A stretch of 64,000 nucleotides of DNA from Collinsella tanakaei YIT 12063 (lineage in GTDB: Bacteria > Actinomycetota > Coriobacteriia > Coriobacteriales > Coriobacteriaceae), in assembly GCF_000225705.1 (NCBI RefSeq), contig NZ_JH126470.1, forward strand, positions 1 through 64,000. Direction: 5' to 3'. Below the pieces are notes generated by a model that saw nothing but the letters and a program-made list of their open reading frames with translations, ran no database searches and had not been told where the DNA came from. Below are positions 1 through 64,000 of the stretch, one piece after another (position 1 is the first letter of the stretch; the number at the start of each line of letters is the position of its first letter). Both the position numbers and the translations under genes were made by a program.

Positions 1-300
1 GGAACCCTGGAAGCCCTCCTCCTCGACGAGCCTGTCGTGGATGCGCCTCGCGGTATGGCGCTGCTTGCGCCACACGCGCAAGTCCTCCCTGAGCCATCCC
101 TCGACCGTCTCGGCGTAGGGCTCCATCATAGGAGACGACGTCCTGCCGCGCGTCGCCGGCGGCCTGGGGGACAGGTCCCCCGCCGCGATGTACTTCCTCA
201 CCGTCGGGCCCGAGACGCCGGTCGCGGCGGCTATGCCGCTGACCGACTCGCCCCTCCTGGCCCTCCTCCTGATATCCTCTACCTTGTCCACGCCGATCAT
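1..300 (-). CDS. istA: IS21-family transposase IstA, N-terminal part, cut by window edge
   Basis: The reverse strand reads from an ATG at 300 without a stop to base 1, giving about 100 residues. It opens with MIGVDKVEDIRRRARRGES, then a helix-turn-helix (SGIAAATGVSGPTVRKYI, about residues 19-36), then KQRHTARRIHDRLVEEEGF near residue 80. This layout, an HTH followed by the KQRHTA-RI-DRL-EEGF stretch, is typical of the N-terminus of IS21-type IstA recombinases, which pair with the ATPase IstB. The catalytic DDE core and any istB lie outside the window. An AGGAGG precedes the start by about 12 bases. Family assignment rests on recognised motifs; whether the element is intact cannot be judged here. 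Confidence 0.8.
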   Translation of the reverse strand, partial: MIGVDKVEDIRRRARRGESVSGIAAATGVSGPTVRKYIAAGDLSPRPPATRGRTSSPMMEPYAETVEGWLREDLRVWRKQRHTARRIHDRLVEEEGFQGS

Positions 301-370
301 TTCCTTTCCGGACCTCCTAATGTCGAAATCGGATCGCATCGACAATTGTCGGTCCAAGGCGGCGGTCGGC

Positions 371-437
371 GCGGGCCTTACCATTTCGGAAAATTTTCGT
401 TTACCGGAATGGAAAGCGGCCTTTACCATTTTCGTAA
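371..437 (-). repeat. Terminal direct repeats of the IS21-type element
   Basis: Two near-identical 22-bp copies, gcgggccttaccatttcgga at 371 and gcggcctttaccattttcgt at 416, are spaced 45 bp apart just upstream of istA. IS21 elements carry multiple short repeats at their ends as transposase binding sites. The outer tip may be the TG (minus strand) at 456-457, but this is a guess because the other end is not visible. Confidence 0.55.
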
Positions 438-457
438 ATCAGACGTTACCAAATACA

Positions 458-735
458 CCTGCTGGGTCTGGGCGATAGCGCTCATGGTCCGGTAGCGCCC
501 GCGGCGAGATAGGAGTCCGACCCCGGGGCGCGCCGCGCTCGAGGCCGTTGGGAGGCCATTCCAGTTCCTTTTTCTGGGCAGCGGGGGACCGCCACGCCCG
601 CCACGAGACTGCGATGAAGCCGGAGGCCCCCAGCCGTAGCAACGAAATGCGGTTCCGACCCGCGGATATTAGAGTGCCGAACGTGCGTCGAGCAGACACG
701 CCCTCAAGCGGCGCGTCCCCCGGGTGAAGATAGGT
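458..735. other. Spacer between IS end and terminator, no gene recognised
   Basis: About 280 bp of GC-rich DNA. A minus-strand open frame crosses it (439-792), but its low-complexity Arg/Pro-rich translation, lack of a ribosome binding site and overlap with the IS end argue against a real gene. It may be the interrupted end of a gene disrupted by the insertion element; I cannot recognise one. Confidence 0.4.
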
Positions 736-776
736 CGTCCCCGCCCCCCGCGGTAGCTCCCCGGGGGGCGGGGACG
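736..776 (+). terminator. Perfect 15-bp hairpin followed by TTTT
   Basis: cgtccccgccccccg (736-750) pairs perfectly with cggggggcggggacg (762-776) around an 11-base loop and is followed by TTTT on the plus strand. It fits a rho-independent terminator reading rightward. No rightward gene is visible before it, so it may belong to a gene lost with the insertion. Confidence 0.6.
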
Positions 777-800
777 TTTTGCCACTTGACAATGTTCAAC

Positions 801-834
801 TCATATTAAAAAGGGGACCTTAAGATAGGTCCCC
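801..834 (-). terminator. Terminator of the thrC-thrB operon
   Basis: ggggacct (813-820) pairs with aggtcccc (827-834) over a six-base loop. Read on the minus strand, the stem is followed by TTTTTAATA, the expected U-tract. It lies about 80 bases after the thrB stop. Confidence 0.75.
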
Positions 835-913
835 CTGGTGGCTCAAATGTGCGTCTGGTCAGCCCCTTATAGCGCAAGGCACGCGCGGAGCGCTGGATGT
901 TTTGCGCCCTGCG

Positions 914-1795
914 TTACAGATACTCGATCTGGGCGCCCTCGGTGTCGCAGGTGAGGATGTGCGTCTCGCAGGCGGGGAAGTTCTCGCGCAGGCGCACCTG
1001 CAGGAACTTGGCGACGATGGTGTCATCTGTGGCAGCCATGAGGGTGGAGCCGGAGCCGGAGATCCACATGGTCTTGGCGCCGCCTTCCAGGCAGACGCGG
1101 CGAATGTCCTCGTAATCGGGGATGAGGGCGCGGCGGTAGGGCTCCTGCAGGCGGTCGTCGTTAGCGGCGGCGACCAGATCGAGGTCACCGGTCTCAAGTC
1201 CGCGCGTCATGCCGGCGATGCGGCCCATCTGCCACACGGCGGTGGATAAGGGCACCTCCTGCGGGACGACCTTTCGGGCCTCGCTGGTGTGGACCTCGTA
1301 GGGCGGGATGATGGTGATGAAGCGCAGGCGGTCGCTGACCTCGTAGCGCAGGCACCGCGGCAGGTCGCCCTCGGGTGTGAAGGAGCACACGGCGCCTCCC
1401 AGGATGGCGGGGGCGACGTTATCGGGGTGGCCCTCGACGGCGGTGGCGATGCGAACCAGCTCGGCGCGGTCAACGGTGTGGCCGGTCAGCGCGGCTGCCG
1501 CCATGATGCCGGCGACCACGCAGGTAGAGCTGGAGCCCAGGCCGCGGGCGACGGGGACCTCGGTCTCGATGTGCAGCTTCACGGGGAAGGGGTCGACGCC
1601 CCATTCGCGCAGCGCGTCGACAAAGGAGACGTAGACCAGGTTGTTCTCGTTCTGGAACTCCTCCGGGCAACCGGTGATCTGCAGCGAGTCGGCGCGATCG
1701 AAGGTGAAGTGCGAGTACAGCGACACGGCCATGCCCAGCGTGTCGTAGCCGATGCCCAAATTGGCGCTGGTAGCCGGTACGGTGATCTTGATCAT
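914..1795 (-). CDS. thrB: Homoserine kinase
   Basis: A 293-residue GHMP-family kinase that phosphorylates L-homoserine with ATP to give O-phosphohomoserine, the substrate of threonine synthase, in the cytoplasm. The N-terminus IKITVPATSANLGIGYDTLG is characteristic, and the ATP-binding GHMP motif PVARGLGSSS lies at about residues 81-90. A C-terminal GSGSTLMA motif is also present. I placed the start at the ATG at 1795, preceded by GAGGAG at 8 bases; an upstream extension of the frame overlaps thrC and is not protein-like. Only 22 bases separate it from thrC, so the two are co-transcribed. Length is close to the usual 290-310 residues. Confidence 0.95.
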   Translation of the reverse strand: MIKITVPATSANLGIGYDTLGMAVSLYSHFTFDRADSLQITGCPEEFQNENNLVYVSFVDALREWGVDPFPVKLHIETEVPVARGLGSSSTCVVAGIMAAAALTGHTVDRAELVRIATAVEGHPDNVAPAILGGAVCSFTPEGDLPRCLRYEVSDRLRFITIIPPYEVHTSEARKVVPQEVPLSTAVWQMGRIAGMTRGLETGDLDLVAAANDDRLQEPYRRALIPDYEDIRRVCLEGGAKTMWISGSGSTLMAATDDTIVAKFLQVRLRENFPACETHILTCDTEGAQIEYL

Positions 1796-1817
1796 GGGAA
1801 AGCTCCTCGTCCAAATA

Positions 1818-3335
1818 CTAAAGCTTGGCAGCTGCCTGCTCCACAAAGCCGCCCATGCCGTCGATGTCCACCACGGCATCGTGCAGGACGGGCTTTTGCT
1901 GCAGCTCGGAAAGCTGGGCGGGGGCGACGGTGCCGGTTGCCTTCTCAAGTACCTTCATGCAGGCGAAATCGTCCGGCGGGCAGAACAGGCCCAGCGAGCC
2001 GGCGACGGCGCGCGGGAACTTGTAGGGGCTGGCGGTGGAGAGGACCACGCGGGCCTTGGCGTCTGAGGCGGCGGGAACCTGGCCCAAGACGTGGTAGCCG
2101 CAGGCGGTATGCGGGTCGATGAGGTAGCCGTTGCGATCCCAGCAATCCTTGATGGCGGCGGCGACCTGGTCCTCGTCCGCCCAACCGCAGCCAAAGACTG
2201 CCTGGATCTTGGCCAGCAGCTCCGCAGGCACGTTGTAGGAGCCCTGGGCGAGCTGCGTCATAAGGCCGGCGACCAGCTCGCAATCGCCATCCGCCAGGTA
2301 ATAGAGCATGCGCTCGAGGTTGGACGAGATGAGGATGTCCATGCTGGGCGAGGTGGTGGTGTAGAAGGGGCGCTGGCGATCATAGGTGCCGGTGGTGAGG
2401 AAGTCGAAGAGCACGTTGTTCTTGTCGCTCGCCACGATGAGCTTGGCTACGGGCAGGTCCAGGCGCTGGGCGTAGTAGCCGGCCAGGATGTCGCCGAAGT
2501 TGCCGGTGGGCACGCAGAACTCAACAGCGTCGCCGGGCTGGATCTTGCCGGCGCGAAGCAGCTGGGCGTACGCGGCGAAGTAGTAGACAACCTGAGGCAC
2601 CAGGCGGCCGACGTTGATGGAGTTGGCGCTGGAGAGCTGCACGCCTGCGGCGGCCAGGCGGTCGGCGAGCTCGCGATCGGCGAAGATGCGCTTGACGGCG
2701 CTTTGGGCGTCGTCGAAGTTGCCGCGCACGGCGCAGACGGAGACGTTGGCTCCCTCCTGCGTGCTCATCTGGAGTTCCTGCACGCGGGAGACCTTGCCCT
2801 CCGGATAGAAGACGGTGATGCCGCAGCCGGGAGCGTCCGCAAAGCCGGCCAGCGCCGCCTTACCGGTATCGCCGCTGGTGGCGGTGACGATCATGATCTT
2901 ATCGGCAGCGCCCTCGGCGTTGGCGCTGGTGCGGGCCATGAGGCGGGGGAGCATCTGCAGGGCGACGTCCTTGAAGGCGCTGGTGGGACCGTGCCAGAGC
3001 TCCATCACGTAGGCGGGGGCGTTGCCCTGGTCCGCCTCGCCGGCGACGCCCTTGAGGTCGACCACCGGGGTCACCTCGTCGGAGGCGAAGGAGCTGCCGT
3101 AGGCCTCGTCCACGCACGCCGCGATCTCGTCTGCGGAGTAGTCCGGCAACAGGGTGCCCAGCACCTCACGCGCCAGCTCGAAGTAGTCCTTGTTGGCAAG
3201 GCCCTCCAGGTCGATCTTGCTCTGACCCAGCTCGTCGGATACGTACAGGCCGCCGTCGGGTGCGATGCCGCGGCGGATGGCCTCTTTAGCGCTGAGCTGC
3301 GCGGTGCGGGAACGGGTGCTGTGGTAGGTCGCCAT
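1818..3335 (-). CDS. thrC: Threonine synthase
   Basis: A 505-residue PLP enzyme of fold type II that converts O-phosphohomoserine to threonine and phosphate, the last step of threonine synthesis. It begins MATYHSTRSR and contains GPTSAFKDVA, where Lys122 is the expected PLP lysine. The length and the STRS-rich N-terminus match the long (ThrC class I) form. The ATG at 3335 has AAGGAG seven bases upstream; the frame extends further upstream but without protein-like sequence. It is first in the thrC-thrB unit and diverges from lysC. Confidence 0.95.
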   Translation of the reverse strand: MATYHSTRSRTAQLSAKEAIRRGIAPDGGLYVSDELGQSKIDLEGLANKDYFELAREVLGTLLPDYSADEIAACVDEAYGSSFASDEVTPVVDLKGVAGEADQGNAPAYVMELWHGPTSAFKDVALQMLPRLMARTSANAEGAADKIMIVTATSGDTGKAALAGFADAPGCGITVFYPEGKVSRVQELQMSTQEGANVSVCAVRGNFDDAQSAVKRIFADRELADRLAAAGVQLSSANSINVGRLVPQVVYYFAAYAQLLRAGKIQPGDAVEFCVPTGNFGDILAGYYAQRLDLPVAKLIVASDKNNVLFDFLTTGTYDRQRPFYTTTSPSMDILISSNLERMLYYLADGDCELVAGLMTQLAQGSYNVPAELLAKIQAVFGCGWADEDQVAAAIKDCWDRNGYLIDPHTACGYHVLGQVPAASDAKARVVLSTASPYKFPRAVAGSLGLFCPPDDFACMKVLEKATGTVAPAQLSELQQKPVLHDAVVDIDGMGGFVEQAAAKL

Positions 3336-3632
3336 AAACGTGCTCCTTATGGGTGCGTGGGCGTCATGCGGGCGCCCGTAAAACGTTGCTGCACATGGTA
3401 TCAGAGCATACATGCGAGCCGTCCTGCGGAGCGACGGGCAACATGCCCGTTCAGCTGCAATTCACATGACGTTCTTTGATTGGAAACAAAAGTGCGATTA
3501 TGCATGAACGCTCTTCTATGGTTTAGTAGACTAAACATCCATTGTACTTGCTCACGCTAAAGTAACGCCTTGCGAAATATCGCGATCCGGTGGTCTTTGG
3601 CGCGAGGGCACCGGGAAGGATTTTGCGTTCTC
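3336..3632. promoter_or_regulatory. Divergent thrC/lysC control region with a dyad
   Basis: About 300 bp separates divergently transcribed aspartate-pathway genes. It holds GTTTAGT-AG-ACTAAAC (3521-3536), a 7-bp inverted repeat with a two-base centre, a plausible operator. A weak sigma70-like pair (TTGATT at 3476, 17 bases, TATGCA at 3499) precedes it in the lysC direction. I could not recognise a lysine or T-box riboswitch. Confidence 0.4.
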
Positions 3633-4997
3633 ATGATTAAGATCACCAAGTTCGGCGGCTCTTCTGTCGCCGATGCCGAGCACTTCAAGAAGATCAAGGG
3701 GATCATCGACGCAGATCCCGCCCGTCGCTTTGTGGTTGTGTCCGCGTGCGGTCGTCGGTTCTCGGGCGACTCCAAGGTCACCGACCTTTTGTATCTGGTC
3801 GACGCCCACGTGAATTACCACGTGTCCTGCGATGACCTTTTGGCAGACATCGGTCAGCGCTATTTCGATATCGCGGACGAACTTGGGCTTTCCTATCCCA
3901 TCCGCGAGGAGTTTTCCGCGTTTGCCGAGCGCGCCAGCAAGGGCGGCTACACCACCGAGGAGCTGGTAAGCCGCGGCGAGTACTTTACCGCTCGCTTGAT
4001 GGCCGAGTATCTGGGCTTGCCGTTTATTGACGCCACCGACATGGTCGCGTTCCACCACGACGGCACACTATCCATGAAGCGCACCGCCGAGCTGGTCAAG
4101 AAGAACGCCCGCGAGGGCGGCTTTGTCATGCCCGGTTTCTATGGCGCCACCAAGGAGGGCAAGGTCAAGCTGCTCGATCGCGGCGGCGGAGACATTTCCG
4201 GCTCCATCTTGGCCCAGTGCCTGGAGGCGGACCTGTACGAGAACTGGACGGACGTCTCGGGCTTCTTGTCCGCGGACCCGCGTATCGTCGAGGGCGCGCA
4301 GCCCATTCCGCGCATCACCTACGAGGAGCTGCGCGAGCTCTCCTACATGGGTGCGAGCGTGCTGCACGAGGAGGCCGTCTTCCCGGTTCGCGACGCGGGC
4401 ATTCCGTTGGTTATCAAGAACACCAACGCGCCGGAGGACCCCGGCACCATCATCTCCGAGACCGCCAAGGAGGGCGATTCTGAGCCCATCATCACCGGCA
4501 TCGCCGGCAAGCGCGGTTTCCTTGCGATCAACGTCGCCCGCGACCGTACCAAGAGCCGCATCGGCTTCATGCGCCGCGCCCTGTCCGTCTTCGAGCGCTA
4601 CGGCGTCTCCGTCGAGCACATGCCCACCGGCGTGGACCAGTTTGCCGCCGTGGTGCAGGCTTCTGATGTGAAGGATTCGCTCTACTCTCTGGTCTCCGAT
4701 ATCCAGGAGGAGGTCGAGCCGCTGGAGATCGAGGTGGTCGAGAACCTCGCCCTGATCGCCACCGTTGGCCGCAACCTGCGCGGCCGCCCCGGCATTTCCG
4801 GCCATTTGTTTGGCATGCTTGGCCAGGAGGGCGTGAGCGTCCGCATGATCACCCAGGGCTGCGATGAGATCAACATCATCATTGGCGTCGAGGAGAAAGA
4901 CTTCGACCTGGCTATCAAGACCATCTACAAGGCGTTCTCCGATGAGAACGGCATTGTGAAGACGTCTGATCTGGAGCCCGTCCGCGCTCCCTTCTAA
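3633..4997 (+). CDS. lysC: Aspartate kinase with C-terminal ACT domains
   Basis: A 454-residue monofunctional aspartokinase that phosphorylates L-aspartate, the committed step to lysine, threonine and methionine. The N-terminal KFGGSSVAD (residues 5-13) is the family signature. The C-terminal third carries paired ACT domains for amino-acid feedback (for example around SRIGFMRRALSVFERYGVS and RGRPGISGHLFGMLGQEGVS). The ATG at 3633 was chosen because the protein family begins MIKITKFGG and GGGAAGGA lies upstream; the longer frame adds 21 unrelated residues. asd follows after 55 bases in the same direction. Which amino acid inhibits it cannot be read from the sequence. Confidence 0.94.
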   Translation: MIKITKFGGSSVADAEHFKKIKGIIDADPARRFVVVSACGRRFSGDSKVTDLLYLVDAHVNYHVSCDDLLADIGQRYFDIADELGLSYPIREEFSAFAERASKGGYTTEELVSRGEYFTARLMAEYLGLPFIDATDMVAFHHDGTLSMKRTAELVKKNAREGGFVMPGFYGATKEGKVKLLDRGGGDISGSILAQCLEADLYENWTDVSGFLSADPRIVEGAQPIPRITYEELRELSYMGASVLHEEAVFPVRDAGIPLVIKNTNAPEDPGTIISETAKEGDSEPIITGIAGKRGFLAINVARDRTKSRIGFMRRALSVFERYGVSVEHMPTGVDQFAAVVQASDVKDSLYSLVSDIQEEVEPLEIEVVENLALIATVGRNLRGRPGISGHLFGMLGQEGVSVRMITQGCDEINIIIGVEEKDFDLAIKTIYKAFSDENGIVKTSDLEPVRAPF

Positions 4998-5052
4998 GGT
5001 GCGCGATGCGCCGGCAAATGCCATCATTTCCCTTAACTAGGAGGTAATCGAC

Positions 5053-6078
5053 ATGAAGCAGTACACAGTCGCCATTGTGGGCGCAACCGGTGCGGTGGGC
5101 ACGCAGATGCTCCAGTGCTTGGAGGAGCAGGAGTTCCCCGTTGGCGAGCTCAAGCTGCTGGCGAGCCCGCGCTCTGCCGGCAAGAAGGTCGAGACCCCCT
5201 GGGGCGAGGTTGTGATCGAGGCTGCCGCTCCCGAGTGCTTTGACGGCGTCGACATTGTTCTGGGCGCCGCCGAGGACGACGTCGCGAAGGCGCTCTACCC
5301 GGAGGCCGTGCATCGCGGCGCCGTGGTTGTGGACAACTCCCATGCTTTCCGCCTGGACGAGGGCGTGCCGCTGGTGGTGCCCGAGATCAACGCGGGCGAC
5401 ATCGCCTCTCACCACGGCATCATCGCCAACCCCAACTGCGCCACCATCATCGGCCTGGTTCCTACCTGGCCGCTGCATCAGCTGGCAGGCGTGAAGCGCA
5501 TGATCGTCTCCACCTACCAGGCCGCATCCGGCGCCGGCATGCCCGGCATGCTGGAGCTTGAGGCGCAGATTGGCGCGATGGGCCGCGGCGAGGAGATGCC
5601 TACGCCCCGCGCGTTTGCCGCCCAGCTGGCGAGCAACCTGATTCCGCAGATCGGCGGCGAGAAGTTCGAGGGCTTTACCTCTGAGGAGATGAAGCTGCAA
5701 AACGAGGGCCGCAAGATCATGCACCTGCCCGAGCTGCGCGTGAACTGCACCTGCGTGCGCGTGCCCGTGCTGCGCTCCCACTCCGAGAGCATCACCCTTG
5801 AGTTCGAGCGCGACATCACCCCGGAGCAGGCGCGCGAGGCGCTGGCCGCCGCCCCCGGCGTCAAGTTGGTGGACGACCTCGAGGCCGAGAGCGCGCACGA
5901 CCGCTGGCCCATGCCGCTTGATACCTCTGACCAGGATCTTATCTACGTTGGCCGCGTTCGCCGCGACATTTCCAATCCCGAGGCCCTTCGCGGCATCACC
6001 TTCTGGTGCTGCGGCGACCAGATTCGCAAGGGTGCGGCGACCAACGCCGTCCAGATCGCGAAGCTGCTGACCGAATAG
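5053..6078 (+). CDS. asd: Aspartate-semialdehyde dehydrogenase
   Basis: A 341-residue NADPH-dependent enzyme that reduces aspartyl phosphate to aspartate semialdehyde, directly after LysC. The N-terminal nucleotide motif GATGAVG is at residues 10-16. The catalytic cysteine is Cys129 in ANPNCATIIGL. RSHSESITLEF carries the substrate-binding region typical of the family. AGGAGG lies 9 bases before the ATG. It probably forms an operon with lysC; a terminator follows at 6152. Confidence 0.95.
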   Translation: MKQYTVAIVGATGAVGTQMLQCLEEQEFPVGELKLLASPRSAGKKVETPWGEVVIEAAAPECFDGVDIVLGAAEDDVAKALYPEAVHRGAVVVDNSHAFRLDEGVPLVVPEINAGDIASHHGIIANPNCATIIGLVPTWPLHQLAGVKRMIVSTYQAASGAGMPGMLELEAQIGAMGRGEEMPTPRAFAAQLASNLIPQIGGEKFEGFTSEEMKLQNEGRKIMHLPELRVNCTCVRVPVLRSHSESITLEFERDITPEQAREALAAAPGVKLVDDLEAESAHDRWPMPLDTSDQDLIYVGRVRRDISNPEALRGITFWCCGDQIRKGAATNAVQIAKLLTE

Positions 6079-6151
6079 CGCTTGCGCGCTGAGCGGTAGC
6101 CGGGGCGGTGTCCGTCGCGGCTTAGCCTTCCAACAAACTGCTTTTTCTGAT

Positions 6152-6186
6152 AACCGCGTGTTGCCTGATTGCAGCGCGCGGTTTTT
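6152..6186 (+). terminator. Terminator after asd
   Basis: aaccgcg (6152-6158) pairs with cgcggtt (6177-6183), extendable by two more pairs, and is followed by TTT. Confidence 0.7.
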
Positions 6187-6254
6187 GCGTTCTGAGTAGA
6201 TTTACGTCCTGTGTATGATAATTGTGAAGGCAAAGATATGGCAATTGCTAAGTC

Positions 6255-6514
6255 ATGTATATGATAGTTACTAAGAAAAACGAGATCGACGTCATCGCCG
6301 AAAAGGACCGGCTCCGTTTGCCGGCATCGAGATCAAATCCTTTTCAACGTTTAGAACCAAGTATTTTGACGTGCTCGAGCGAATCATCCCTTCTGAGCTT
6401 GGTTTGGATGAGGACCATCGTTACGTGGGGTGCGCTGGGGAAGATGGACTATCGACCCCGCGCGGCAGGCTTGTGCCATATACGGATGCCCCGAGTGTCC
6501 TGGGCTTGGAGTGA
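6255..6514 (+). pseudogene. Possible frameshifted remnant of an unknown gene
   Basis: From ATG 6255 the frame reads MIVTKKNEIDVIAEKDRLR. Beyond about 6314 the protein-like reading shifts by one base to FAGIEIKSFSTFRTKYFDVL and continues with IIPSELGLDEDHRYVGC to a stop at 6512-6514. Both segments look protein-like, and neither frame stays so for its full length. A single-base indel near 6315 would join them into a polypeptide of about 85 residues. I do not recognise the family. The alternative is non-coding DNA with chance open frames. Confidence 0.3.
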
Positions 6515-6705
6515 TGGGGTGATCGTCGCCCATTTGCTTCCGTAAATTGTGGGAACTATAACGTTTGCGGAAGCTTGAGGCCTCATGGATCGCGATATCG
6601 TTGCGGAATTGCTTACATGGAAAATGACACGGAGTCGGCAACTGTTACGCGACCGGCGAGCGCGGGCGCTGCCGTGCGCCGTCGCCAATCGCCGCGGCAT
6701 CGGCC

Positions 6706-7266
6706 TTAGCGTTGGCTTGCGGGCATGACCGCGCCCACAACCAGGGCGATCAGCTGGTCGACGGGCATGCTGTCGGGGTTCGATGCCCAGGTGGAGATGG
6801 CGGAGAGCAAGCCGGAGAGATAGAATTCGCGCAGGATGGCCTTGTGTTCGTCCGGCATGCCTTGGGCCGGCAGGATAAAGCGGTCTAGCAACGGTGCCAA
6901 GATCTCCTTCAAGCGGATGCTGAAGGAGGGGTCTCCGTGCGGACCCATCAGCTGCGGCACGTATGCGTCGTAGCGCTGGGCAAGTTGAAGAATCAGGCCC
7001 ATGTGGTGCGAGAAATCCAAGGTCTCCTGACGCATGAGCCCCTGGTCGACCAAGCGCCCGACATCGTCCAGAATCTCCTGTTCGATTTGCTCGAACAAGT
7101 CGTATACATCTCGGTAGTACAGGTAGAAGGTGGCGCGGTTGTAGCCGGCGCGGTCGGTGATCTCGCGCACGGTTATCTTGCTAGTGGGCTTCTCCCGGTA
7201 CAGGCTCCAAAACGCCGTGCGCAGGTTGGCGCGCGTCTGCTCGGTCACGGCTGGCTGCTTCTTCAT
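6706..7266 (-). CDS. TetR/AcrR-family transcriptional regulator
   Basis: A 186-residue DNA-binding repressor. The N-terminal HTH is clear: ITVREITDRAGYNRATFYLY (about residues 32-51) has the GYNRATFYLYY recognition helix of TetR proteins. The rest is the helical ligand-binding domain, with no recognisable specificity. I started at the ATG at 7266, preceded by AAGGGGCG. It diverges from a MacB/FtsX-like ABC pair, and the shared region contains strong inverted repeats (7335-7375 and 7413-7426), so it probably represses those genes and itself, responding to a substrate of the transporter. That link is inference. Confidence 0.9.
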   Translation of the reverse strand: MKKQPAVTEQTRANLRTAFWSLYREKPTSKITVREITDRAGYNRATFYLYYRDVYDLFEQIEQEILDDVGRLVDQGLMRQETLDFSHHMGLILQLAQRYDAYVPQLMGPHGDPSFSIRLKEILAPLLDRFILPAQGMPDEHKAILREFYLSGLLSAISTWASNPDSMPVDQLIALVVGAVMPASQR

Positions 7267-7334
7267 GTTTCGCCCCTTTACGCAGGTTTGGGCGGCCGTG
7301 CGGATGGGTTGTCGCGCCGCGCCGCCGCGCGCTT

Positions 7335-7375
7335 CCATCCACTCGACAATCCTCGCCGGGCTGTCGAGTGGATGG
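7335..7375. promoter_or_regulatory. Large inverted repeat, probable TetR operator
   Basis: ccatccactcgaca (7335-7348) and tgtcgagtggatgg (7362-7375) are a perfect 14-bp inverted repeat with a 13-bp spacer, between tetR and the ABC genes. The half-site TGTCGAG recurs in the dyad at 7413. Confidence 0.6.
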
Positions 7376-7397
7376 CGCCTTGCTGTTTGCCCTCAAC

Positions 7398-7430
7398 TAT
7401 ACTGAACAATTAGACAACAGGTTGTCGAGC
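7398..7430 (+). promoter_or_regulatory. -10 element followed by second dyad upstream of ABC genes
   Basis: TATACT at 7398-7403 resembles a -10 box. Just downstream, GACAAC-AG-GTTGTC (7413-7426) is a perfect dyad, and its right arm continues as TTGTCGAG, matching the half-site of the larger repeat at 7362. A repressor bound here would block the transcription start. No good -35 is visible. Confidence 0.5.
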
Positions 7431-7473
7431 GATGCCGCCGCGCACCGCTCGCGGGCATGAACGGGGCAGTGCG

Positions 7474-8175
7474 ATGGCCTACATAGAGTTTTCAGACGTC
7501 ACCAAGGTATACGGTTCGGGCGAGGGCGAGGTCCGCGCGCTCGACGGTGCCAGCTTCGAGGTCGAGCGCGGCGAGCTCGCGGTGATCTTGGGCGCGTCGG
7601 GCGCCGGCAAGACCACGGCGCTCAACATCTTGGGCGGCATGGACACCGCGACCAGCGGGCGCGTGGTGGTGGACGGCCGCGACATAGGAGGGGCGAGCGA
7701 GGACCAATTGGTGGAGTATCGCCGCGCGGACGTGGGCTTTGTGTTCCAGTTCTACAACCTGGTGCCCAACCTTACGGCGCTGGAGAACGTCGAGCTTGCC
7801 TCGCAGATCTGCCCGGACTCGCTGGATGCGGCGGAATGCCTGGCCAAGGTGGGCCTCTCAAAGCGCACGGCCAACTTCCCGGCGCAGCTCTCCGGCGGCG
7901 AGCAGCAGCGCGTCTCCATCGCGCGCGCCATCGCCAAGAACCCCAAGCTGCTGCTGTGCGACGAGCCCACCGGCGCGCTCGACTACCAAACGGGCAAGCA
8001 GGTGCTGCAGCTGTTGCAGGACACCTGCCGACGCGACGGCATCACCGTGCTCATCATCACCCACAACTCCGCGCTGGCGCCCATGGCGGACCGCCTCATC
8101 CGCTTCAAGAGCGGGCGGGTGACCTCCATGGAGAAAAACGCGCATCCCGTGCCCATCGCCGATATCGAGTGGTAG
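7474..8175 (+). CDS. ABC transporter ATP-binding protein (MacB/LolD type)
   Basis: A 233-residue ATPase. Walker A is GASGAGKTT (about residues 40-48), the signature is [14 protein letters not shown] (about 139), and Walker B is [12 protein letters not shown]. The GALD extension and short length are typical of the MacB/LolD/FtsE-like group that partners FtsX-type permeases, which either extrude substrates or transmit force across the membrane. Start is the ATG at 7474; the frame upstream is unlike protein. The permease gene begins a few bases after the stop, and the divergent TetR gene probably controls both. Confidence 0.93.
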
Positions 8176-8184
8176 GTGCGCGCC

Positions 8185-11100
8185 ATGTCACGACCATCAG
8201 CTTTCGCTACGGACGTTCGCCGCACCATCACCGGCAACCTTAAGCGATTCATCTCCATCTTCATCATCTGCGCTCTGGGCGCCGCCATGCTGGTGGGCCT
8301 CAAGGCCGCCTGCGATGATTTGCGGCTCACCGCGGATTCCTATTACGACGACCAAAACCTCTTCGACATCTCCGTGCAGTCCACGCTTGGCCTAACCCAG
8401 GGCGACATCGATGCGCTGGCGAATTTGGACGATGTCGACGCCGCGGAGGGCTCCTACACGGAGACCGCCTACACGGGCGTGGACGGCTCCAGCGAGAAAG
8501 TGGACCTCAAGGCGCTGTCCGCACAGGGCCTCAACCAGCCCCAGGTGGTGGAGGGCGAGCTGCCCCGGGCCGCCGACGAGGTCGCCGTCACCACCAAGTA
8601 CGCTGATGCCGCGGGCAAGGGCGTGGGCGATACGCTGACGTTCTTCTCCAAGGGCGGCCGTTCCTCGTCCACCTCGACCTCCGCGGACTCTGGCGATGCT
8701 GCGGATGCGAAAAAAGAGTCCGGCGAGATCTTCAGGCGCGGCACCTACACCATCACCGCGGTGGTGCGCGACGCTATGGACGTCAACTCGGACACCTCGA
8801 CCATGGGCTTCCGCACGGCGAGCTCGACCAAGTACGCCTTCTTCCTCACGCGCGACGCGGTCGAGGACCCCGACGTGTTCACCATCGCCTACCTCTCCGT
8901 CGCGGGCGCGCGCGAGCTGCCCAGCTATTCTTCCGCCTACGAGGACCTTATCGCTAAGGTGAAGGACGAGGCAGAGCAGATCCGCGAGGACCGCGAGGAG
9001 ATTCGCACCTCCGCGGTGAAGGACGAGGCTCTGGACGAGGTAGATAAAGCCGAGCGCGAGGCGCGAGACAAGCTCGACGACGCGGCGGATAAAATCGGCG
9101 AGGCCCAGCAGACGCTCAATGACGGCTGGGATAAGCTCGCTGCGGGTAAGGACGAGTACTCCCTGCAGGAGAAGCTCGCCATGTCGCAGCTGGATTCCGC
9201 TCAAGCGCAGATAGATCAGGGCTACGCGCAGCTTGAAGCCGCAAAGGCGGAGCTTGATGCGAGCGCGAAGACCGTGTCCGACGGCCTGGCGCAACTTGCC
9301 GCGGGCGAGGCCCAGCTTAATGACGCGCAGGCGCAGGCTAACGCGCAGATCGCCGCCGCACGCGCGGAGCTGGAGTCCAAGCAGGCGGAGCTTCAGCAGC
9401 AAAAGCAGCAGATCGATGATGCCGCCGCGCAGATTAAGGCGATGCTCGAGCAGATGGGTGCCGCCGCGGCATGGCCGGAAGACCTGTGGCATACCGTGTG
9501 CACGCAGGTGGACGAGGAACGGTCCGCCGTCGCGGTGGAAAAACTCGTCCAGACGATCAACACCCAGATGCAAGCGTACGGCGAGCAGAGCACCGCGCAG
9601 CTTAAGAGCGCGATTGATCAGCTGAACCGGCAGCTGGAGGGTCCACTCGCCCAGATCGACCAGCTTGAGGGGCAGATAGAGCAGCTTGACCCGCAGCAGC
9701 CGGGCTACGAGCAAACCAAAGCCCAACTGGAGTCCGCACGCGATGCGATTGCAGAGCAGATCGCCCCGGCGCGCCTGCAACTCTCCGAACTGCAGACGCA
9801 GTACGACCAGGCGCTTATCCAAATAGAAGAGCAGGCCAAGACCTATGTTGGGCTGGTGCAGGGTCGCGCCGCCGTGACCCTGGCAGAGCCGCGCATCGCG
9901 AGCGGTTTTGTGGAGCTTGACCAACAGCAGAGCTATGCGGACTCGCAGTTTGCCGCGCAGCGCGAGGAGCTTGCCGCCACGCGCAAGCAGCTCGAGGCCG
10001 CATCCGCGCAGGTCGCCGCCGGACGCGAGCAGATAGCGGCAAGCCGGCGTCAGCTCGACTCGTCCGCCGCGACCTTTGAGGTCGAGCGCACGTCCGCTTT
10101 GCAGAAGCTGCGGGATGCCCGCGCCACGTTGGAGTCAAGCGAGGGAGAGCTCGCAGACGGCCAGGCGGAGCTCGACGCCAACCGCGACGAGTACAACGAG
10201 CAGCGCGCCGACGCCGAGCGCGAGATCGATGACGCGCGCGAGGAGGTCCGCGACATGGAGGGCGCCGTGTGGTACATCCAGGACCGCGGCGCGCTGCCCA
10301 GCTATGCCAGCGTGGACTCGGATGCAAGCTCTATCGAGGCTATCGCCACGGTGTTTCCGGTGATCTTCTTCACCGTGGCCGTGCTCATCAGCCTTACTAC
10401 CGTGACCCGCATGGTGGAGGAGGACCGCGGGCTCATCGGCCTGTACAAAGCACTTGGCTATTCGCGTGCGCGCATCCAGTCCAAGTACCTCATCTACTCG
10501 GCAACCGCGTGCATCGCGGGCGGCATCGCGGGTGATGCGCTGGGCTTTTTGGCGCTGCCGGCCATCATCTTCACCATCTTTAAGACCATGTACGCCCTGC
10601 CGCCGTTCCAGTTCCACTTCGATTTTGGCAGCGCGCTTCTGGGCGTGGCGCTCTTCGCCGTGGGCATTGTGGGCGCGACGTTCATCGCGTGCTGCCAGGT
10701 GCTCAAAGAGACCCCGGCATCGCTCATGCGTCCCAAGGCGCCCCATGCCGGTGCACGCATCCTCCTGGAGCGCATCACCCCCATCTGGAAGCGCTTGGGA
10801 TTCCTCAACAAGGTGACCGCGCGCAATCTGTTCCGTTACAAGAAGCGCTTCTTCATGACGGTCTTTGGCATCGCCGGTTGCACCGCGCTGCTGATCTGCG
10901 GCCTGGGCATTCGCGATACCGTGATCTCGCTCAAACCGCGCCAGTACGGCGAGGCCGGCGTGGTCCGCTACGATCTTATGGCCGTGACCGCGGACGATGA
11001 TTACGCCGCCGCGCGCGACGAGCTACTCGATGCCGATGAGGTGGACGAGCTGCTGGGCCTGCGCATCGACTCGGTGACCGCGGAGTTTGACGGCGTGCGC

Positions 11101-11928
11101 GAGAGCGTGCAGATCATGGTGGTGCCGGACGGTACGGACCTCTCGTCCTACCTTAAGATGGAGAGCCTGGACGGCCGCGCGCTCACGGTGCCCGCCGGCG
11201 GCGCCCTTATCACCAAGAACGCCGAGCAGGTGTTGGGGTTCGCGCTGGGCGATAGCGTGACGCTGCAGGACTCCTCGCTGCGCCAGGGCGAGGTGCGTAT
11301 AGATGACATCGTCCTTAATTACCTGGGCAACTTTGTCTTTATGGACCAGAGTACCTACCGCGAGGCCTTTGGGAAAGACGCGGCGCCCAATGCGTTTTTG
11401 GCGCTGCTCAACGGGGGCGACGACGCGCAGATCGCCTTTGCGGACGCGCTGGCGGCCGACGACCTCTTTATGACCGTATCCAGCACCGCACGCATCGCCA
11501 ACGACTTCTCCGAGAGCTTTAAGATCATCGACGTGGTGGTCTACGTGGTGACCGTGATGGCGGCAGCGCTGGCGTTCGCCGTGGTGTTCACGCTCTCGAC
11601 CACCAACATCTCCGAGCGCGAGCGCGAGCTGGCGACCATCAAGGTGCTGGGTTTCCGCCGGCGCGAGGTGTACCGCTACATCAACAAGGAGACCGTTATC
11701 TTGACGTTGGTGGGCATTGTGGCGGGTTTCCCGTTGGGATACGCCATCACGCGCTCGCTTACGGTCATTTTGCGGATGCCGTCGCTGTACTTCGACACCC
11801 TTGTGGAGCTGCCCACGTACGCGATTGCGGCTGCGATGTCGCTGCTGTTCACGCTGATCATCAACGCGATCACCAACCGTTCGCTCGACCGCGTGGACAT
11901 GGTGGGCGCGCTCAAGAGCGCGGAGTAG
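8185..11928 (+). CDS. Large FtsX-type ABC permease with extracellular coiled coil
   Basis: A protein of about 1247 residues. The first membrane segment is RFISIFIICALGAAMLVGL near residue 25. A MacB-like extracytoplasmic domain follows. Then comes a stretch of about 430 residues (roughly 280-710) very rich in Ala, Gln, Glu and Leu with heptad character, predicted as long coiled coil. Two FtsX-type membrane blocks close the protein (about 720-860 and 1115-1240; for example VIFFTVAVLISLTTVTRMVE). Start is the ATG at 8185; a GTG directly after the previous stop (8176) is the alternative. It pairs with the ATPase at 7474. The coiled coil suggests bridging the cell envelope rather than simple export. 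Substrate unknown. Confidence 0.88.
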   Translation: MSRPSAFATDVRRTITGNLKRFISIFIICALGAAMLVGLKAACDDLRLTADSYYDDQNLFDISVQSTLGLTQGDIDALANLDDVDAAEGSYTETAYTGVDGSSEKVDLKALSAQGLNQPQVVEGELPRAADEVAVTTKYADAAGKGVGDTLTFFSKGGRSSSTSTSADSGDAADAKKESGEIFRRGTYTITAVVRDAMDVNSDTSTMGFRTASSTKYAFFLTRDAVEDPDVFTIAYLSVAGARELPSYSSAYEDLIAKVKDEAEQIREDREEIRTSAVKDEALDEVDKAEREARDKLDDAADKIGEAQQTLNDGWDKLAAGKDEYSLQEKLAMSQLDSAQAQIDQGYAQLEAAKAELDASAKTVSDGLAQLAAGEAQLNDAQAQANAQIAAARAELESKQAELQQQKQQIDDAAAQIKAMLEQMGAAAAWPEDLWHTVCTQVDEERSAVAVEKLVQTINTQMQAYGEQSTAQLKSAIDQLNRQLEGPLAQIDQLEGQIEQLDPQQPGYEQTKAQLESARDAIAEQIAPARLQLSELQTQYDQALIQIEEQAKTYVGLVQGRAAVTLAEPRIASGFVELDQQQSYADSQFAAQREELAATRKQLEAASAQVAAGREQIAASRRQLDSSAATFEVERTSALQKLRDARATLESSEGELADGQAELDANRDEYNEQRADAEREIDDAREEVRDMEGAVWYIQDRGALPSYASVDSDASSIEAIATVFPVIFFTVAVLISLTTVTRMVEEDRGLIGLYKALGYSRARIQSKYLIYSATACIAGGIAGDALGFLALPAIIFTIFKTMYALPPFQFHFDFGSALLGVALFAVGIVGATFIACCQVLKETPASLMRPKAPHAGARILLERITPIWKRLGFLNKVTARNLFRYKKRFFMTVFGIAGCTALLICGLGIRDTVISLKPRQYGEAGVVRYDLMAVTADDDYAAARDELLDADEVDELLGLRIDSVTAEFDGVRESVQIMVVPDGTDLSSYLKMESLDGRALTVPAGGALITKNAEQVLGFALGDSVTLQDSSLRQGEVRIDDIVLNYLGNFVFMDQSTYREAFGKDAAPNAFLALLNGGDDAQIAFADALAADDLFMTVSSTARIANDFSESFKIIDVVVYVVTVMAAALAFAVVFTLSTTNISERERELATIKVLGFRRREVYRYINKETVILTLVGIVAGFPLGYAITRSLTVILRMPSLYFDTLVELPTYAIAAAMSLLFTLIINAITNRSLDRVDMVGALKSAE

Positions 11929-12001
11929 CGCGAGGCGGGGCAGGGTGTCGTGGGGCTGCGTGTTGCATCCGCTGGCCGCTCGCACATGGTGAACGAGGGA
12001 G

Positions 12002-12038
12002 ACGGGGCGAAGCTAGGAAACCGGTTTCGCCCCGTTTG
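12002..12038 (+). terminator. Terminator after the ABC permease
   Basis: acggggcgaa (12002-12011) pairs perfectly with ttcgccccgt (12026-12035) across a 14-base loop and is followed by TTGT. Confidence 0.65.
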
Positions 12039-12244
12039 TCCAGTAATGAACGTAATCGCCGGACGTTCGCGGAATACTGGGGCACGTACGTGCTACCAAA
12101 TATCAACAACCCGCGCGGACTGTGTAGAATAGACGCGAGATCGCTGCTGGATGCTTTGTTCCGTCGCTGCAAGGGGGCTTATGGGTATCCAGCTTTTGGC
12201 GTGCCGCTGCATCGGGCGGCGCGATTGGGAAGATAGGGTTGACC

Positions 12245-13099
12245 ATGAGCAAGTTCGTCATTGTTGCGGAGTCGGGCGCGGATATTCCCGTCGAGGTCCG
12301 CGAGCGCTACAACATCCACATCGTCCCCATGCATGTCATCATTGGTGACGAGACCATGGACGACGGCACCATCAGCGGACACGAGGTTTACGAGCGTTCC
12401 CGCGCTCTGGGCGTCATGCCAAAGACCAGCGCCGCCACGCTGCACGGCTTTGTCACCATGTTCGATCGCTTGCATGAGGAGTATCCGGACGCCACCATTT
12501 TGCACGTGGCGTACTCGTCCGTTACCACCTGCAGCTACGCGTCCGCGCTTACCGCCGCCCAAGGACGTCACTACGTTGTTTCCATCGACACCAAGAGCGT
12601 ATCTATCGGCCAGTCGCTGGTGGTTGTCCGCGCCGCGCAGTTTATCGAGGATCACCCGGACGCCACCGTCGATGACGTGCTGTCGTTTATCGAGTCCATG
12701 CGCAATCGCGTGCTGCTGGGCTTTGTTCCCAGCGACCTGGCGTACCTGCGCGCGGGCGGGCGCCTGTCCAATACGCAGTTCCTGGGCGCGCACCTGCTTA
12801 AGATCAAGCCCGTTATCGAGCTGGTTGACGGCAACTTTGTGGCGACCAAGAAGCTACGCGGCTCCATGAAGCGCGCCGTCCTGCACTTTATCGATCACCT
12901 TATGAGCGAGGGGCCGGTGAACATGGATCGCATCGGCTTGGCGTATTCCGACGGCTTGGGTCAGGATATCAAGGACGCCGTGGAGGAGTACGTGACCAAG
13001 CTGGGTTTTAAGAGCTTCGACTGGGTAGAGGTTGGCGGCATGGTTTCCAGCCACTGCGGTCCTTGTGCCTTTGGCGCCGTGATGGAGAAGCAGGCGTAG
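12245..13099 (+). CDS. DegV family fatty-acid-binding protein
   Basis: A 284-residue protein. KFVIVAESGADIPVEV at the N-terminus is the DegV Ser-Asp pattern, and the later segments GFVPSDLAYLRAGGRLS, KIKPVIELVDGNFVATKK and GPCAFGAVMEK all match the family. DegV proteins bind a fatty acid and act as FakB partners of FakA in exogenous fatty-acid phosphorylation; no fakA is nearby, so the role is inferred. Start is the ATG at 12245; an in-frame TTG at 12239 is a weaker choice. A TAGAAT at 12125 may be its -10 box. Confidence 0.92.
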   Translation: MSKFVIVAESGADIPVEVRERYNIHIVPMHVIIGDETMDDGTISGHEVYERSRALGVMPKTSAATLHGFVTMFDRLHEEYPDATILHVAYSSVTTCSYASALTAAQGRHYVVSIDTKSVSIGQSLVVVRAAQFIEDHPDATVDDVLSFIESMRNRVLLGFVPSDLAYLRAGGRLSNTQFLGAHLLKIKPVIELVDGNFVATKKLRGSMKRAVLHFIDHLMSEGPVNMDRIGLAYSDGLGQDIKDAVEEYVTKLGFKSFDWVEVGGMVSSHCGPCAFGAVMEKQA

Positions 13100-13595
13100 G
13101 GCGAGAGACGGGCGCGGCGTGCGCCTGGTTTTCTAGCGCTCGTCTGGAATGATTCTTGCAATGGGCTCCAGACGCATAATCGACTCATGCGAGGCACTGC
13201 GGGGCGAACCCGTGGTGCTTTTTCCTTGAATTGGAGCATGATGGTCCTGCCGTGCCGGATCGGGATGGCAATTGAAAGGCTTCAGGCGGGGAATGCAAGA
13301 TCATGAATGGCGTTTTGGCTCTAAAAAGGGGTCGAGTGGGAGCGCGCTGGGGTCGATATGCCGGCAAAAGGGTGGTTTGGGCTCTCACAGAAGGGCCTTG
13401 GCGATGGTTTGAGGTACCGATGTTGGGGGTTTTAGCCCGCCTTGAGCGCTCGGCGTTAGCACGATGGCTCATTTGCAGCAAGGGCCAGCCCGCCTGGTGC
13501 ACCTCATTGACCAAGCTGAACAATAGCGGTTTTCTGCGTATAAGAAATATCGTATATAATAGCTGAAGTATAAGAAGTAATTGAATATCAATACG
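13100..13595. other. Intergenic region of about 500 bp, no convincing gene
   Basis: A weak GC hairpin (ggcgc 13111-13115 with gcgcc 13121-13125, then TGGTTTTC) may end the degV transcript. A plus-strand frame at 13303-13566 has no ribosome binding site or recognisable family. The last 80 bp are AT-rich and hold a TATAAT at 13555-13560, but the only gene near it, the transglutaminase fusion, ends there on the other strand. Confidence 0.4.
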
Positions 13596-16500
13596 TTAAC
13601 GCTGCCTGATGTGCCGTTGGGCGAAGAGCGATGCGGGCAAAAGGCGGCGGTTCGCGCGAGCCATGGCGTTGCGGGAGCCGTCGGTGCGGCGTGCGTATGC
13701 GTCGATGGCGGCAAGGGCGCTGCCGAGTAGCGCTGCCAGATCGTTTGTCAGCTGTGCAGCTAAGCTTTCGCCGCCATAGCGCATCGCGCACATGCCCCGG
13801 CTTATCTGGAAGAGCGCGGTTGTCGTTGCCGTATCATCCAGTGCGCTAGCGATGGACCTGGAGACGTCTTCTTCCGTGTCGCAGGGGCTCCACGTTATGC
13901 CGGCGTCGAGGGCGGCGTCGGTCGCCTCTGCCCATGCGGAGGCGATTGCGCGCGCGGGATCGCTTGAGGCGTGGCGTACGGCGTGCATGCGGCGGGCTTT
14001 GCGAGCGCGGCGGAGCAGTGCGGGCGAGAGCGCCGCTGCGGCAGCGACGAGTACGCCGCAGGCGTAGGGCAGCAAGCCGGCCAGCTTGGCTGCTACCGAT
14101 GATAGGGCTTCTGCGATCGCTGGCAGGAGCGAGGGCGCATCATCGTTGGCGTCGCCGTTGTTGCCGGCAAACGGGGCATCGTTATCACTCGGGCCGGCAT
14201 CGCTAGAGTTTGGCGCATCCTGATCATCTGCCTGGCCAGTGGGCTGATTAGTCTCCGCATCAACGGGTGCGTCGAGGGCGGGTTCGCTCTGAGCGATGGA
14301 GGGCGTCACGTCAAAAGAGACCCAGCCCGCGTTGTCGATGAACGCTTCCGTCCATGCATGGAGGTCATGGTTGGTTGCCTGGTACGTTACGACTTCAACG
14401 CCGTTTTCCAGGGCGATCGCGGCGCCGTCCGCGTTGGCCCGGTAGCCCAGGACCAGCCGCGTGGGAACGCCGAGTGCGCGGCCCAGCACAGCCAACGCGG
14501 AGGCGTAGTGAACGCAGTATCCCTGTCGATTCTGGAGCAAATTGGCGATGACTTGGAGGTTGTTGGACCCGCTGCCATCCGGCGCATCGAGCGAGTAGGT
14601 AAAGTCACCGTTTGCAAAATAATCCACCAGGTAGCGCATAGCTGCTATCTGGGCTGCTTGCCGCGGGGAAAGGCCGTCTGCGTTCAAGGAGGTATCGGCA
14701 TCGCGCCGTATGGCGGGAACCTCTGCGATGCCGTTTGCGCGCGCGGTGTCGATAAGCTCTTGCAGTTCATCTGGCAAAGCTTGGTCTAGATACAGATAGC
14801 CGCGATCCGGTTGTCCCTGCGAAAGGGCGCTGGTGTCGCCGTCTTCTTGCGCAACGACTTGGGCATTCAGACGGCTGGCGATGCTCGTGATCTGGTCAAG
14901 CTGGTCAGGCTCGCTTACGGGGGCTTGGTAGGCGCAGGTTGCCGTATAGCTAAAGCCCCTGGGGACGTTGGAGCCGTCGCGCGTCCCGGCGCCGCCGTCT
15001 TGTGACCACGTGAGCTTACCCATAGCGGCCCGCGCGTTGTCGCGCTCCTGCTCGCCGGCATCGTCCATATCATCTGCCAGCGTTATGTTGAACGAGTTAG
15101 AGGGAACGGGCGGGTGGGCGCTCGATACGTTATCGAGCGAGATGGTCGCCTGCACCGTCTTCACCTCGCCGATCGCCGCGCTGCTGAGGCGTTCCGCATT
15201 GGCGAAAGCGGAAAGCGCGGGCGATGCCTCGTCTAGGGCAACGCCCGTTGCGGCGGTGTTTTGGCCCATCACCCACGTGCCGCTGTTGAACGATCCCAGC
15301 GTGGTGAGTCGCAGGTAGAGTGACCCATAGGTCTTCACGGTGCCGTCACTTGCGCCCGTCTGCGCAACGTCTGCCTGGTAGGTCAGCGCGATCGATTTGC
15401 CCGGGCGCGTAAGGTCGCGCTTGAGGTCGAGCACAGGGTTGATGGCGCCGTTGGATAAGATGCCCTGCCGGGGGATGATTTCGAACGGTGAGGCCGGGCT
15501 AACGCTGATGGCGGCGGGTGCCGCTGCCGCGGCGGCGATGGCGACCATGCTGGCGATGCTCGCGCTTGTGATAGCGTGGACGAGGAGGCCCTTTGATCTG
15601 GGAGCGTCCGCGCACATCGCGTCCTTTGGAGGATGGGAGAGCGCGGCGAGGATGAGTCCGCAGAGAATGGTCGCACCCGCTTGCGGCAGGTGGGCGGACT
15701 CGCCCATAAGTAGAAAGGCGGCTGCCTGGGCGATTAGGGGAGCTGCGGCGACAAGCGGGCGGGATCGCCGGCTCAGCAGCAGCGGCCTGAGCGCCATGGC
15801 GATAGCGCACCAAATGATGACCAGAGCCGCGTCGCCCGCAAAGCCAACGTTGATGGGCACCCATTGGCCGTAATACAGCGTGCCCACGCCGATGGTAACG
15901 ATATTGATGATGGGGGCGATGGGCCCGTCAAGCTGCAGCGACCCTAGCATGGTGGGCTGCTCGTAGATCTGTTTGAAAAGGGCGAAGTCGGCGCGTTGGC
16001 TCAAGGTTTGCCGCGCTGTGATGGCGCCGAGCGCCAGCAGGGCGACGGTGGTGGCTGCGAGCAAGGCGATGCGGGCCGCCTGCGCCGCGGATATGGGAAT
16101 ACGCCGCGGCTTCGACGTGCGCCGGGTGTTCGCTGCGGACGAGGGCGGCAAGGCTTCCATGAGGGCAGCCTCTGCGCACACAAGGCCAAACGCGTAGAGC
16201 GCGGTCATGTTCCATTCGCCGGGCGAGAACATCTTTCCCATGGTTTGTACTAAAAGCAGCAGCGGGTAGAAGGTCGCGGCACAAATAAGAACGCCGTATA
16301 GCGTCCGTGCGATGGGATGCGTTTGCGCCGGAGCTGCGTCTGCCCCTGCGTTTGCGTTCATGCCTGTGCCTGTGTCCGCGCTCTCTTGCTCATCCCTGTC
16401 CTGCGCTGCGGCTTTAGCCTCGATGGCGGTTATCAAGTGCGGCAAATCGCTTGCGGCAAGCGCGTGGGCTATCTGCGAGTTTTCATCTACGGTGATGAAG

Positions 16501-17450
16501 ATAATCTGCCCCGCGCGCACGGCATGGGCGGTGTCGACAACGCGCTGCGCTCGCGCGCGTGCATCCGTCGCGTCTTGCGTCGGCTCTGGATACAGCGCTG
16601 CGCAGTAGCGGGAAACGGATGCGTCATCGTCCAGTTGAACCTCGCCGTCTGCAAGGAAGGCATGCAGCCGGGCGGAGCCTGTTCTGCCCGAGCGTTGGAT
16701 GGATTCCCAGGTGGCGAGCGTGTGGGATGCGAGCGCGTCCGCGTCTGCGGGGCTGGTTGCGGACGAGGTATCGGGGACCACTAGCACGCGCGTGCGCGCG
16801 ATGCAGCGGCGTTCATATGACATGAGTCTGCCGTGGTGGGCGGTCTGGCGCCAGGCGATCGCGTTCATTTGGTCGCCGCGCTGGTAGGGGCGCACCAACG
16901 AGGTGTCGAGCTCGCTGGCGACCTGCGCGCCGGAACCATCTTGCGCAAGCATGGCCGCGCCGGCGGAACCGCTTGCATCCACGTTGGCGGGTGGGCGCAA
17001 AAGCTCGCCATCCATGGCGGTGCGTGCGTTCGAGCGCCACAGCCATAAGGGGCCCGTTGTGGTGACAAATTTGTCGCTCTCCTGGTAGACGCCGCGCTCA
17101 CGGGGAGGCAGCCCAAGGGTCAACGTGGCGACGACGCGCCCCATCTGGTCGATGCGTTTGTAGGTGATGCGCTCGCGGCGATCCGCGGATGCGCGGGCGA
17201 TTCTATGTAGCATGCGGGCTGCTCTGTGCGTGTGCTCCGCTTTATCGTGCCATTTCTCGTCCAAAAACGCGGACAGCGCTACGCCCAGGGAGACGATGTG
17301 CGAAAGCAGGATAGCCAGCGCGCCCGCCATGCACGCGTCCGAGCCTGTCTGCACGGCGGCTAGGTAGAGGACGGCGCCCAGCACCGCCGCAGCGCACCCG
17401 TATGCCGTGGGCGCAAGGACGGGCGGCGTATGTGCGGGGCGGCGCTTCAT
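13596..17450 (-). CDS. DUF58-transglutaminase (TgpA-like) fusion membrane protein
   Basis: A 1284-residue protein joining two modules that are usually separate genes. The N-terminal third has two membrane segments (about residues 15-60) and the DUF58 signature VRPYQRGDQMNAIAW (about 186-200). The middle holds a cluster of membrane helices (about 385-645), as in TgpA. The C-terminal outside part is a transglutaminase domain: QGYCVHYASALAVLG with Cys at about 980, HDLHAWTEAF with His at about 1032, and FDVTP with Asp at about 1047. Acidic Asn/Asp/Gln-rich sequence follows, then a last membrane segment. It starts 6 bases after moxR, so the pair forms the known MoxR-DUF58-TgpA set, implicated in cell-envelope functions. 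Start is ATG 17450. Confidence 0.88.
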   Translation of the reverse strand: MKRRPAHTPPVLAPTAYGCAAAVLGAVLYLAAVQTGSDACMAGALAILLSHIVSLGVALSAFLDEKWHDKAEHTHRAARMLHRIARASADRRERITYKRIDQMGRVVATLTLGLPPRERGVYQESDKFVTTTGPLWLWRSNARTAMDGELLRPPANVDASGSAGAAMLAQDGSGAQVASELDTSLVRPYQRGDQMNAIAWRQTAHHGRLMSYERRCIARTRVLVVPDTSSATSPADADALASHTLATWESIQRSGRTGSARLHAFLADGEVQLDDDASVSRYCAALYPEPTQDATDARARAQRVVDTAHAVRAGQIIFITVDENSQIAHALAASDLPHLITAIEAKAAAQDRDEQESADTGTGMNANAGADAAPAQTHPIARTLYGVLICAATFYPLLLLVQTMGKMFSPGEWNMTALYAFGLVCAEAALMEALPPSSAANTRRTSKPRRIPISAAQAARIALLAATTVALLALGAITARQTLSQRADFALFKQIYEQPTMLGSLQLDGPIAPIINIVTIGVGTLYYGQWVPINVGFAGDAALVIIWCAIAMALRPLLLSRRSRPLVAAAPLIAQAAAFLLMGESAHLPQAGATILCGLILAALSHPPKDAMCADAPRSKGLLVHAITSASIASMVAIAAAAAAPAAISVSPASPFEIIPRQGILSNGAINPVLDLKRDLTRPGKSIALTYQADVAQTGASDGTVKTYGSLYLRLTTLGSFNSGTWVMGQNTAATGVALDEASPALSAFANAERLSSAAIGEVKTVQATISLDNVSSAHPPVPSNSFNITLADDMDDAGEQERDNARAAMGKLTWSQDGGAGTRDGSNVPRGFSYTATCAYQAPVSEPDQLDQITSIASRLNAQVVAQEDGDTSALSQGQPDRGYLYLDQALPDELQELIDTARANGIAEVPAIRRDADTSLNADGLSPRQAAQIAAMRYLVDYFANGDFTYSLDAPDGSGSNNLQVIANLLQNRQGYCVHYASALAVLGRALGVPTRLVLGYRANADGAAIALENGVEVVTYQATNHDLHAWTEAFIDNAGWVSFDVTPSIAQSEPALDAPVDAETNQPTGQADDQDAPNSSDAGPSDNDAPFAGNNGDANDDAPSLLPAIAEALSSVAAKLAGLLPYACGVLVAAAAALSPALLRRARKARRMHAVRHASSDPARAIASAWAEATDAALDAGITWSPCDTEEDVSRSIASALDDTATTTALFQISRGMCAMRYGGESLAAQLTNDLAALLGSALAAIDAYARRTDGSRNAMARANRRLLPASLFAQRHIRQR

Positions 17451-17456
17451 GGCGGC

Positions 17457-18551
17457 CTACTTGGCGTCTCTGGGGACGTCCGCCGGCGCGGGCGCATTGG
17501 GGGCCGGGACCTGCTGCAGCACGCGGGCCAGCGCGTCGCGCTGCTGGTCGATAGTGGCGGCGCGGGCGTTCATGCTTGCAAAGCGGATGCGGTGCGAGAG
17601 CACGGGCAGCGCCATGGCGCGGACGTCGCCGGGGTAGACCGCTTCTTGTCCCAGGGCCAGCGCGCGCACGCGGCTCATGGCAAGTAGCGCCAGACCCGCG
17701 CGCGGCGAGGCGCCCAAGGCGATCTGCGGGCTGGTGCGCGTGGCGGTAAGCAGGGCTACGGCGTAGTCCGCCACCTGGGGAGATACCTTGATCTGCGCGG
17801 CGATGCGTGTGGCTGCCAGCAGCTCTTGGGCGGTGCAGACGGGCTCCAGGCGCTCAAGCGGGTCGCTTCCGCTGGACGACATCACCATCTGCGCCTCCGC
17901 GGCGGGCGAGGGGTAGCCCAGACTGATGCGCGTCATAAAGCGATCGAGCTGCGCCTCGGGCAAAGGGTAGGTGCCCTCCATCTCGATGGGGTTTTGCGTG
18001 GCGATTACTAAATGCGGGCGCGGCAGCTCCCGTGTGACGCCGTCGACGGAGATGCGGCGCTCTTCCATGGCCTCCAGCATGGCGGCCTGCGCCTTGGGAT
18101 TGGCACGGTTGACCTCGTCCGCAAGCACTACCTGCGAAAAGAGCGGTCCCGGGTGAAAGGTGAACTCCTGGGTCTGCTGGTTGAACACTGAGACGCCGGT
18201 AAGGTCGCTGGGCAGCATGTCGGAGGTGAACTGGATGCGCACCATGTCGCACTGCACCGTACGGGCCAGGGCGCGCGCCAGAGTGGTCTTGCCGGTGCCG
18301 GGTACGTCTTCTATCAGCAGGTGCCCGCCGGCGATCATGGTCATCACGGCCAGGTCGATCGCGGGGCGTCGGCAGCAAAGCACCTGCTCTAGGGCATCAG
18401 CTATGCGGGCGATAAGGTCGCGGGCAAAGTGTAGGTCCTCGTCCGAAACGACGCGCGCGGCGACGCGGGTTCCCGTGGCGGCGCGGCGCTCGGCAACGGG
18501 GTGGTTGCCCGCGCGGTCGGGCTGGTTGGATAGCGATCCAAGGTGCATCAT
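17457..18551 (-). CDS. MoxR-family AAA+ ATPase
   Basis: A 364-residue AAA+ chaperone-like ATPase. Walker A is GVPGTGKTT-like (VPGTGKTTLARALA), Walker B is LADEVNRANPKAQ, and the segments EERRISVDGVTRELPRPHLV and ATQNPIEMEGTYPLPEAQLD are diagnostic of MoxR. Such proteins are thought to mature or assemble partners encoded beside them, here the DUF58-transglutaminase fusion. I chose the ATG at 18551 because GGGAG lies five bases upstream; the longer frame is Pro/Arg-rich and unlikely. A second ATG follows immediately and could also be used. Confidence 0.93.
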   Translation of the reverse strand: MMHLGSLSNQPDRAGNHPVAERRAATGTRVAARVVSDEDLHFARDLIARIADALEQVLCCRRPAIDLAVMTMIAGGHLLIEDVPGTGKTTLARALARTVQCDMVRIQFTSDMLPSDLTGVSVFNQQTQEFTFHPGPLFSQVVLADEVNRANPKAQAAMLEAMEERRISVDGVTRELPRPHLVIATQNPIEMEGTYPLPEAQLDRFMTRISLGYPSPAAEAQMVMSSSGSDPLERLEPVCTAQELLAATRIAAQIKVSPQVADYAVALLTATRTSPQIALGASPRAGLALLAMSRVRALALGQEAVYPGDVRAMALPVLSHRIRFASMNARAATIDQQRDALARVLQQVPAPNAPAPADVPRDAK

Positions 18552-18783
18552 ATTCACTCCCAAGGGCTCCGGACGGCGCGGGGGTGAGCGGCCGCCCGGG
18601 GCTGGTATTGTTGCGCAACATATAAGCATGATGCTCCTTGGCGCGCGCGGGTATGCGCGTCCGCGCGTTCCTTAATAGGTTGGTAAATTGTGCGGAAGAC
18701 GCGCCCGCGACCTCTTGCGTGGCGCATCATTAGGAGGAGCGTAGGGGTAGTGTGCGCTTCGCGGCGCCGCCGGGGGAGGTTTT

Positions 18784-19341
18784 ATGGACGAGAACGCTGT
18801 GCAGCAGCGCGCGCTTGCGATGCCGGGCTTGCAACCGGTTGAGACCGATGCGGATATCGAGCGCTTGGCTAAGCTTGCGCACGAGATTTGGTTTGAGTAT
18901 TGGCCAGCGCATATTGGCGAGGCGCAAACCCGCTACATGGTCGAGCGCTTCCAGACCGCCGACGCCATCCGTCGTGATATGGCGAGCTCCGCGTACGAGT
19001 ACTGGTTTGTGCTCGCCCCGGACGATGGCCGCGTGGTCGGCTACACCGGCGGCCACGTTGAGCCAAAGACCGGGCGCTTCTTCATCTCCAAGATCTACCT
19101 GCGCGCCTGCGAGCGCGGGTGCCACTTCGCCAGCGGCGTGATCGCGTTTTACGAGGACCTGTGCCGCAAGCGCGGTCTGCGCGCCATGTACCTTACCGTT
19201 AACAAGGGCAACGTGCTGGGCATTCGCGCATACAAGGGCAACGGCTTTGAGGTCATCGATGCCGTCGAGACGGACATTGGCCAGGGCTTTGTTATGGACG
19301 ACTACATTATGGAGAAGCGCGTGGACCAGGGCTCCTTATAA
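18784..19341 (+). CDS. GNAT-family N-acetyltransferase
   Basis: A 185-residue acetyl-CoA-dependent acyltransferase of unknown substrate. The GNAT fold is suggested by FISKIYLRACERGCHFASGV (strand 4 and the acetyl-CoA-binding turn), LTVNKGNVLGIRAYKGNGFE (strand 5 to helix 4) and a closing MEK segment. A GGGGGAGG motif lies five bases before the ATG at 18784. It stands alone between moxR (divergent) and the toxin-antitoxin pair. The identity of the family is secure; the substrate cannot be inferred. Confidence 0.88.
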   Translation: MDENAVQQRALAMPGLQPVETDADIERLAKLAHEIWFEYWPAHIGEAQTRYMVERFQTADAIRRDMASSAYEYWFVLAPDDGRVVGYTGGHVEPKTGRFFISKIYLRACERGCHFASGVIAFYEDLCRKRGLRAMYLTVNKGNVLGIRAYKGNGFEVIDAVETDIGQGFVMDDYIMEKRVDQGSL

Positions 19342-19392
19342 GATTTGTGAGTTGCGTTGACGTACGTAATAACGTACGGGCATGGAGGCATC

Positions 19393-19644
19393 ATGGGTTC
19401 CATTACTGCAACAGCCGCAAGGAAAGACCTCTACAATCTTATTTCTCGCGTTAATGAGGATTGTGCACCTGTTTCTATTACAAATAGTAAAGGTAAAGGC
19501 GCTGTACTGATTGGCGAGGACGAGTGGGCGGCAATCGAGGAAACCCTGTATCTTACAGGTATTCCGGGAATGTACGAGTCGTTGATTGCCGGGATGGAGG
19601 AACCTGCAGCCGAATGTGTTGATGAGAGCGCTTTGGAGTGGTGA
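19393..19644 (+). CDS. Type II antitoxin, YefM/Phd family
   Basis: An 83-residue protein beginning MGSITATAARKDLYNLISRV, the Phd/YefM N-terminal DNA-binding fold. EDCAPVSITNSKGKGAVLIG and EDEWAAIEETLYL follow, which are classic YefM motifs. The acidic C-terminus would bind and neutralise the toxin encoded immediately downstream. Start is the ATG at 19393 with GGAGG five bases upstream; an upstream in-frame start has no ribosome site. The antitoxin and the complex probably autorepress this operon. Its lower GC than the flanking genes suggests horizontal acquisition. Confidence 0.92.
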   Translation: MGSITATAARKDLYNLISRVNEDCAPVSITNSKGKGAVLIGEDEWAAIEETLYLTGIPGMYESLIAGMEEPAAECVDESALEW

Positions 19645-19646
19645 CG

Positions 19647-19952
19647 ATGTGGGACGTCGTATTCACCAAACAGGCCGTCAAGGATGTGAAGAATCTCAAA
19701 GCGGCAGGTCTCGACGCAAAGGCAAAGCACTTAATTGGAGTGGTTAGGAAAGACCCCTTTGGTCAGCCTCCTTCATATAAAGCGCTTGTAGGAAATCTTG
19801 CAGGATTATATTCGCGAAGAATCAATCTTCAGCATAGGTTGGTATATGAGGTCGCAGGAGAAGCTCATGTAAAAGAGGGAATTGAGTACATCGGAACTGT
19901 AAAGATTGTGAGAATGTGGAGTCATTATAACGACGCGCAGCCAATGAAATGA
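19647..19952 (+). CDS. Type II toxin, YoeB family mRNA interferase
   Basis: A 101-residue RelE/YoeB-type ribosome-dependent endoribonuclease. LVGNLAGLYSRRINLQHRLV and the closing VKIVRMWSHY correspond to the YoeB catalytic region and its terminal Tyr-bearing motif. It begins two bases after the antitoxin stop (ATG 19647; GGAG is 8 bases upstream), which is typical coupling for such pairs. It is longer than E. coli YoeB (84 residues), mostly through an insertion (AGEAHVKEGIEYIG) before the last strand. Whether the insertion affects activity is unknown. Confidence 0.9.
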   Translation: MWDVVFTKQAVKDVKNLKAAGLDAKAKHLIGVVRKDPFGQPPSYKALVGNLAGLYSRRINLQHRLVYEVAGEAHVKEGIEYIGTVKIVRMWSHYNDAQPMK

Positions 19953-19996
19953 AGGTCGTTTGACGCTATCAATCCCTAGCGACTACTGCTAGCAAG

Positions 19997-20054
19997 AAGG
20001 GCCCCGCGGGTTGTCTTGAGGAATGGGTATTCCACGACAACCTGCGGGGCCCTT
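19997..20054. terminator. Bidirectional terminator between yoeB and pfkA
   Basis: aagggccccgcgggttgtc (19997-20015) pairs with gacaacctgcggggccctt (20036-20054) with one G-U pair over a 20-base loop. It lies between convergent genes and can serve both. Confidence 0.7.
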
Positions 20055-20106
20055 GCGCTTATGCTAGCAGATTCTCGTCCAGAGAATCCTCGTCCAAAAA
20101 CGGGTG

Positions 20107-21186
20107 CTACTCATCGCCAAAGCTGATGCCCAAGGCGCGAGCCTCGCGCACCAGGTCGCTTTGCGGGTCGACGTACTTGAGCTTGCCGGCGACCTCTTCA
20201 ATCGGCACGCGGCACATGCTGCCGTTGCGCTGGGCAACCATGAAGCCGTACTCGCCCTCAAGCGCACCCAGGGCAGCCTCGACGCCGCACTGGGACGCGA
20301 AGATGCGGTCCTGGGCGTCGGGCGCGCCTCCGCGCTGGGTGTGGCCGGGAATGGCGACGCGGGTTTCGCGGCCGGTCGCCTGCTCGATCTGGTGGGCCAG
20401 GTCGTAGGCGATGGAGGGGGAGGTGCGCTCGGCCAGCTTGGCCTTGTACTCCTTCTTGGACAGGGCAGCGTCCTGCTTGGAGATGGCGCCCTCTGCCACC
20501 ACCACGATGGTGAAGCGGCTGCCCGCTTCCATGCGGCGCTCGATGGCGGCCTGAACGTTGGCGATGTCGTAGGGGATCTCCGGGATCAGACACACGTCCG
20601 CGCCACCGGCGACGGCGGAGTACAGCGGAATCCAACCAACCTTGTGGCCCATGATCTCGATGACAAAGACGCGGCCGTGGCTGGACGCGGTGGTGTGGAT
20701 GTCGTCGATGCAACGGGTCGCGACCTCGACGGCGCTGGTGAAGCCAAAGGTGAGGTCGGTGCCAAAGGTATCGTTATCGATGGTTTTGGGCAGGGCGATG
20801 ACGTTGAGGTCCTCTTTGCGCAGGCGGTTGGCGGTCTTGGTGGAGCCGTTGCCGCCCAGCATGAACAGGCAGTCCAGGCGCAGCTTCTGATAGGTCTTCA
20901 CCATGGCGGGGACCTTTTCGACTCCGTCCTCCTCCGGGGTGTTCAGGCGCTTGAACGGCGTGCGGCTGGTGCCCAGAATGGTGCCGCCGCGGGTGAGGAT
21001 GCCGCTGAAGTCGCTGGGCTTCATAAGGTCGTAGCGACCGTAGATAAGGCCCTGGTAGCCGTCCTTGAAGCCGTAGATCTCAACGGGCTCGTGGGCGTTG
21101 TTGATCATGGTCTTGACGATGCCGCGCATGGTGGCGTTCAACGCCTGGCAGTCGCCGCCGCTGGTAAGAAGTCCAATCCTGGGCAT
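20107..21186 (-). CDS. pfkA: 6-phosphofructokinase (group III type)
   Basis: A 359-residue enzyme that phosphorylates fructose 6-phosphate in glycolysis. GGDCQALNA (residues 10-18) replaces the usual GGDCPGLNA. GGNGSTKTA (111-119) has Gly at the position that is Asp in pyrophosphate-dependent enzymes, and PKTIDND (133-139) has the Lys seen in group III enzymes. Together this suggests ATP as donor, by analogy with actinobacterial PFKs of the Gly/Lys type, but only an assay would decide. EIMGHKVGWIPL and PGHTQRGG are also present. ATG 21186 follows GGGGGAGG by five bases. The gene stands alone. Confidence 0.92.
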   Translation of the reverse strand: MPRIGLLTSGGDCQALNATMRGIVKTMINNAHEPVEIYGFKDGYQGLIYGRYDLMKPSDFSGILTRGGTILGTSRTPFKRLNTPEEDGVEKVPAMVKTYQKLRLDCLFMLGGNGSTKTANRLRKEDLNVIALPKTIDNDTFGTDLTFGFTSAVEVATRCIDDIHTTASSHGRVFVIEIMGHKVGWIPLYSAVAGGADVCLIPEIPYDIANVQAAIERRMEAGSRFTIVVVAEGAISKQDAALSKKEYKAKLAERTSPSIAYDLAHQIEQATGRETRVAIPGHTQRGGAPDAQDRIFASQCGVEAALGALEGEYGFMVAQRNGSMCRVPIEEVAGKLKYVDPQSDLVREARALGISFGDE

Positions 21187-21561
21187 GGTTCCTCCCCCAA
21201 GGGTTCAAATGGTGTGCGCCGGCGGTCTCACGTTGGCGGGCGCTGTCGTGCGTGCTTAGGCGCGAGTTCAAGCGCGTGCTTAAGCCGCGTGCCGGCGTGG
21301 GCGCGCGGTTTGGTGCGGCGCCACTCTTGCAGATTCTTTCTAGTTTGGCACAAACCTTATGCCGCGTGGGGCGTTGGCGCCAATCTTGACGAGTTCCTGT
21401 TAGGGATTTTACGTTTGCGTGCTGTTGAGGGGTGCCCTCGCGCGGCTACGAGCGGGCGCTGCCGGTTACGGGCGGGTGTGTGCGCGGGTGCGGGCGGGTG
21501 TGGGCGGCTACGAGCGCGGCCCCGCGCTCACGGGCCGTGGGCTCGGTGACGCGGCGAGTGC
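21187..21561. other. Non-coding DNA upstream of pfkA, G/C-simple
   Basis: No gene seen. Between about 21440 and 21545 the sequence is a degenerate GCGGGTGCG-rich stretch. The pfkA promoter must lie in the proximal part, but no clear -10/-35 pair was found. Confidence 0.4.
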
Positions 21562-21776
21562 CAAATAATGCGTTAGTGCGAAGGTTTGGTCAAATAGTCG
21601 CTTAGTGCGGTTCGGGCGAGATATAGCAAGGGTACCTTATGAATAGCGCTCTTAAATATCGCCAGTTGGAGGACTTGATCGGAGCTGCTCGGTGAATAAG
21701 AAAGTCGAGCTGGGCCGCCTTCAAACCGCACTAACGCATTATTTGACCAAGCCTCCGCACTAACGTACTTTTTGAC
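21562..21776. repeat. Intergenic repeat element, copy 1 (opposed unit arrays)
   Basis: The left side carries two inverted units (21562-21580 and 21588-21610). The right side carries two forward units (21726-21748 and 21755-21776) of the form CCGCACTAACGCATTATTTG followed by ACC. The outermost left unit and the first right unit are exact 19-bp inverted complements. The core includes gggtaccttatgaatag (21630-21646), shared exactly with copy 2 at 57405-57688. No protein-coding capacity is evident. Confidence 0.8.
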
Positions 21777-22073
21777 GCTCTCTCTTCTCGGTCCCCGTGC
21801 TTCAGGATTTCTGCCGCACCCCTAACTCGCTTTTTGGCCTAGACCCCGCCTTGCGCGCTCTCGGCCCGGATTGACCGTTCGGAATGGCGGGCGGCGGCCA
21901 TACAGGCGTTTCGCGGTTCAGGCCCGATCCTCATGTTCAGCGCAGGCGATATGGACGATAATCAAGAGCGGTCAACACGGCGCACCGACGCGCCGTGCAA
22001 GTTATTCTGCAGCTGCGGGGACCTCGCTGTTTGAAGCGCGACGCGCCATCGCTGCAGGTAGAAGGGGGACCGT

Positions 22074-23714
22074 ATGAATACAACACACGCTGCGGGCGGT
22101 CGTTACTATAGCATGGACGCCGCGCGCGCGGACGAGGGATACGACGCTTCTGATGTGGAGACCGACTTCCTCGGTGAGGAGATCGATTTCGCAGAGGCGG
22201 AGCTCAATTCCGCCAACGACCTTGCGGCCGGACCGGTGGGCGTAGGCGCGGACGGCGACCCCGAGGACGTCGACCCCACGGACACGGAGATCGCGCGCGA
22301 TATGCTCGACTTCATCGAGGCGAGTCCCAGCATGTTCCATTCCGCCGCGTCGATATGCGACTGGCTGGACGATGCCGGGTTCACCTATCTGCCAGAATCC
22401 GCCGCGTGGGACCTCGAGCCGGGCGGGGCGTACTACACCCAGCGCAACGGTTCAAGCGTCATCGCCTGGCAAGTGGGCGAGGGCGTCCCGGCGCCCGCCG
22501 CGGGCGCGCAGCAAGCGGACTTTCGCTTCGCGGACGAACTCGACTGCCCCGCGTATCACTTCCAAGTCGCCGCGTCGCACGCCGACTCGCCCACGTTCAA
22601 GGTCAAAGCGGTGCCGGAGTTGGACGGCGCGGGCGAATCGCTGCGCCTCAACGTCGAGGCCTACGGCGGCATGATCGACTATAGCTGGTTCGACCGTCCG
22701 CTGGGTCTGGCTGGCCGCGTGCTGGTGCGTGAAGATATGGACGAGGAGGGCGCGGATGGCGCTGCCGACACGGACGCCGCCGTCACGCCGGTGGCGATCC
22801 ACAGCCGCCTGCTGTTCATCGACCGTCCCGTCGCCATCATCCCAAGCCTCGCCATTCACATGGATCGAGAGGTCAACAAGGGCTTCGCGCCCAATCGTCA
22901 GGTCGATCTCTGCCCGCTGTTCTCCGCGGGCGAGCTCAAGGCTGGTGCGTTCGACGCCCTCGTTGCCCGCGAGCTGGGCGTGCGTCCGGACCAAGTGCTT
23001 GCGCGCGACCTGTTCCTGGTGAACCTGCAGCCCGCTCAGGTCTGGGGCGAGGGCGAGGAGTTCGTTAGCTCCCCGCGCTTGGATGACCTTATGTGCGCCT
23101 ATACCTCGCTAAGCGCATTTTTGCAGGTAGGGGCGCCGTTAGAGAACCGCATCTCCGTGTACTGCTGTTTTGATAACGAGGAGGTTGGTTCTAACACCAA
23201 GCAGGGTGCCATGTCCACATTGCTGCGCGACACGCTGGAGCGCATCAACCAGTCGCTGGGCTTCTCGTCCCAAGACCTGCGCCGCGCGCTCGCCGCATCG
23301 TTTATGGTGAGCTGCGACAACGCGCACGCCGTGCACCCCAACCGCTCGGAGCGCGCCGACGAGCGCAACCGCTGCGTGCTCAACGGCGGGCTGGTGATCA
23401 AAGAGGCGGCAAACCAGGCGTACTGCACGGACGCTTTCAGCCGCGCGGTTTTCGCGGCGCTGCTCGACCGCGCCGGCGTCCCGCGCCAAACCTTCGCCAA
23501 CAAGAGCGACATGGCGGGTGGCTCCACGCTGGGCAACCTTTCAAATATGCAGGTCAGCATGCATGGCGTGGACGTGGGCTGCGCGCAGCTGGCTATGCAC
23601 TCGTCCTATGAGACGGCCGGCGCCCGCGACGTCGCGCACGCCATCGCGGCATTCGAGGCGTTCTACGAGGCGGATGTGCATATCGACGGGGCGCAGGCGG
23701 CGTTGCTGGCGTAA
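22074..23714 (+). CDS. M18-family aminopeptidase with acidic N-terminal extension
   Basis: A 546-residue metallopeptidase of the aspartyl aminopeptidase family, which removes N-terminal acidic residues from peptides using two zinc ions. The family domain starts near residue 77. Ligands include His169 in AASHADSPTF, the Asp-Asn-Glu-Glu segment FDNEEVGS, and a C-terminal MHSSYETAG with the last His. M18 enzymes are normally 420-470 residues; the extra 75 or so acidic residues at the N-terminus have no recognised domain. GGGGGA lies before the ATG at 22074, so the extension seems to be translated, though an internal start at Met77 is possible. panE follows. Confidence 0.9.
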   Translation: MNTTHAAGGRYYSMDAARADEGYDASDVETDFLGEEIDFAEAELNSANDLAAGPVGVGADGDPEDVDPTDTEIARDMLDFIEASPSMFHSAASICDWLDDAGFTYLPESAAWDLEPGGAYYTQRNGSSVIAWQVGEGVPAPAAGAQQADFRFADELDCPAYHFQVAASHADSPTFKVKAVPELDGAGESLRLNVEAYGGMIDYSWFDRPLGLAGRVLVREDMDEEGADGAADTDAAVTPVAIHSRLLFIDRPVAIIPSLAIHMDREVNKGFAPNRQVDLCPLFSAGELKAGAFDALVARELGVRPDQVLARDLFLVNLQPAQVWGEGEEFVSSPRLDDLMCAYTSLSAFLQVGAPLENRISVYCCFDNEEVGSNTKQGAMSTLLRDTLERINQSLGFSSQDLRRALAASFMVSCDNAHAVHPNRSERADERNRCVLNGGLVIKEAANQAYCTDAFSRAVFAALLDRAGVPRQTFANKSDMAGGSTLGNLSNMQVSMHGVDVGCAQLAMHSSYETAGARDVAHAIAAFEAFYEADVHIDGAQAALLA

Positions 23715-23809
23715 GCGCTGCGACAGGCGGGCGGATCTTGGCGCGCTGCGGCGCTTCGCAGCGCCGGCGGTATCCATGTAGGAAAAACCAATGCGAAACG
23801 GAGGGAGCC

Positions 23810-24763
23810 GTGCATATCAAGAAGGCGGCGATTATTGGCAAGGGCGCGGTGGGGTTGCTGTACGGCAGCCTCATCGCGCGCAACATCGGTACGGACGCGG
23901 TCGAATATGTTATGGACGATGACCGGCTGTCCCGCCACGCGGAAGATGCCCTCACCATCAACGGCCGCCCGTGCCGCATCCGCACCGTGGGCGCCTCGAT
24001 CGCCGCGGAAGAGGAGCCGGTAGACCTGCTGATTCTGGCGATCAAGGCGACCGGACTTGAGCAGGCGCTTGTCACCATGGAGAGCTGTGTGGGTCCCCAG
24101 ACGCGCATTATCTCGCTGCTTAACGGCATCACTAGCGAAGAGGCGATCGCCCAGCGCTTTGGGTGGGAGAACACGGTGCTCAGCGTGGCGCAGGGCATGG
24201 ACGCCGTCTTTATCGACAACGCGCTCACCTATACGCATCCGGGCGAGATTCGTCTTGGCCCCGCGTCGGCAACCGCCCCGGGCGTGGTCGACCAGATCGC
24301 GGACTTTTTGGCCTGCGCGGGCATTTCGCATTCGGTCGAGGCGGACATTCGCCGTCGGCAGTGGGTCAAGTTCATGCTCAACGTGGGCCTTAACCAAACG
24401 TGCATGGTCTTTGGCGGCACGTACGGCAGTATCGTGGCTCCAGGCGAGCAAAACCGCTGCTTTATCGCCGCTATGCGCGAGGCGATCGCCGTGGCGCACG
24501 CGGAGGGCGTTGATTTGGACGAAGAGGACCTGTTGCAGATGGTCGCCATGGTGGAGTCGCTCGACCCCGCCGGCATGCCGTCCATGGCGCAGGACCGCAT
24601 CAACCGCAAACGCTCGGAGGTCGACCAGTTCGCCGGCACCGTTATTCGCCTGGCGGACCGCCACGGCATCCTGGTGCCGCAGAACCGCTATCTATACGAC
24701 CGCGTCGCCCAGATAGAGGCGGCGTATATGGATGAGTTGGACGAGGGGCTTCGCTGGGAATGA
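23810..24763 (+). CDS. Ketopantoate reductase (PanE/ApbA family)
   Basis: A 317-residue NADPH-dependent oxidoreductase expected to reduce 2-dehydropantoate to pantoate, toward coenzyme A. The Rossmann motif is AAIIGKGAVGLLYG (residues 6-19). The conserved LLNGITSEE and the Lys of RRQWVKFMLNVGLNQ match the ketopantoate-reductase catalytic region. The GTG at 23810 has GGAGG five bases upstream; the longer frame is not protein-like. Other pan genes are not adjacent, and paralogues of this family can use other substrates, so specificity is inferred. Confidence 0.9.
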   Translation: MHIKKAAIIGKGAVGLLYGSLIARNIGTDAVEYVMDDDRLSRHAEDALTINGRPCRIRTVGASIAAEEEPVDLLILAIKATGLEQALVTMESCVGPQTRIISLLNGITSEEAIAQRFGWENTVLSVAQGMDAVFIDNALTYTHPGEIRLGPASATAPGVVDQIADFLACAGISHSVEADIRRRQWVKFMLNVGLNQTCMVFGGTYGSIVAPGEQNRCFIAAMREAIAVAHAEGVDLDEEDLLQMVAMVESLDPAGMPSMAQDRINRKRSEVDQFAGTVIRLADRHGILVPQNRYLYDRVAQIEAAYMDELDEGLRWE

Positions 24764-24894
24764 TGCACGGTGGTTTGTGCTGAGGTTGGGCGTATGCCCT
24801 CCGCACAGCCATGCTCCTTGGGGTTTTGTGTATTATCTAGTGGTTAGCATTACCATCCAGCCGGGGTGCGCCCGGAGCATTCGAAGGGATTTCC

Positions 24895-25311
24895 ATGATC
24901 AAGGAGATTGTTCACGATCAGATTCTGCTGTCGCAGGTTGCCGAGCCGGCCACCGCTGAGGACGCCGCTGTTGCCCAGGACCTCATCGACACCATGAACT
25001 CGCTGGAGGACTGTGCCTGCCTGGCCGCCAACCAGATCGGCGTGAACAAGGCCATCGTCGCCTACGAGCAGAAGGGCCACGTCTTTGTCCTCTACAACCC
25101 CAAGATCATGGCCGGCATGAAGCCGTTCAAGACCATGGAGGGCTGCCTGAGCCTGGAGACCACCTCCAACGTCAAGCGCTTCCAGACCGTTCGCGTCGCG
25201 TTCCAGGAGCTGGTGGGCGATCAGCTGGTGCCGCGCACCCGCACCTTCCAGGATTGGACCGCCCAGTGCGTCCAGCACGGTATCGACCACTGCCAGGGCA
25301 AGCTGGTCTAG
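24895..25311 (+). CDS. Peptide deformylase homologue with altered catalytic motif
   Basis: A 138-residue protein of the deformylase fold. Motif 1 appears as LAANQIG (residues 43-49) and motif 2 as EGCLS (82-86) with the metal-binding Cys. Motif 3, normally HEXDH, reads HGIDH (128-132), so both metal His are kept but the catalytic Glu is Gly129. True deformylases need this Glu for turnover, so this protein may be inactive on formyl-Met or use another base. It lacks the usual C-terminal helix. Start is ATG 24895 with AAGGGA upstream; a terminator follows at 25360. Confidence 0.85.
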   Translation: MIKEIVHDQILLSQVAEPATAEDAAVAQDLIDTMNSLEDCACLAANQIGVNKAIVAYEQKGHVFVLYNPKIMAGMKPFKTMEGCLSLETTSNVKRFQTVRVAFQELVGDQLVPRTRTFQDWTAQCVQHGIDHCQGKLV

Positions 25312-25359
25312 TGCGAGCGCGTGCGCGGCGCCGTCGCGTACGCAAAAACGAATTGTCTG

Positions 25360-25403
25360 AAGGGTCCGCCCGGTTCTGCCTGAGCCGAGCGGACCCTTTT
25401 TAT
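25360..25403. terminator. Bidirectional terminator after the deformylase homologue
   Basis: aagggtccgc (25360-25369) and gcggaccctt (25389-25398) form a perfect 10-bp stem followed by TTTTAT on the plus strand, and lie between convergent genes. Confidence 0.8.
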
Positions 25404-25405
25404 AG

Positions 25406-26338
25406 CTATAGCACGTGGTTGCGCAGGGGCTCGCCCGCGGCCAGGTGCGCTAGGTTCTCCGCTGCGATCGCGGCGATGTTGTCCAGCACCACGGGTAGGT
25501 GGAAGTTGCCGGAGATGTGAGGTGTGATCAGCACGCTCGGCGCTTCCCATAGCGGGTGGTCTGCCGGCAGGGGCTCGGGCGCGGTTACGTCCAACGCGGC
25601 GCCGGCGATGTGCCCGCATGAGAGCGCTTCGATAAGGTCATCTGCCACAACAAGGTCTCCTCGTCCGCCGTTGGCGAAAAACGAGCCGGTGGGCATGGAG
25701 TTGAAAAAGCGCCCGTCCGCAAGGCCGCGGGTGGTCGCATCGCTGGGCAAGAACGAGGCGACCACGTCTGCGCGGGGCAGCTCGCTATATAGCTGGTCCA
25801 TGGTGACCATGCGCTCAAAAGGCGGGCGGGCGTTTACGGCAGAGCGCCTTATGCCGGTGACGTTGGCGCCCATGGCCCGGCAGAGTTGGGCAAAGTGCGT
25901 GCCGATGTCGCCGGTGCCCATCACCAGCACGCGCGCGCCTCGCAGCGAGGTGACGGGGCCGTGGTCGCTCCATGTGTGGGAGAGTTGGTCGGTGTGGTAG
26001 GCGGGCAGGCGCTTGATCATGGCGAGGACCATAGAGAAGATGTGTTCGGAAACCGCCTGGCCGTACGCGCCCACCGCGCAGCATACGCGCGCACCGCGGG
26101 GCAGCGTCTCCGCTGCGGCATAGTTGTCGTATCCGGCGGAGTTGAGCTGCAGCAGCTGCAGACGGGCGGCCCTGCACAGGCGTTTGGGGGCGAGGTTGCC
26201 CACAATAACGTCTGCCGCGGCGATCTGCTCGTCGGTCGCGCTGTGATAATCGCTGTAGACAAAGGTTGCGCCCGGCGCACCCGCCTCGAGGACGGTTTTT
26301 TGGGCGGCGTTGAACGGAGGCAGGACAAGAACGTTCAC
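25406..26338 (-). CDS. D-isomer-specific 2-hydroxyacid dehydrogenase
   Basis: A 310-residue NAD(P)-dependent dehydrogenase. It has the nucleotide-binding motif VLVMGTGDIGTHFAQLCRAM (about residues 133-152), the Arg/Glu segment around NGGRGDLVVADDL, and the catalytic His in ITPHISGNFHLP near residue 280. It likely reduces a 2-keto acid to a D-2-hydroxy acid or the reverse; the substrate cannot be named. A GTG at 26338 was chosen as start because GGAG is about 7 bases upstream and the family begins there (VNVLVLPPFN). It converges on the deformylase homologue. Confidence 0.88.
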   Translation of the reverse strand: MNVLVLPPFNAAQKTVLEAGAPGATFVYSDYHSATDEQIAAADVIVGNLAPKRLCRAARLQLLQLNSAGYDNYAAAETLPRGARVCCAVGAYGQAVSEHIFSMVLAMIKRLPAYHTDQLSHTWSDHGPVTSLRGARVLVMGTGDIGTHFAQLCRAMGANVTGIRRSAVNARPPFERMVTMDQLYSELPRADVVASFLPSDATTRGLADGRFFNSMPTGSFFANGGRGDLVVADDLIEALSCGHIAGAALDVTAPEPLPADHPLWEAPSVLITPHISGNFHLPVVLDNIAAIAAENLAHLAAGEPLRNHVL

Positions 26339-26451
26339 CAGGGGTCTCCTCACAAAGCGGTTGGCAAAAGGGGCTGCTGGCACATGCGCTCGCGCGTGCT
26401 TGCGTCCCATGCGTAATGGTACCGTGCCGCCCGCGTGTAAAGCGGCGACCC

Positions 26452-27084
26452 TTAGCGCAGCGCGGGGAGTTTACCTGCCGATGAAGGGCGCGCGATCTTG
26501 GGAGTGCGCTGGGCAAACAGGCCGTGCCGGTTGCAGAACAGGTAGATGGTGCCCGGACCCGTGATATGGAAACGCGTCTGCGCCTGCATTTCCGGATAGA
26601 GCTTCTTGAGGTGGAGTCCGTCTGTGGTGACGTAGGCGGCAAAGCTGATGAAGTGCTGCTTTGTCATGGGATGGTCCAACGTCATGTACCAATCGTCCTC
26701 TATCCGCTCGATGGTAAAGGCATGCGCGTCATCTGGCGTCTCCGCCTCTTGGGGCAGCAGCTGGCTTCCACAGCAGCTAAACGACCCCTCGCCCATGGCA
26801 TGGACCACGTTGCCGCAGATGGGGCACACGTAAAAGCGGCTGCGCGCCATGTTGCCCGCGCGGTTGGCGTTTTGGCGCACATCGCCGCTCAAAAGCTCCG
26901 CCACGGAGACGCCCAGCGCTGCCGCCAGTCCCTCTATCAGCGAAATGTCCGGCAGGCCGCGCCCGGACTCCCATTTGGACACGGCTTTGTCCGTCACGCC
27001 CACGGCGGTTGCGAGCTCGCGCTGGGTAAGTGCGCGTGCCTCGCGCAGGGTGCGTATGGTATCTGCTGCTAGATAGGTGTTCAC
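26452..27084 (-). CDS. XRE regulator fused to a desulfoferrodoxin-like domain
   Basis: A 210-residue two-domain protein. Residues 7-64 are a Cro/C1 HTH (LREARALTQRELATAVGVTD, then KAVSKWESGRGLPDI). Residues 86-106 carry a metal site like a desulforedoxin knuckle, with CPICGN and CCG. The C-terminal part has a neelaredoxin-like iron pattern: DHPMTKQH (138-144) and CNRHG (184-188). Desulfoferrodoxins reduce superoxide through a His4-Cys iron site, so this may be a redox- or metal-sensing regulator. That function is inferred from the domains. GTG start at 27084, AGGAGG five bases upstream. Confidence 0.85.
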   Translation of the reverse strand: MNTYLAADTIRTLREARALTQRELATAVGVTDKAVSKWESGRGLPDISLIEGLAAALGVSVAELLSGDVRQNANRAGNMARSRFYVCPICGNVVHAMGEGSFSCCGSQLLPQEAETPDDAHAFTIERIEDDWYMTLDHPMTKQHFISFAAYVTTDGLHLKKLYPEMQAQTRFHITGPGTIYLFCNRHGLFAQRTPKIARPSSAGKLPALR

Positions 27085-27273
27085 GGATGCCTCCTGTAAG
27101 GTGAAAGTGGCGGGGTGATCCTGGCGAATACCGCAAGGCCGGTTTGCGCTTTGTTGGTGGTCAACATCGATGCTCGCCGACCATTATGCTGGCGTCCGCG
27201 ACCGCGCGCCACCTACGCTGCGTAGACTTGGGTTCCATCGCAACGCCGCGGAGCGCCGTTGCACCGTTGGAGG

Positions 27274-27293
27274 TTTCTCAGCTTTTCCTCAGG
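27274..27293 (+). promoter_or_regulatory. Tandem direct repeat, probable response-regulator box
   Basis: TTTCTCAG (27274-27281) and TTCCTCAGG (27285-27293) are direct repeats with the CTCAG cores 11 bp apart, one helical turn, as for OmpR-family regulators. It lies upstream of the regulator gene at 27431 and suggests autoregulation. A weak -10 (TATCTT, 27303) is close by. Confidence 0.5.
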
Positions 27294-27430
27294 TTGCTCG
27301 CGTATCTTGTAGGGTGAGCATTTGGACGAGGAAACTGTCCAAGGATTTGTCCAAAGACGCACGGTGGTCTGCGGGTCGGACGAAGCTTGCGGCCAGGCCG
27401 TCTGTGCAAGGGAAAGGGGCGTGACGCGCC

Positions 27431-28117
27431 ATGAGGGTGTTGCTGGTAGAAGATGCGCCGCGCCTGGCACAGGCCGTGGCGGAGATTCTGCGCGGAGAGC
27501 GCTATCTGGTGGACGTTGCGTCAACGCGTGCCCAAGCGGAGGAGCTGGCGGCGTCGGGCGCCTATGACATGATCTTACTCGACATCATGTTGCCAGATGG
27601 CAGCGGCATCGACGTGTTGCGCGGGCTGCGCGCTGCGGGCGACGCCACGCCGGTGATCTTGCTGACCGCGCGCGATGCGGTGGCGGACCGCGTGGCCGGG
27701 CTCGATGCTGGTGCGGACGATTACCTGCCCAAGCCGTTTCACGCCAGCGAGCTCCTTGCCCGCATGCGCGCCCTGCTGCGCCGCCCGCGTGAGATTGTGG
27801 ACGATGGCTCGCTTGCGGCGGCGGGCTTGGTGCTAGATGCGCGCTCTTTCATCGTCCACGCCATAGCTGACGGCGAAGGCGACGACGTTGAACTTACCCC
27901 TAAAGAGGCGGCGCTGCTCGAGGCACTTATGCGCGCGGGTGGGCGCGTGGTGGCAAAAGATGCCCTTGCTGCTCGCGTGTGGGGACCGTATGCGACGGGC
28001 GCGGGGAACCGCCTGGAGGTGTTGATGCACGCGCTGCGCGAAAAGATCGCCAGAACCGGCGTGCCCGCATCCATAGATACGGTACGCGGCGCTGGTTATA
28101 GGTTGCATGAGAAATGA
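27431..28117 (+). CDS. OmpR-family response regulator
   Basis: A 228-residue two-domain regulator. The receiver has the acidic pocket at the start (VEDA), the phosphoacceptor Asp in MILLDIMLPDGSG (about residue 51) and Lys in PKPFHASELL. The C-terminal winged helix includes ELTPKEAALLEALMRAGGRV and ends IDTVRGAGYRLHEK. It probably controls its own operon through the direct repeat at 27274. The downstream kinase gene starts 9 bases after the stop. That kinase lacks an ATPase domain, so how this regulator gets phosphorylated is open. Confidence 0.95.
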   Translation: MRVLLVEDAPRLAQAVAEILRGERYLVDVASTRAQAEELAASGAYDMILLDIMLPDGSGIDVLRGLRAAGDATPVILLTARDAVADRVAGLDAGADDYLPKPFHASELLARMRALLRRPREIVDDGSLAAAGLVLDARSFIVHAIADGEGDDVELTPKEAALLEALMRAGGRVVAKDALAARVWGPYATGAGNRLEVLMHALREKIARTGVPASIDTVRGAGYRLHEK

Positions 28118-28126
28118 GGTGGCGTT

Positions 28127-29293
28127 ATGTTTGGCGCAAAAAAGACCGCTCACAAGACCACTCGCGTGCGCGTGCCCGGCCATCTGGCAAAGACGCGTCG
28201 CAACCTTATTCTGCTTTCTAGTGCGCTTACCTGCGCGATTTTGGTTATCTGCCTGATGGATGCGTGGGGCGTCGCCGCGCACACGTCGCGCCAGGGCAAC
28301 GTTGCTGCCATGAGCGACGTGGTTGCCAACAGTTTGGAGCTGACGCCGCAGGTGCTGCAGGGCGGCGTCCCCACGGTTGACCAGGCGCTGGCGTACGCGG
28401 CGTCGCAAGACGCGCTCGCGCAGGGGTCGGCTAGCTACGCGGCGGCGATTAAGTCGGAAGACCGCATGTCGCCGGGGCTAGTCGCGGCATGGCGCCCCTT
28501 TGTGCTGCTGGAGCTGGCAGATGGAACCGTGAAGTTTGCAATCGCCCCGCAGTGGGGCGAGCCGCAAGAGGTCATCATGAGCCGCGATGACGCGGTCGGG
28601 TTGGTGCAGGGGGCGATTGATGCCGTTCACGGGCGCGCGTCCGGTGCGCCAGCCACGCACGAGGCGACGCAGACGGCGACTCACACCGCCCAGGCCGGTC
28701 CCACCACCTGGCTGTGGAGCACCTACGTGCTCTGCGTCAACCCCAGGGGCATGGGGAATCCCGGCGGCGATGTAGTGAGTTTTTATGAGGACGATGACCT
28801 GAGCGCCTATGCGGACGAGGGCCTTATCGCGGCGCGCGCCTACGTGTTTGTGGACCAGACGCCCGCTTTGACCAATCTGACCAGCCTTGCCGTCGCGCTG
28901 GCTTCGGTGGGCGCGGTGGGTTGCGTGCTGCTGGTGCTGGCGTGCCGCGCGGTGATTGGCCGCGCGCTGGCTCCGGCCGCCGCCGCGTGGGAGGCGCAGC
29001 AGCGCTTTGTGGGCCGCGCCTCTCATGAGCTCAAGACGCCCCTGGCATCGCTGACGTCTGCCCTGGATGTGCTGGACGCGCACGCGGACCAAACCGTGGC
29101 CTCGCAGGAGCGCTGGCTTTTCAACATGCGAGAAGATGTGGACCAAATGGCGGGTATGGCTTGCACGCTGCTGGGTGCGCTAGACCCCGGCGTGGACGTG
29201 GATGCTGACGTAGGCGTGGGCTCCGGCGCGGATCCCGCGGGCTCCGCTACAAGTTCCGCCACGTCTCCCGCGGCGAATGGGGAGGAACTGTGA
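28127..29293 (+). CDS. Sensor histidine kinase lacking the ATPase domain
   Basis: A 388-residue membrane sensor with two hydrophobic segments (about residues 26-46 and 252-275) flanking an extracellular domain. The dimerisation motif RASHELKTPLASL is intact, with phospho-acceptor His at about 300. A full kinase needs a further 100 or so residues of HATPase_c (N, G1, F, G2 boxes). Here the protein instead ends in an Ala/Gly/Asp/Ser-rich tail. None of the ATPase boxes is visible in any frame of the next 190 bases before the MFS gene. It follows the response regulator by 9 bases. It may be a truncated remnant, or depend on a partner kinase in trans. Confidence 0.85.
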   Translation: MFGAKKTAHKTTRVRVPGHLAKTRRNLILLSSALTCAILVICLMDAWGVAAHTSRQGNVAAMSDVVANSLELTPQVLQGGVPTVDQALAYAASQDALAQGSASYAAAIKSEDRMSPGLVAAWRPFVLLELADGTVKFAIAPQWGEPQEVIMSRDDAVGLVQGAIDAVHGRASGAPATHEATQTATHTAQAGPTTWLWSTYVLCVNPRGMGNPGGDVVSFYEDDDLSAYADEGLIAARAYVFVDQTPALTNLTSLAVALASVGAVGCVLLVLACRAVIGRALAPAAAAWEAQQRFVGRASHELKTPLASLTSALDVLDAHADQTVASQERWLFNMREDVDQMAGMACTLLGALDPGVDVDADVGVGSGADPAGSATSSATSPAANGEEL

Positions 29294-29351
29294 AGCTCCT
29301 CGTCCAAAAAATGAGAGCGTTGACCCAGACGCAGCGTCGTAGTTTTGAATG

Positions 29352-29471
29352 CCAATCAGACGGCACCCCGCGTGCCGTGCGATCATGTGCGGGCCGTTGC
29401 AGCAACATGCGGCCCGCGAACACGTAGTCAAAGCGGCGCGCCCGGCGAATTAGGCGCGACCGTCTGATTGG
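29352..29471 (+). ncRNA. Candidate structured leader of the MFS gene
   Basis: ccaatcagacgg (29352-29363) and ccgtctgattgg (29460-29471) are exact 12-bp complements 96 bases apart. The right arm ends directly at the ribosome binding site (GAAGGAG) of the next gene. The interval also contains hairpin gcgggccg/cggcccgc (29389-29396 with 29410-29417). A closing helix around internal hairpins, next to a ribosome binding site, resembles a regulatory leader. A transposon-like repeat is the alternative. Confidence 0.4.
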
Positions 29472-29482
29472 AAGGAGACCCT

Positions 29483-30802
29483 ATGTTCAAAGGCGCGGTT
29501 CTGCGGTACCTGCTGTCCGATGCGCTCTCGCTCATCGGCAACTCGATCGCCGGCGTAGTGCTGCCTTTGGTCCTGCTCGCGCGCACGGGCGACGTGCTGG
29601 CGGCGGGTTCGTTGGCGCTGATCTGCGCGGTGCCGCAGTTTGTATGCGGCGTGGTGGGTGGTGCGGTGCTCGACCGCGTGAACCGCCGAACCGTCAGCGT
29701 GGTGGCTGATCTCATCTCTGCCGCGAGCTGCGCGCTGCTGCCCGTGGTGGACGAGGTCTGGGGCTTGAGCTTTGGATGGTTTGTGGTGCTGGGCCTGCTG
29801 GGCGCGGTGGGAGACGTGCCCGGCATGTCCGCGCGCGACGCCCTGCTGCCGTCCGTCTGCGAGCGCGAGCGCGCCGATTTGCAGCGGTTTGTGGGAGCGA
29901 GCCAGTCGCTTGGCGCCCTGGTGAACATCGTCGGCCCCGCCGTGGCGGCCCTGCTCATAGGTTTTATGGACGATGTCGATGCCCTGTGGATCACGGCCGC
30001 GTTCTCTTGCGGTGCCGCGTTGGTGACGCTGACGCTGCCGCGTTCCGTGGGCGAGGTGTCCTTGTCCAACGATGCCACCGCTGCCTGCAACGGGGATATG
30101 ACCCGCGATGCTGCGTCCGTCCCCGCCGGTGTTGACGCTGCTCCCGCCGCTCCCAAGAAGGCGGGCATGCTCGCCGCCGCCAAGTCCGTGCTGGTCGACG
30201 GCCTGTCCGCCTTGTTTGCGACCGATTCGCTGCTGCGCGCCTCAACGCTGCTCTCGTTTGGCATCACCATGGTGATGGGCAGCCTGCAGGGAATCGTCCT
30301 GCCCGCGTACTTCACGCAGCTAGGCCGGCCCGAGGCAGTGGGCTACGTGGTCTCCGCCATGGGCGCCGGCTTGCTGGTTGGCTCGACCGCCTATACCGCG
30401 CTCGCCCACGTCATGTCTCGCAGGCGCTGGCTGGTGGTGTCGCTGCTGGGCATGGCTGCATCCGTCTGCGTGCTGGGACAGTTCCCCGCGCTGCCGGTGC
30501 TGCTCGCCGCCGCGGCGGTGCTGGGACTGTTCGCCGGTCCGGCGTCCGCCCTGCTGGGCTTCTTCGCCTTTGACCGCGTGCCGGACGACCGTCGCGGCTC
30601 TGCCATGGGCACGCTGAACGCCCTGTACCTGGTGGTTGCGCCCGCCGGCGCGTTCGTTGGCTCGGTGTTGATCTCCGCGGCGCAAATCGGCGGTGCCGGC
30701 CTGGTGCTTACCGGCGCATGGGTGGTGGTGACCGCGCTCGCTCTCATCGCCAAGCCTCTGCGCCACCTGGATGGCGAGGCCAAGGCTTCGCTCGCCGACT
30801 GA
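29483..30802 (+). CDS. MFS transporter (12 predicted membrane segments)
   Basis: A 439-residue major-facilitator protein, with alternating hydrophobic segments throughout and DRVNRR in the loop between helices 2 and 3. The central loop is about 40 residues long. Proteins of this MFS_3/EntS-like shape usually export drugs or siderophores, but the substrate cannot be read here. Start is ATG 29483 with AAGGAG upstream. The gene follows the two-component genes and the structured leader at 29352. Confidence 0.88.
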   Translation: MFKGAVLRYLLSDALSLIGNSIAGVVLPLVLLARTGDVLAAGSLALICAVPQFVCGVVGGAVLDRVNRRTVSVVADLISAASCALLPVVDEVWGLSFGWFVVLGLLGAVGDVPGMSARDALLPSVCERERADLQRFVGASQSLGALVNIVGPAVAALLIGFMDDVDALWITAAFSCGAALVTLTLPRSVGEVSLSNDATAACNGDMTRDAASVPAGVDAAPAAPKKAGMLAAAKSVLVDGLSALFATDSLLRASTLLSFGITMVMGSLQGIVLPAYFTQLGRPEAVGYVVSAMGAGLLVGSTAYTALAHVMSRRRWLVVSLLGMAASVCVLGQFPALPVLLAAAAVLGLFAGPASALLGFFAFDRVPDDRRGSAMGTLNALYLVVAPAGAFVGSVLISAAQIGGAGLVLTGAWVVVTALALIAKPLRHLDGEAKASLAD

Positions 30803-30851
30803 CGGCTCGATGGCGGGCAAGATGCCGGCTCCGGCGGCCCGATGGGCAGAT

Positions 30852-31047
30852 GTATTACTTAGAACCACTTTTTGAGCCTGAAACGGCACGCTGTAATACC
30901 GATCTTTGGATTGGTATTAAGGTGTGCCGTTTTTTCTGGAAAAAGTGGCACTTGGTAATACAGATTCCTACAGCGGTATTATCTTGTGCCACTTTGAGCA
31001 CTTCAAAGTGGCACGTCCTAATACATGTATTACGGTGAACCATTCTT
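30852..31047. repeat. Array of seven alternating inverted units
   Basis: Units of about 20-24 bp joining GGCAC to TAATAC alternate in orientation: 30852-30873 (reverse), 30881-30900 (forward), 30913-30935 (reverse), 30940-30961 (forward), 30975-30997 (reverse), 31002-31025 (forward), 31026-31047 (reverse). Forward cores read AAAGTGGCAC-N4-TAATAC. GTGCCACTTTGA/TCAAAGTGGCAC is a perfect 12-bp stem and TAATACATGTATTA is a perfect palindrome. Together they form nested hairpins. The array lies between the MFS and MerR genes, is AT-richer than its surroundings and has no convincing gene. Confidence 0.8.
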
Positions 31048-31303
31048 CGCGGGGCCGTCCTACTCGTCGCCGGCGCGCTGCCCGCAAGAGTGGAGCCGTC
31101 GGACGCGAGGGTAACTGTGGAAGAGGCAACGCGCCCTGCAAAACGGGCATAATTGAGTGGCATCCCCTTGTCCGGTTCTCGGCGGCGTCTTCGCTCCAAC
31201 AAATTGGCCCGCTGGCGCCGTGGCCGTGCAGGGGCGCGTCCGTTTGACATGCCGCCTAAGGACGCCGCCAAGGGCGCGCCGCAACGTAAGAAGGGGAGGG
31301 GCC

Positions 31304-32155
31304 GTGAAGAGCAACGAACTGGCAAAGCTTGCCGGCGTTACCGTGCGCACGCTGCGCCACTACCACGCGATCGGCCTGCTGGATGAGCCGCCGCGCCAGG
31401 CCAACGGCTACCGAGACTACCGCCCGGAGGATCTGCTGCGCGTGCTGCGCATTCGCCAGTTGGCCTCGCTGGGCTTTCCCTTGGACCAGGTTGCCGGCAT
31501 GTTGGACGAGCTCGATGCGGAGCGCTCCCAGCACGGGCCGCGTCTCCCGGCGGATCAGCCCACTGCGGACGATATCCTCGCGGAGCTGGATGCCGCCCTG
31601 CAGAAGCAAATCGAACATCTGCAGCGCCAGCGTCGCGTTATCGCCCATCTGCGCACCCAAAACCTTGCAGCGGATTTTCCGGAGCGTGCCGCAGGGGCGC
31701 TCGCCGCGATGGATCGCCTTGCCCGCGTTGCGGACGAGCCCGGCTTTATGGGCCTCGCCCTCAGCGACGCCGACCAGCTGGCTATGGGGATCGCTGCGCA
31801 CCTGTATTCGGAAGCGGAGCTCGCGGAGATCGAGCGCGTGTTCAACGCGATTGTGGACCGCGATTATGTGGACGAGTATCGAAAGATCAGCCGCGCAGTC
31901 AACGTGCTTCCGGCAGACGCCTCCGCGCCGCAGCGCCAGGCTACCGTGGATGCTTGCGTGGGCTTTCTTGCCAAGTTGATCGACTGCTTCGATCCCCAAA
32001 ACTGGCTGCGCGCGGATAAGGATTACGAGGTGCTGCTGGATCGCACCGCGAGCGAATCGTTCAACAGCGCGCAGATAGACGTCTCCGAGCAGATTTTTGG
32101 CGAGTTTGCGCGCATCCTCGTGCGCCGTCGGGACGGAGAGGGGGATTGCGGATGA
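31304..32155 (+). CDS. MerR-family transcriptional regulator
   Basis: A 283-residue regulator. The N-terminal HTH is clear: KSNELAKLAGVTVRTLRHYH (residues 2-21), followed by the MerR second helix GYRDYRPEDLLRVLRIRQL. A coiled-coil dimerisation stretch follows, then a C-terminal helical region like TipA-type effector domains (QLAMGIAAHLYSEAELAEIE). The effector is unknown. Start is GTG 31304, six bases after GGGGAGGG. It overlaps the phosphoesterase gene by four bases (ATGA), so the two are translationally coupled. Confidence 0.9.
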   Translation: MKSNELAKLAGVTVRTLRHYHAIGLLDEPPRQANGYRDYRPEDLLRVLRIRQLASLGFPLDQVAGMLDELDAERSQHGPRLPADQPTADDILAELDAALQKQIEHLQRQRRVIAHLRTQNLAADFPERAAGALAAMDRLARVADEPGFMGLALSDADQLAMGIAAHLYSEAELAEIERVFNAIVDRDYVDEYRKISRAVNVLPADASAPQRQATVDACVGFLAKLIDCFDPQNWLRADKDYEVLLDRTASESFNSAQIDVSEQIFGEFARILVRRRDGEGDCG

Positions 32156-33069
32156 CCGGGTTTGGTTCACGAGAATCCTCCGCGCCCGGCGCTGCCGCGG
32201 CGGCGCTCGCAAGCATGATGGGAATCGCCGCCGCAACGGCTTCCTTTGCGTGGGCGCGCTGGTCCAACTGGTCTATCCAGCGCACGGATGTAGAGGTGGC
32301 ATCGCCGCGCCTGCCGCTGGCGTTCGACCGCATGCGCATCGTCCACGTCTCGGACCTGCACAATGCTGAATTTGGCCCCGGCAACGCGCGCCTGCTCAAC
32401 GCGATTCGCCGCGCCGTGCCTGACGTCATTTTCATCACCGGCGACCTGGTGGATTCTCGCCAGACGCGTGCGGAGGTCGCGGTGCGCTTTGTCGCCGCTG
32501 CGGCGCGCATCGCGCCCGTGTACTATGTGCCGGGCAACCATGAGTCGCGTTTGGACGAGTATCCGCAGATAGAGGCATCTCTTAAACGTGTTGGCGCGAC
32601 CGTGCTGGCGAACCGTTCCGTGTGCCTTGCGCGCGACGGCGAGTGCGTGCGCGTCGCGGGCGTCATGGACCCGGCGTTCACCGCACCGCATGCCCGCGGG
32701 CTGGCCGCATCCGTTATGGAGAGGAATCTTTCCTGCGCGCTGCGGTGTACAGAGGATGGTGGTCGTGCGTTCACGCTGCTGCTCACGCATCGTCCCGAGC
32801 TGTTGCCCGTATATGCCGGCTGCCATATCGACGTCGCGTTCGCGGGGCATGCCCATGGCGGCCAGGTTCGCGTGCCGGGCGTGGGTGGCCTTTTCGCCCC
32901 TAGCCAGGGCGTGCTGCCAAAGCTCACCGAGGGCGTTCACGTTATGGGTCGGACGCAGTTGGTGGTAAGCCGCGGTCTGGGTCCCAGCGTGGTGCCCATG
33001 CGGGTGAACAACCGTCCCGAGCTGGTCGTGGTCGATTTGCGCAGCGCTTCGGAGGATTCTCGTCCATAG
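32152..33069 (+). CDS. Membrane-anchored metallophosphoesterase
   Basis: A 305-residue calcineurin-like enzyme with an N-terminal anchor (about residues 10-32). The metal-binding motifs are all visible: HVSDLHNAEFG (D-x-H), FITGDLVDSR (G-D), YVPGNHESR (GNHE), LLLTHRP, and AFAGHAHGGQVRVP (GHxHGG). This arrangement is the YkuE/YaeI type, membrane-associated phosphoesterases whose lipid or nucleotide substrate is not known here. The ATG at 32152 overlaps the MerR stop. A terminator follows at 33118. Confidence 0.9.
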   Translation: MTGFGSRESSAPGAAAAALASMMGIAAATASFAWARWSNWSIQRTDVEVASPRLPLAFDRMRIVHVSDLHNAEFGPGNARLLNAIRRAVPDVIFITGDLVDSRQTRAEVAVRFVAAAARIAPVYYVPGNHESRLDEYPQIEASLKRVGATVLANRSVCLARDGECVRVAGVMDPAFTAPHARGLAASVMERNLSCALRCTEDGGRAFTLLLTHRPELLPVYAGCHIDVAFAGHAHGGQVRVPGVGGLFAPSQGVLPKLTEGVHVMGRTQLVVSRGLGPSVVPMRVNNRPELVVVDLRSASEDSRP

Positions 33070-33117
33070 AGCGCGGCGAATGGGGACTACGGGCAAAGCG
33101 GTTTGCCAAATGAAATA

Positions 33118-33157
33118 AAGGGCGCCCGCCGGAGGTTTTAAACCGGCGGGCGCCCTT
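33118..33157. terminator. Bidirectional terminator, 15-bp perfect stem
   Basis: aagggcgcccgccgg (33118-33132) and ccggcgggcgccctt (33143-33157) are perfect complements over a ten-base loop, between convergent genes. Confidence 0.75.
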
Positions 33158-33191
33158 GTGCTGGCGCGTTATGTTGATGGGTGGCCGTCCG

Positions 33192-33554
33192 CTAGTGATG
33201 GCAGGCGTGCTCTGGACCCATGGCGACAAGCTCGCCGGCGGCGGCGCGGCGGGCGACGTCTCCCACCAGCGGGGTCTCGGCATCATACAGCACGGTGATG
33301 CCGGCGGCGGCGAAGCCCTGCATGGGACGCATACCCATACCGGCGGCGATAACGGCGTCGATGCCGGCGTCTGCCAGGATACCGACGGGCCTCATGCAGC
33401 CGCCCTCCTCGTGCGGGGGGTTGTCGATAATCTCGGTACCGGTGATCTCGCCATTCTCGATGGTGGCGATGGTGAAGCAGTCGGCGTGGCCAAAGTGGCC
33501 GGAGCGCTGGGCCTCAAGGCCGCCTTCGCCAAGGGAGGGGACTGCGAGCTTCAT
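33192..33554 (-). CDS. NifX-like dinitrogenase iron-molybdenum cofactor family protein
   Basis: A 120-residue protein. It opens with MKLAVPSLGEGGLEAQRSGH, then FGHADCFTIATIENGEI and a NPPHEEGGCMRP loop. The C-terminus is AACHH-like (EHACHH), a likely metal ligand. Family members bind or carry iron-sulphur or molybdenum clusters; no nif genes are visible, so the role is general cofactor handling at most. Start is ATG 33554 (AAAGGCGG upstream), not the ATG six codons earlier. Confidence 0.85.
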   Translation of the reverse strand: MKLAVPSLGEGGLEAQRSGHFGHADCFTIATIENGEITGTEIIDNPPHEEGGCMRPVGILADAGIDAVIAAGMGMRPMQGFAAAGITVLYDAETPLVGDVARRAAAGELVAMGPEHACHH

Positions 33555-33875
33555 GTGAGAACCGCCTTTCATGCTGGTTGCTATGCTGATAGTCCCATGG
33601 TAACGCTAATTCTCCTATTAATCCCCGTATTGTGCGGGATTACATAAGCCGGCTTGATTGCCTTCGCGCCGGTCATTTGATTCCGGCCCGCCCACCATGC
33701 CCGCGCCCTTGCCCGCGCCTTTCACCCTGCGCGGCATCTGTCTTTCATCTTCAACCTTACAAAAGCGCAAGAGGACTGTAAGTCAAATCGATGGTTCCCC
33801 AACCGCAATCTTGCGAGTATAGGAGGTGCAATAAGACAGCTGCCGCGGCGAGCGCGGATACCAGGGGGAGGAACC

Positions 33876-34073
33876 ATGGACTTCATGAACGAATACGTAA
33901 ACGGCCAGCTTGCGAACCCCCAGTTCGTCAACCCGTACGAGGAAACCGCAACCTACGAGCGCGCCGAGCGCACCGGCAAGAGCCGCCGATTGAGCGATGC
34001 ACTGGTCTCCATGCTCGCGATGGTGGTGCTTTGCATCGGCGCCGTGTCCGTTCTTTCCAAGCTGGGAAGGTAG
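33876..34073 (+). CDS. Small membrane protein of unknown function
   Basis: A 65-residue protein with one hydrophobic segment, LVSMLAMVVLCIGAVSVL (about residues 43-60). The N-terminal part is polar and Asn/Glu-rich (MDFMNEYVNGQLANPQF). It has an excellent ribosome binding site, AGGGGGAGGAACC before the ATG at 33876. It sits 9 bases before the VanZ-RDD gene, so it is part of the same transcript. I do not recognise a family; a stop directly before the next start suggests coupling. Confidence 0.7.
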   Translation: MDFMNEYVNGQLANPQFVNPYEETATYERAERTGKSRRLSDALVSMLAMVVLCIGAVSVLSKLGR

Positions 34074-34082
34074 CGCACATCG

Positions 34083-35063
34083 ATGGGCTTCATCCTAAGC
34101 TTTACCGATAAGTTCGTCGCGGCGCTCTCGCTGTGGCCCTTTGCTTCCTTTATGCTTACGCTGCCCATTTTGGCGTATCTCTACCATCGCGACGGGCGCC
34201 TCAAGGTTTGGTCCGCGGCCGCCGCGTACCTTGTCGTCCTCTACTTCTTGGGCCTTGGGTGCTTCACGCTGTATCCGCTGCCAAGCGGAACCGAGGGGCT
34301 GGGCATCACCTACGGCATCGCGCCGCAGCTCAACCCCATAGCGTTTGTGGGCGATATCTACCGCGACGGAATCACGGCGGTGCTGCAGATCGTCATGAAC
34401 GTGGTGTTCTTTGTGCCGTTGGGCTTCATCGCGTCCAGGGCGTTTCGCATGCGTTTTCAAACAACGCTGCTGCTTGGCTTTGCAACCTCGCTTTTGATCG
34501 AGACGGCGCAGCTCACCGGCTTCTTTTGGCTGTATCCTTACGCCTACCGCACCTTTGACGTGTGCGACCTCATGTGGAACACGGGCGGTGCCGTCGCGGG
34601 GTGGTGGGCTGCCCGGCTGCTCGCTCGCGTGCTTCCTCAGGCGCAGCGCGACGAGGACTCCATTACCACCTCGCCCGGCTTTGTCCGCCGCAGCGTGGCG
34701 TTCATGCTCGATGGGGTCATAGTGCTTGTGGCCACGCTGTGCGTGTGGTCGCTCATCATCTTGATAACCCCCAACGGGCTGGACGTTCGCTTTGCGGAAG
34801 GCTCCGGCATGGCCTGGATCACGCTCGTCATATTCGTCATCGTCCAGTTCTTTATTCCGCTGGCCAACCATGGAAAGACGCCCGGTGGCTCCTTTGTGCG
34901 CATGACCTGCGAAACCAAAGAGCGCGGACCCGTCATGCGCGTGGTCTTTCTTGCGGTTCGTCTGGTCGTCATCATCGGCGCGTTCATGTACGCACCGTTG
35001 GCGATGCCGCTCCTGGGCCTGTTTTTCATCATCGCGCACCGCATGCCGTACGACTATCTGTAG
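34083..35063 (+). CDS. VanZ-RDD membrane protein
   Basis: A 326-residue integral membrane protein. Residues 1-185 match a VanZ-like module, with four to five helices and a motif region around LNPIAFVGDIYRDG and NVVFFVPLGFIASRAF. Residues 205-326 match an RDD domain (GFVRRSVAFMLDGVIVLV, then GGSFVRMTCETKERG). VanZ proteins are linked to glycopeptide tolerance and RDD proteins often to transport, but neither domain gives a firm function. The upstream small membrane gene is 9 bases away. Confidence 0.85.
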   Translation: MGFILSFTDKFVAALSLWPFASFMLTLPILAYLYHRDGRLKVWSAAAAYLVVLYFLGLGCFTLYPLPSGTEGLGITYGIAPQLNPIAFVGDIYRDGITAVLQIVMNVVFFVPLGFIASRAFRMRFQTTLLLGFATSLLIETAQLTGFFWLYPYAYRTFDVCDLMWNTGGAVAGWWAARLLARVLPQAQRDEDSITTSPGFVRRSVAFMLDGVIVLVATLCVWSLIILITPNGLDVRFAEGSGMAWITLVIFVIVQFFIPLANHGKTPGGSFVRMTCETKERGPVMRVVFLAVRLVVIIGAFMYAPLAMPLLGLFFIIAHRMPYDYL

Positions 35064-35149
35064 ATTTGTGCGGGAGCGTATTCGCGCGAAGCCATCAGGC
35101 GACGTCTGCCTCGCCATATGGCCTAATACTGTGGCGCTTTCAATCTTCC

Positions 35150-35204
35150 TCAACAAAAGACCTTGCAGGCGCTATGATTACCAAGAAATTACCTAGGCTA
35201 ACAT
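35150..35204 (+). promoter_or_regulatory. feoAB promoter with a partial DtxR/IdeR-like box
   Basis: TCAACA (35150-35155) and TATGAT (35173-35178) are 17 bases apart. Just downstream, ACCTAGGCTAACATT (35191-35205) contains the core TAGGCTAAC, matching about 11 of 19 positions of the IdeR consensus. Iron-loaded repressor there would block ferrous iron uptake. The match is partial, so this is tentative. Confidence 0.5.
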
Positions 35205-35280
35205 TGCGCCGCGGCTGCCCGCATCGCCTGCGTCCGGTGCTTTTTGCCTGTTGCATACGTTGGGGGAGTGGACGAGTCGA

Positions 35281-37761
35281 ATGAACCAAGAAGAGCTTCA
35301 GCATGGAAGCCAGGCTAGCAATGAAGAAGCCAACGGGCAGAGTGCTCGGACCGCGCAAACGAAAGCCGCGCCGGTTGAGCCTGTAGCCTGCGATTGGCCG
35401 CTCAGGCTCGATAAGCTTCCCATTGGCAAGGACGCCGTGGTGGCGACGGTCGATTCGGACGATCAATCCCTGCGCCAGCACATCCTCGACATGGGCCTCA
35501 CCCCCGGCACCGAGGTCACCATGATGAAGTACGCCCCCATGGGCGATCCCATCGAGATCCGTCTGCGCGGCTACGAGCTTACCCTGCGTCGGGCGGACGC
35601 CGCGCGCATCACGCTCGAGAACATCCATGATGCGCACGCGGAGCAGCGCGAGCAGGCCCATGGCGGCTCCACCGCGCACCCCGCGTTGGGCGAGAAGACC
35701 TATCGACCGCGTCCCGGCGAGCACCCCGTTCCCGCGGGCGATCCGCTGGAGTTCGTGCTGGCGGGCAACCAAAACTGCGGAAAGACCACGCTGTTCAACC
35801 AACTCACGGGCTCTAACCAGCATGTGGGCAACTTCCCTGGCGTCACGGTAGACCGCAAGGACGGCCAGATCAAGGGCCATCCGGAGGCCGTCATCACGGA
35901 CCTGCCGGGCATCTACTCGCTGTCACCCTACACCAGCGAGGAGGTCGTCAGCCGCAACTTCATTCTCACCGCGCGCCCGGATGCCATCATCAACATCGTC
36001 GACGCCACCAATATCGAGCGCAACCTCTACCTCACCATGCAGCTCATGGAGCTCGACCGCCCCGTGGTCCTCGCCCTCAACATGATGGACGAGGTCGCGG
36101 CAAACGGCGGCACCATCGACGTCAACCTGCTCGAGAGCATGCTCGGCATCCCCGTGGTCCCCATTTCCGCTGCCAAGAACGAGGGCACCGGCGAGCTGGT
36201 CGAGCACGCCCTGCACGTGGCGCGCCATCGCGAGCGCCCCGGCCGCCTGGACTTCTGCTCTGCGGACGGTCCGGATGCAGGCGCCCTGCACCGCTGTATC
36301 CACTCGGTCGCGCATCTGATCGAGGACCACGCCAAGCGCGCCGGCATCCCCTTGCGCTTCGCGGCGACCAAGCTGGTCGAGGGTGATGAGCTGGTGCGCC
36401 AGGCCCTGCATTTGGACGAGAACGAGCTGGACGCGCTCGAACGCATCATCTCGCAGATGGAGGAGGAGTCCGGCAAAGACCGCCTCTCCGCCCTGTCTGA
36501 CATGCGTTTCGCTTTCATCGGCGAGGTCTGCCGCCGCTGCGTGGTCAAGCCTCGCGAGAGCCGCGAGCACCTGAGGTCGCTCGCCATCGACCGTATTCTC
36601 ACGGGCCGCTTCACGGCGTTTCCCTCGTTCCTCGTCATCATGGGTTTGGTCTTCTGGCTCACGTTCGGCGTGATTGGCGCATGGCTGCAAGGCCTTATGG
36701 AAGAAGCGGTCGCCGCGCTCACAACGCTGGCGGACTCAGGTCTTGCCGCCTGGGGCGTCAATCCGGTGGTGCACTCGCTCATCATCGACGGCATCTTCGC
36801 CGGCGTGGGTAGCGTGCTTTCCTTCTTGCCGCTCATCGTGGTGCTCTTCTTGTTCCTCTCCATGCTCGAAGACTCCGGCTACATGGCGCGCGTCGCCTTT
36901 GTAATGGACAAGGTACTGCGCCGCTTCGGTCTTTCTGGACGCAGCTTCGTACCCATGCTGGTGGGCTTTGGCTGCAGCGTTCCCGCCATCATGTCCACTC
37001 GCACCCTGCCTTCCGAGCATGACCGCAAGATGACCATCATGCTCACGCCGTTCATGAGCTGCTCGGCAAAGCTGCCTGTATACGGCCTGCTTACCGCTGC
37101 ATTCTTTGGACGAGGGTCCGTTCTTGCGATGGTGTCCCTCTATATCCTGGGCATCGTTGTGGGCATGCTAGTGGCGCTTATCTTCAAGAACACCGCGTTC
37201 AAGGGCGAGCCCGTGCCGTTTATCATGGAGCTGCCTAACTACCGCCTTCCCAGCGCCAAGACCACCGTCATGCTGGCGTGGGACAAGGCCAAGGACTTCA
37301 TCACGCGTGCGTTCACTATCATCTTCGCCGCTAGCGTGGTCATCTGGTTCCTGCAAACGTTCGACTTCCAGCTCAACGTGGTCACCGATCAGGCCGACAG
37401 CTTGCTCGCCGGCTTGGGCGGCTTGCTCGCGCCCATCTTCGCCCCGCTGGGCTTTGGCGATTGGCGCGCATCCACCGCGCTGGTCACGGGCCTGCTTGCG
37501 AAGGAGAGCGTTATCTCCACGCTTTCAGTCCTACTGGGCACCGAGTCCGCCTCCGCGCTCACGGCCCTGTTCACCCCGCTTACGGCATATACCTTCTTGG
37601 TATTCACGCTGCTCTACCCGCCCTGCGTCGCCGCTATAGGCGCGGTCAAAAACGAGCTGGGCGCCAAGTGGGCGCTCGCCGTGTTCGCGCTGCAGGTGGC
37701 AGTCGCCTGGATCATCGCCTTCGCGGTCCACGCGATTGGAATGGCGCTGGGGTTGGCATAG
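35281..37761 (+). CDS. feoB: Ferrous iron transport protein FeoA-FeoB fusion
   Basis: An 826-residue protein. Residues 40-115 are a FeoA-like SH3-type domain (LRLDKLPIGKDAVV, then MGLTPGTEVTMM). Residues 155-320 are a FeoB G protein: G1 AGNQNCGKTT (161-170), G2 around NFPGVTVDRK, G3 DLPGIYSL, G4 NMMD. The C-terminal half is the iron-translocating membrane region with LPLIVVLFLF, GFGCSVPAI and the conserved GLLAKES. FeoA and FeoB are usually separate; the fusion is known in some gut bacteria. Start is ATG 35281 with GGGGGAG upstream. Expression is probably iron-controlled. Confidence 0.93.
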   Translation: MNQEELQHGSQASNEEANGQSARTAQTKAAPVEPVACDWPLRLDKLPIGKDAVVATVDSDDQSLRQHILDMGLTPGTEVTMMKYAPMGDPIEIRLRGYELTLRRADAARITLENIHDAHAEQREQAHGGSTAHPALGEKTYRPRPGEHPVPAGDPLEFVLAGNQNCGKTTLFNQLTGSNQHVGNFPGVTVDRKDGQIKGHPEAVITDLPGIYSLSPYTSEEVVSRNFILTARPDAIINIVDATNIERNLYLTMQLMELDRPVVLALNMMDEVAANGGTIDVNLLESMLGIPVVPISAAKNEGTGELVEHALHVARHRERPGRLDFCSADGPDAGALHRCIHSVAHLIEDHAKRAGIPLRFAATKLVEGDELVRQALHLDENELDALERIISQMEEESGKDRLSALSDMRFAFIGEVCRRCVVKPRESREHLRSLAIDRILTGRFTAFPSFLVIMGLVFWLTFGVIGAWLQGLMEEAVAALTTLADSGLAAWGVNPVVHSLIIDGIFAGVGSVLSFLPLIVVLFLFLSMLEDSGYMARVAFVMDKVLRRFGLSGRSFVPMLVGFGCSVPAIMSTRTLPSEHDRKMTIMLTPFMSCSAKLPVYGLLTAAFFGRGSVLAMVSLYILGIVVGMLVALIFKNTAFKGEPVPFIMELPNYRLPSAKTTVMLAWDKAKDFITRAFTIIFAASVVIWFLQTFDFQLNVVTDQADSLLAGLGGLLAPIFAPLGFGDWRASTALVTGLLAKESVISTLSVLLGTESASALTALFTPLTAYTFLVFTLLYPPCVAAIGAVKNELGAKWALAVFALQVAVAWIIAFAVHAIGMALGLA

Positions 37762-37820
37762 GCTACCTAATGCCCTTGGCGAGCATTTGCTCGCAATCGT
37801 GCTTATTCACTCCAAATACT

Positions 37821-37868
37821 CAAAACAGAACCGTTCGCGCTTCGTTTGACGCGGGCGGTTTTGTTTTG
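37821..37868 (+). terminator. Terminator after feoAB
   Basis: aaaacagaaccgttcgcg (from 37822) pairs with cgcgggcggttttgtttt (to 37867) with two G-U pairs and one unpaired base, leaving a ten-base loop. The T-rich right arm can act as U-tract. Confidence 0.6.
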
Positions 37869-37982
37869 GAGCGATAGGCAGGTGAGTGATTATGCGGGCA
37901 AACAAAGCGTTGTCTCGTGGCCTTCCTCCAGCGGTATCGTTCGCTCAAATCGCGGCACATCGATACGGTTGGAGGAAAACCC

Positions 37983-38840
37983 ATGCGCCAATCTGCAGCA
38001 AAGCGAATCATCACACCCAGGCTTCAGGCCGGCTACGTTGTTTACCTGCGCGAGGCGGAGCGCGCCCCAAGTACTATCAACAAGTACAAGCGCTCCATAG
38101 CGCGTCTTGCAGAATGGCTCAACGGACGGCCCGCGACAAAGGAGGAAGTTCTTACGTGGAAGCACCGCCTCGCCGAGCAGGGCATGTCGCCATCCTCGGT
38201 TAACTCCGCCATCGCGGCGGCAAACGGGTTCTTTCGCTACGCCGGCTGGTATGACCTGCAGACGCGCTACCTGCGCGTTCAACGCAAGGCGTTTCGCGAT
38301 TCTTCACGCGATCTTACGTTGGAAGAGTATCGCGCGCTCGGCCGGCAGGCATATAAGGTGGGTGACATCCCTGTTGCGCTTGCCATGGAAACCATTGCTT
38401 CCACGGGTATTCGCGTAAGCGAGCTTGCCTACATCACGGTCGAGGTGGTGCGCGCTGGTCGCGCCGACATCTCTCTCAAGGGCAAGATCCGCGTGATCAT
38501 GCTGCCCTTGCGTTTAAAGGAGAAACTGCAAGATTACTGCAATACCCGTGGCATTCATTCTGGTCAGGTCATTGTGGACGAAGACGGGCTGCAGTATTCG
38601 CGTCGGCGTCTTTGGGGAAGGATGAAGTGCATAAGCGCGGGCGCGGGCGTGGATCCCAGCAAAGCCTTTCCGCACAACCTGCGGCACCTCTTCGCCATTA
38701 CGTTCTACCAGGCAAGCGGTGACATCGTAAAGCTCGCCGACGTCCTGGGCCATTCATCGGTGGAGACCACCCGTATCTACCTTGCTGCGTCAGGTGAAGA
38801 ACATCGCAGAACACTCGATGGATTGGGATTGGTGCTCTGA
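37983..38840 (+). CDS. Tyrosine recombinase (XerC/phage-integrase family)
   Basis: A 285-residue recombinase. The N-terminal SAM-like core-binding domain spans about residues 20-105 (YVVYLREAERAPSTINKYKR). The catalytic residues are all visible: Arg in STGIRVSELAY (about 143), HNLRH (about 229-233), the LGHSSVETT His (about 256), and the nucleophile Tyr in RIYLAA (about 265). Small recombinases of this type excise phages, resolve dimers or invert DNA. Its position next to a surface-protein gene and an AT-rich promoter region suggests phase variation. Start is ATG 37983 with GGAGG upstream. Confidence 0.9.
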   Translation: MRQSAAKRIITPRLQAGYVVYLREAERAPSTINKYKRSIARLAEWLNGRPATKEEVLTWKHRLAEQGMSPSSVNSAIAAANGFFRYAGWYDLQTRYLRVQRKAFRDSSRDLTLEEYRALGRQAYKVGDIPVALAMETIASTGIRVSELAYITVEVVRAGRADISLKGKIRVIMLPLRLKEKLQDYCNTRGIHSGQVIVDEDGLQYSRRRLWGRMKCISAGAGVDPSKAFPHNLRHLFAITFYQASGDIVKLADVLGHSSVETTRIYLAASGEEHRRTLDGLGLVL

Positions 38841-38850
38841 TAGAACAAGG

Positions 38851-39021
38851 CGGAATGCTTATTACCTTCCAACAGTATAAAACAGCTGGTTATTAATCTG
38901 AAACCATGAGGACAGTATTATCAAAATAGACCTTGAAGCAATATGGCATCTTTTAGTGAGCTGCGATAAGGACTTCGGCTACTTATATTGAACACCCCTG
39001 TCGAACGGAATAAGCAATTCG
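38851..39021. promoter_or_regulatory. Imperfect inverted repeat flanking the surface-protein promoter region
   Basis: cggaatgcttattacc (38851-38866) and ggaataagcaattcg (39007-39021) are imperfect complements sharing an 8-base TGCTTATT core. The DNA between is AT-rich, with a -10-like TATATT (38984-38989). If these are recombination sites, the promoter could be flipped by the recombinase just upstream. The repeat is short and could be chance. Confidence 0.3.
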
Positions 39022-39065
39022 TTTCATTGGTGTGCTGGCATCGATGATGAGTGGGGGAGGAAGAA

Positions 39066-42000
39066 ATGCAGAAAAAACTTGCTGCAACGGGAGCTGCGCT
39101 TGGACTTGTCGCAGGGCTTGCTTCGGGATTGCCTGCTGTTGCGTTGGCTACTCAAGCGGGCGAAGTGCCTGAGACTTCCGAAATGGAGGTGGGGCTAGTT
39201 GGCGATTCAGCTGACAAAGCCGCATCGGGTTTGGCTGGAAATGGTACTGTACAAGACACTTATCAGATCGGCAGCGTCAATGATCTGCTAAAAATAAAAG
39301 ATATTGAAGCTGCCGCCGCCCAGAGCGGTGCGGGCGCAATCTACTATCGACAGACGAAGGACATTTCTTTTAGCAGCATTGCTGTCGGTGATTCTTCGAC
39401 ACCTTATATATCTGGAACATTTCGAGGCGTGTATAACGGAGGCGGCCATTCGATTGAGGGCATGGTCAAGCCTTTGTTTGGCGAAATAAAGGGTGACGTC
39501 ATTGGGGGCGCAACGGGCGATATCATCTCGTCTTACAAGTCTGGCGATGACTGCCTCAAGCTGTATAGCTCGGCGATTATTAACCTCAAGATAGTTGCCC
39601 CCTCAATTGATCCCTCAGATAATTTAAATGGGAATTATTCGTTTGTTGTCGGTCGTAAGGCTACTAACGCATCGTTTGTTCAGGTTGTTGTAGAGAGGGC
39701 GACGGTCAAGGGGTATTCACTTGAAGATTCCCAGATTGGCGGAGTTATCGGCGAGGGAGAAGCCTGCTTGTTTGATCGGTGCTCTGTGACGATGGACGCT
39801 TCCAATGCCAAGAATATAGCCGGTCTGGTTGGTAGGGCGTACGGTAATTCTGTAACACCGTTTGTAATGGTGGGGTGCCACAGCGGGGGCTCTGCGAAAA
39901 TGAGCGGCGTTTTCGGCGGAGGCATGGTCTTCATCGCTACCGATCTGAAAAATGAATCGGTTGGAGATTCTAAATATGAGCTAAAGATAGAAAACTGCTC
40001 ATCAAATATGAATATCTCTTCAGAGAATTCGAAGGGCTCCAAGAATGATGACGGTATGGTCAACATAGGCGGTCTTATCGGAAGGTCAACTCTTGCGACG
40101 CTTATCGATGGAGGCTCTTTTTCAGGTTCTCTTAAATACGGTGTGAAGGGTAACAATGTATATGTCGGAGGGGTTGCTGGCAACGTTGTCTCTAATGCCA
40201 AAGTGTTTGAAGGAGGGGAGACGTGTAATGTCGAAAACGCGACGCTTCCTTCGGGCGACACCTCTTCTGCGTTTTATATCGGGCGCCGAATTGGAGGTTA
40301 TGGTTCTGAAAAGACACTGGATTGGGGATACGACACGGGAGCAATTCTCCAGGGGAAGGATGGGGCTATTCCATCTATCAGCTCAGGAGCAAAGATTGGC
40401 GAGATCGGAAGCCTCAGGATGGTGACGCTTTCCAACGTTAATCAGGATGAGCTGGAGATATCTAGCAACAGCACCTTAAACATTGGCGCCGAGTGCACGA
40501 TAAAATCGATCAATTTCCATGGCGGGAACCTATTGGTTAGGAATAAAGGTGCGATTGGAACTATTAGCGTTGAAGATGGAATAGCTTGGCAGCTTGATAA
40601 TGAAGGGTCTATCGATGAGGTCGTATATAAGGGCAGTAGTCGCCTCGAAGGTAGCGGAAAGAGCTATGTTGTTGAAGTTCTGAGTAACAAGGGGTCTATT
40701 GGCAAGATATCTGCATACGATGGCGACGACCTCGTTTCCGTTGCCCTTGGCAGCGGTGTCGGAGTTCTTCAATATGACAATCAAGGCCAGCTTTGTCTCA
40801 CAACGAATAGCGATACGACTTTACCGGATGCAACAAAAGGTGCCTTTAAATTCGATGGATGGTTCGACGACCCAGGTTTTTCCTCGAATAAGGCAGAGAG
40901 TCTCGTACGCAATAAGGTTTACTATGCAAAATGGCTGAGGCAGATATCCTTTGATGGGAACGGTGCGGATAGCGGCTCGATGGCGAATCAGGCCGTTGTC
41001 GAGAAAGATGCCCAAGCGACCATCTCCACAAACGGTTTCAAGAAGACCGGATACCAGTTTATCGGATGGAATACTTCTGCCGATGGTGTAGGTACGAGCT
41101 ATTCGGCAGAGGAGAAGGTGTCTAAGGTTCCCAGCGGTGCCACGCTGTATGCTCAGTGGAAGGCAAACAGGTACACCGTCAAATTCGATTCTAACGGTGG
41201 CGATGGTTCGATGGCGGACGTCGAGGCGACCTACGATTCCCCGGTAACGCTTCCGGATAATACGTTCACCAAGAGCGGAAAGAAATTCGCCGGTTGGGCG
41301 ACGACTCAGGAAAAGGCTAACGACGGCGCCGTCGATTATTCGGATGGCACAGAAGTGCTGAACCTCGCGGAGAACGGGGACGTTACCCTGTACGCGGTTT
41401 GGACCGATAAGGATGTCCTCAATCCGGAGCTTTCTGATACGGTTGTCACCTACGACGGGACCCAGAAGCAGTTCAAAATCGACGGGGACTACACGATTGA
41501 GTATTACTTGAATCGCGAGAAGGTTGATAACCCGATTGCTGCAGGCATCTATGACGTAGTGGTTTCCCGTGATGAAGACGCTGATTGCGCCGCCTACCAC
41601 GCGCGTATCGCAGCCGGCCTCGTCATCGAGAAGGCCGCTCTCACGATCCTCCGAACAATATGAGCGCTTACGTGGGCGATGCGGTGCCGACCTTGGACCA
41701 AAAGGCGTACAAGATCGAGGGCCTTTGTGGGGATGACGAGCTTAAAAAAGCGCCGACTCTCTCTTACGAGTCTACTCCTGATATGACCAAGCCCGGCTCC
41801 GTCAAGATCGTCGCAGCTGGCGCGGAGGCGTCCGACAATTATGAGGTCTCCTATGGGACCGGCACCCTCACCGTATCCAACCGTCCCGTGACGCCGCCCT
41901 CCTCGTCCGATAAGACCGAGGTCGAGCACAACCAGGACGGCTCAACCACCACGACCGTGACCAAGCCCGACGGCTCGCAGACCATCACGCACGAGACCGC

Positions 42001-42951
42001 GACCGGCACCGAGTCCGTTGTGGCCAAAGACAAGGACAGTAACGTGATCTCCACCGAGGTGAAGGTTTCCAAGAAGGACGCCGAGTCCGGCAGGTTGGAG
42101 CTGCCGATCGAGGGCGAGAAGGTTTCAAAGGATCTTGACGATGCTGTTGAGATCTCCATCGATGTGCCCTCTAGCGTCACCGCGACAAGCCCGTACAGGT
42201 GACCGTCCCGATCGCCAGGGACGATGACTCCGAGCCGAACTACGGCGTCGTGGTGTTCGCGGTGGACGAGGAGGGCAACGAGACCGTCATCCCGAAGTGC
42301 GCCGTGGACGACGACGGCAACGTGGTCTTCGAGGCGACCGGGAACGTCGTCATCAAGGTGGTCGACGCCGCCAAGGACATGCCCGACGTGACCGACGCCG
42401 ACTGGTTTGCCGGCGACGTGGTCGACTTCGCCACGGCCCGCGGCATCGTCAACGGCGTGGCGCTTCCCGATGGCTCCCGCGTGTTCAACGGCTACGGCAA
42501 GACCTCGCGCGGCATGTTCGTCGCGATGCTCCATAACCTGGAGCTGAACCCCGGGGCAGCGAGCGAGGGCTCCCTCGCGGACGTGCCCTCCGACGCCTTC
42601 TACGCCGACGCGGCCACGTGGGCGCTGGAGGAGGGTATCCTCTCCGGCGTCGACATGCCCGGCGGCACCAAGCAGTTCCAGGGTAACGCCGACGTCACCC
42701 GCGAACAGGTCGCCGTCTTCCTGATGCGCTACGCCGGGTACCTGGGCATGGACGTCTCCAAGCGCGCGGAGATCGACTTCCCGGACGCCGGTGAGGTCTC
42801 CGGCTTCGCCAAGGAGGCCATGTCCTGGGCCGTGGCGAACGGCCTGTTCACCGGCGACGACGTGACCGGCGAGCTCAACCCCACCGACGGTGCGGCTCGC
42901 GCCGAGGTGGCAGCGGTGCTCATGCGCTTCATCAACCTGATGTACGCGTAG
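39066..42951 (+). pseudogene. SLH-domain surface protein broken by two frameshifts
   Basis: One gene of about 1295 residues is split into three frames. It opens with a signal peptide (MQKKLAATGAALGLVAGLAS). A beta-rich region with GLUG-like repeats follows. Around 40900-41400 are three InlB/Flg_new-type repeats, including YQFIGWNTSADGVGTSY. Then come an MBG-like domain, a TTTTVTKPDGSQTITHET repeat and three SLH domains (WFAGDVVDFATARGIVNG and kin) for cell-wall attachment. The frame shifts at about 41650 (ATCCTCCGAAC, one C short of TCCCG) and at about 42182 (ACCGCGAC, one C short). Both are single-base losses in C/G runs. They could be real inactivation, phase variation or sequencing error. 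The N-terminal two thirds are AT-richer than the SLH part. Confidence 0.8.
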
Positions 42952-42967
42952 AGACCGATTAATACTT

Positions 42968-43004
42968 AGGGGCAGCTGGGCGGAGTTTCCCGGCTGCCCC
43001 TCCT
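42968..43004 (+). terminator. Terminator after the surface-protein gene
   Basis: aggggcagctggg (42968-42980) pairs with cccggctgcccct (42989-43001) with one G-U pair over an 8-base loop, followed by CCTTTG. Confidence 0.7.
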
Positions 43005-43102
43005 TTGTATAGGCGAATAGGCGGATTATCCAGCGGTGCCGATGAGGTGCTGTCGGTTTTGTGTAGCACGTTGGCTATCCGGCGTGCAGGAGGTTGCATG
43101 GT

Positions 43103-43651
43103 ATGACGGACAATCGCCAGGGTTGGTACGCTGTCCATGTTGGCGTGGGGAGGGAGGAGGCGATGGCGTCCCGCATCTCGCGTGTGCTTCAGGGTTGTGG
43201 ATTGGAAGAGGCGTTCTTTCCCAAGTTCGAGGTTGAGCAGAAGTTTCACGGCGAGTGGAAGCGCGTGCTGAAGCCCTTGTGGCCCGGTTACATCATCGTG
43301 GCGACGCGACTTCCCGATGCCCTTGTAAAGGGTTGCGCCGAGCTCTCCGAGTATGCTCACGTCGTCGAAGTGGGCGGTGAGCCCGCTGCGCTGGTGTCCC
43401 CCGCAGCTGAACTCGTCCGCGCATGGACCGATCCCGGCGACAGGGTGGTCTCGTTGAGCACGGGCGTGAAGGAGAGGGACAACATGACGGTGCTGCAGGG
43501 CCCTTTGGTGGGCAGCGAGCACCTCATCGAGACCATGAATCGCCATAAGGGCATCGCCGTGCTGGGCGTCGACGGCCTGGATGGAAAGGGGCGGATGCGC
43601 ATAGGATTACGCGTGCTCCCCGGTGATAAGATAAGTAACATCGATTTTTAA
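43103..43651 (+). CDS. NusG-like transcription antiterminator
   Basis: A 182-residue NusG paralogue of the UpxY/LoaP kind. WYAVHVGVGREEAMASRI (from residue 8) opens the NGN domain, and FFPKFEVEQKFHGEWKR with LKPLWPGYIIV are the NGN-core contacts with RNA polymerase. The C-terminal KOW region includes LGPLVGSEHLIETMNRHKG. Such paralogues act on one neighbouring operon, often for polysaccharide or secondary metabolites. Here only the broken surface gene is adjacent and no biosynthesis operon follows, so its target may have been lost or lie elsewhere. Start is ATG 43103, GGAGG about 10 bases upstream. Confidence 0.87.
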   Translation: MTDNRQGWYAVHVGVGREEAMASRISRVLQGCGLEEAFFPKFEVEQKFHGEWKRVLKPLWPGYIIVATRLPDALVKGCAELSEYAHVVEVGGEPAALVSPAAELVRAWTDPGDRVVSLSTGVKERDNMTVLQGPLVGSEHLIETMNRHKGIAVLGVDGLDGKGRMRIGLRVLPGDKISNIDF

Positions 43652-43666
43652 GTTTCAGCTTGCAAA

Positions 43667-43749
43667 AAGGCCCACCGGCTTATCTAAGGGATGTTCTGAG
43701 ACGCGCGAAGCGCGGCGAACACATCCCTTAGATGAGTCCGGTGGGCCTT
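43667..43749. terminator. Giant two-part hairpin with conserved apex
   Basis: aaggcccaccgg (43667-43678) pairs with ccggtgggcctt (43738-43749). Inside, atctaagggatgt (43682-43694) pairs with acatcccttagat (43721-43733). The apex reads GTTCTGAG...GCGAAGCG...CGAACAC, the same motif found at 48119-48188. It lies between convergent genes and probably terminates both. Confidence 0.65.
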
Positions 43750-43770
43750 CTCTGTTAGGTATTACTCGTC

Positions 43771-44739
43771 CTACTGCTGTTGAGCCAGAAGCGCCTCGAC
43801 CTCGCCGCGCGTGGGCATGGACGGAATGGCTCCTCGTCCGCGAACGCAAAGCGATGCGACGGCGTTGCCAAAGCGGGCGAAGCCGCAAGCCTGTTCAAGC
43901 GTGACGTCTGCCGCATCGACGCCGCTCTCGCAGAAGGCGGTGAGGAAGCCGCCCCAGAACGAGTCGCCCGCTCCGGTGGTGTCGACGATATCGGTGGGGA
44001 AGCCCTCGACGTAGGCGCCGCCTTGGGCGCAGCGAACGTAGGCTCCAGCGCCGCCAAGGGTGACTACGGCGACCTTTACGCCCTTCTCGAGCAGGGTCTC
44101 CGCCGCCTTCTCGGGGTGACGGGTACCGGTGAGCAGCTCGCATTCCTCGTCCGAGATCTTCATAAGGTCCATGCGGTTGACGATGGAGCGCATCTGCAAC
44201 TGGGCGACCTGCGCGGATGCCCACAGGCTGCTGCGGTAGTTGGGGTCATAGGAGAGCACGCAGCCAGCTTCGCGGGCGCGGTCGAGCGCGGCCAGGGTGG
44301 CACCGCGAGCGGGCTCGTTGGTGAGGGAGAGCGAGCCCACGTGGAAGACGCGGGTTGCGTCGATGACGCCGAGCGCGAGCTCGCGGGCGTTAAGGCAGGT
44401 GTCCGCGCCGGGCTTGCGGGCGAAGGAGAATGCGCGCTCGCCACGCTCGTCCAAAGCTACAAACGCCAGGGTGGTGAACACGTTGGGGTCCAGGATGAGG
44501 CCGGTGGTATCGACGCCTTCGCCGGCGAGGGTGTCACGCAGGAAGGTGCCGTGCATATCGTCGCCCACCTTGCCTATGAACGCGGTGGTAGCGCCGAGCT
44601 TGCGGGCGGCGACCAGGACGTTTGCGGGCGCGCCGCCGGGGTTGCGCTCGAACATCTTCTGGCCGTTTTGCGAGGTGCCCACCTCGGTGAAGTCGATGAG
44701 GAGCTCGCCCAGGGCGGTAATGGAATACTTGGAGGCCAT
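43771..44739 (-). CDS. scrK: Fructokinase, PfkB family
   Basis: A 322-residue PfkB-type sugar kinase expected to phosphorylate fructose released by the upstream GH32 enzyme. GELLIDF and the N-terminal GGAPANVLVAARKLG (about residues 35-49) match the family. The C-terminal DTTGAGDSFWGGFLTAF holds the anion hole and catalytic Asp. Start is ATG 44739, six bases from GAAAGGA; the ATG two codons upstream lies too close to it. It is last in a leftward sucrose unit after the EIIBC and GH32 genes. Confidence 0.93.
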   Translation of the reverse strand: MASKYSITALGELLIDFTEVGTSQNGQKMFERNPGGAPANVLVAARKLGATTAFIGKVGDDMHGTFLRDTLAGEGVDTTGLILDPNVFTTLAFVALDERGERAFSFARKPGADTCLNARELALGVIDATRVFHVGSLSLTNEPARGATLAALDRAREAGCVLSYDPNYRSSLWASAQVAQLQMRSIVNRMDLMKISDEECELLTGTRHPEKAAETLLEKGVKVAVVTLGGAGAYVRCAQGGAYVEGFPTDIVDTTGAGDSFWGGFLTAFCESGVDAADVTLEQACGFARFGNAVASLCVRGRGAIPSMPTRGEVEALLAQQQ

Positions 44740-44823
44740 GTGCATCCTTTCTCGTAACGTGTCTTTGTAATTGCCTACTTGGATGATATGACGGACGAGG
44801 GGTTTGCGCGTGTAACGATGCTG

Positions 44824-46251
44824 TTAATACGTTCCCTCCATACCGTCGCCCATAGGCCAGACGCGGGCTGCCTCGGCGGTTCCCTGGATGGCGATGTCGA
44901 GCTGGTCTGCCGTGGGGAACCAACGGGTGGAGAAGGCCTCCCGGCCGTTGTTGGCGAAGATTTCGAGAGCGGAGTTGTCTACCAGGACGCGCAGGTTTTC
45001 AAGTGCGTTGACGTTGACACTGCGCGTCTGGCGACCGCGGCCGATGCCTTGCGCGCCGTCGTCAAAGTTGAGGGTGAGCTCGCCGTCTGCGAAGGCGATG
45101 CGAGCCGCGCCATCGAGCGTGAGGTCGAAGGGCCCGCTGATGCCATCGACGACGATGTCTGCGCGGTGGGCGGGCAGGGTTGCCGTGCGGGTCTGCGCCG
45201 GGGCGCTGTCAACATGTGCGAAGGACGCCTGCTCGCCGCGGAGCTGTTCGAGTTCGGGAGCGGGCGCCATTGCGACTACGCCGTCCTCGCAGCGGGTGAG
45301 TACGCGCGGCACGGTGAGGCAGTGGATCCAGTCGAGGTTATCCGGCGCGGAGTCGAACGGCGGCTCGGGCAGGCCCATCCAGCCGATAAGGATGGTGCGG
45401 CCCTGGGGGTCGGTGAAGGTTTGCGGCGCATAGAAGTCGAAGCCAAAGTCCCAGCGGCGGAAGAGCGCGGGGTTGACGTGCTCGCAGCCGATGAGCTTGA
45501 CCGCAGCGGGCAGCGGGATGTAGCCGGACTGGTCGCGCAGGTCGTTTGCCCAGGGGAGCTCTGCCATGCCCTGCGGGCAGAAGGACAGGTACTCGAAGCC
45601 GTCGAGCGCGATGCGATCTGGGCACTCCCACATAAAGCCAAAGTGAGATGTGGGACGTACCGTGGAGGCGGTGGTCCAGCTAAGGCCGTCTTGAGACTCC
45701 ATGATAAGCGCAAGGCCCTCATCGTCCATATCGCGAGCGCCCAGAAGCATGTGCAGGCTGCCGTCTTGACTCCACACCTTGGGGTCGCGCACATGGCAGC
45801 TGCAGAAGTCCGGATAGTCTGCGTTGCGCAGTAGCACCTGCTTTTCGCCCAGGTCAAAGCCATCGGTGGTTTCGATGAGAATCTCATTCGCCTGGCGGCC
45901 GGAGTAGATGTAGTCATGGGCGCCGGGCTCTTTGACGTTACCGGTGTAGTACAGGCGCAAAAGGTCGCTGCCGTCCGCGCCGCCGCCGGGGACGATGTAG
46001 GCCGATCCGGAGTACGCGCCGTTGGCGTCTTCTGGAATATCCTGGTGGATGACCATGCCGTGGTGCGTCCAGTGAACCAGGTCCGGGCTGGTGGCGTGGC
46101 CCCAGCCGCGCTCGCTGCCGTTTGGCCAATCCGGGCTGTACTGATGGAAGACGTGGTAGAGGCCCCTGAAATAGCATAGGCCGTTGGGATCGTTAACCCA
46201 GCCGGTGGGAGGCATGAGGTGGAATCCCATACGCCAGCGATTGGTTGTCAT
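44824..46251 (-). CDS. scrB: Sucrose-6-phosphate hydrolase, GH32
   Basis: A 475-residue GH32 enzyme that cleaves sucrose 6-phosphate to glucose 6-phosphate and fructose. The three catalytic motifs are visible: WVNDPNG (18-24, nucleophile Asp), RDPKVW (transition-state Asp) and WECPD (acid/base Glu). The C-terminal beta-sandwich is also present. ATG 46251 has AAAGGAG 9 bases upstream. It lies between the PTS transporter, which would deliver the phosphorylated sugar, and fructokinase. Short fructo-oligosaccharides are possible alternative substrates. Confidence 0.94.
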   Translation of the reverse strand: MTTNRWRMGFHLMPPTGWVNDPNGLCYFRGLYHVFHQYSPDWPNGSERGWGHATSPDLVHWTHHGMVIHQDIPEDANGAYSGSAYIVPGGGADGSDLLRLYYTGNVKEPGAHDYIYSGRQANEILIETTDGFDLGEKQVLLRNADYPDFCSCHVRDPKVWSQDGSLHMLLGARDMDDEGLALIMESQDGLSWTTASTVRPTSHFGFMWECPDRIALDGFEYLSFCPQGMAELPWANDLRDQSGYIPLPAAVKLIGCEHVNPALFRRWDFGFDFYAPQTFTDPQGRTILIGWMGLPEPPFDSAPDNLDWIHCLTVPRVLTRCEDGVVAMAPAPELEQLRGEQASFAHVDSAPAQTRTATLPAHRADIVVDGISGPFDLTLDGAARIAFADGELTLNFDDGAQGIGRGRQTRSVNVNALENLRVLVDNSALEIFANNGREAFSTRWFPTADQLDIAIQGTAEAARVWPMGDGMEGTY

Positions 46252-46341
46252 TGTGCGTGCTCCTTTATTTTTAAAGCGGGGTGAGAGTTGCTTGGGCGGG
46301 CGCGAACGCGCTCCTATGGTTGTGCGTTGCCGGCTTAGAGC

Positions 46342-46384
46342 GATACCGCATCGGAAAGCTGGTCGGGCTTGGCGATGCGGTATC
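46342..46384 (-). promoter_or_regulatory. Intercistronic hairpin between EIIBC and GH32 genes
   Basis: gataccgcatcg (46342-46353) and cgatgcggtatc (46373-46384) form a perfect 12-bp stem with a 19-base loop and no U-tract. It may stabilise one part of the transcript or cause partial attenuation. Confidence 0.45.
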
Positions 46385-46406
46385 CAAGAAGGGGCTACGA
46401 ATGGCT

Positions 46407-47798
46407 TTACGCCTCAACGGGGTCTTTGTAGAGAATGAAGGACACGGCGAAGGCTACGATTGCCGTGGCGGCGAACATGATGATGTACTGCAGCGGCTGG
46501 TTGAGGCACAGCAGGATGCCGAAGATGCCCGTGACGCCCGTACCGGTGGCGCCAAGCTGGGTGATGGAGCAGATGAGGGCTCCCGCGGCGGCGCCGATGC
46601 AGCCGGCGACGAAGGGCTTGACGAAGCGGAGGTTCACGCCGAAGATGGCGGGCTCGGTGATGCCCATGAAGGCGGAGAGGGCAGAGGGGGCTGCGAGGCC
46701 CTTGATCTTGGCGCTCTTGGTCTTGAGGGCGACGGCGAGGCAGGCGCCGCCCTGGCCGATGTTGGCGGCGCTAGCGATGGGCAGCCAGTAGGTGACGCCG
46801 TACTGGGCAAGCTGGCCCAGGTCGATGGCGGTGTACATCTGGTGCAGGCCGGTTACGACGGTGGGGGCGTACAGGCCTCCGATGATGGCGGAGCCGATGC
46901 CCAGGGGCAGGGTGAGTAGGAACTGGATACCGCCCAGGATGGCGTTCTCAAGATAGACAAAGATGGGGCCGACGGCGGCGATGGTGATAAACGCGGTGAC
47001 GAAGACGGATACCAGCGGGGTCACGAAGAGGTCGAACATGTCCGGCACGTGCTTATGCAGCCACTTCTCCAGAACGGAGAGGATGAAGCAAGCGATCACG
47101 ATGGGGATGACGTGGCCCTGGTAACCGATGAGCTCGATGTTGTAGATGCCGAAGATAGAGAGGTAGTTGTTAACGCCCTCGGAAGCGACGGTGTAGGCGT
47201 TTTGCAGGCTGGGGTTGATGAGGATAGCGCCCATGACCGCGCCCAGGTAGGGGTTGGCGCCGAACGCCTTGGCCGCGGAGAAGCCGATGAGGATCTGTAG
47301 GAAGGTGAACGCGGTGTTGGAGACCAGGTCTGCGATGACGTAGAGCGAGCTGGAGGTATCGATGGAAAGGTAGCCGTTGGTGTTCATGAAGGATAGGGCG
47401 CTCATGATGCCCAGTAAAAGACCGGACGCGACGATTGCCGGGATGATGGGAACAAAGATGTCGCCCAGCAGCTTGATGGCGCGCATGAAGGGGTTCTGAC
47501 GCTCCGCCACGGCCTCCTTGGCCTCTTCCTTAGTGGCCTCTTTGATATTGCCGAGCTTGATGAATTCGTCATAGACCTTGTTGACAGTGCCGGTTCCGTA
47601 GATAACCTGCAGCTGGCCGGCTGCTTGGAAGTTGCCCTTGGCGCCTTCTGCGTTGTCGACGGCCTGCTGGTTCACCTTCGAGTCGTCGGCGATGACCAGG
47701 CGAAGGCGCGTTGCGCAGTGGGCGGCGGAGACTACGTTGTCCGCTCCTCCCACGGCGTCGAGGATCTGCTGCGCGGCGAGTCTGTGATCGAGTGCCAT
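46407..47798 (-). CDS. scrA: Sucrose-type PTS permease, EIIBC
   Basis: A 463-residue phosphotransferase permease. The EIIB domain (residues 1-85) has the phosphorylatable Cys28 in SAAHCATRLRL, and a linker leads to an EIIC membrane domain of about ten segments (for example FVPIIPAIVASGLLLGI). The EIIC sugar-binding region with GITEPAIFGVNLRF is of the sucrose/trehalose family. No EIIA domain is attached, so it must be served by a EIIA elsewhere. Start is ATG 47798 with GGAAGGA upstream. Its place before GH32 and fructokinase points to sucrose uptake with phosphorylation. Confidence 0.9.
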   Translation of the reverse strand: MALDHRLAAQQILDAVGGADNVVSAAHCATRLRLVIADDSKVNQQAVDNAEGAKGNFQAAGQLQVIYGTGTVNKVYDEFIKLGNIKEATKEEAKEAVAERQNPFMRAIKLLGDIFVPIIPAIVASGLLLGIMSALSFMNTNGYLSIDTSSSLYVIADLVSNTAFTFLQILIGFSAAKAFGANPYLGAVMGAILINPSLQNAYTVASEGVNNYLSIFGIYNIELIGYQGHVIPIVIACFILSVLEKWLHKHVPDMFDLFVTPLVSVFVTAFITIAAVGPIFVYLENAILGGIQFLLTLPLGIGSAIIGGLYAPTVVTGLHQMYTAIDLGQLAQYGVTYWLPIASAANIGQGGACLAVALKTKSAKIKGLAAPSALSAFMGITEPAIFGVNLRFVKPFVAGCIGAAAGALICSITQLGATGTGVTGIFGILLCLNQPLQYIIMFAATAIVAFAVSFILYKDPVEA

Positions 47799-47911
47799 AT
47801 GCGTTCCTTCCCGTTCGAATCGGTGCGCTTGCAATGTGGAACCTGGTTTCAGTATAGAGGACAAACTGCTTCATTGCTCTTCTAAATGAGAGGTAGAAGT
47901 ATGTGTGTTCG

Positions 47912-47931
47912 TTCTCATATGGAATCGTTCC
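47912..47931. promoter_or_regulatory. Candidate LacI-type operator upstream of the PTS gene
   Basis: Two overlapping dyads: TTCTCATATGGAA (47912-47924) and GGAATCGTTCC (47921-47931). They lie in the 420-bp gap before the PTS gene and next to the lacI gene. LacI-family operators are short dyads of this kind. Confidence 0.45.
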
Positions 47932-48118
47932 CACAACGATATACATACACCGAGGGCGCGCTGCTGCCAATGAGTTTGCGGACATAGTGTCGCCAGCGGT
48001 AGAAAAATGACGGCGAATGGTTTTTTGCGCATCAGGCGATTGGGTGGCTTGATGCCTGTTTTCCGGGGCAATGCGTGTCTTGATGCCAGCTGATCCGGCG
48101 GGTTTTCGACAACGCAAG

Positions 48119-48188
48119 GCCCTCCGGTGCGTATGTCTCGGGTGTTCTGAGCGAAGCGAACACACCCGAGACATACGCACCGGAGGGC
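48119..48188. terminator. Giant hairpin sharing the apex of 43667-43749
   Basis: gccctccggtgcgtatgtct (from 48119, to 48147) pairs over about 29 bp with 48158-48188, with a two-base AC bulge. The apex TGTTCTGAGCGAAGCGAACA is the same as in the hairpin at 43667. It lies just after the LacI gene and may act as terminator. Confidence 0.6.
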
Positions 48189-48218
48189 TCTAGGGCCTTG
48201 ATCAAAAGCAGTGCCGTC

Positions 48219-49202
48219 TTATCGCGTTGACTTGCGTTCCACCAGGTCAAATCCCATCTTAACCTCGCGCACCGCGCCGGCGTCTTTGCCCATGAAGCCC
48301 AGCAGCATCTTGGCCGCCTCGATGCCGGTAGATTTGTAATGGTGGTGGATGGTTGTGAGGGGAGGATCGACAATCTGCGACAGGTCCCCATCGCCAATGC
48401 CCGCGACCTGGACGTCGCCGGGCACGGAGAGTCCGCGGTCGCGCAGGCAGGTAAGGGCGCCGCAGGCGATGGTGTCGGTCGCGCATACAACGGCGTCGAT
48501 CGTTGGGTCGGCATCAAGGAGCTGCTCGGTGCAATCGTAACCGGCTTCAATATTGAAGTCGCCCACGGCAATATGGTCGAGCGGTACCTGAATGCCCGCC
48601 TGCTCGCATGCCGCCAAAAAGCCCTCGCGGCGCATCTGGCCTGCGGAGACATCGTCCTCGTCCACGCCTATGTAGGCGGGGTTCGAGCTGGTTTTCAATA
48701 TGTGCCCGGTGATGGTGCGAACGGCACCCAGGTCATCCTGGTAGACGCAGGGACGGTCGGGCGTTATCTGGTCCACAATGACCAACGGCACGCGCAGGGC
48801 GTCCATGGCGCGGTAGTGCTCAGGGCTAAACATGGTGGCGACCAGTATGGCGCCATCAACTTGGTTGGATTGCTGGAACAGTTTGAGAAACTCAACCTCG
48901 CGTGCGGAATCGTTGGCGGTGTTTGCAAGCAGCACTTGGTAGCCGGCATCGTTCACCACCTGGGATATTCCCGCGACAATGCGGCTTATAGAGGTTGAAT
49001 TGATCTTGGGGATAATGACGCCAACCACGTTGGTCTTGCCAGTGCGCAGCGTCTTGGCTTGCTGCGACGGCGCGTAGCCGGTTTTTTCGATAACCTTCGC
49101 GATGATTTCGCGTTTCTCCTGGGATACGTATCCGTTATTGAAATACCTCGACACGGTGGCGCGAGAGACTCCCGCCATCTGCGCGATCTGGTTGATGTCC
49201 AT
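48219..49202 (-). CDS. scrR: LacI-family transcriptional regulator of the sucrose genes
   Basis: A 327-residue repressor. The N-terminal HTH is MDINQIAQMAGVSRATVSRY (residues 1-20) with the hinge at KTGYAPSQQAKTLRTGK. The rest is the periplasmic-binding-like effector domain ending DLVERKSTR. Such regulators release DNA when they bind a sugar phosphate, here plausibly fructose or sucrose 6-phosphate. Start is ATG 49202 with AAGGGAG upstream; a longer open frame includes unlikely sequence. It lies upstream of the PTS gene in the same direction, separated by a terminator-like hairpin. Confidence 0.92.
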   Translation of the reverse strand: MDINQIAQMAGVSRATVSRYFNNGYVSQEKREIIAKVIEKTGYAPSQQAKTLRTGKTNVVGVIIPKINSTSISRIVAGISQVVNDAGYQVLLANTANDSAREVEFLKLFQQSNQVDGAILVATMFSPEHYRAMDALRVPLVIVDQITPDRPCVYQDDLGAVRTITGHILKTSSNPAYIGVDEDDVSAGQMRREGFLAACEQAGIQVPLDHIAVGDFNIEAGYDCTEQLLDADPTIDAVVCATDTIACGALTCLRDRGLSVPGDVQVAGIGDGDLSQIVDPPLTTIHHHYKSTGIEAAKMLLGFMGKDAGAVREVKMGFDLVERKSTR

Positions 49203-49360
49203 GTGCTGGTCTCCCTTCTGGTTAGGCAGTCTAGCGTAAGGGGGACTACACACGGGCGGGTTTTCTGTTATTCGGCGGTGCGTGAGTCGGCGATGCGCGG
49301 GGCGCATGCGGCGCGCACGGATGGATGGGGCGGAGACGAAGTTTTTGTAACCATACGTAT

Positions 49361-49375
49361 AGAATGTAGCATTCT
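49361..49375. promoter_or_regulatory. Dyad upstream of the LacI gene
   Basis: AGAATG-TAG-CATTCT is a 6-bp inverted repeat with a three-base centre, beside a TATAGAAT (49359-49366) that resembles a -10. It sits between divergent genes (LacI gene leftward, HD protein rightward) and may be a second operator. Confidence 0.35.
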
Positions 49376-49483
49376 GGTTCGCACGGTATTCAGCTTTGTG
49401 GTTTGCTGGGATAATTACATGTATCTGTGATATCGGATGTATGAGATGACGCACGTGAGATGGCTGGTCGAAAGGGCGGTGGC

Positions 49484-50056
49484 ATGACGGATGTGCTAAC
49501 AAGCGATGAGCGCTGCGACAGGTCTGCGTTGGACGAGGTCGAGCGCGCGGCGCTTGCTCTCGAGTGCGACGGCAGGCTTGGTCTGACGCGCGGGTTTATC
49601 CAGCACGGCACCGTGAGCGTGTACGAACATGTACGATCGGTCGCGCGGGCTAGCTCCGCCATCGCTTCGGCGCTGGAGCGCGCGGGCGTGCGAGTTGACC
49701 GCGCCTCCCTCATTCGAGGCGCGCTGCTGCATGACTATTTTCTCTATGATTGGCATGATGCGGACCCCTCGCATCGTCTGCATGGATTCACGCATCCCTC
49801 CTGCGCGCTCACCCGGGCCGAGGAGGATTTCGAGCTTACGGAGCGCGAGCGAAATATCATCGCCCGTCATATGTTTCCGCTGGTGCCCGTGCCCCCCACT
49901 TGCCGCGAAGCATGGATTGTCTGCATGGCGGATAAATGGTGCGCCCTGTACGAGACGGTTGCTGCCCGGTTGCCCGGCAAGGGCGCGAGCGTTTCGGCAT
50001 CGCGGCATGTGCGGACGAGGATGGGCGTAGAGGCCGATAGCATGACGGGGGAGTAG
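49484..50056 (+). CDS. HD-domain phosphohydrolase
   Basis: A 190-residue protein with the HD motif in ALLHDYFLYDW (about residues 84-94) and downstream His residues (NIIARHMFPLV and the earlier HGFTHPSCA) expected to complete a metal site. The substrate is unknown. The next gene, a membrane protein, begins 3 bases after its stop, so they are coupled. Start is ATG 49484, shortly after AAAGGGCGG; an in-frame ATG at 49460 is possible. Confidence 0.82.
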   Translation: MTDVLTSDERCDRSALDEVERAALALECDGRLGLTRGFIQHGTVSVYEHVRSVARASSAIASALERAGVRVDRASLIRGALLHDYFLYDWHDADPSHRLHGFTHPSCALTRAEEDFELTERERNIIARHMFPLVPVPPTCREAWIVCMADKWCALYETVAARLPGKGASVSASRHVRTRMGVEADSMTGE

Positions 50057-50059
50057 CGA

Positions 50060-51028
50060 GTGTTCGCTGAGTTTGTTGCAACGGGAGCCCCGCTATCGGC
50101 GCTGTTCATCTCTTTTTTGGTCTACTCGTTTGTGGGCTGGTTGTATGAATCGACCATTTGCGCGCTTGCCAACTACGGCCACTTTGCCAACAGCGGCTTT
50201 CTGTTGGGCCCGTGCTGCCCCATCTACGGAGCCGGCGCGTTGGCGTGCTGGTTCTTGCTGCGCGGCATCCCCGGGGTGGGCGCGCAGTTTGTCGCGGCGG
50301 CGCTAGTGTGCAGCGTACTGGAATATAGCGTGGGTGCCATGCTCGAGCGACTCACCGGAGCGCGTTTCTGGGATTACTCCAAGTTCCCCTTCAATATCAA
50401 GGGCAGGGTGTGCCTGTACGGCGCCATGCTATTTGGCGCGGGCGCGGTGGTGATATGCAGGGCGGCCGAGCCGTCTCTTCTGGCGGCGCTGCAGGCGGTG
50501 CCTCGGGAGGTGCTCGCCGCGATCGCGGATGCATGCGCGGGGGTCCTCGTCCTCGATACGGCGTTTGCCCTGGCAAGCTGGCGACAGCTGTCGCTCAAGC
50601 TCGAACTGCTGCGGGACGAGATGGCCGATAAGATCAACGAATCGCTCAAAGACGCCACGGCCTCGATGCTCGACCGCGTTCCCGCCGCGGTATTGGATAC
50701 CGCTTCCGAGCTTAAATCGCGCAGCGGCGCCGTAAACTCCTGGCTGGCAGAGATGTCAGACGGAATGTTTGAATCCGTACGCGAGAAGGTGGAAATGCCC
50801 GCCTTTATCGCGGAGGGCGGCCGCGGGCTGCGCCTGGTTGCGCGCCGCATGAAAAACGTCGCCCAGCGAGCGGAGGCATCTGCCCCCGTAAAGCTCAAGA
50901 CCATGATGACCCGTCGAGAGCTGAGATTCTTCAACGCGTTTCCAGAGATCAAGCTGAAGTCTTACGAGGGCGTTATCCGTGCGACCAACCTTAAGGAGCG
51001 GGCGCGCGAGCTTTTCTATAGAAAGTAG
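50060..51028 (+). CDS. PF06541-type membrane protein (putative ABC-transporter type IV)
   Basis: A 322-residue protein. Four to five membrane segments occupy the first 180 residues, with the family hallmarks YSFVGWLYEST and GFLLGPCCPIYGAGA, then a cytoplasmic helical tail of 140 residues (for example KLELLRDEMADKINESLKD). The Pfam name implies transport but no ATPase is nearby and no function is established. It is translationally coupled to the HD protein. Start is GTG 50060 with GGGGGAG upstream. Confidence 0.8.
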   Translation: MFAEFVATGAPLSALFISFLVYSFVGWLYESTICALANYGHFANSGFLLGPCCPIYGAGALACWFLLRGIPGVGAQFVAAALVCSVLEYSVGAMLERLTGARFWDYSKFPFNIKGRVCLYGAMLFGAGAVVICRAAEPSLLAALQAVPREVLAAIADACAGVLVLDTAFALASWRQLSLKLELLRDEMADKINESLKDATASMLDRVPAAVLDTASELKSRSGAVNSWLAEMSDGMFESVREKVEMPAFIAEGGRGLRLVARRMKNVAQRAEASAPVKLKTMMTRRELRFFNAFPEIKLKSYEGVIRATNLKERARELFYRK

Positions 51029-51059
51029 CCTATAGAAAGTAGCTTGGGGACAACCGCGC

Positions 51060-52886
51060 CTACAGGCCAAGCATGGTCCGTACGTCTGCCAAGATGCCCG
51101 CAGTCGACATGCCGTGCTTGGCAAGCAGTTCCTGCGGCTGGTAGCGGTCGGGGAAGCCCGGGGCCTTGGAGATGCCGTAGCATTTCATGCGCATGCCGCT
51201 TGCGGCCATCGCGGCGACAACCTGCTGGCCCCAGCCGCCCTCGACTATGCCGTCTTCAAGTGTGATCAACGCGGCGTGGTCGGCGGCGATGCGATCAAGC
51301 TCCTGCATATCGATGGCGCTGGCGATGCGCGGGTTGATGACGGTGGGCGAGAACCCAAGCTCGTCCAAAACGGCATCTGCGATCTGCTCGGCAAAGGGCA
51401 GGAAATCGCCCAGGCCAAGAATTGCCAGGCGCTCGCCCCGGCGCACGGTTTGGTAGGCGGGTCGGCTCCAGTCGATGGTTGCCGACTCGGTGGTTGCGTG
51501 ATCTGCCGCCGCGGCAGATGGGCCCACCGGCGCGGCGGGCGCAAGGTCTGGACGAGAAATGACGCCGGCTCCGGGCACGCGGATGAGGACGGGCAGCGCG
51601 CGCTGGCCGAGCGCCCAGTTGAGCATGGAGAGGTATTCCTCTTGACAGCACGGTGCTAGAACAACCAGGTTGGGCAGGTTGCTCACCATGGAGAGGTCGA
51701 AGAAGCTCAGGTGCGTCTCTGCCGTGGTGCCAAACACGGACGCGCCAAAGTCCAAAATGGTGACGGGCGCGCTGTTGAGGCAGGCGTCATGCCACAGCTG
51801 ATCATAGGCGCGCTGCAAAAAGACGCCGTACACGCCAAAGACGGGCGATGCCCCCGCCAAAGCCAGGGCCGCGGAGCAGGTGACGGCGTGCTCTTCTGCG
51901 ATTCCCACATCGATGAACTGGCGACCCGCCTGCGCGCGGCGCTGGGGGTCGAAACCCATGATGTAGGGGGTGCCGGCGCTCATGGCCACCACGCGCGGAT
52001 CGCGCTGGATGGCGTCTATAAGGTACGTACCGGTGATCTGCGCGTAGGTGGCGCCGGATCCATGGGCGCTTGCGGGAGCGTTGGCGTCAAGGGGGAAGGG
52101 CCCCACGTGGTGCCAGGCTTCCGGATTGGTTTCCGCCGGGGCAAAGCCGGCGCCCTTTTTGGTGTGGACGTGCAGGACCACGGGACGCGGGGTGTCGCGG
52201 ACCTCTTGAAGCGCGTGAACGAGCTCTACCACGTCGTTGCCCTGCTCAAGGTAGCGGTAATCAAGCCCCAGCGCACGGAACGGGTTGTTGGGCGAGGTGC
52301 CGCCGGTGGCACGGAGTTGGGCCATGCACTGGTACAGGCCGCCGTGGTTTTCCGCGATCGACTGGTCGTTGTCGTTGATGATAATGATGAGGCCGGTGTT
52401 TAACTCGCCCGCAGCGTCGAGCCCTTCAAAGGCCAAGCCGCCGGAAAGCGCTCCGTCGCCAATGACGGCGACCACGCGAAAGTCCTGGTCCGCAAGGTCG
52501 CGAGCCATGGCAAGGCCGCAGGCAAGGCTTACAGACGTCGAGGTGTGGCCCATGGAGAACAGGTCGAAGGCGGATTCGCGCGGGTTGGAGAAACCGGAGA
52601 CCTCGCTGGCGCGCGCGGGGTCCGTAAAGGCGGCGGCACGGCCGGTGAGCATTTTGTGCGCGTATGTTTGATGCGAAACGTCGAAGATGATCTTATCGAC
52701 CGGCGCGTTGAAGACGTGGTGCAGCGCTACCGTGAGCTCGATGGTCGCCAGGTTGGGGGCCACGTGGCCGCCCTCGCGTGAGCAGTAGGCGAGAATGGAT
52801 TCACGCAGCTGGGAGCACAGCTCGACAAGCTGCGCATTGTCCAAGCTGTGGACGTCTGCGGGTGATGCTATGCGGTCCAGAATCAT
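51060..52886 (-). CDS. dxs: 1-deoxy-D-xylulose-5-phosphate synthase
   Basis: A 608-residue thiamine-diphosphate enzyme that condenses pyruvate and glyceraldehyde 3-phosphate, first step of the non-mevalonate isoprenoid path. The thiamine site has IGDGALSGGLAFEGLDAA with the following NDND, the N-terminal FDVSHQTYAHKMLTGR (normally DVGHQAYVHK) carries the active His, and the C-terminal domain includes DVGIAEEHAV. The Gly-to-Ser and Ala-to-Thr changes in the DVSHQTY motif and the length of 608 (usual 620-640) suggest a divergent Dxs branch. Start is ATG 52886. It is monocistronic. Confidence 0.92.
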   Translation of the reverse strand: MILDRIASPADVHSLDNAQLVELCSQLRESILAYCSREGGHVAPNLATIELTVALHHVFNAPVDKIIFDVSHQTYAHKMLTGRAAAFTDPARASEVSGFSNPRESAFDLFSMGHTSTSVSLACGLAMARDLADQDFRVVAVIGDGALSGGLAFEGLDAAGELNTGLIIIINDNDQSIAENHGGLYQCMAQLRATGGTSPNNPFRALGLDYRYLEQGNDVVELVHALQEVRDTPRPVVLHVHTKKGAGFAPAETNPEAWHHVGPFPLDANAPASAHGSGATYAQITGTYLIDAIQRDPRVVAMSAGTPYIMGFDPQRRAQAGRQFIDVGIAEEHAVTCSAALALAGASPVFGVYGVFLQRAYDQLWHDACLNSAPVTILDFGASVFGTTAETHLSFFDLSMVSNLPNLVVLAPCCQEEYLSMLNWALGQRALPVLIRVPGAGVISRPDLAPAAPVGPSAAAADHATTESATIDWSRPAYQTVRRGERLAILGLGDFLPFAEQIADAVLDELGFSPTVINPRIASAIDMQELDRIAADHAALITLEDGIVEGGWGQQVVAAMAASGMRMKCYGISKAPGFPDRYQPQELLAKHGMSTAGILADVRTMLGL

Positions 52887-52962
52887 ACGCTGCGTATCGC
52901 TCCAAGCTCATAGGGTATGCGACGGGCATCCGTGCGCGAAGGCGCGGGTGGACGCTCGCCGG

Positions 52963-53001
52963 GGCATGCGTGTAGAGAGTAAAGTTTCTCACACGCATGC
53001 C
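52963..53001. terminator. Hairpin between histidine kinase and dxs
   Basis: ggcatgcgtgt (52963-52973) pairs with acacgcatgcc (52991-53001), extendable by GAGA/TCTC. No strong U-tract is visible. It probably marks the end of the kinase transcript. Confidence 0.5.
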
Positions 53002-53044
53002 ATCAAGATGTGGTGGAACTTCGCAGTCGCGATGTGTGACAAAT

Positions 53045-53950
53045 TCACTCCACACTCAAATGTAGCCGTATGACGAGCTGGTTGCAACGTATGCTCGCCG
53101 ATAGGCGCATGCCCATGGCGGTGGCGAGCTTGGCGGCGGTGGCGAGCCCCAGGCCGGCGCCCTGTTTGCCGCGCGAGGCATCTGCCTGATAAAAGCGCTC
53201 GAAGAGGCGGGTGGGGTCGATGGCGGCGGGGTCTTGGACCTGGTTGGCGACATCCAGCACCGGGCGGCCGTCTTGCGTTTGCTGGGCGAGCACGGGCGCG
53301 CTTGCCCCGTAGCGCAGCGCGTTGGTGATGAGGTTTTCCAGAATGCGCGCCAGGGCGTCCTCGTCCGCCTGCACCAAAAGGCCCTGGTCCTCAAAGGTGA
53401 GCGCGGGCTCCCAGCCGCGTTCCTCAAAATCGGGGTAGTGGGCGATCAGCACGCGCTCTACCACCGGCCGCAAGGCGATGGGCTGCATGTTGAGCGCAAG
53501 GTCCGGATCGCTTGCCTTGGTGTACAAGAACAGCTGGTCTAGCAGGACGATGGTGCTATCGATGCGGTCCGTGGCGGCGGAGAGGTGCCGCTGGCGGCCT
53601 TGGGGCGAGTCTTCGTCCAGCGCAAGCTGCAGGTAGCCTTTGGCACCCATAAGCGGCGTGCGAATGTCATGCGACAGGGCGGAAAGATCGCGCTGGAACT
53701 CCTGCGTGTGGCGCTGGGCGGCGATGCACTCCTCCATGGCGCGGTCAAGCTCTGCGTTGACGGCTGCGGCGAGGTCTTGCAGCGCGGGAGCCGCCGCCTG
53801 TACGGTGAGGCGCGCGTTGCTGCGGGGCTGGCGCTCGCGGATGAAGCGGGCCATGCGGCGCAGCTCCATGGCGTAGGTGGCGCCGGCGGCAAGCGCGCCT
53901 AAGGCTGCGCCCAGGATGAGCATGCATATGGCGAAGAAGGTGGAATCCAC
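53045..53950 (-). CDS. Sensor histidine kinase of the ABC exporter cluster
   Basis: A 301-residue kinase, with one or two N-terminal membrane segments (about residues 5-28). The HisKA site is SALSHDIRTPLMG with His94, the N box is ILENLITNALRYG, and GKQGAGLGLATAAK is the glycine box. The very small sensor region and position after two ABC permeases and an ATPase resemble LanFEG/BceAB-type systems, where the kinase senses the transporter rather than the drug. No response-regulator gene is beside it. Start is GTG 53950 with AAGGAGG upstream. Confidence 0.9.
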   Translation of the reverse strand: MDSTFFAICMLILGAALGALAAGATYAMELRRMARFIRERQPRSNARLTVQAAAPALQDLAAAVNAELDRAMEECIAAQRHTQEFQRDLSALSHDIRTPLMGAKGYLQLALDEDSPQGRQRHLSAATDRIDSTIVLLDQLFLYTKASDPDLALNMQPIALRPVVERVLIAHYPDFEERGWEPALTFEDQGLLVQADEDALARILENLITNALRYGASAPVLAQQTQDGRPVLDVANQVQDPAAIDPTRLFERFYQADASRGKQGAGLGLATAAKLATAMGMRLSASIRCNQLVIRLHLSVE

Positions 53951-54033
53951 GGCGAAACCTCCTTGTGGTGGTGCAGGGGCACGTGCGGGTGTGGACGAGG
54001 ATGGGTGCGGGTGCGTGCGCGGGTGCGCGGCAG

Positions 54034-54933
54034 TTAGTACTCGCGCTTGGGACCCTTGGTGAGGATGATGGCGATGGAGAACAGAGCGACTATGCAAAAT
54101 CCCAGCAGCGCCTGGGTGGCAAGGCCGCCGGGCAGCGCGAGGCCGGGGGTGGTGGCGGGCTCGAAGAGCACGTGCGATCCCAGGGCGAGCCTGCTGATGA
54201 GGTTGGTGGGCAAAAGCTCTGCAAACGAGCCCGCAGCGGCGTACATGGAGGAGGCGCCCAGCTTGAACTCTGAAAATACCCTGCAGAGCTCTGCGAAGAG
54301 GTCGAAAAAGCCCGAGATGGCACCCGCGCCGATGAAGATGATGGCGACGTTGACGGCGCCCGTGCGGCGGATGAGCACGGCGATGGCGAGGGCCACAAGC
54401 GTGAGGGTCCACAGGCCAAGCCAGGTGAGCGCGAGCCAGGCGAAAAGATGCAAGGGGTCCTCGTCCAAAGACAGGGGAAAACGCAGGATAGCTGCGAATG
54501 CGATGGCGATAAGGCAAGCGGCGAGGAGGACCAGCGCGGTCCAGATGGCGTTGAAGACGATTTTCTCGAGGAAGTAGGTTGCGCGCCCGTAGCCCTGCAT
54601 GAGGGTTTTGGCGAAGCCGTCGCGGAAGTCCGTGCAGGCGACAACGACGACGCCGAACATGGTGACGATGTTGAGGATGGCTCCGTCGAGCAAGATAGAG
54701 CCAAGGAAGGCGGAGGGGTGGACGAGGGCGAGGTTGAATTCGCTGGCGAGCTCGGCGGCGTCTTGGCTGGTGACGAGGCCGGAGCCGGTGGAAGCCCGCG
54801 AGAGCATGAAGGCGGTGAAGCCGAGCGCGCCGCCGATGATGATGACCAGCGCTACAAAGCAACCAAAGAACTCGCCGCGCAGACGATTTGGGTTGAAGAT
54901 GCGGTAGAGGTCTGATTTGAGAAGGCCGAGCAT
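54034..54933 (-). CDS. ABC-2 type permease, second subunit
   Basis: A 299-residue membrane protein of six predicted segments beginning MLGLLKSDLYRIFNPNRLRG, which strongly resembles the start of the other permease in this cluster (MLNLLRSDLYRMTRIRGLRG). A gene duplication of one subunit is likely. Such paired permeases work with one ATPase in lantibiotic-immunity (LanFEG) systems. Start is ATG 54933. The kinase gene follows downstream. Confidence 0.85.
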   Translation of the reverse strand: MLGLLKSDLYRIFNPNRLRGEFFGCFVALVIIIGGALGFTAFMLSRASTGSGLVTSQDAAELASEFNLALVHPSAFLGSILLDGAILNIVTMFGVVVVACTDFRDGFAKTLMQGYGRATYFLEKIVFNAIWTALVLLAACLIAIAFAAILRFPLSLDEDPLHLFAWLALTWLGLWTLTLVALAIAVLIRRTGAVNVAIIFIGAGAISGFFDLFAELCRVFSEFKLGASSMYAAAGSFAELLPTNLISRLALGSHVLFEPATTPGLALPGGLATQALLGFCIVALFSIAIILTKGPKREY

Positions 54934-55054
54934 GGTGAGACCTTTCGAAGTGGCGGGCGGCTGAGGGGCAGGCTGCTAAGGCGGCCGCGGGTATAGGTCG
55001 CGAGGGTGCGGGCTACGGAGGCCGGCTGCAGAGGCTGGCTGCGGGCCGGGGGGG

Positions 55055-56086
55055 TTATTTGGGCGCAGGCGTACCCATGAGCTCGACAAAGTAGTCCTCG
55101 ATATCGCGCTCCGTGACGGAGAGCTCGAGTACAACCTGGTCGGCGTCGTGAAGGATGCGGGAGATGTGCTCGACGGCCTGGGCGGCGGGGGCGGGATCAG
55201 TTGCAGAAGAGCTGGACGTTGCGGATGCGGCGGGCGCGGCGGGGGCGGATGCGGCGGGCACGAGGCTGGGGAGCGAGATGGAGATCGCTTGGTCGGGCAG
55301 CGCGCGAAGGTTTGCGCCGGGTAGGCGCTCTTCCAGGGTCGCGAGGGTGCGGGCGGGATCGGCGGTCTTTATGCGCACCGAGCTGCCGCAGGATTCGTGA
55401 ACCTGCGCCTCGGTGATCTCGCGGACCAGTGCGCCGTCGCGGACCACACCGTAGCGGGTGGCCATACGGTTGAGCTGGTCGAGCACGTGGCTGGAAATGA
55501 CAATGGTGACGCCGCGCTCGCGATTGAGCCGGACCAGCGCTTGGCGCATGTCGCGCGTGGCCTGCGGGTCCATGCCGTTGAAGGGCTCGTCCAAAAGCAG
55601 GAGGTCGGGCGTGCCGACCAGCGCAAGGGCCAGACCCAGGCGCTGCTTCATGCCCAAGGAGAACTTTTTGGCGGGCTGGCTGCCGGTATCTGCGAGGCCG
55701 ACCAGCTTGAGCAGGTCGCGGCAGTGCTCTTTGGGGTTAATGACGCCGATGGCGAGCGCCTTCATCATGAGGTTGTCGAAAGCGGAATGGGCTTTGAGGA
55801 CGCCGGGCTCCTCGATGAGCGCGCCCACGTGGTGCGTTTGGGTCGCGTTTACGCCGCCGGCATTGCCGCGTGCGGGATGAGCCCCGATTAGCTGGCCGTA
55901 GAGCTCGATCTCGCCCCAGGTGGGGGAGGCAAGCCCGGCGATCATCTTCATGGTAGTGGACTTGCCGGCTCCGTTGTTGCCGACGAATCCATAGATGTCG
56001 CCCTCGTGGACGGTCATGTTGAGATGGTCGACGGCGTGCTTCTTACCGTAGATCTTGGTGAGGTCGTGCGTTTGGATGGCGTACAT
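55055..56086 (-). CDS. ABC transporter ATP-binding protein (LanF/BcrA type)
   Basis: A 343-residue ATPase. Walker A is GNNGAGKSTT (about 38-47), the signature is FSLGMKQRLGLALALVG, which departs from LSGGQ as in the bacitracin/lantibiotic branch, and Walker B is LLLLDEPFNGMD. A C-terminal extension of about 110 residues, Ala/Ser/Pro-rich (residues 260-300), ends in a helical regulatory-like domain. Start is ATG 56086 with AGGAG five bases upstream. It lies between two permease genes and a box at 56151. Confidence 0.9.
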   Translation of the reverse strand: MYAIQTHDLTKIYGKKHAVDHLNMTVHEGDIYGFVGNNGAGKSTTMKMIAGLASPTWGEIELYGQLIGAHPARGNAGGVNATQTHHVGALIEEPGVLKAHSAFDNLMMKALAIGVINPKEHCRDLLKLVGLADTGSQPAKKFSLGMKQRLGLALALVGTPDLLLLDEPFNGMDPQATRDMRQALVRLNRERGVTIVISSHVLDQLNRMATRYGVVRDGALVREITEAQVHESCGSSVRIKTADPARTLATLEERLPGANLRALPDQAISISLPSLVPAASAPAAPAASATSSSSATDPAPAAQAVEHISRILHDADQVVLELSVTERDIEDYFVELMGTPAPK

Positions 56087-56150
56087 GGTTGCTCCTGAGG
56101 ACGAGGATGGTTTGAGTATGGCAGGAGTGGCGGCGCGCGGCGGACGGCAC

Positions 56151-56180
56151 GCTGGTAAAGAATTGCTAAAGATGGGGCGG
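56151..56180. promoter_or_regulatory. Direct-repeat box upstream of the ABC ATPase gene
   Basis: On the minus strand, TCTTTAGCAAT and TCTTTACCAGC (within 56151-56171) are direct repeats 11 bp apart, next to CCGCCCCA. The same arrangement occurs upstream of the first permease at 57281. The spacing fits an OmpR-family response regulator. Confidence 0.55.
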
Positions 56181-56230
56181 TGCGGGCTGCGGCGTGCGAG
56201 CCGCATTGTCCCTCGGCGCGGGCGCGGTCG

Positions 56231-57112
56231 TTACAGGTCGCGGCGTTTGCCGATGGCGATGTAGGCCGCGCTTCCTATGAGAATCCAGATGACGCCGGTG
56301 ACTGCGCCCCATGCCCAGCCGGGCACGGCGCCGATAAGCGGCAGGGTTGTCGCGGTATCGAACATGGTGTTGGCGCCGTTGGAGAACGCCTGCAGTACGG
56401 AGCTGGGCATCCAAGTGGCTATGCTGGTGAGCGCGGGGGCGATGGGTTGCAGGAAGGAGAGCATGCCGCCAGACGAGAACGCGAGCGCGCTGAGCGTAAG
56501 CGGGAATAGGCCGCTGATAGGGGCGAACGCGAAGATATAGACGGGGAGCTTTTTGCGGAAGATCGCTACGGCGATCATGGCGATGACCGTGATTGCCCAG
56601 GTTGCAAGCCATGCGCCTAGAAGCCAGAGGGCGAAGGCGAGCGGGTTGTCCGGCCCCTGGATGGCAAAGCCGTAGGGCATGGTGAGGAAGACCTTCAAGA
56701 TCACCAGGTGGAAGATGCAGCCCAGGGCAAGCATGAGGGCGGACCAAATGCCGGCGAGAAGAATCTTCTCGCCCAAATACAAAGCGCGCCCTCGCGGGGA
56801 GGAGACCAGGCTTTTTACATAGCCCTCCGAGAGATCAGGTAACGTGTACTCGACCATGCCGAACGACGCGGCCAGGGCGAGGACGGAGAAGGATCCCAGC
56901 ATGGTGCTTCCCAGGAAAGAGGACGGCGTCGCCAGCTCCTTGATGAGGTTGGCGTTTTCCGCCGGGCCCAAGCCGGATTGCAAGATAAACCAGGTGAGGC
57001 CCACCTCGAGGCAGGCGATAAAGAGCAGCACCGAGGCGTATTGCCAAAGTTCGCCGCGCAAGCCGCGGATGCGGGTCATGCGGTAGAGGTCCGAGCGCAA
57101 CAGGTTGAGCAT
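56231..57112 (-). CDS. ABC-2 type permease, first subunit
   Basis: A 293-residue six-segment membrane protein, MLNLLRSDLYRMTRIRGLRG, paralogous to the permease at 54034. It is the first gene of the four-gene unit (permease, ATPase, permease, kinase). With a box of direct repeats 170 bp upstream, it is probably induced by a peptide antibiotic signal through a missing response regulator. Start is ATG 57112, with GGAAGG about 10 bases upstream. Confidence 0.85.
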   Translation of the reverse strand: MLNLLRSDLYRMTRIRGLRGELWQYASVLLFIACLEVGLTWFILQSGLGPAENANLIKELATPSSFLGSTMLGSFSVLALAASFGMVEYTLPDLSEGYVKSLVSSPRGRALYLGEKILLAGIWSALMLALGCIFHLVILKVFLTMPYGFAIQGPDNPLAFALWLLGAWLATWAITVIAMIAVAIFRKKLPVYIFAFAPISGLFPLTLSALAFSSGGMLSFLQPIAPALTSIATWMPSSVLQAFSNGANTMFDTATTLPLIGAVPGWAWGAVTGVIWILIGSAAYIAIGKRRDL

Positions 57113-57280
57113 GGGGTCACCTTCCTTTTTGCGAAGTGAACAGAAGATAGGCGAGGGCAGCGATGATGGCAAGGTCGATCGCGATGTTTATGGCGTCGGC
57201 GGGGTGCATGCCGCGCCTCCTCTCTGATGCGGTTGCCGTGCATCTTTATAATGCGGGCCGGACCTTGGGAGATTTATAAG

Positions 57281-57311
57281 CGGGGTTTAAGAATGCTTAA
57301 AGATGGGGCGG
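57281..57311. promoter_or_regulatory. Direct-repeat box and promoter of the ABC exporter cluster
   Basis: On the minus strand, TCTTTAAGCAT and TCTTAAACCCC are direct repeats 11 bp apart, followed after 11 bp by TATAAA, a -10-like element. The flank CCGCCCCATC is the same as at 56151. This is the arrangement of an OmpR-family activator site. Confidence 0.6.
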
Positions 57312-57404
57312 CGGGGCGAGGCAGTGGAGAGAGGCGGTAGGGCGAGGCGAGCGGGGGCGTGGTGCGATTGGACGCAACATGGAAGACGTCTCGGAGCACG
57401 CTGG

Positions 57405-57688
57405 GACAAAAATCGACTTAGTGCGGAGGTTGGACCAAATAATGGCTTAGTGCGGTTCAAATCGTGACAAATAATGCGTTAGTGCAGTCCGGGCGAGGCA
57501 TAGAAAGGGTACCTTATGAATAGGGTGTTTACATCATCCAAACTAGAAGGCTTGGACGATGCCGGTCTATGCATAAGAAAGGTGTCCCGGGCCGCTTCCA
57601 AACCGCACTAACGCACTATTTGACCAAATCTCCGCACTAGCGCGTTTTTTGACACTCCGCCCTTTCCGCACTAACGCGTTTTTTGGCC
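57405..57688. repeat. Intergenic repeat element, copy 2 (opposed unit arrays)
   Basis: Three inverted units on the left (57405-57426, 57432-57455, 57466-57486) and three forward on the right (57603-57625, 57632-57653, 57666-57688) share the same form as copy 1, CCGCACTAACGC followed by a T-rich half and TTTGACC. The core again has gggtaccttatgaatag (57508-57524), but the rest of the core differs from copy 1. The element lies between the ABC exporter and the fused transporter. Confidence 0.8.
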
Positions 57689-57836
57689 CATCCTTGCACG
57701 GAGGGGTTGTTGGTGTTGGTAGGCGACCTCATGAATGGTTGGGAAGCTGTTCTGTGTTAGCCATAGTGAACAAAATGTTAGACCGTTCATACAAAATGGC
57801 GTCATAATGAGCTAGATAAAGTATCCCAAAGCTAAC

Positions 57837-57855
57837 ATAGATAAGGCTAACTTTA
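57837..57855 (+). promoter_or_regulatory. DtxR/IdeR-like box upstream of the fused ABC transporter
   Basis: ATAGATAAGGCTAACTTTA (57837-57855) matches about 14 of 19 positions of the IdeR/DtxR consensus TTAGGTTAGGCTAACCTAA. A related half-site GTTAGCC lies at 57758-57764 and AGCTAAC at 57830-57836. The ribosome binding site AAGGAG (57855-57860) is immediately downstream. This would make the transporter iron-responsive. Confidence 0.6.
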
Positions 57856-57868
57856 AGGAGCTCGTTGC

Positions 57869-60800
57869 ATGTTCGATAAGAGGTTGCTGTCGCTTGTACC
57901 AGGCATTATGCCGCTTATTGTTGGATCGGTCGCAGCAAAATGGATCGCCTTGCTATGCAATATCGCTATCATCGCAACGATCGGCAACGTGTTCGCCGCG
58001 CTGCTTGCGGGGATGCCGGCGTCCGGAATTGGCTCTGGTGCGGCGGCTGCGGGCGCGGCGGCGTTCGGCGCTCGCGCGGCGATGACGCTTGCGATGCTGA
58101 TCATCGTCCGCGCTATTTCGATCTATGTGGCCCAGCGCGCCGGCGATAAGGCGGCCTTCGCGGCCAAGCGCCAGGTGCGCCAGCTGGTGTACGACAAGCT
58201 GGTCCAGATGGGCCCGGCGTACACGGAGCAGGTGTCCACCGCGGAGGCGGTGCAGACCAGCGTCGAGGGCGCCCAGCAGCTCGAGGTCTATTTTGGCGGC
58301 TACCTGCCACAGCTGTTCTACGCGGTACTTGCCCCCGTCACCCTGTTTGTGGCGCTAGTGGGGCAGGCGGGCTTGCCGGCGACCGTGCTGCTGGTCATCG
58401 TCCCGCTCATCCCCATTTCCATCATGATGGTGATGCGCAACGCCAAGAAGGTGGCTGCCGAGTATTGGGGCAGCTATGTGGATTTGGGCGGCAGCTTTTT
58501 GGAGGCGGTGCAGGGCCTGACCACGCTGAAGATCTATCAGGCGGATGGGCGCTGGCACAAGCGGATGAACGACGAGTCGGAGGGCTTTCGCCGCGCGACC
58601 ATGAAGATGCTGCGCGTGCAGCTCAACTCCATCAACGTGATGGACCTGGTCGCTTTTGGTGGCGCCGCTGCGGGTATTGTGGTGGCGGTGCTGCAGCTGG
58701 CGTCTGGCGCCATAGGCTTTTCGGGTGCCTTTTTGGTTGTATTCCTGTCGCAGGAGTTCTTCTTGCCCATGCGTCGTCTGGGCTCGCTGTTTCATACGGC
58801 CATGAACGGCATGAGTGCGGCTAAGACCATGTTTCGCATTTTGGACGCACCGGTACCGCCGCGCGGCGAGCGCGAGCTGGACGGTCGCGGCGACATCGTG
58901 TGCCGTGGCGTGGGCTACTCCTACGGCGAGGGCGGTGCCCGCGGCGAACATGTGGTGCTTGATCAGGTGAATTGCTCGATGCGCCGCGGCAGCTTGGTGG
59001 CGATTGTGGGCGAGAGCGGTTCGGGCAAGTCGACTTTGGCGGGTATTTTGTCCGGTCGCAAGGCTTCTTACCTGGGAAAGATTGAAGTAGGCGGCGTGGA
59101 CGTGCGCGACGCCACACTCGACTCGCTGATGCGCGCGGTGACGCTGGTGCCCATGGCGGGCCATCTGTTCGCAGGATCGCTGCGGTCCAATTTGCTGCTG
59201 GCGCGCCCTGATGCGACGGACCGGGACCTTATGGACGTTCTCGAGCGGTGCCGCATCGCTGGGTTTGTGCGCGCAAACGGCGGGCTCGATATGGAGCTGG
59301 CGGAAGGCGGCGCCAACCTTTCCGGCGGCCAGCGCCAGCGCGTTTGCGTGGCCCGCGCCCTGCTGCATGATTCGCCCATCTACATCTTTGACGAGGCTAC
59401 CTCGAACGTCGATGTGGAGAGCGAGCGCGCGATCGGCCGCGTGATCGACGAACTGGCAGGGGACCATACGGTGATAGTCATCGCTCACCGTCTGGCTTCC
59501 GTGGCGCATGCGGACCAGACCCTGGTGTTCAGCTGCGGACATCTGGTAGAGCAGGGAACGCACGCCCAGCTGCTTGCTGCCGGCGGGATATACGCCAGCA
59601 TGTGGAGCAGCCAGCATGAGCTTTCCGCCTATGCGTTGGACGAGGAGAACGAGCGCGCCTCGATGCCCGCGGGTGTCGTGGTGGACGCGGCGGCGCTTGA
59701 ATCCGGACCGGCTCCCGTGCAGGCATCGCACGCAGCTGCGGGGGCGCCTTCGTCCTGCGGACCCCGGCGCTCGGCGTTCTCCATCATGGCGCGTATGATC
59801 GGCCTGGTGCGTCCGCTGGCTGCGCACCTGGCGCTTGCCGTCGCGCTGGGCACGGCGGGGTCGTTGGCGGCGACGTTTGTGGCGGCCTTTGGCGGATACG
59901 GCATCATAGCCGCCACAGGCCAGGGGACGGGCCTCGCCGTCGCGAGCGCCTGCGTGCTCGCGGTGGCGTGCGGCGTGCTGCGCGGACCGTTGCATTACGG
60001 CGAGCAGCTGGCAAACCACTACATTGCGTTTCGCTTGCTCGCCCTTATCCGCGACCACGTTTTCGATGCGCTGCGACGCCTCGCCCCAGCCAAGCTCGAG
60101 GGGCGCGACCGCGGCGACTTGGTATCGCTGGTGACCGCCGATATCGAGCTGCTCGAGGTGTTCTACGCGCACACCATCTCGCCCATCGCGATCGCCATCG
60201 CGTCCTCTGCCGTCATGCTCGCGTTCATCGGCGCGCACTCGCTGCCGCTGGCTGCCATCGCCCTGGCGGGTTACCTGGTGCTGGGCGCCATCATGCCCAT
60301 CGCTTCGTCCAAGCTGTGCGGAAACGCTGGCAGGGCATCGCGCGACGCGGCGGGATCCATCAGCGCGTACGTGCTCGATGGTTTGCGCGGCCTTGCCGAG
60401 ACCGTGCAGTTCGCGGGCGTCTCCAAGCGCTCGGCCGGCCTCGCCGCGCAGACCGACGCTATGGGCTCCACGGACCGTTCACTGCACGTGCGCTCCGCTG
60501 CGGTCGAGGGCCTGGCGGATGCGATGGTGCTGCTCACCAGCCTCGCCATGATCGCGACGTCGCTGGGGCTCTACGCCGCGGGCGACCTCTCGTTCTCGTC
60601 GGCGTTCATCTGCTCCTTTGCGTACCTGTCCTCCTCTGGCCCGGTGCTGGCGGTGTGCCGTCTGGGCACGTCCCTGCAGGCGACGCTCGCCTCTGGCGCG
60701 CGTGTGCTCGATCTTTTGGACGAGGAGCCCCAGACCGTGGACGTGCTCGATGGCGCGGACGTTACCTTTGACGGGGCGGCGTGCGAACACGTGACGTTCT

Positions 60801-61504
60801 CCTACGGCTGTGTCGCCGCCGACACGAGCGCCAGAACGTTGCGCGGTGTCAGGGCGGCTTCAAACGGCGCGCCCGCGTGCATGCCCTCGTCCAAAGACGA
60901 TTGCATCTTGGATGACATCTCGATTTCGTTTGAGCCCGGTGAGATGGTGTGCGTTACCGGACGGTCCGGCTCGGGAAAGTCGACGCTGCTCAAGCTGCTT
61001 ATGAGGTTTTGGGATCCTACGTCTGGCGCGGTGATGATGAGCGGACGCGACCTGCGCGGCGTCAACACCGCGAGTCTGCGTAACGCGATTGGGTACATGA
61101 CGCAGGATACGCATTTGTTTGTGGGCACCATTGGCGACAACCTGCGCATCGCGCGTGAGGACGCCACGGATTCCGAGCTCGATAGCGCCTGCGAGGCGGC
61201 GGCGCTCACGTCGCTGATCGCAAGGCTGCCGCAGGGGTACGACACCCCGGTTGCGGAGCTGGGCGATTCTCTGTCCGGCGGCGAGCGCCAACGCATTGGC
61301 CTTGCGCGCATTTTCTTGCACGATGCCCCGTTTGTGTTGCTTGACGAGCCCACCAGCAACCTAGATGCGCTCAACGAGGCGGCGGTTATGCGCGCGATCG
61401 ATCGTCGTCGCGCCGGCAAAACGGTGGTGTTGGTGAGCCATCGAGCGTCTACCTGCGCATTTGCCGATCGCTTCTACAGCGTGGAGCACGGACGCATCAG
61501 CTAG
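57869..61504 (+). CDS. Fused double ABC exporter, CydDC/IrtAB-like
   Basis: A 1211-residue protein: two half-transporters in one chain, each with an ABC-1 membrane domain and an ATPase. The first ATPase has GESGSGKST (about residues 380-388), LSGGQRQR (about 484) and FDEATSNVD; the second has GRSGSGKST (about 1030), LSGGERQR (about 1134) and LDEPTSNLD. CydDC normally consists of two separate genes and serves cytochrome bd assembly; no cyd genes occur here. With a DtxR/IdeR-like box directly upstream, iron or siderophore transport, as by mycobacterial IrtAB, is the alternative I favour. Start is ATG 57869 with AAGGAG upstream. Confidence 0.88.
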   Translation: MFDKRLLSLVPGIMPLIVGSVAAKWIALLCNIAIIATIGNVFAALLAGMPASGIGSGAAAAGAAAFGARAAMTLAMLIIVRAISIYVAQRAGDKAAFAAKRQVRQLVYDKLVQMGPAYTEQVSTAEAVQTSVEGAQQLEVYFGGYLPQLFYAVLAPVTLFVALVGQAGLPATVLLVIVPLIPISIMMVMRNAKKVAAEYWGSYVDLGGSFLEAVQGLTTLKIYQADGRWHKRMNDESEGFRRATMKMLRVQLNSINVMDLVAFGGAAAGIVVAVLQLASGAIGFSGAFLVVFLSQEFFLPMRRLGSLFHTAMNGMSAAKTMFRILDAPVPPRGERELDGRGDIVCRGVGYSYGEGGARGEHVVLDQVNCSMRRGSLVAIVGESGSGKSTLAGILSGRKASYLGKIEVGGVDVRDATLDSLMRAVTLVPMAGHLFAGSLRSNLLLARPDATDRDLMDVLERCRIAGFVRANGGLDMELAEGGANLSGGQRQRVCVARALLHDSPIYIFDEATSNVDVESERAIGRVIDELAGDHTVIVIAHRLASVAHADQTLVFSCGHLVEQGTHAQLLAAGGIYASMWSSQHELSAYALDEENERASMPAGVVVDAAALESGPAPVQASHAAAGAPSSCGPRRSAFSIMARMIGLVRPLAAHLALAVALGTAGSLAATFVAAFGGYGIIAATGQGTGLAVASACVLAVACGVLRGPLHYGEQLANHYIAFRLLALIRDHVFDALRRLAPAKLEGRDRGDLVSLVTADIELLEVFYAHTISPIAIAIASSAVMLAFIGAHSLPLAAIALAGYLVLGAIMPIASSKLCGNAGRASRDAAGSISAYVLDGLRGLAETVQFAGVSKRSAGLAAQTDAMGSTDRSLHVRSAAVEGLADAMVLLTSLAMIATSLGLYAAGDLSFSSAFICSFAYLSSSGPVLAVCRLGTSLQATLASGARVLDLLDEEPQTVDVLDGADVTFDGAACEHVTFSYGCVAADTSARTLRGVRAASNGAPACMPSSKDDCILDDISISFEPGEMVCVTGRSGSGKSTLLKLLMRFWDPTSGAVMMSGRDLRGVNTASLRNAIGYMTQDTHLFVGTIGDNLRIAREDATDSELDSACEAAALTSLIARLPQGYDTPVAELGDSLSGGERQRIGLARIFLHDAPFVLLDEPTSNLDALNEAAVMRAIDRRRAGKTVVLVSHRASTCAFADRFYSVEHGRIS

Positions 61505-61537
61505 CGCCTTGAGTTTGACAACCGTGGGCGTTGGCTA

Positions 61538-61829
61538 TGGCAGTTGAGTGCCACGAGGTGGGTACGTGGAGGGCATGCATAGCCTTTTGGCGTGCCCCTC
61601 GTGGCATTTTCTTGGAGCAAGCGTTCTATTGGCGGCGATGTAGTTGCGCCTCGGCTGTGTCACGGCACCATTTCTGTTTAAAGTTGGAGACACATTGTGT
61701 AAACCTGTAGCCAAACGTGGTTATAAGTCTGGGTGAGCGTGAGTGAGATTTGCGGGATTCCGTGAAGGTCGGTAGCGCATTTGCGAGCGGGGGCTCGGGT
61801 TTTACCCACCTCGTGGCCCTCAGCTGCCA
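61538..61829. mobile_element. MITE-like element with 27-bp terminal inverted repeats
   Basis: The left end (61538-61564) and the right end (61803-61829) are inverted complements over 27 bp with two mismatches; the arms contain GCCACGAGGTGGGTA exactly. The 292-bp element encodes nothing recognisable. No clear target-site duplication is seen. It lies between the fused transporter and the PII genes. The left end is reused in a terminator (61549-61612). Confidence 0.65.
61549..61612 (+). terminator. Terminator of the fused ABC transporter, built from the element end
   Basis: tgccacgagg (61549-61558) pairs with cctcgtggca (61597-61606), followed by TTTT. A nested pair gggcatgc/gcgtgccc (61571 and 61590) strengthens it. 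Confidence 0.65.
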
Positions 61830-61880
61830 TCCCGAATGGACACGGTTTTGCATGCGCAAATCTCTATGCATTTTTTTGCA

Positions 61881-61908
61881 TTGACAATCTTCTGAACAGG
61901 CATAATAA
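61881..61908 (+). promoter_or_regulatory. Isolated consensus-like promoter
   Basis: TTGACA (61881-61886), 16 bases, TAATAA (61903-61908). It is the best sigma70-like pair in the window but faces no gene; transcripts would run toward a hairpin at 61965-62010 and then antisense to the PII gene. Confidence 0.4.
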
Positions 61909-61956
61909 TGACCCGGTATCCAATGCTGTGAGAGCGCTGCCGGATGCTGAAGCGTC

Positions 61957-62010
61957 ACAAAAAGCGGCCCGATTCGATACCAGGGAGTGTGGGGGTATCG
62001 AATCGGGCCG
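61957..62010 (-). terminator. Terminator of the amtB-glnB operon, 17-bp stem
   Basis: cggcccgattcgatacc (61965-61981) and ggtatcgaatcgggccg (61994-62010) are perfect complements. On the minus strand they are followed by GCTTTTTGTG, a U-tract. Confidence 0.8.
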
Positions 62011-62129
62011 TGTCGTTATCGCGGTTTGCCGCGTGTTGGGTGCTCGATGTGCTCGACGCTAAGCGATGAGCCGCGCGATGCCGGGAGTCGCAAGCCGGGC
62101 ATCAAACGCCGGGTACTAGAGCGTGCCTA

Positions 62130-62468
62130 TTAGAGCGCGCCGCGTCCGTGCTCGCCGGTGCGAATACGGATGACGTCGTCGACCGGGGTGACAAAGATCT
62201 TGCCGTCGCCCACGCCACCGGTGTGCGCGGCGCTGCAGATGACCTGGATCAAGCCATCTACCTGGTCCTCGTCCACCACAATGTCGAACTTGACCTTAGG
62301 GATGGTGTTGAGAAGGACCTCGGTACCGCGGACGTATTCCTTCCAGCCGTGCTGGTTGCCGCAACCCTGCACCTGCGAGATGGTCATTCCACGGATGCCG
62401 GCGTCGAACAGGGCCTCTTTGAGAACCTCGAGCTTCTCCTGGCGAATGATAGCGGTCAGTTGTTTCAT
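62130..62468 (-). CDS. glnK: PII signal-transduction protein, GlnB/GlnK type
   Basis: A 112-residue PII protein. The fold is shown by KQLTAIIRQEKLEVLKEAL and the C-terminal DGKIFVTPVDDVIRIRTGE. The T-loop residue 51, normally the Tyr uridylylated in many bacteria, is Val (RGTEV, residues 47-51). Control by uridylylation is therefore unlikely; effects probably come from ATP, ADP and 2-oxoglutarate binding. GlnK docking onto AmtB is the likely role because amtB lies upstream with a 62-base gap. A perfect terminator follows at 61965. Confidence 0.93.
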   Translation of the reverse strand: MKQLTAIIRQEKLEVLKEALFDAGIRGMTISQVQGCGNQHGWKEYVRGTEVLLNTIPKVKFDIVVDEDQVDGLIQVICSAAHTGGVGDGKIFVTPVDDVIRIRTGEHGRGAL

Positions 62469-62530
62469 GGCTGCTCCTCCTCCAATTGATCTATGTGTTG
62501 GTAATGATTCCTATGCCAGGGGCATAGCTG

Positions 62531-63805
62531 CTAGTCCAAGCCGGTGAACGCGGGGTAGGCGCTCTCGCCGTGCTCGGAGATATCAAGGCCAAGGGCTTCA
62601 TCGGCCTCGTCAACGCGTAGGCTGCCGCCGCACAGGGCCTTAACCACAAGAACAAGGACAAGGTCGAGAATCAGGACGATGGCGATGGTGACCGCAATGC
62701 CCAGAACCTGGGCGATCAGCATTGTGGGATCGCCGGTGTAGAACAAGCCGCCGAAGTCGGTCCAGGACAGCTCGGGCACGCAGAACAGGCCGGTGAGGAC
62801 GCCGCCTACGATACCGCCGATACCGTGGCAGCCAAAGGCGTCGAGGGCGTCGTCATAACCAAAGCGGGCCTTGAGGTGCGAGATGGCGAAGAAGCAGACG
62901 GGCGGAACGGCGGCGCCAATGATCAGCGCGGCCCAGGGCTCGACAAAGCCAGCGCCCGGAGTGATTGCGACCAGGCCGGCGACCAGGCCGGTGCTGGCGC
63001 CAACAAGCGTGGGCTTACCGGTGACCAGGCGCTCGACTACCAACCAGGAAGCCAGGCCGGCGGCGCTTGCGGTGACGGTGTTGAGCAGGGCGAGTGCGGC
63101 GACGCCGTCGACAGCGAACTCGGAGCCGCTGTTAAAGCCGAACCAACCAAACCACAGCAGGCCGGCGCCCAGGGCGACAAACGGAACGTTGTGCGGGCGA
63201 TAGCTCATAACGCCAAAGCCGCGGCGTCCACCAAGGGCAAGGCAGAGAACAAGACCGGTGAGGCCGGAGGAGATGTGGACAACGTCGCCGCCTGCAAAGT
63301 CGAGCGCGCCAATCTGCTCGCCAATGAGCGAGCCGGCACCGCCCCAGACCATGTGCGCCAGCGGGGCGTAGACAACAAGAACCCAGAATGCAAGGAACAA
63401 GGTGACGGCCTTGAACTTCATGCGGCCGGCGACGGAACCGGTGATGATGGCCGAGGTGATCATGGCAAACGCCATCTGGAACGCGATGTCAACGATAGAA
63501 GGATAGGTCGCGTCCGCGGGTGGGTTGGCCGCCTCGTCCAGAACCTGCTGGACAATGGGCAGGCAAAGCAGTTGGTCAAAGCCGCCAAAGAACGAGATGG
63601 AGCCGTCGCCGCCGTAGGCAAACGACCATCCGGCGACAACCCAGAGAACGCCAACGACGCCAATGACAATGAAGGTCATGAGCATGGTGTTGGTAACGTT
63701 CTTACGCCGGGCCAGTCCGCCGTAGAAAAAAGCAAGGCCAGGCGTCATAAGGAACACGAGCATGGTACAGACAAGCATAAAGCCGGTGGAACCTGTATCA
63801 AACAT
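62531..63805 (-). CDS. amtB: Ammonium transporter
   Basis: A 424-residue Amt/MEP channel. Diagnostic segments include PGLAFFYGGLARRKNV near the start, the DFAGGDVVHISSGLTGLVLC region (positions of the twin-His pore motif) and CFFAISHLKARFGYDDALDA followed by the C-terminal His region FGCHGIGGIVGG. About eleven membrane segments are predicted. Start is ATG 63805. Expressed with glnK, it would scavenge ammonium at low nitrogen. Confidence 0.95.
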   Translation of the reverse strand: MFDTGSTGFMLVCTMLVFLMTPGLAFFYGGLARRKNVTNTMLMTFIVIGVVGVLWVVAGWSFAYGGDGSISFFGGFDQLLCLPIVQQVLDEAANPPADATYPSIVDIAFQMAFAMITSAIITGSVAGRMKFKAVTLFLAFWVLVVYAPLAHMVWGGAGSLIGEQIGALDFAGGDVVHISSGLTGLVLCLALGGRRGFGVMSYRPHNVPFVALGAGLLWFGWFGFNSGSEFAVDGVAALALLNTVTASAAGLASWLVVERLVTGKPTLVGASTGLVAGLVAITPGAGFVEPWAALIIGAAVPPVCFFAISHLKARFGYDDALDAFGCHGIGGIVGGVLTGLFCVPELSWTDFGGLFYTGDPTMLIAQVLGIAVTIAIVLILDLVLVLVVKALCGGSLRVDEADEALGLDISEHGESAYPAFTGLD

Positions 63806-64000
63806 GTTGTTTCCCCCTCACAAGTTCCGGTTTTATCGTAGAAGCCATTAGGACCGGTCGCGCCGCGCGGGTGCACGGCCGCGCAATTGCGACTTGCTCA
63901 TAATGGCATCGAGTTGGCGTGAAAAAAGCGGGGGATTATGCCGTTAACGTATGGATGCAAGGCGGAAACAGAGCCGTCGGCGCTTGGAACCGCGGCGCAA
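63806..64000. other. Upstream region of amtB, no gene seen
   Basis: About 200 bp with no convincing open frame. The minus-strand promoter must lie here; a CATTATGA on the minus strand near 63901 may be part of it. GTTAACG at 63940-63949 resembles part of a GlnR site but is not a full match. Confidence 0.35.

Follow-up and report, generated by a model that had tools for sequence, protein, structure and literature searches.

The streptococcal BOX element is modular, with its parts arranged as boxA, boxB and boxC. The elements described here are likewise modular, intergenic fold-back repeats in which one module occurs in variable number, but their variable modules lie on the outside, as two opposed arrays, and it is by this description that they are set apart from BOX. 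Transposons such as Mu, Tn7 and Tn402 have, at each end, several inverted binding sites some 20 bp long. The present elements share this arrangement of several inverted sites per end, yet they have no cargo gene, and neither an autonomous copy nor a target duplication was seen. For REP-type repeats the explanation is a RAYT enzyme encoded in the same genome. The elements resemble REPs, BIMEs and REPINs in being intergenic, species-specific and composed of units oriented both ways; they differ in their array-core-array construction, in a unit that is not itself palindromic and lacks the GTAG/CGTC tag (as the tag is given in the part of PMC3733652 used here), and in occupying 26 places, compared with the more than 100 copies given as usual in the section of PMC2817692 on which we draw. 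The same section has REPs and RAYTs coevolving (PMC2817692). A further difference from REPs and REPINs is that no match to Y1_Tnp, the RAYT-type transposase family, occurs in the C. tanakaei genome or in G220 and G224, the two genomes of genus g55 that harbor a look-alike family (completeness 99.9, 99 and 90%, respectively).

The probability that these are lineage-specific, interspersed, non-coding fold-back elements, similar to BIMEs or REPINs in behaviour and with units read by a trans-acting factor, is put at about one half. Units of about 20-24 bp, placed at set distances in two facing arrays around a core of near-constant length, would most likely serve a sequence-specific trans-acting protein as recognition sites, and with its arms opposed a strand could fold back on itself, perhaps as a hairpin in the cell. 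Within one lineage the family would have spread by copying and reached many intergenic sites; thereafter, its members would be inherited in place, with the units and the factor that reads them changing together. The C. tanakaei and g55 families would both obey these rules. Established so far are the copy number, the intergenic position, the fixed spacing and the lack of R1 matches in 42 congeners and, for g55, the shared loci, the compensated arm changes and the two-base difference; the empty sites in relatives described below also speak for this reading. A further reading can be offered only tentatively, namely that of an interspersed bacterial element of a kind not named before and independent of RAYT, whose arrays outlast the alignable spacer, whose units track the putative factor, and of which each lineage has its own version. 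What draws attention to these elements is that two repeat populations reside in genomes with no detected RAYT, one of them (in g55) at shared loci despite a two-base difference in the arms. The question of what sustains such repeats, whether enzyme, structural protein or base pairing as such, thereby becomes testable.

Copies and layout in the Collinsella tanakaei genome

Near-exact units (GCACTAANNCNNTWTTTGNC, at most one mismatch) number 132 in the 2.49-Mb genome, and the reversed control pattern is absent. The initial annotation had described opposed units at two places of the window, which is the whole 64-kb stretch of DNA that was analysed, and had noted that both cores contain GGGTACCTTATGAATAG and differ otherwise; both observations are confirmed, while its interpretation overall is partly supported. 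Its view of a repeat family stands, as 24 full copies on nine contigs rule out a local duplication. A fragment of a right arm and a palindrome without a core bring the number of places to 26, and the 132 units agree in number with 128 in the full copies, 2 in the fragment and 2 in the palindrome. Within the 64-kb window alone the signal is less striking (16 matches to a 12-base string at up to two mismatches, with 9.9 expected). The core block GGTACCTTATGAATAG, at up to two mismatches, is present 22 times in the genome and once as the reversed pattern. An RNA model (R1) built from the 22 copies found by this block gave 42 matches in the genome, 24 of them strong (E up to 6e-14); the remainder were the opposite strand of the same copies and a weak match at C3:126981. 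The coreless version is compact: a single unit faces its mirror copy, and a small palindrome lies between them.

Table 1. Parts and gene neighbours of the two window copies, and the two incomplete places (window positions unless a contig or locus is named)
Feature	Position	Strand	Remarks
Copy 1, span	21560-21776		followed by the degenerate unit
Copy 1, outer left unit	21560..21579	-	0 mismatches to unit pattern
Copy 1, inner left unit	21589..21608	-	1 mismatch; spacing 29 bp
Copy 1, core (gap between facing units)	21609..21727	+	119 bp; RNA model R1 match 21599-21737
Copy 1, conserved core block GGTACCTTATGAATAG	21631..21646	+	
Copy 1, first right unit (R1)	21728..21747	+	0 mismatches
Copy 1, second right unit (R2)	21757..21776	+	1 mismatch
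Copy 1, degenerate third right unit	21819..21838	+	2 mismatches; spacing displaced
Copy 1, phosphofructokinase gene	20107-21186	-	PF00365
Copy 1, M18 aminopeptidase gene	22074-23714	+	PF02127
Copy 2, span	57405-57687		three units on each side
Copy 2, outer left unit	57405..57424	-	0 mismatches
Copy 2, middle left unit	57434..57453	-	1 mismatch
Copy 2, inner left unit	57466..57485	-	0 mismatches
Copy 2, core (gap)	57486..57604	+	119 bp; RNA model R1 match 57476-57614
Copy 2, conserved core block GGTACCTTATGAATAG	57508..57523	+	
Copy 2, right unit R1	57605..57624	+	0 mismatches
Copy 2, right unit R2	57634..57653	+	1 mismatch
Copy 2, right unit R3	57668..57687	+	0 mismatches
Copy 2, ORF without Pfam match	56231-57172	-	
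Copy 2, long ABC-transporter gene	57869-61504	+	PF00005 and PF00664
Right-arm fragment	C8:74427		2 units
Coreless palindrome	C3:126971-127060 (L131:4971-5060)		2 units

Across the 24 copies the layout is of two to four left units, a core gap, and two or three opposed right units, the unit having the sequence CCGCACTAACGC-NN-TATTTGACC. The gap between the facing units is 119 bp in 19 copies, 118 in four and 122 in one. Spacings near three helical turns predominate: 29 bp (23 on the left, 23 on the right), 32 bp (21, on the left) and 33-34 bp (12 left, 10 right). The number of outer units differs between copies, and the ends are ragged, homology between copies breaking off at different units; in a single case (L015 as compared with L009 and L013) one 29-bp step is missing from each arm. 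Codon-scored ORF predictions leave 21 of the 24 copies clear of genes, and the other three (L008, L014 and L016) overlap ORF ends by 2, 36 and 43 bp, respectively.

The copies are old: in 22 of them, aligned across core and inner units, pairwise identity ranges from 0.57 to 0.94, with a median of 0.71. In the same alignment (A1) up to 15 consecutive columns reach 90% identity or more, compared with no more than 13 in 2000 column shuffles. Hardly any variation is seen in the first right unit (23 copies and the fragment, without L015), and the core block and short stretches are also close to invariant.

Relatives, transposases and mobility

R1 has no match in any of the 42 congeneric genomes scanned (under stricter filters, and with 76 candidates per genome scored); of the 43 genomes only that of C. 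tanakaei is matched. A model of the arms (R2), applied to 395 genomes of the order with 14 candidates scored per genome, gave 18 matches in the C. tanakaei genome and one weak match elsewhere, in G224. A distribution of the unit across Coriobacteriia, as envisaged in the initial annotation, is thus not borne out. That annotation had held that a unit absent from other intergenic regions of this genome and of its relatives would point to mere local duplication; on this the outcome is divided, as the unit recurs at 24 further places in its own genome and the 42 congeners are without an R1 match. The core block with one mismatch has a single match in G024, at a locus where R1 is negative. In a collection of 84,980 species genomes, which may omit records of the own species, the unit pattern recovered just one stretch, from an unrelated MAG. 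This locus (L048:905-927; JANYBP010000003.1) contains one exact, solitary 23-bp unit, CCGCACTAACGCACTATTTGACC, and otherwise only matches with five mismatches. In the open-licence PMC literature no paper was found on such repeats in Collinsella or Coriobacteria.

Two syntenic sites were compared in relatives. G020 has the highest pfkA identity among them (87%), and its spacer between the genes that flank copy L013 is about 190 bp, as against about 720 bp in C. tanakaei, and has no array by eye. Upstream of pfkA, none of 11 tested relatives (29 fetched) has an inverted array above shuffles: scores are 11-14 in the relatives, 9-16 in shuffles, and 35 in C. tanakaei. Such empty sites imply that the element was either gained in the C. 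tanakaei lineage or lost in the relatives.

It would be rather unlikely, though in keeping with these empty sites, that the copies are selfish, MITE-like elements with several binding sites per end, in the manner of Mu or Tn7 ends, and no host role, their transposase being lost or unrecognised. The 24 copies at unrelated places, the lack of an R1 match in the congeners and the variable number of outer units are all compatible with such elements, as is the occurrence of the closer pairs at different places (L013/L015, 94%; L003/L016, 89%). Against them, the ragged ends are accompanied by no target duplication by eye in the listed flanks, for which there is no close empty site to align. No autonomous element was found: the 132 units match 26 places without an internal gene, although an autonomous copy might have been lost at a contig end of the 20-contig assembly. 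Of the two transposase families searched for, Y1 has no match, which also weighs against MITEs; the other, the DDE family rve, has in this genome one sub-threshold match, on contig C12, and its 2.8-kb locus contains no units. Against the preferred reading, no trans-acting factor that reads the units was found.

G020 served as a positive control for Y1_Tnp, with one match (1.2e-11) at C28:109249-109584 (L224). A different palindrome, GTGCCTGTCCC, surrounds this gene, with the CTCAGAAAAGTGCCTGTCCCTTTTCTGAG type on both sides (L115:8762-9850), in the manner of a REP/RAYT system; the core string of that palindrome is absent from the window and from 20 stretches of the C. tanakaei genome. The exclusion of REP in the initial annotation is upheld by the tests made (Y1_Tnp, palindromy and tag), as is that of CRISPR: in place of direct repeats with unique spacers, the units are opposed and the spacers short and related. 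A phage or plasmid origin was rejected, copy 2 and the one g55 element searched having no match in the phage or plasmid collection. Pattern matches in viral contigs (L049 and L226) lie in sequence without arrays, and look like chance.

A look-alike family in genus g55

The weak R2 match in G224 (E 0.0013, not significant, as about 0.5 such matches are expected by chance in a search of 395 genomes) is an element of the same plan and different sequence. Its facing arms are about 79 nt and its core 80-145 nt, as measured at 14 of 20 loci. A model from 15 G224 arms (R3; 11 candidates scored per genome) found at least 11 arms in G224 and at least 11 in G220, and has no match in the C. tanakaei genome; single weak matches in G052, G028 and G259 are by eye not arrays. 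Kinship of the C. tanakaei and g55 families is suggested by the layout, the CCGC...TTTGACC look by eye and the one R2 match, but is not proven.

By BLAST of their flanks, all but one of the 10 G224 loci pair up with all but one of the 10 found in G220, so that the two species have the elements at shared loci. Flank identity is mostly 87-95% and in places 74-84%; the match is on one side only for L204/L200, and on one side plus 39 bp for L216/L207. Arms of paired loci align far above shuffles (mean z 12.9 and 15.1), a signal that is partly sequence common to all copies. For the cores, measured in 8 of the 9 pairs, mean z is 7.8 (just 0.7 for L183/L221), and the 100 bp outside the elements are hardly alignable (z 0.8 and 1.9). 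Aligned identity is 0.80 for arms, 0.73 for cores and a gap-inflated 0.72-0.73 outside. Since fourfold sites of the flanking genes are 0.84 identical (1575 of 1880), and the elements are less alike than these, what has been established is retention and not slow substitution. Retention at shared loci, together with the shared two-base difference described below, would not be expected of decaying MITE-like insertions.

In the left flanks of two G220 loci (L223 and L207) degenerate units, by eye, continue outward in tandem, and the arrays seem as if they grow and decay at their outer ends. At L194, L195 and L197 of G224 a motif of one g55 core class, GTTTCCTCATAAACGAAC, also occurs elsewhere in that genome, exact or nearly so, with no arms in view.

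Arms and cores: pairing, recognition and transcription

The initial annotation had offered hairpins and paired protein-binding sites side by side, and on arm covariation the two families point different ways. Among 21 of the 24 C. tanakaei copies (L010, L015 and L021, without standard spacing, are omitted, and window copy 1 is not included), shuffling right arms among copies revealed no left-right covariation (p of 0.91 for U-2:R1, 0.64 for U-1:R1, 0.97 for U-3:R2 and 0.21 for U-2:R2), which would favour separately kept sites; covariation of the 9-nt spacer is at most a hint (p 0.09). The g55 arms covary at orthologous loci, which would favour pairing. Mapped onto the minimum-energy fold of the G224 copy, 8 of the 9 locus pairs show 35 double changes that preserve base pairing, with 12.4 expected (L176/L223, which has a short right arm in G220, is omitted). 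With columns 31-34 masked, the arms still have 16 compensated double changes, with 4.4 expected (0 of 1000 shuffles), and 55 broken pairs, with 77 expected. As these shuffles lose the sequence common to the units, part of the signal may be shared unit change. Shuffles within species are not significant over all variable arm columns (838/3000), and are so for the middle stretch only (42/3000); tests of single species gave no signal in G220 (2723/5000) and 109/5000 in G224. In the g55 cores, 5 compensated changes against 4.3 expected are not beyond chance.

The two-base difference lies at arm columns 32-33, where all 19 G220 arms, but none of the 20 G224 arms, read CC; the latter have TT in 16, and CA or CG in the other four. 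Column 39 has a further, partial shift. Either selection for pairing or template-switch repair at imperfect palindromes could produce compensating arm changes. Wholesale gene conversion accounts poorly for the two-base difference, because each g55 locus keeps its own core and adjacent variable bases; the CC/TT switch would be better explained by an altered preference of a putative trans-acting factor, such as the preferred reading of lineage-specific fold-back elements supposes.

The units may instead be architectural or regulatory sites that serve the host, through a dedicated binding protein, in the nucleoid, in chromosome organisation or in control of neighbouring genes. Set spacing near three helical turns, the near-constancy of the first right unit and of the core block, and the shared g55 loci would all suit such sites; nevertheless this is distinctly unlikely, in that R1 is unmatched in 42 congeners and the flanking genes (codon-scored ORFs) are tandem for 12 copies, convergent for 8 and divergent for 4, and therefore there is no tie to promoters.

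Multicopy genes for a structured small RNA are very unlikely: the long hairpins of both window copies, the column 57-88 hairpin of the core, the compensating g55 arm changes and a promoter-like match within copy 1 would accord with them, but the RNAalifold covariation term is only -0.56, the g55 core pairs are not compensated beyond chance, copy 2 contains no promoter-like match, and no Rfam family reaches its gathering score in the 64-kb window. The folds of copies 1 and 2 beat 200 of 200 shuffles (z -7.9 and -6.0) because opposed repeats must. The hairpin at alignment columns 57-88 pairs in 74.5% of cells, with 71.7% in shuffles (11/500), and has a covariation score of 0.244, with 0.198 in shuffles (7/500), an excess of a level that related sequences can reach without structure; it is well above slid versions, and the signs of a conserved core fold are weak. 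At nine loci (4 of C. tanakaei, 5 of g55) Rfam yielded nothing credible at E up to 0.5, the sole match over an element being MIR8670 at L200, with 32.8 bits (gathering score 150). A coding core, starting from an apparent ORF at ATGAAT, was rejected, as alignment A1 has no 3-base periodicity and L015 and L022 have early stops. The transcribed core that had been raised as a possibility finds little support so far, whether from Rfam, codon signal or hairpin covariation.

The promoter-like consensus of copy 1 (21565-21593, minus strand; 9/12) consists of TTGACC 17 bp from CATTAT, brought together by the 29-bp spacing of the units, and is possibly a by-product of unit sequence. The intergenic spacer of copy 1 has no terminator-like site, and that of copy 2 has two, both outside the element.
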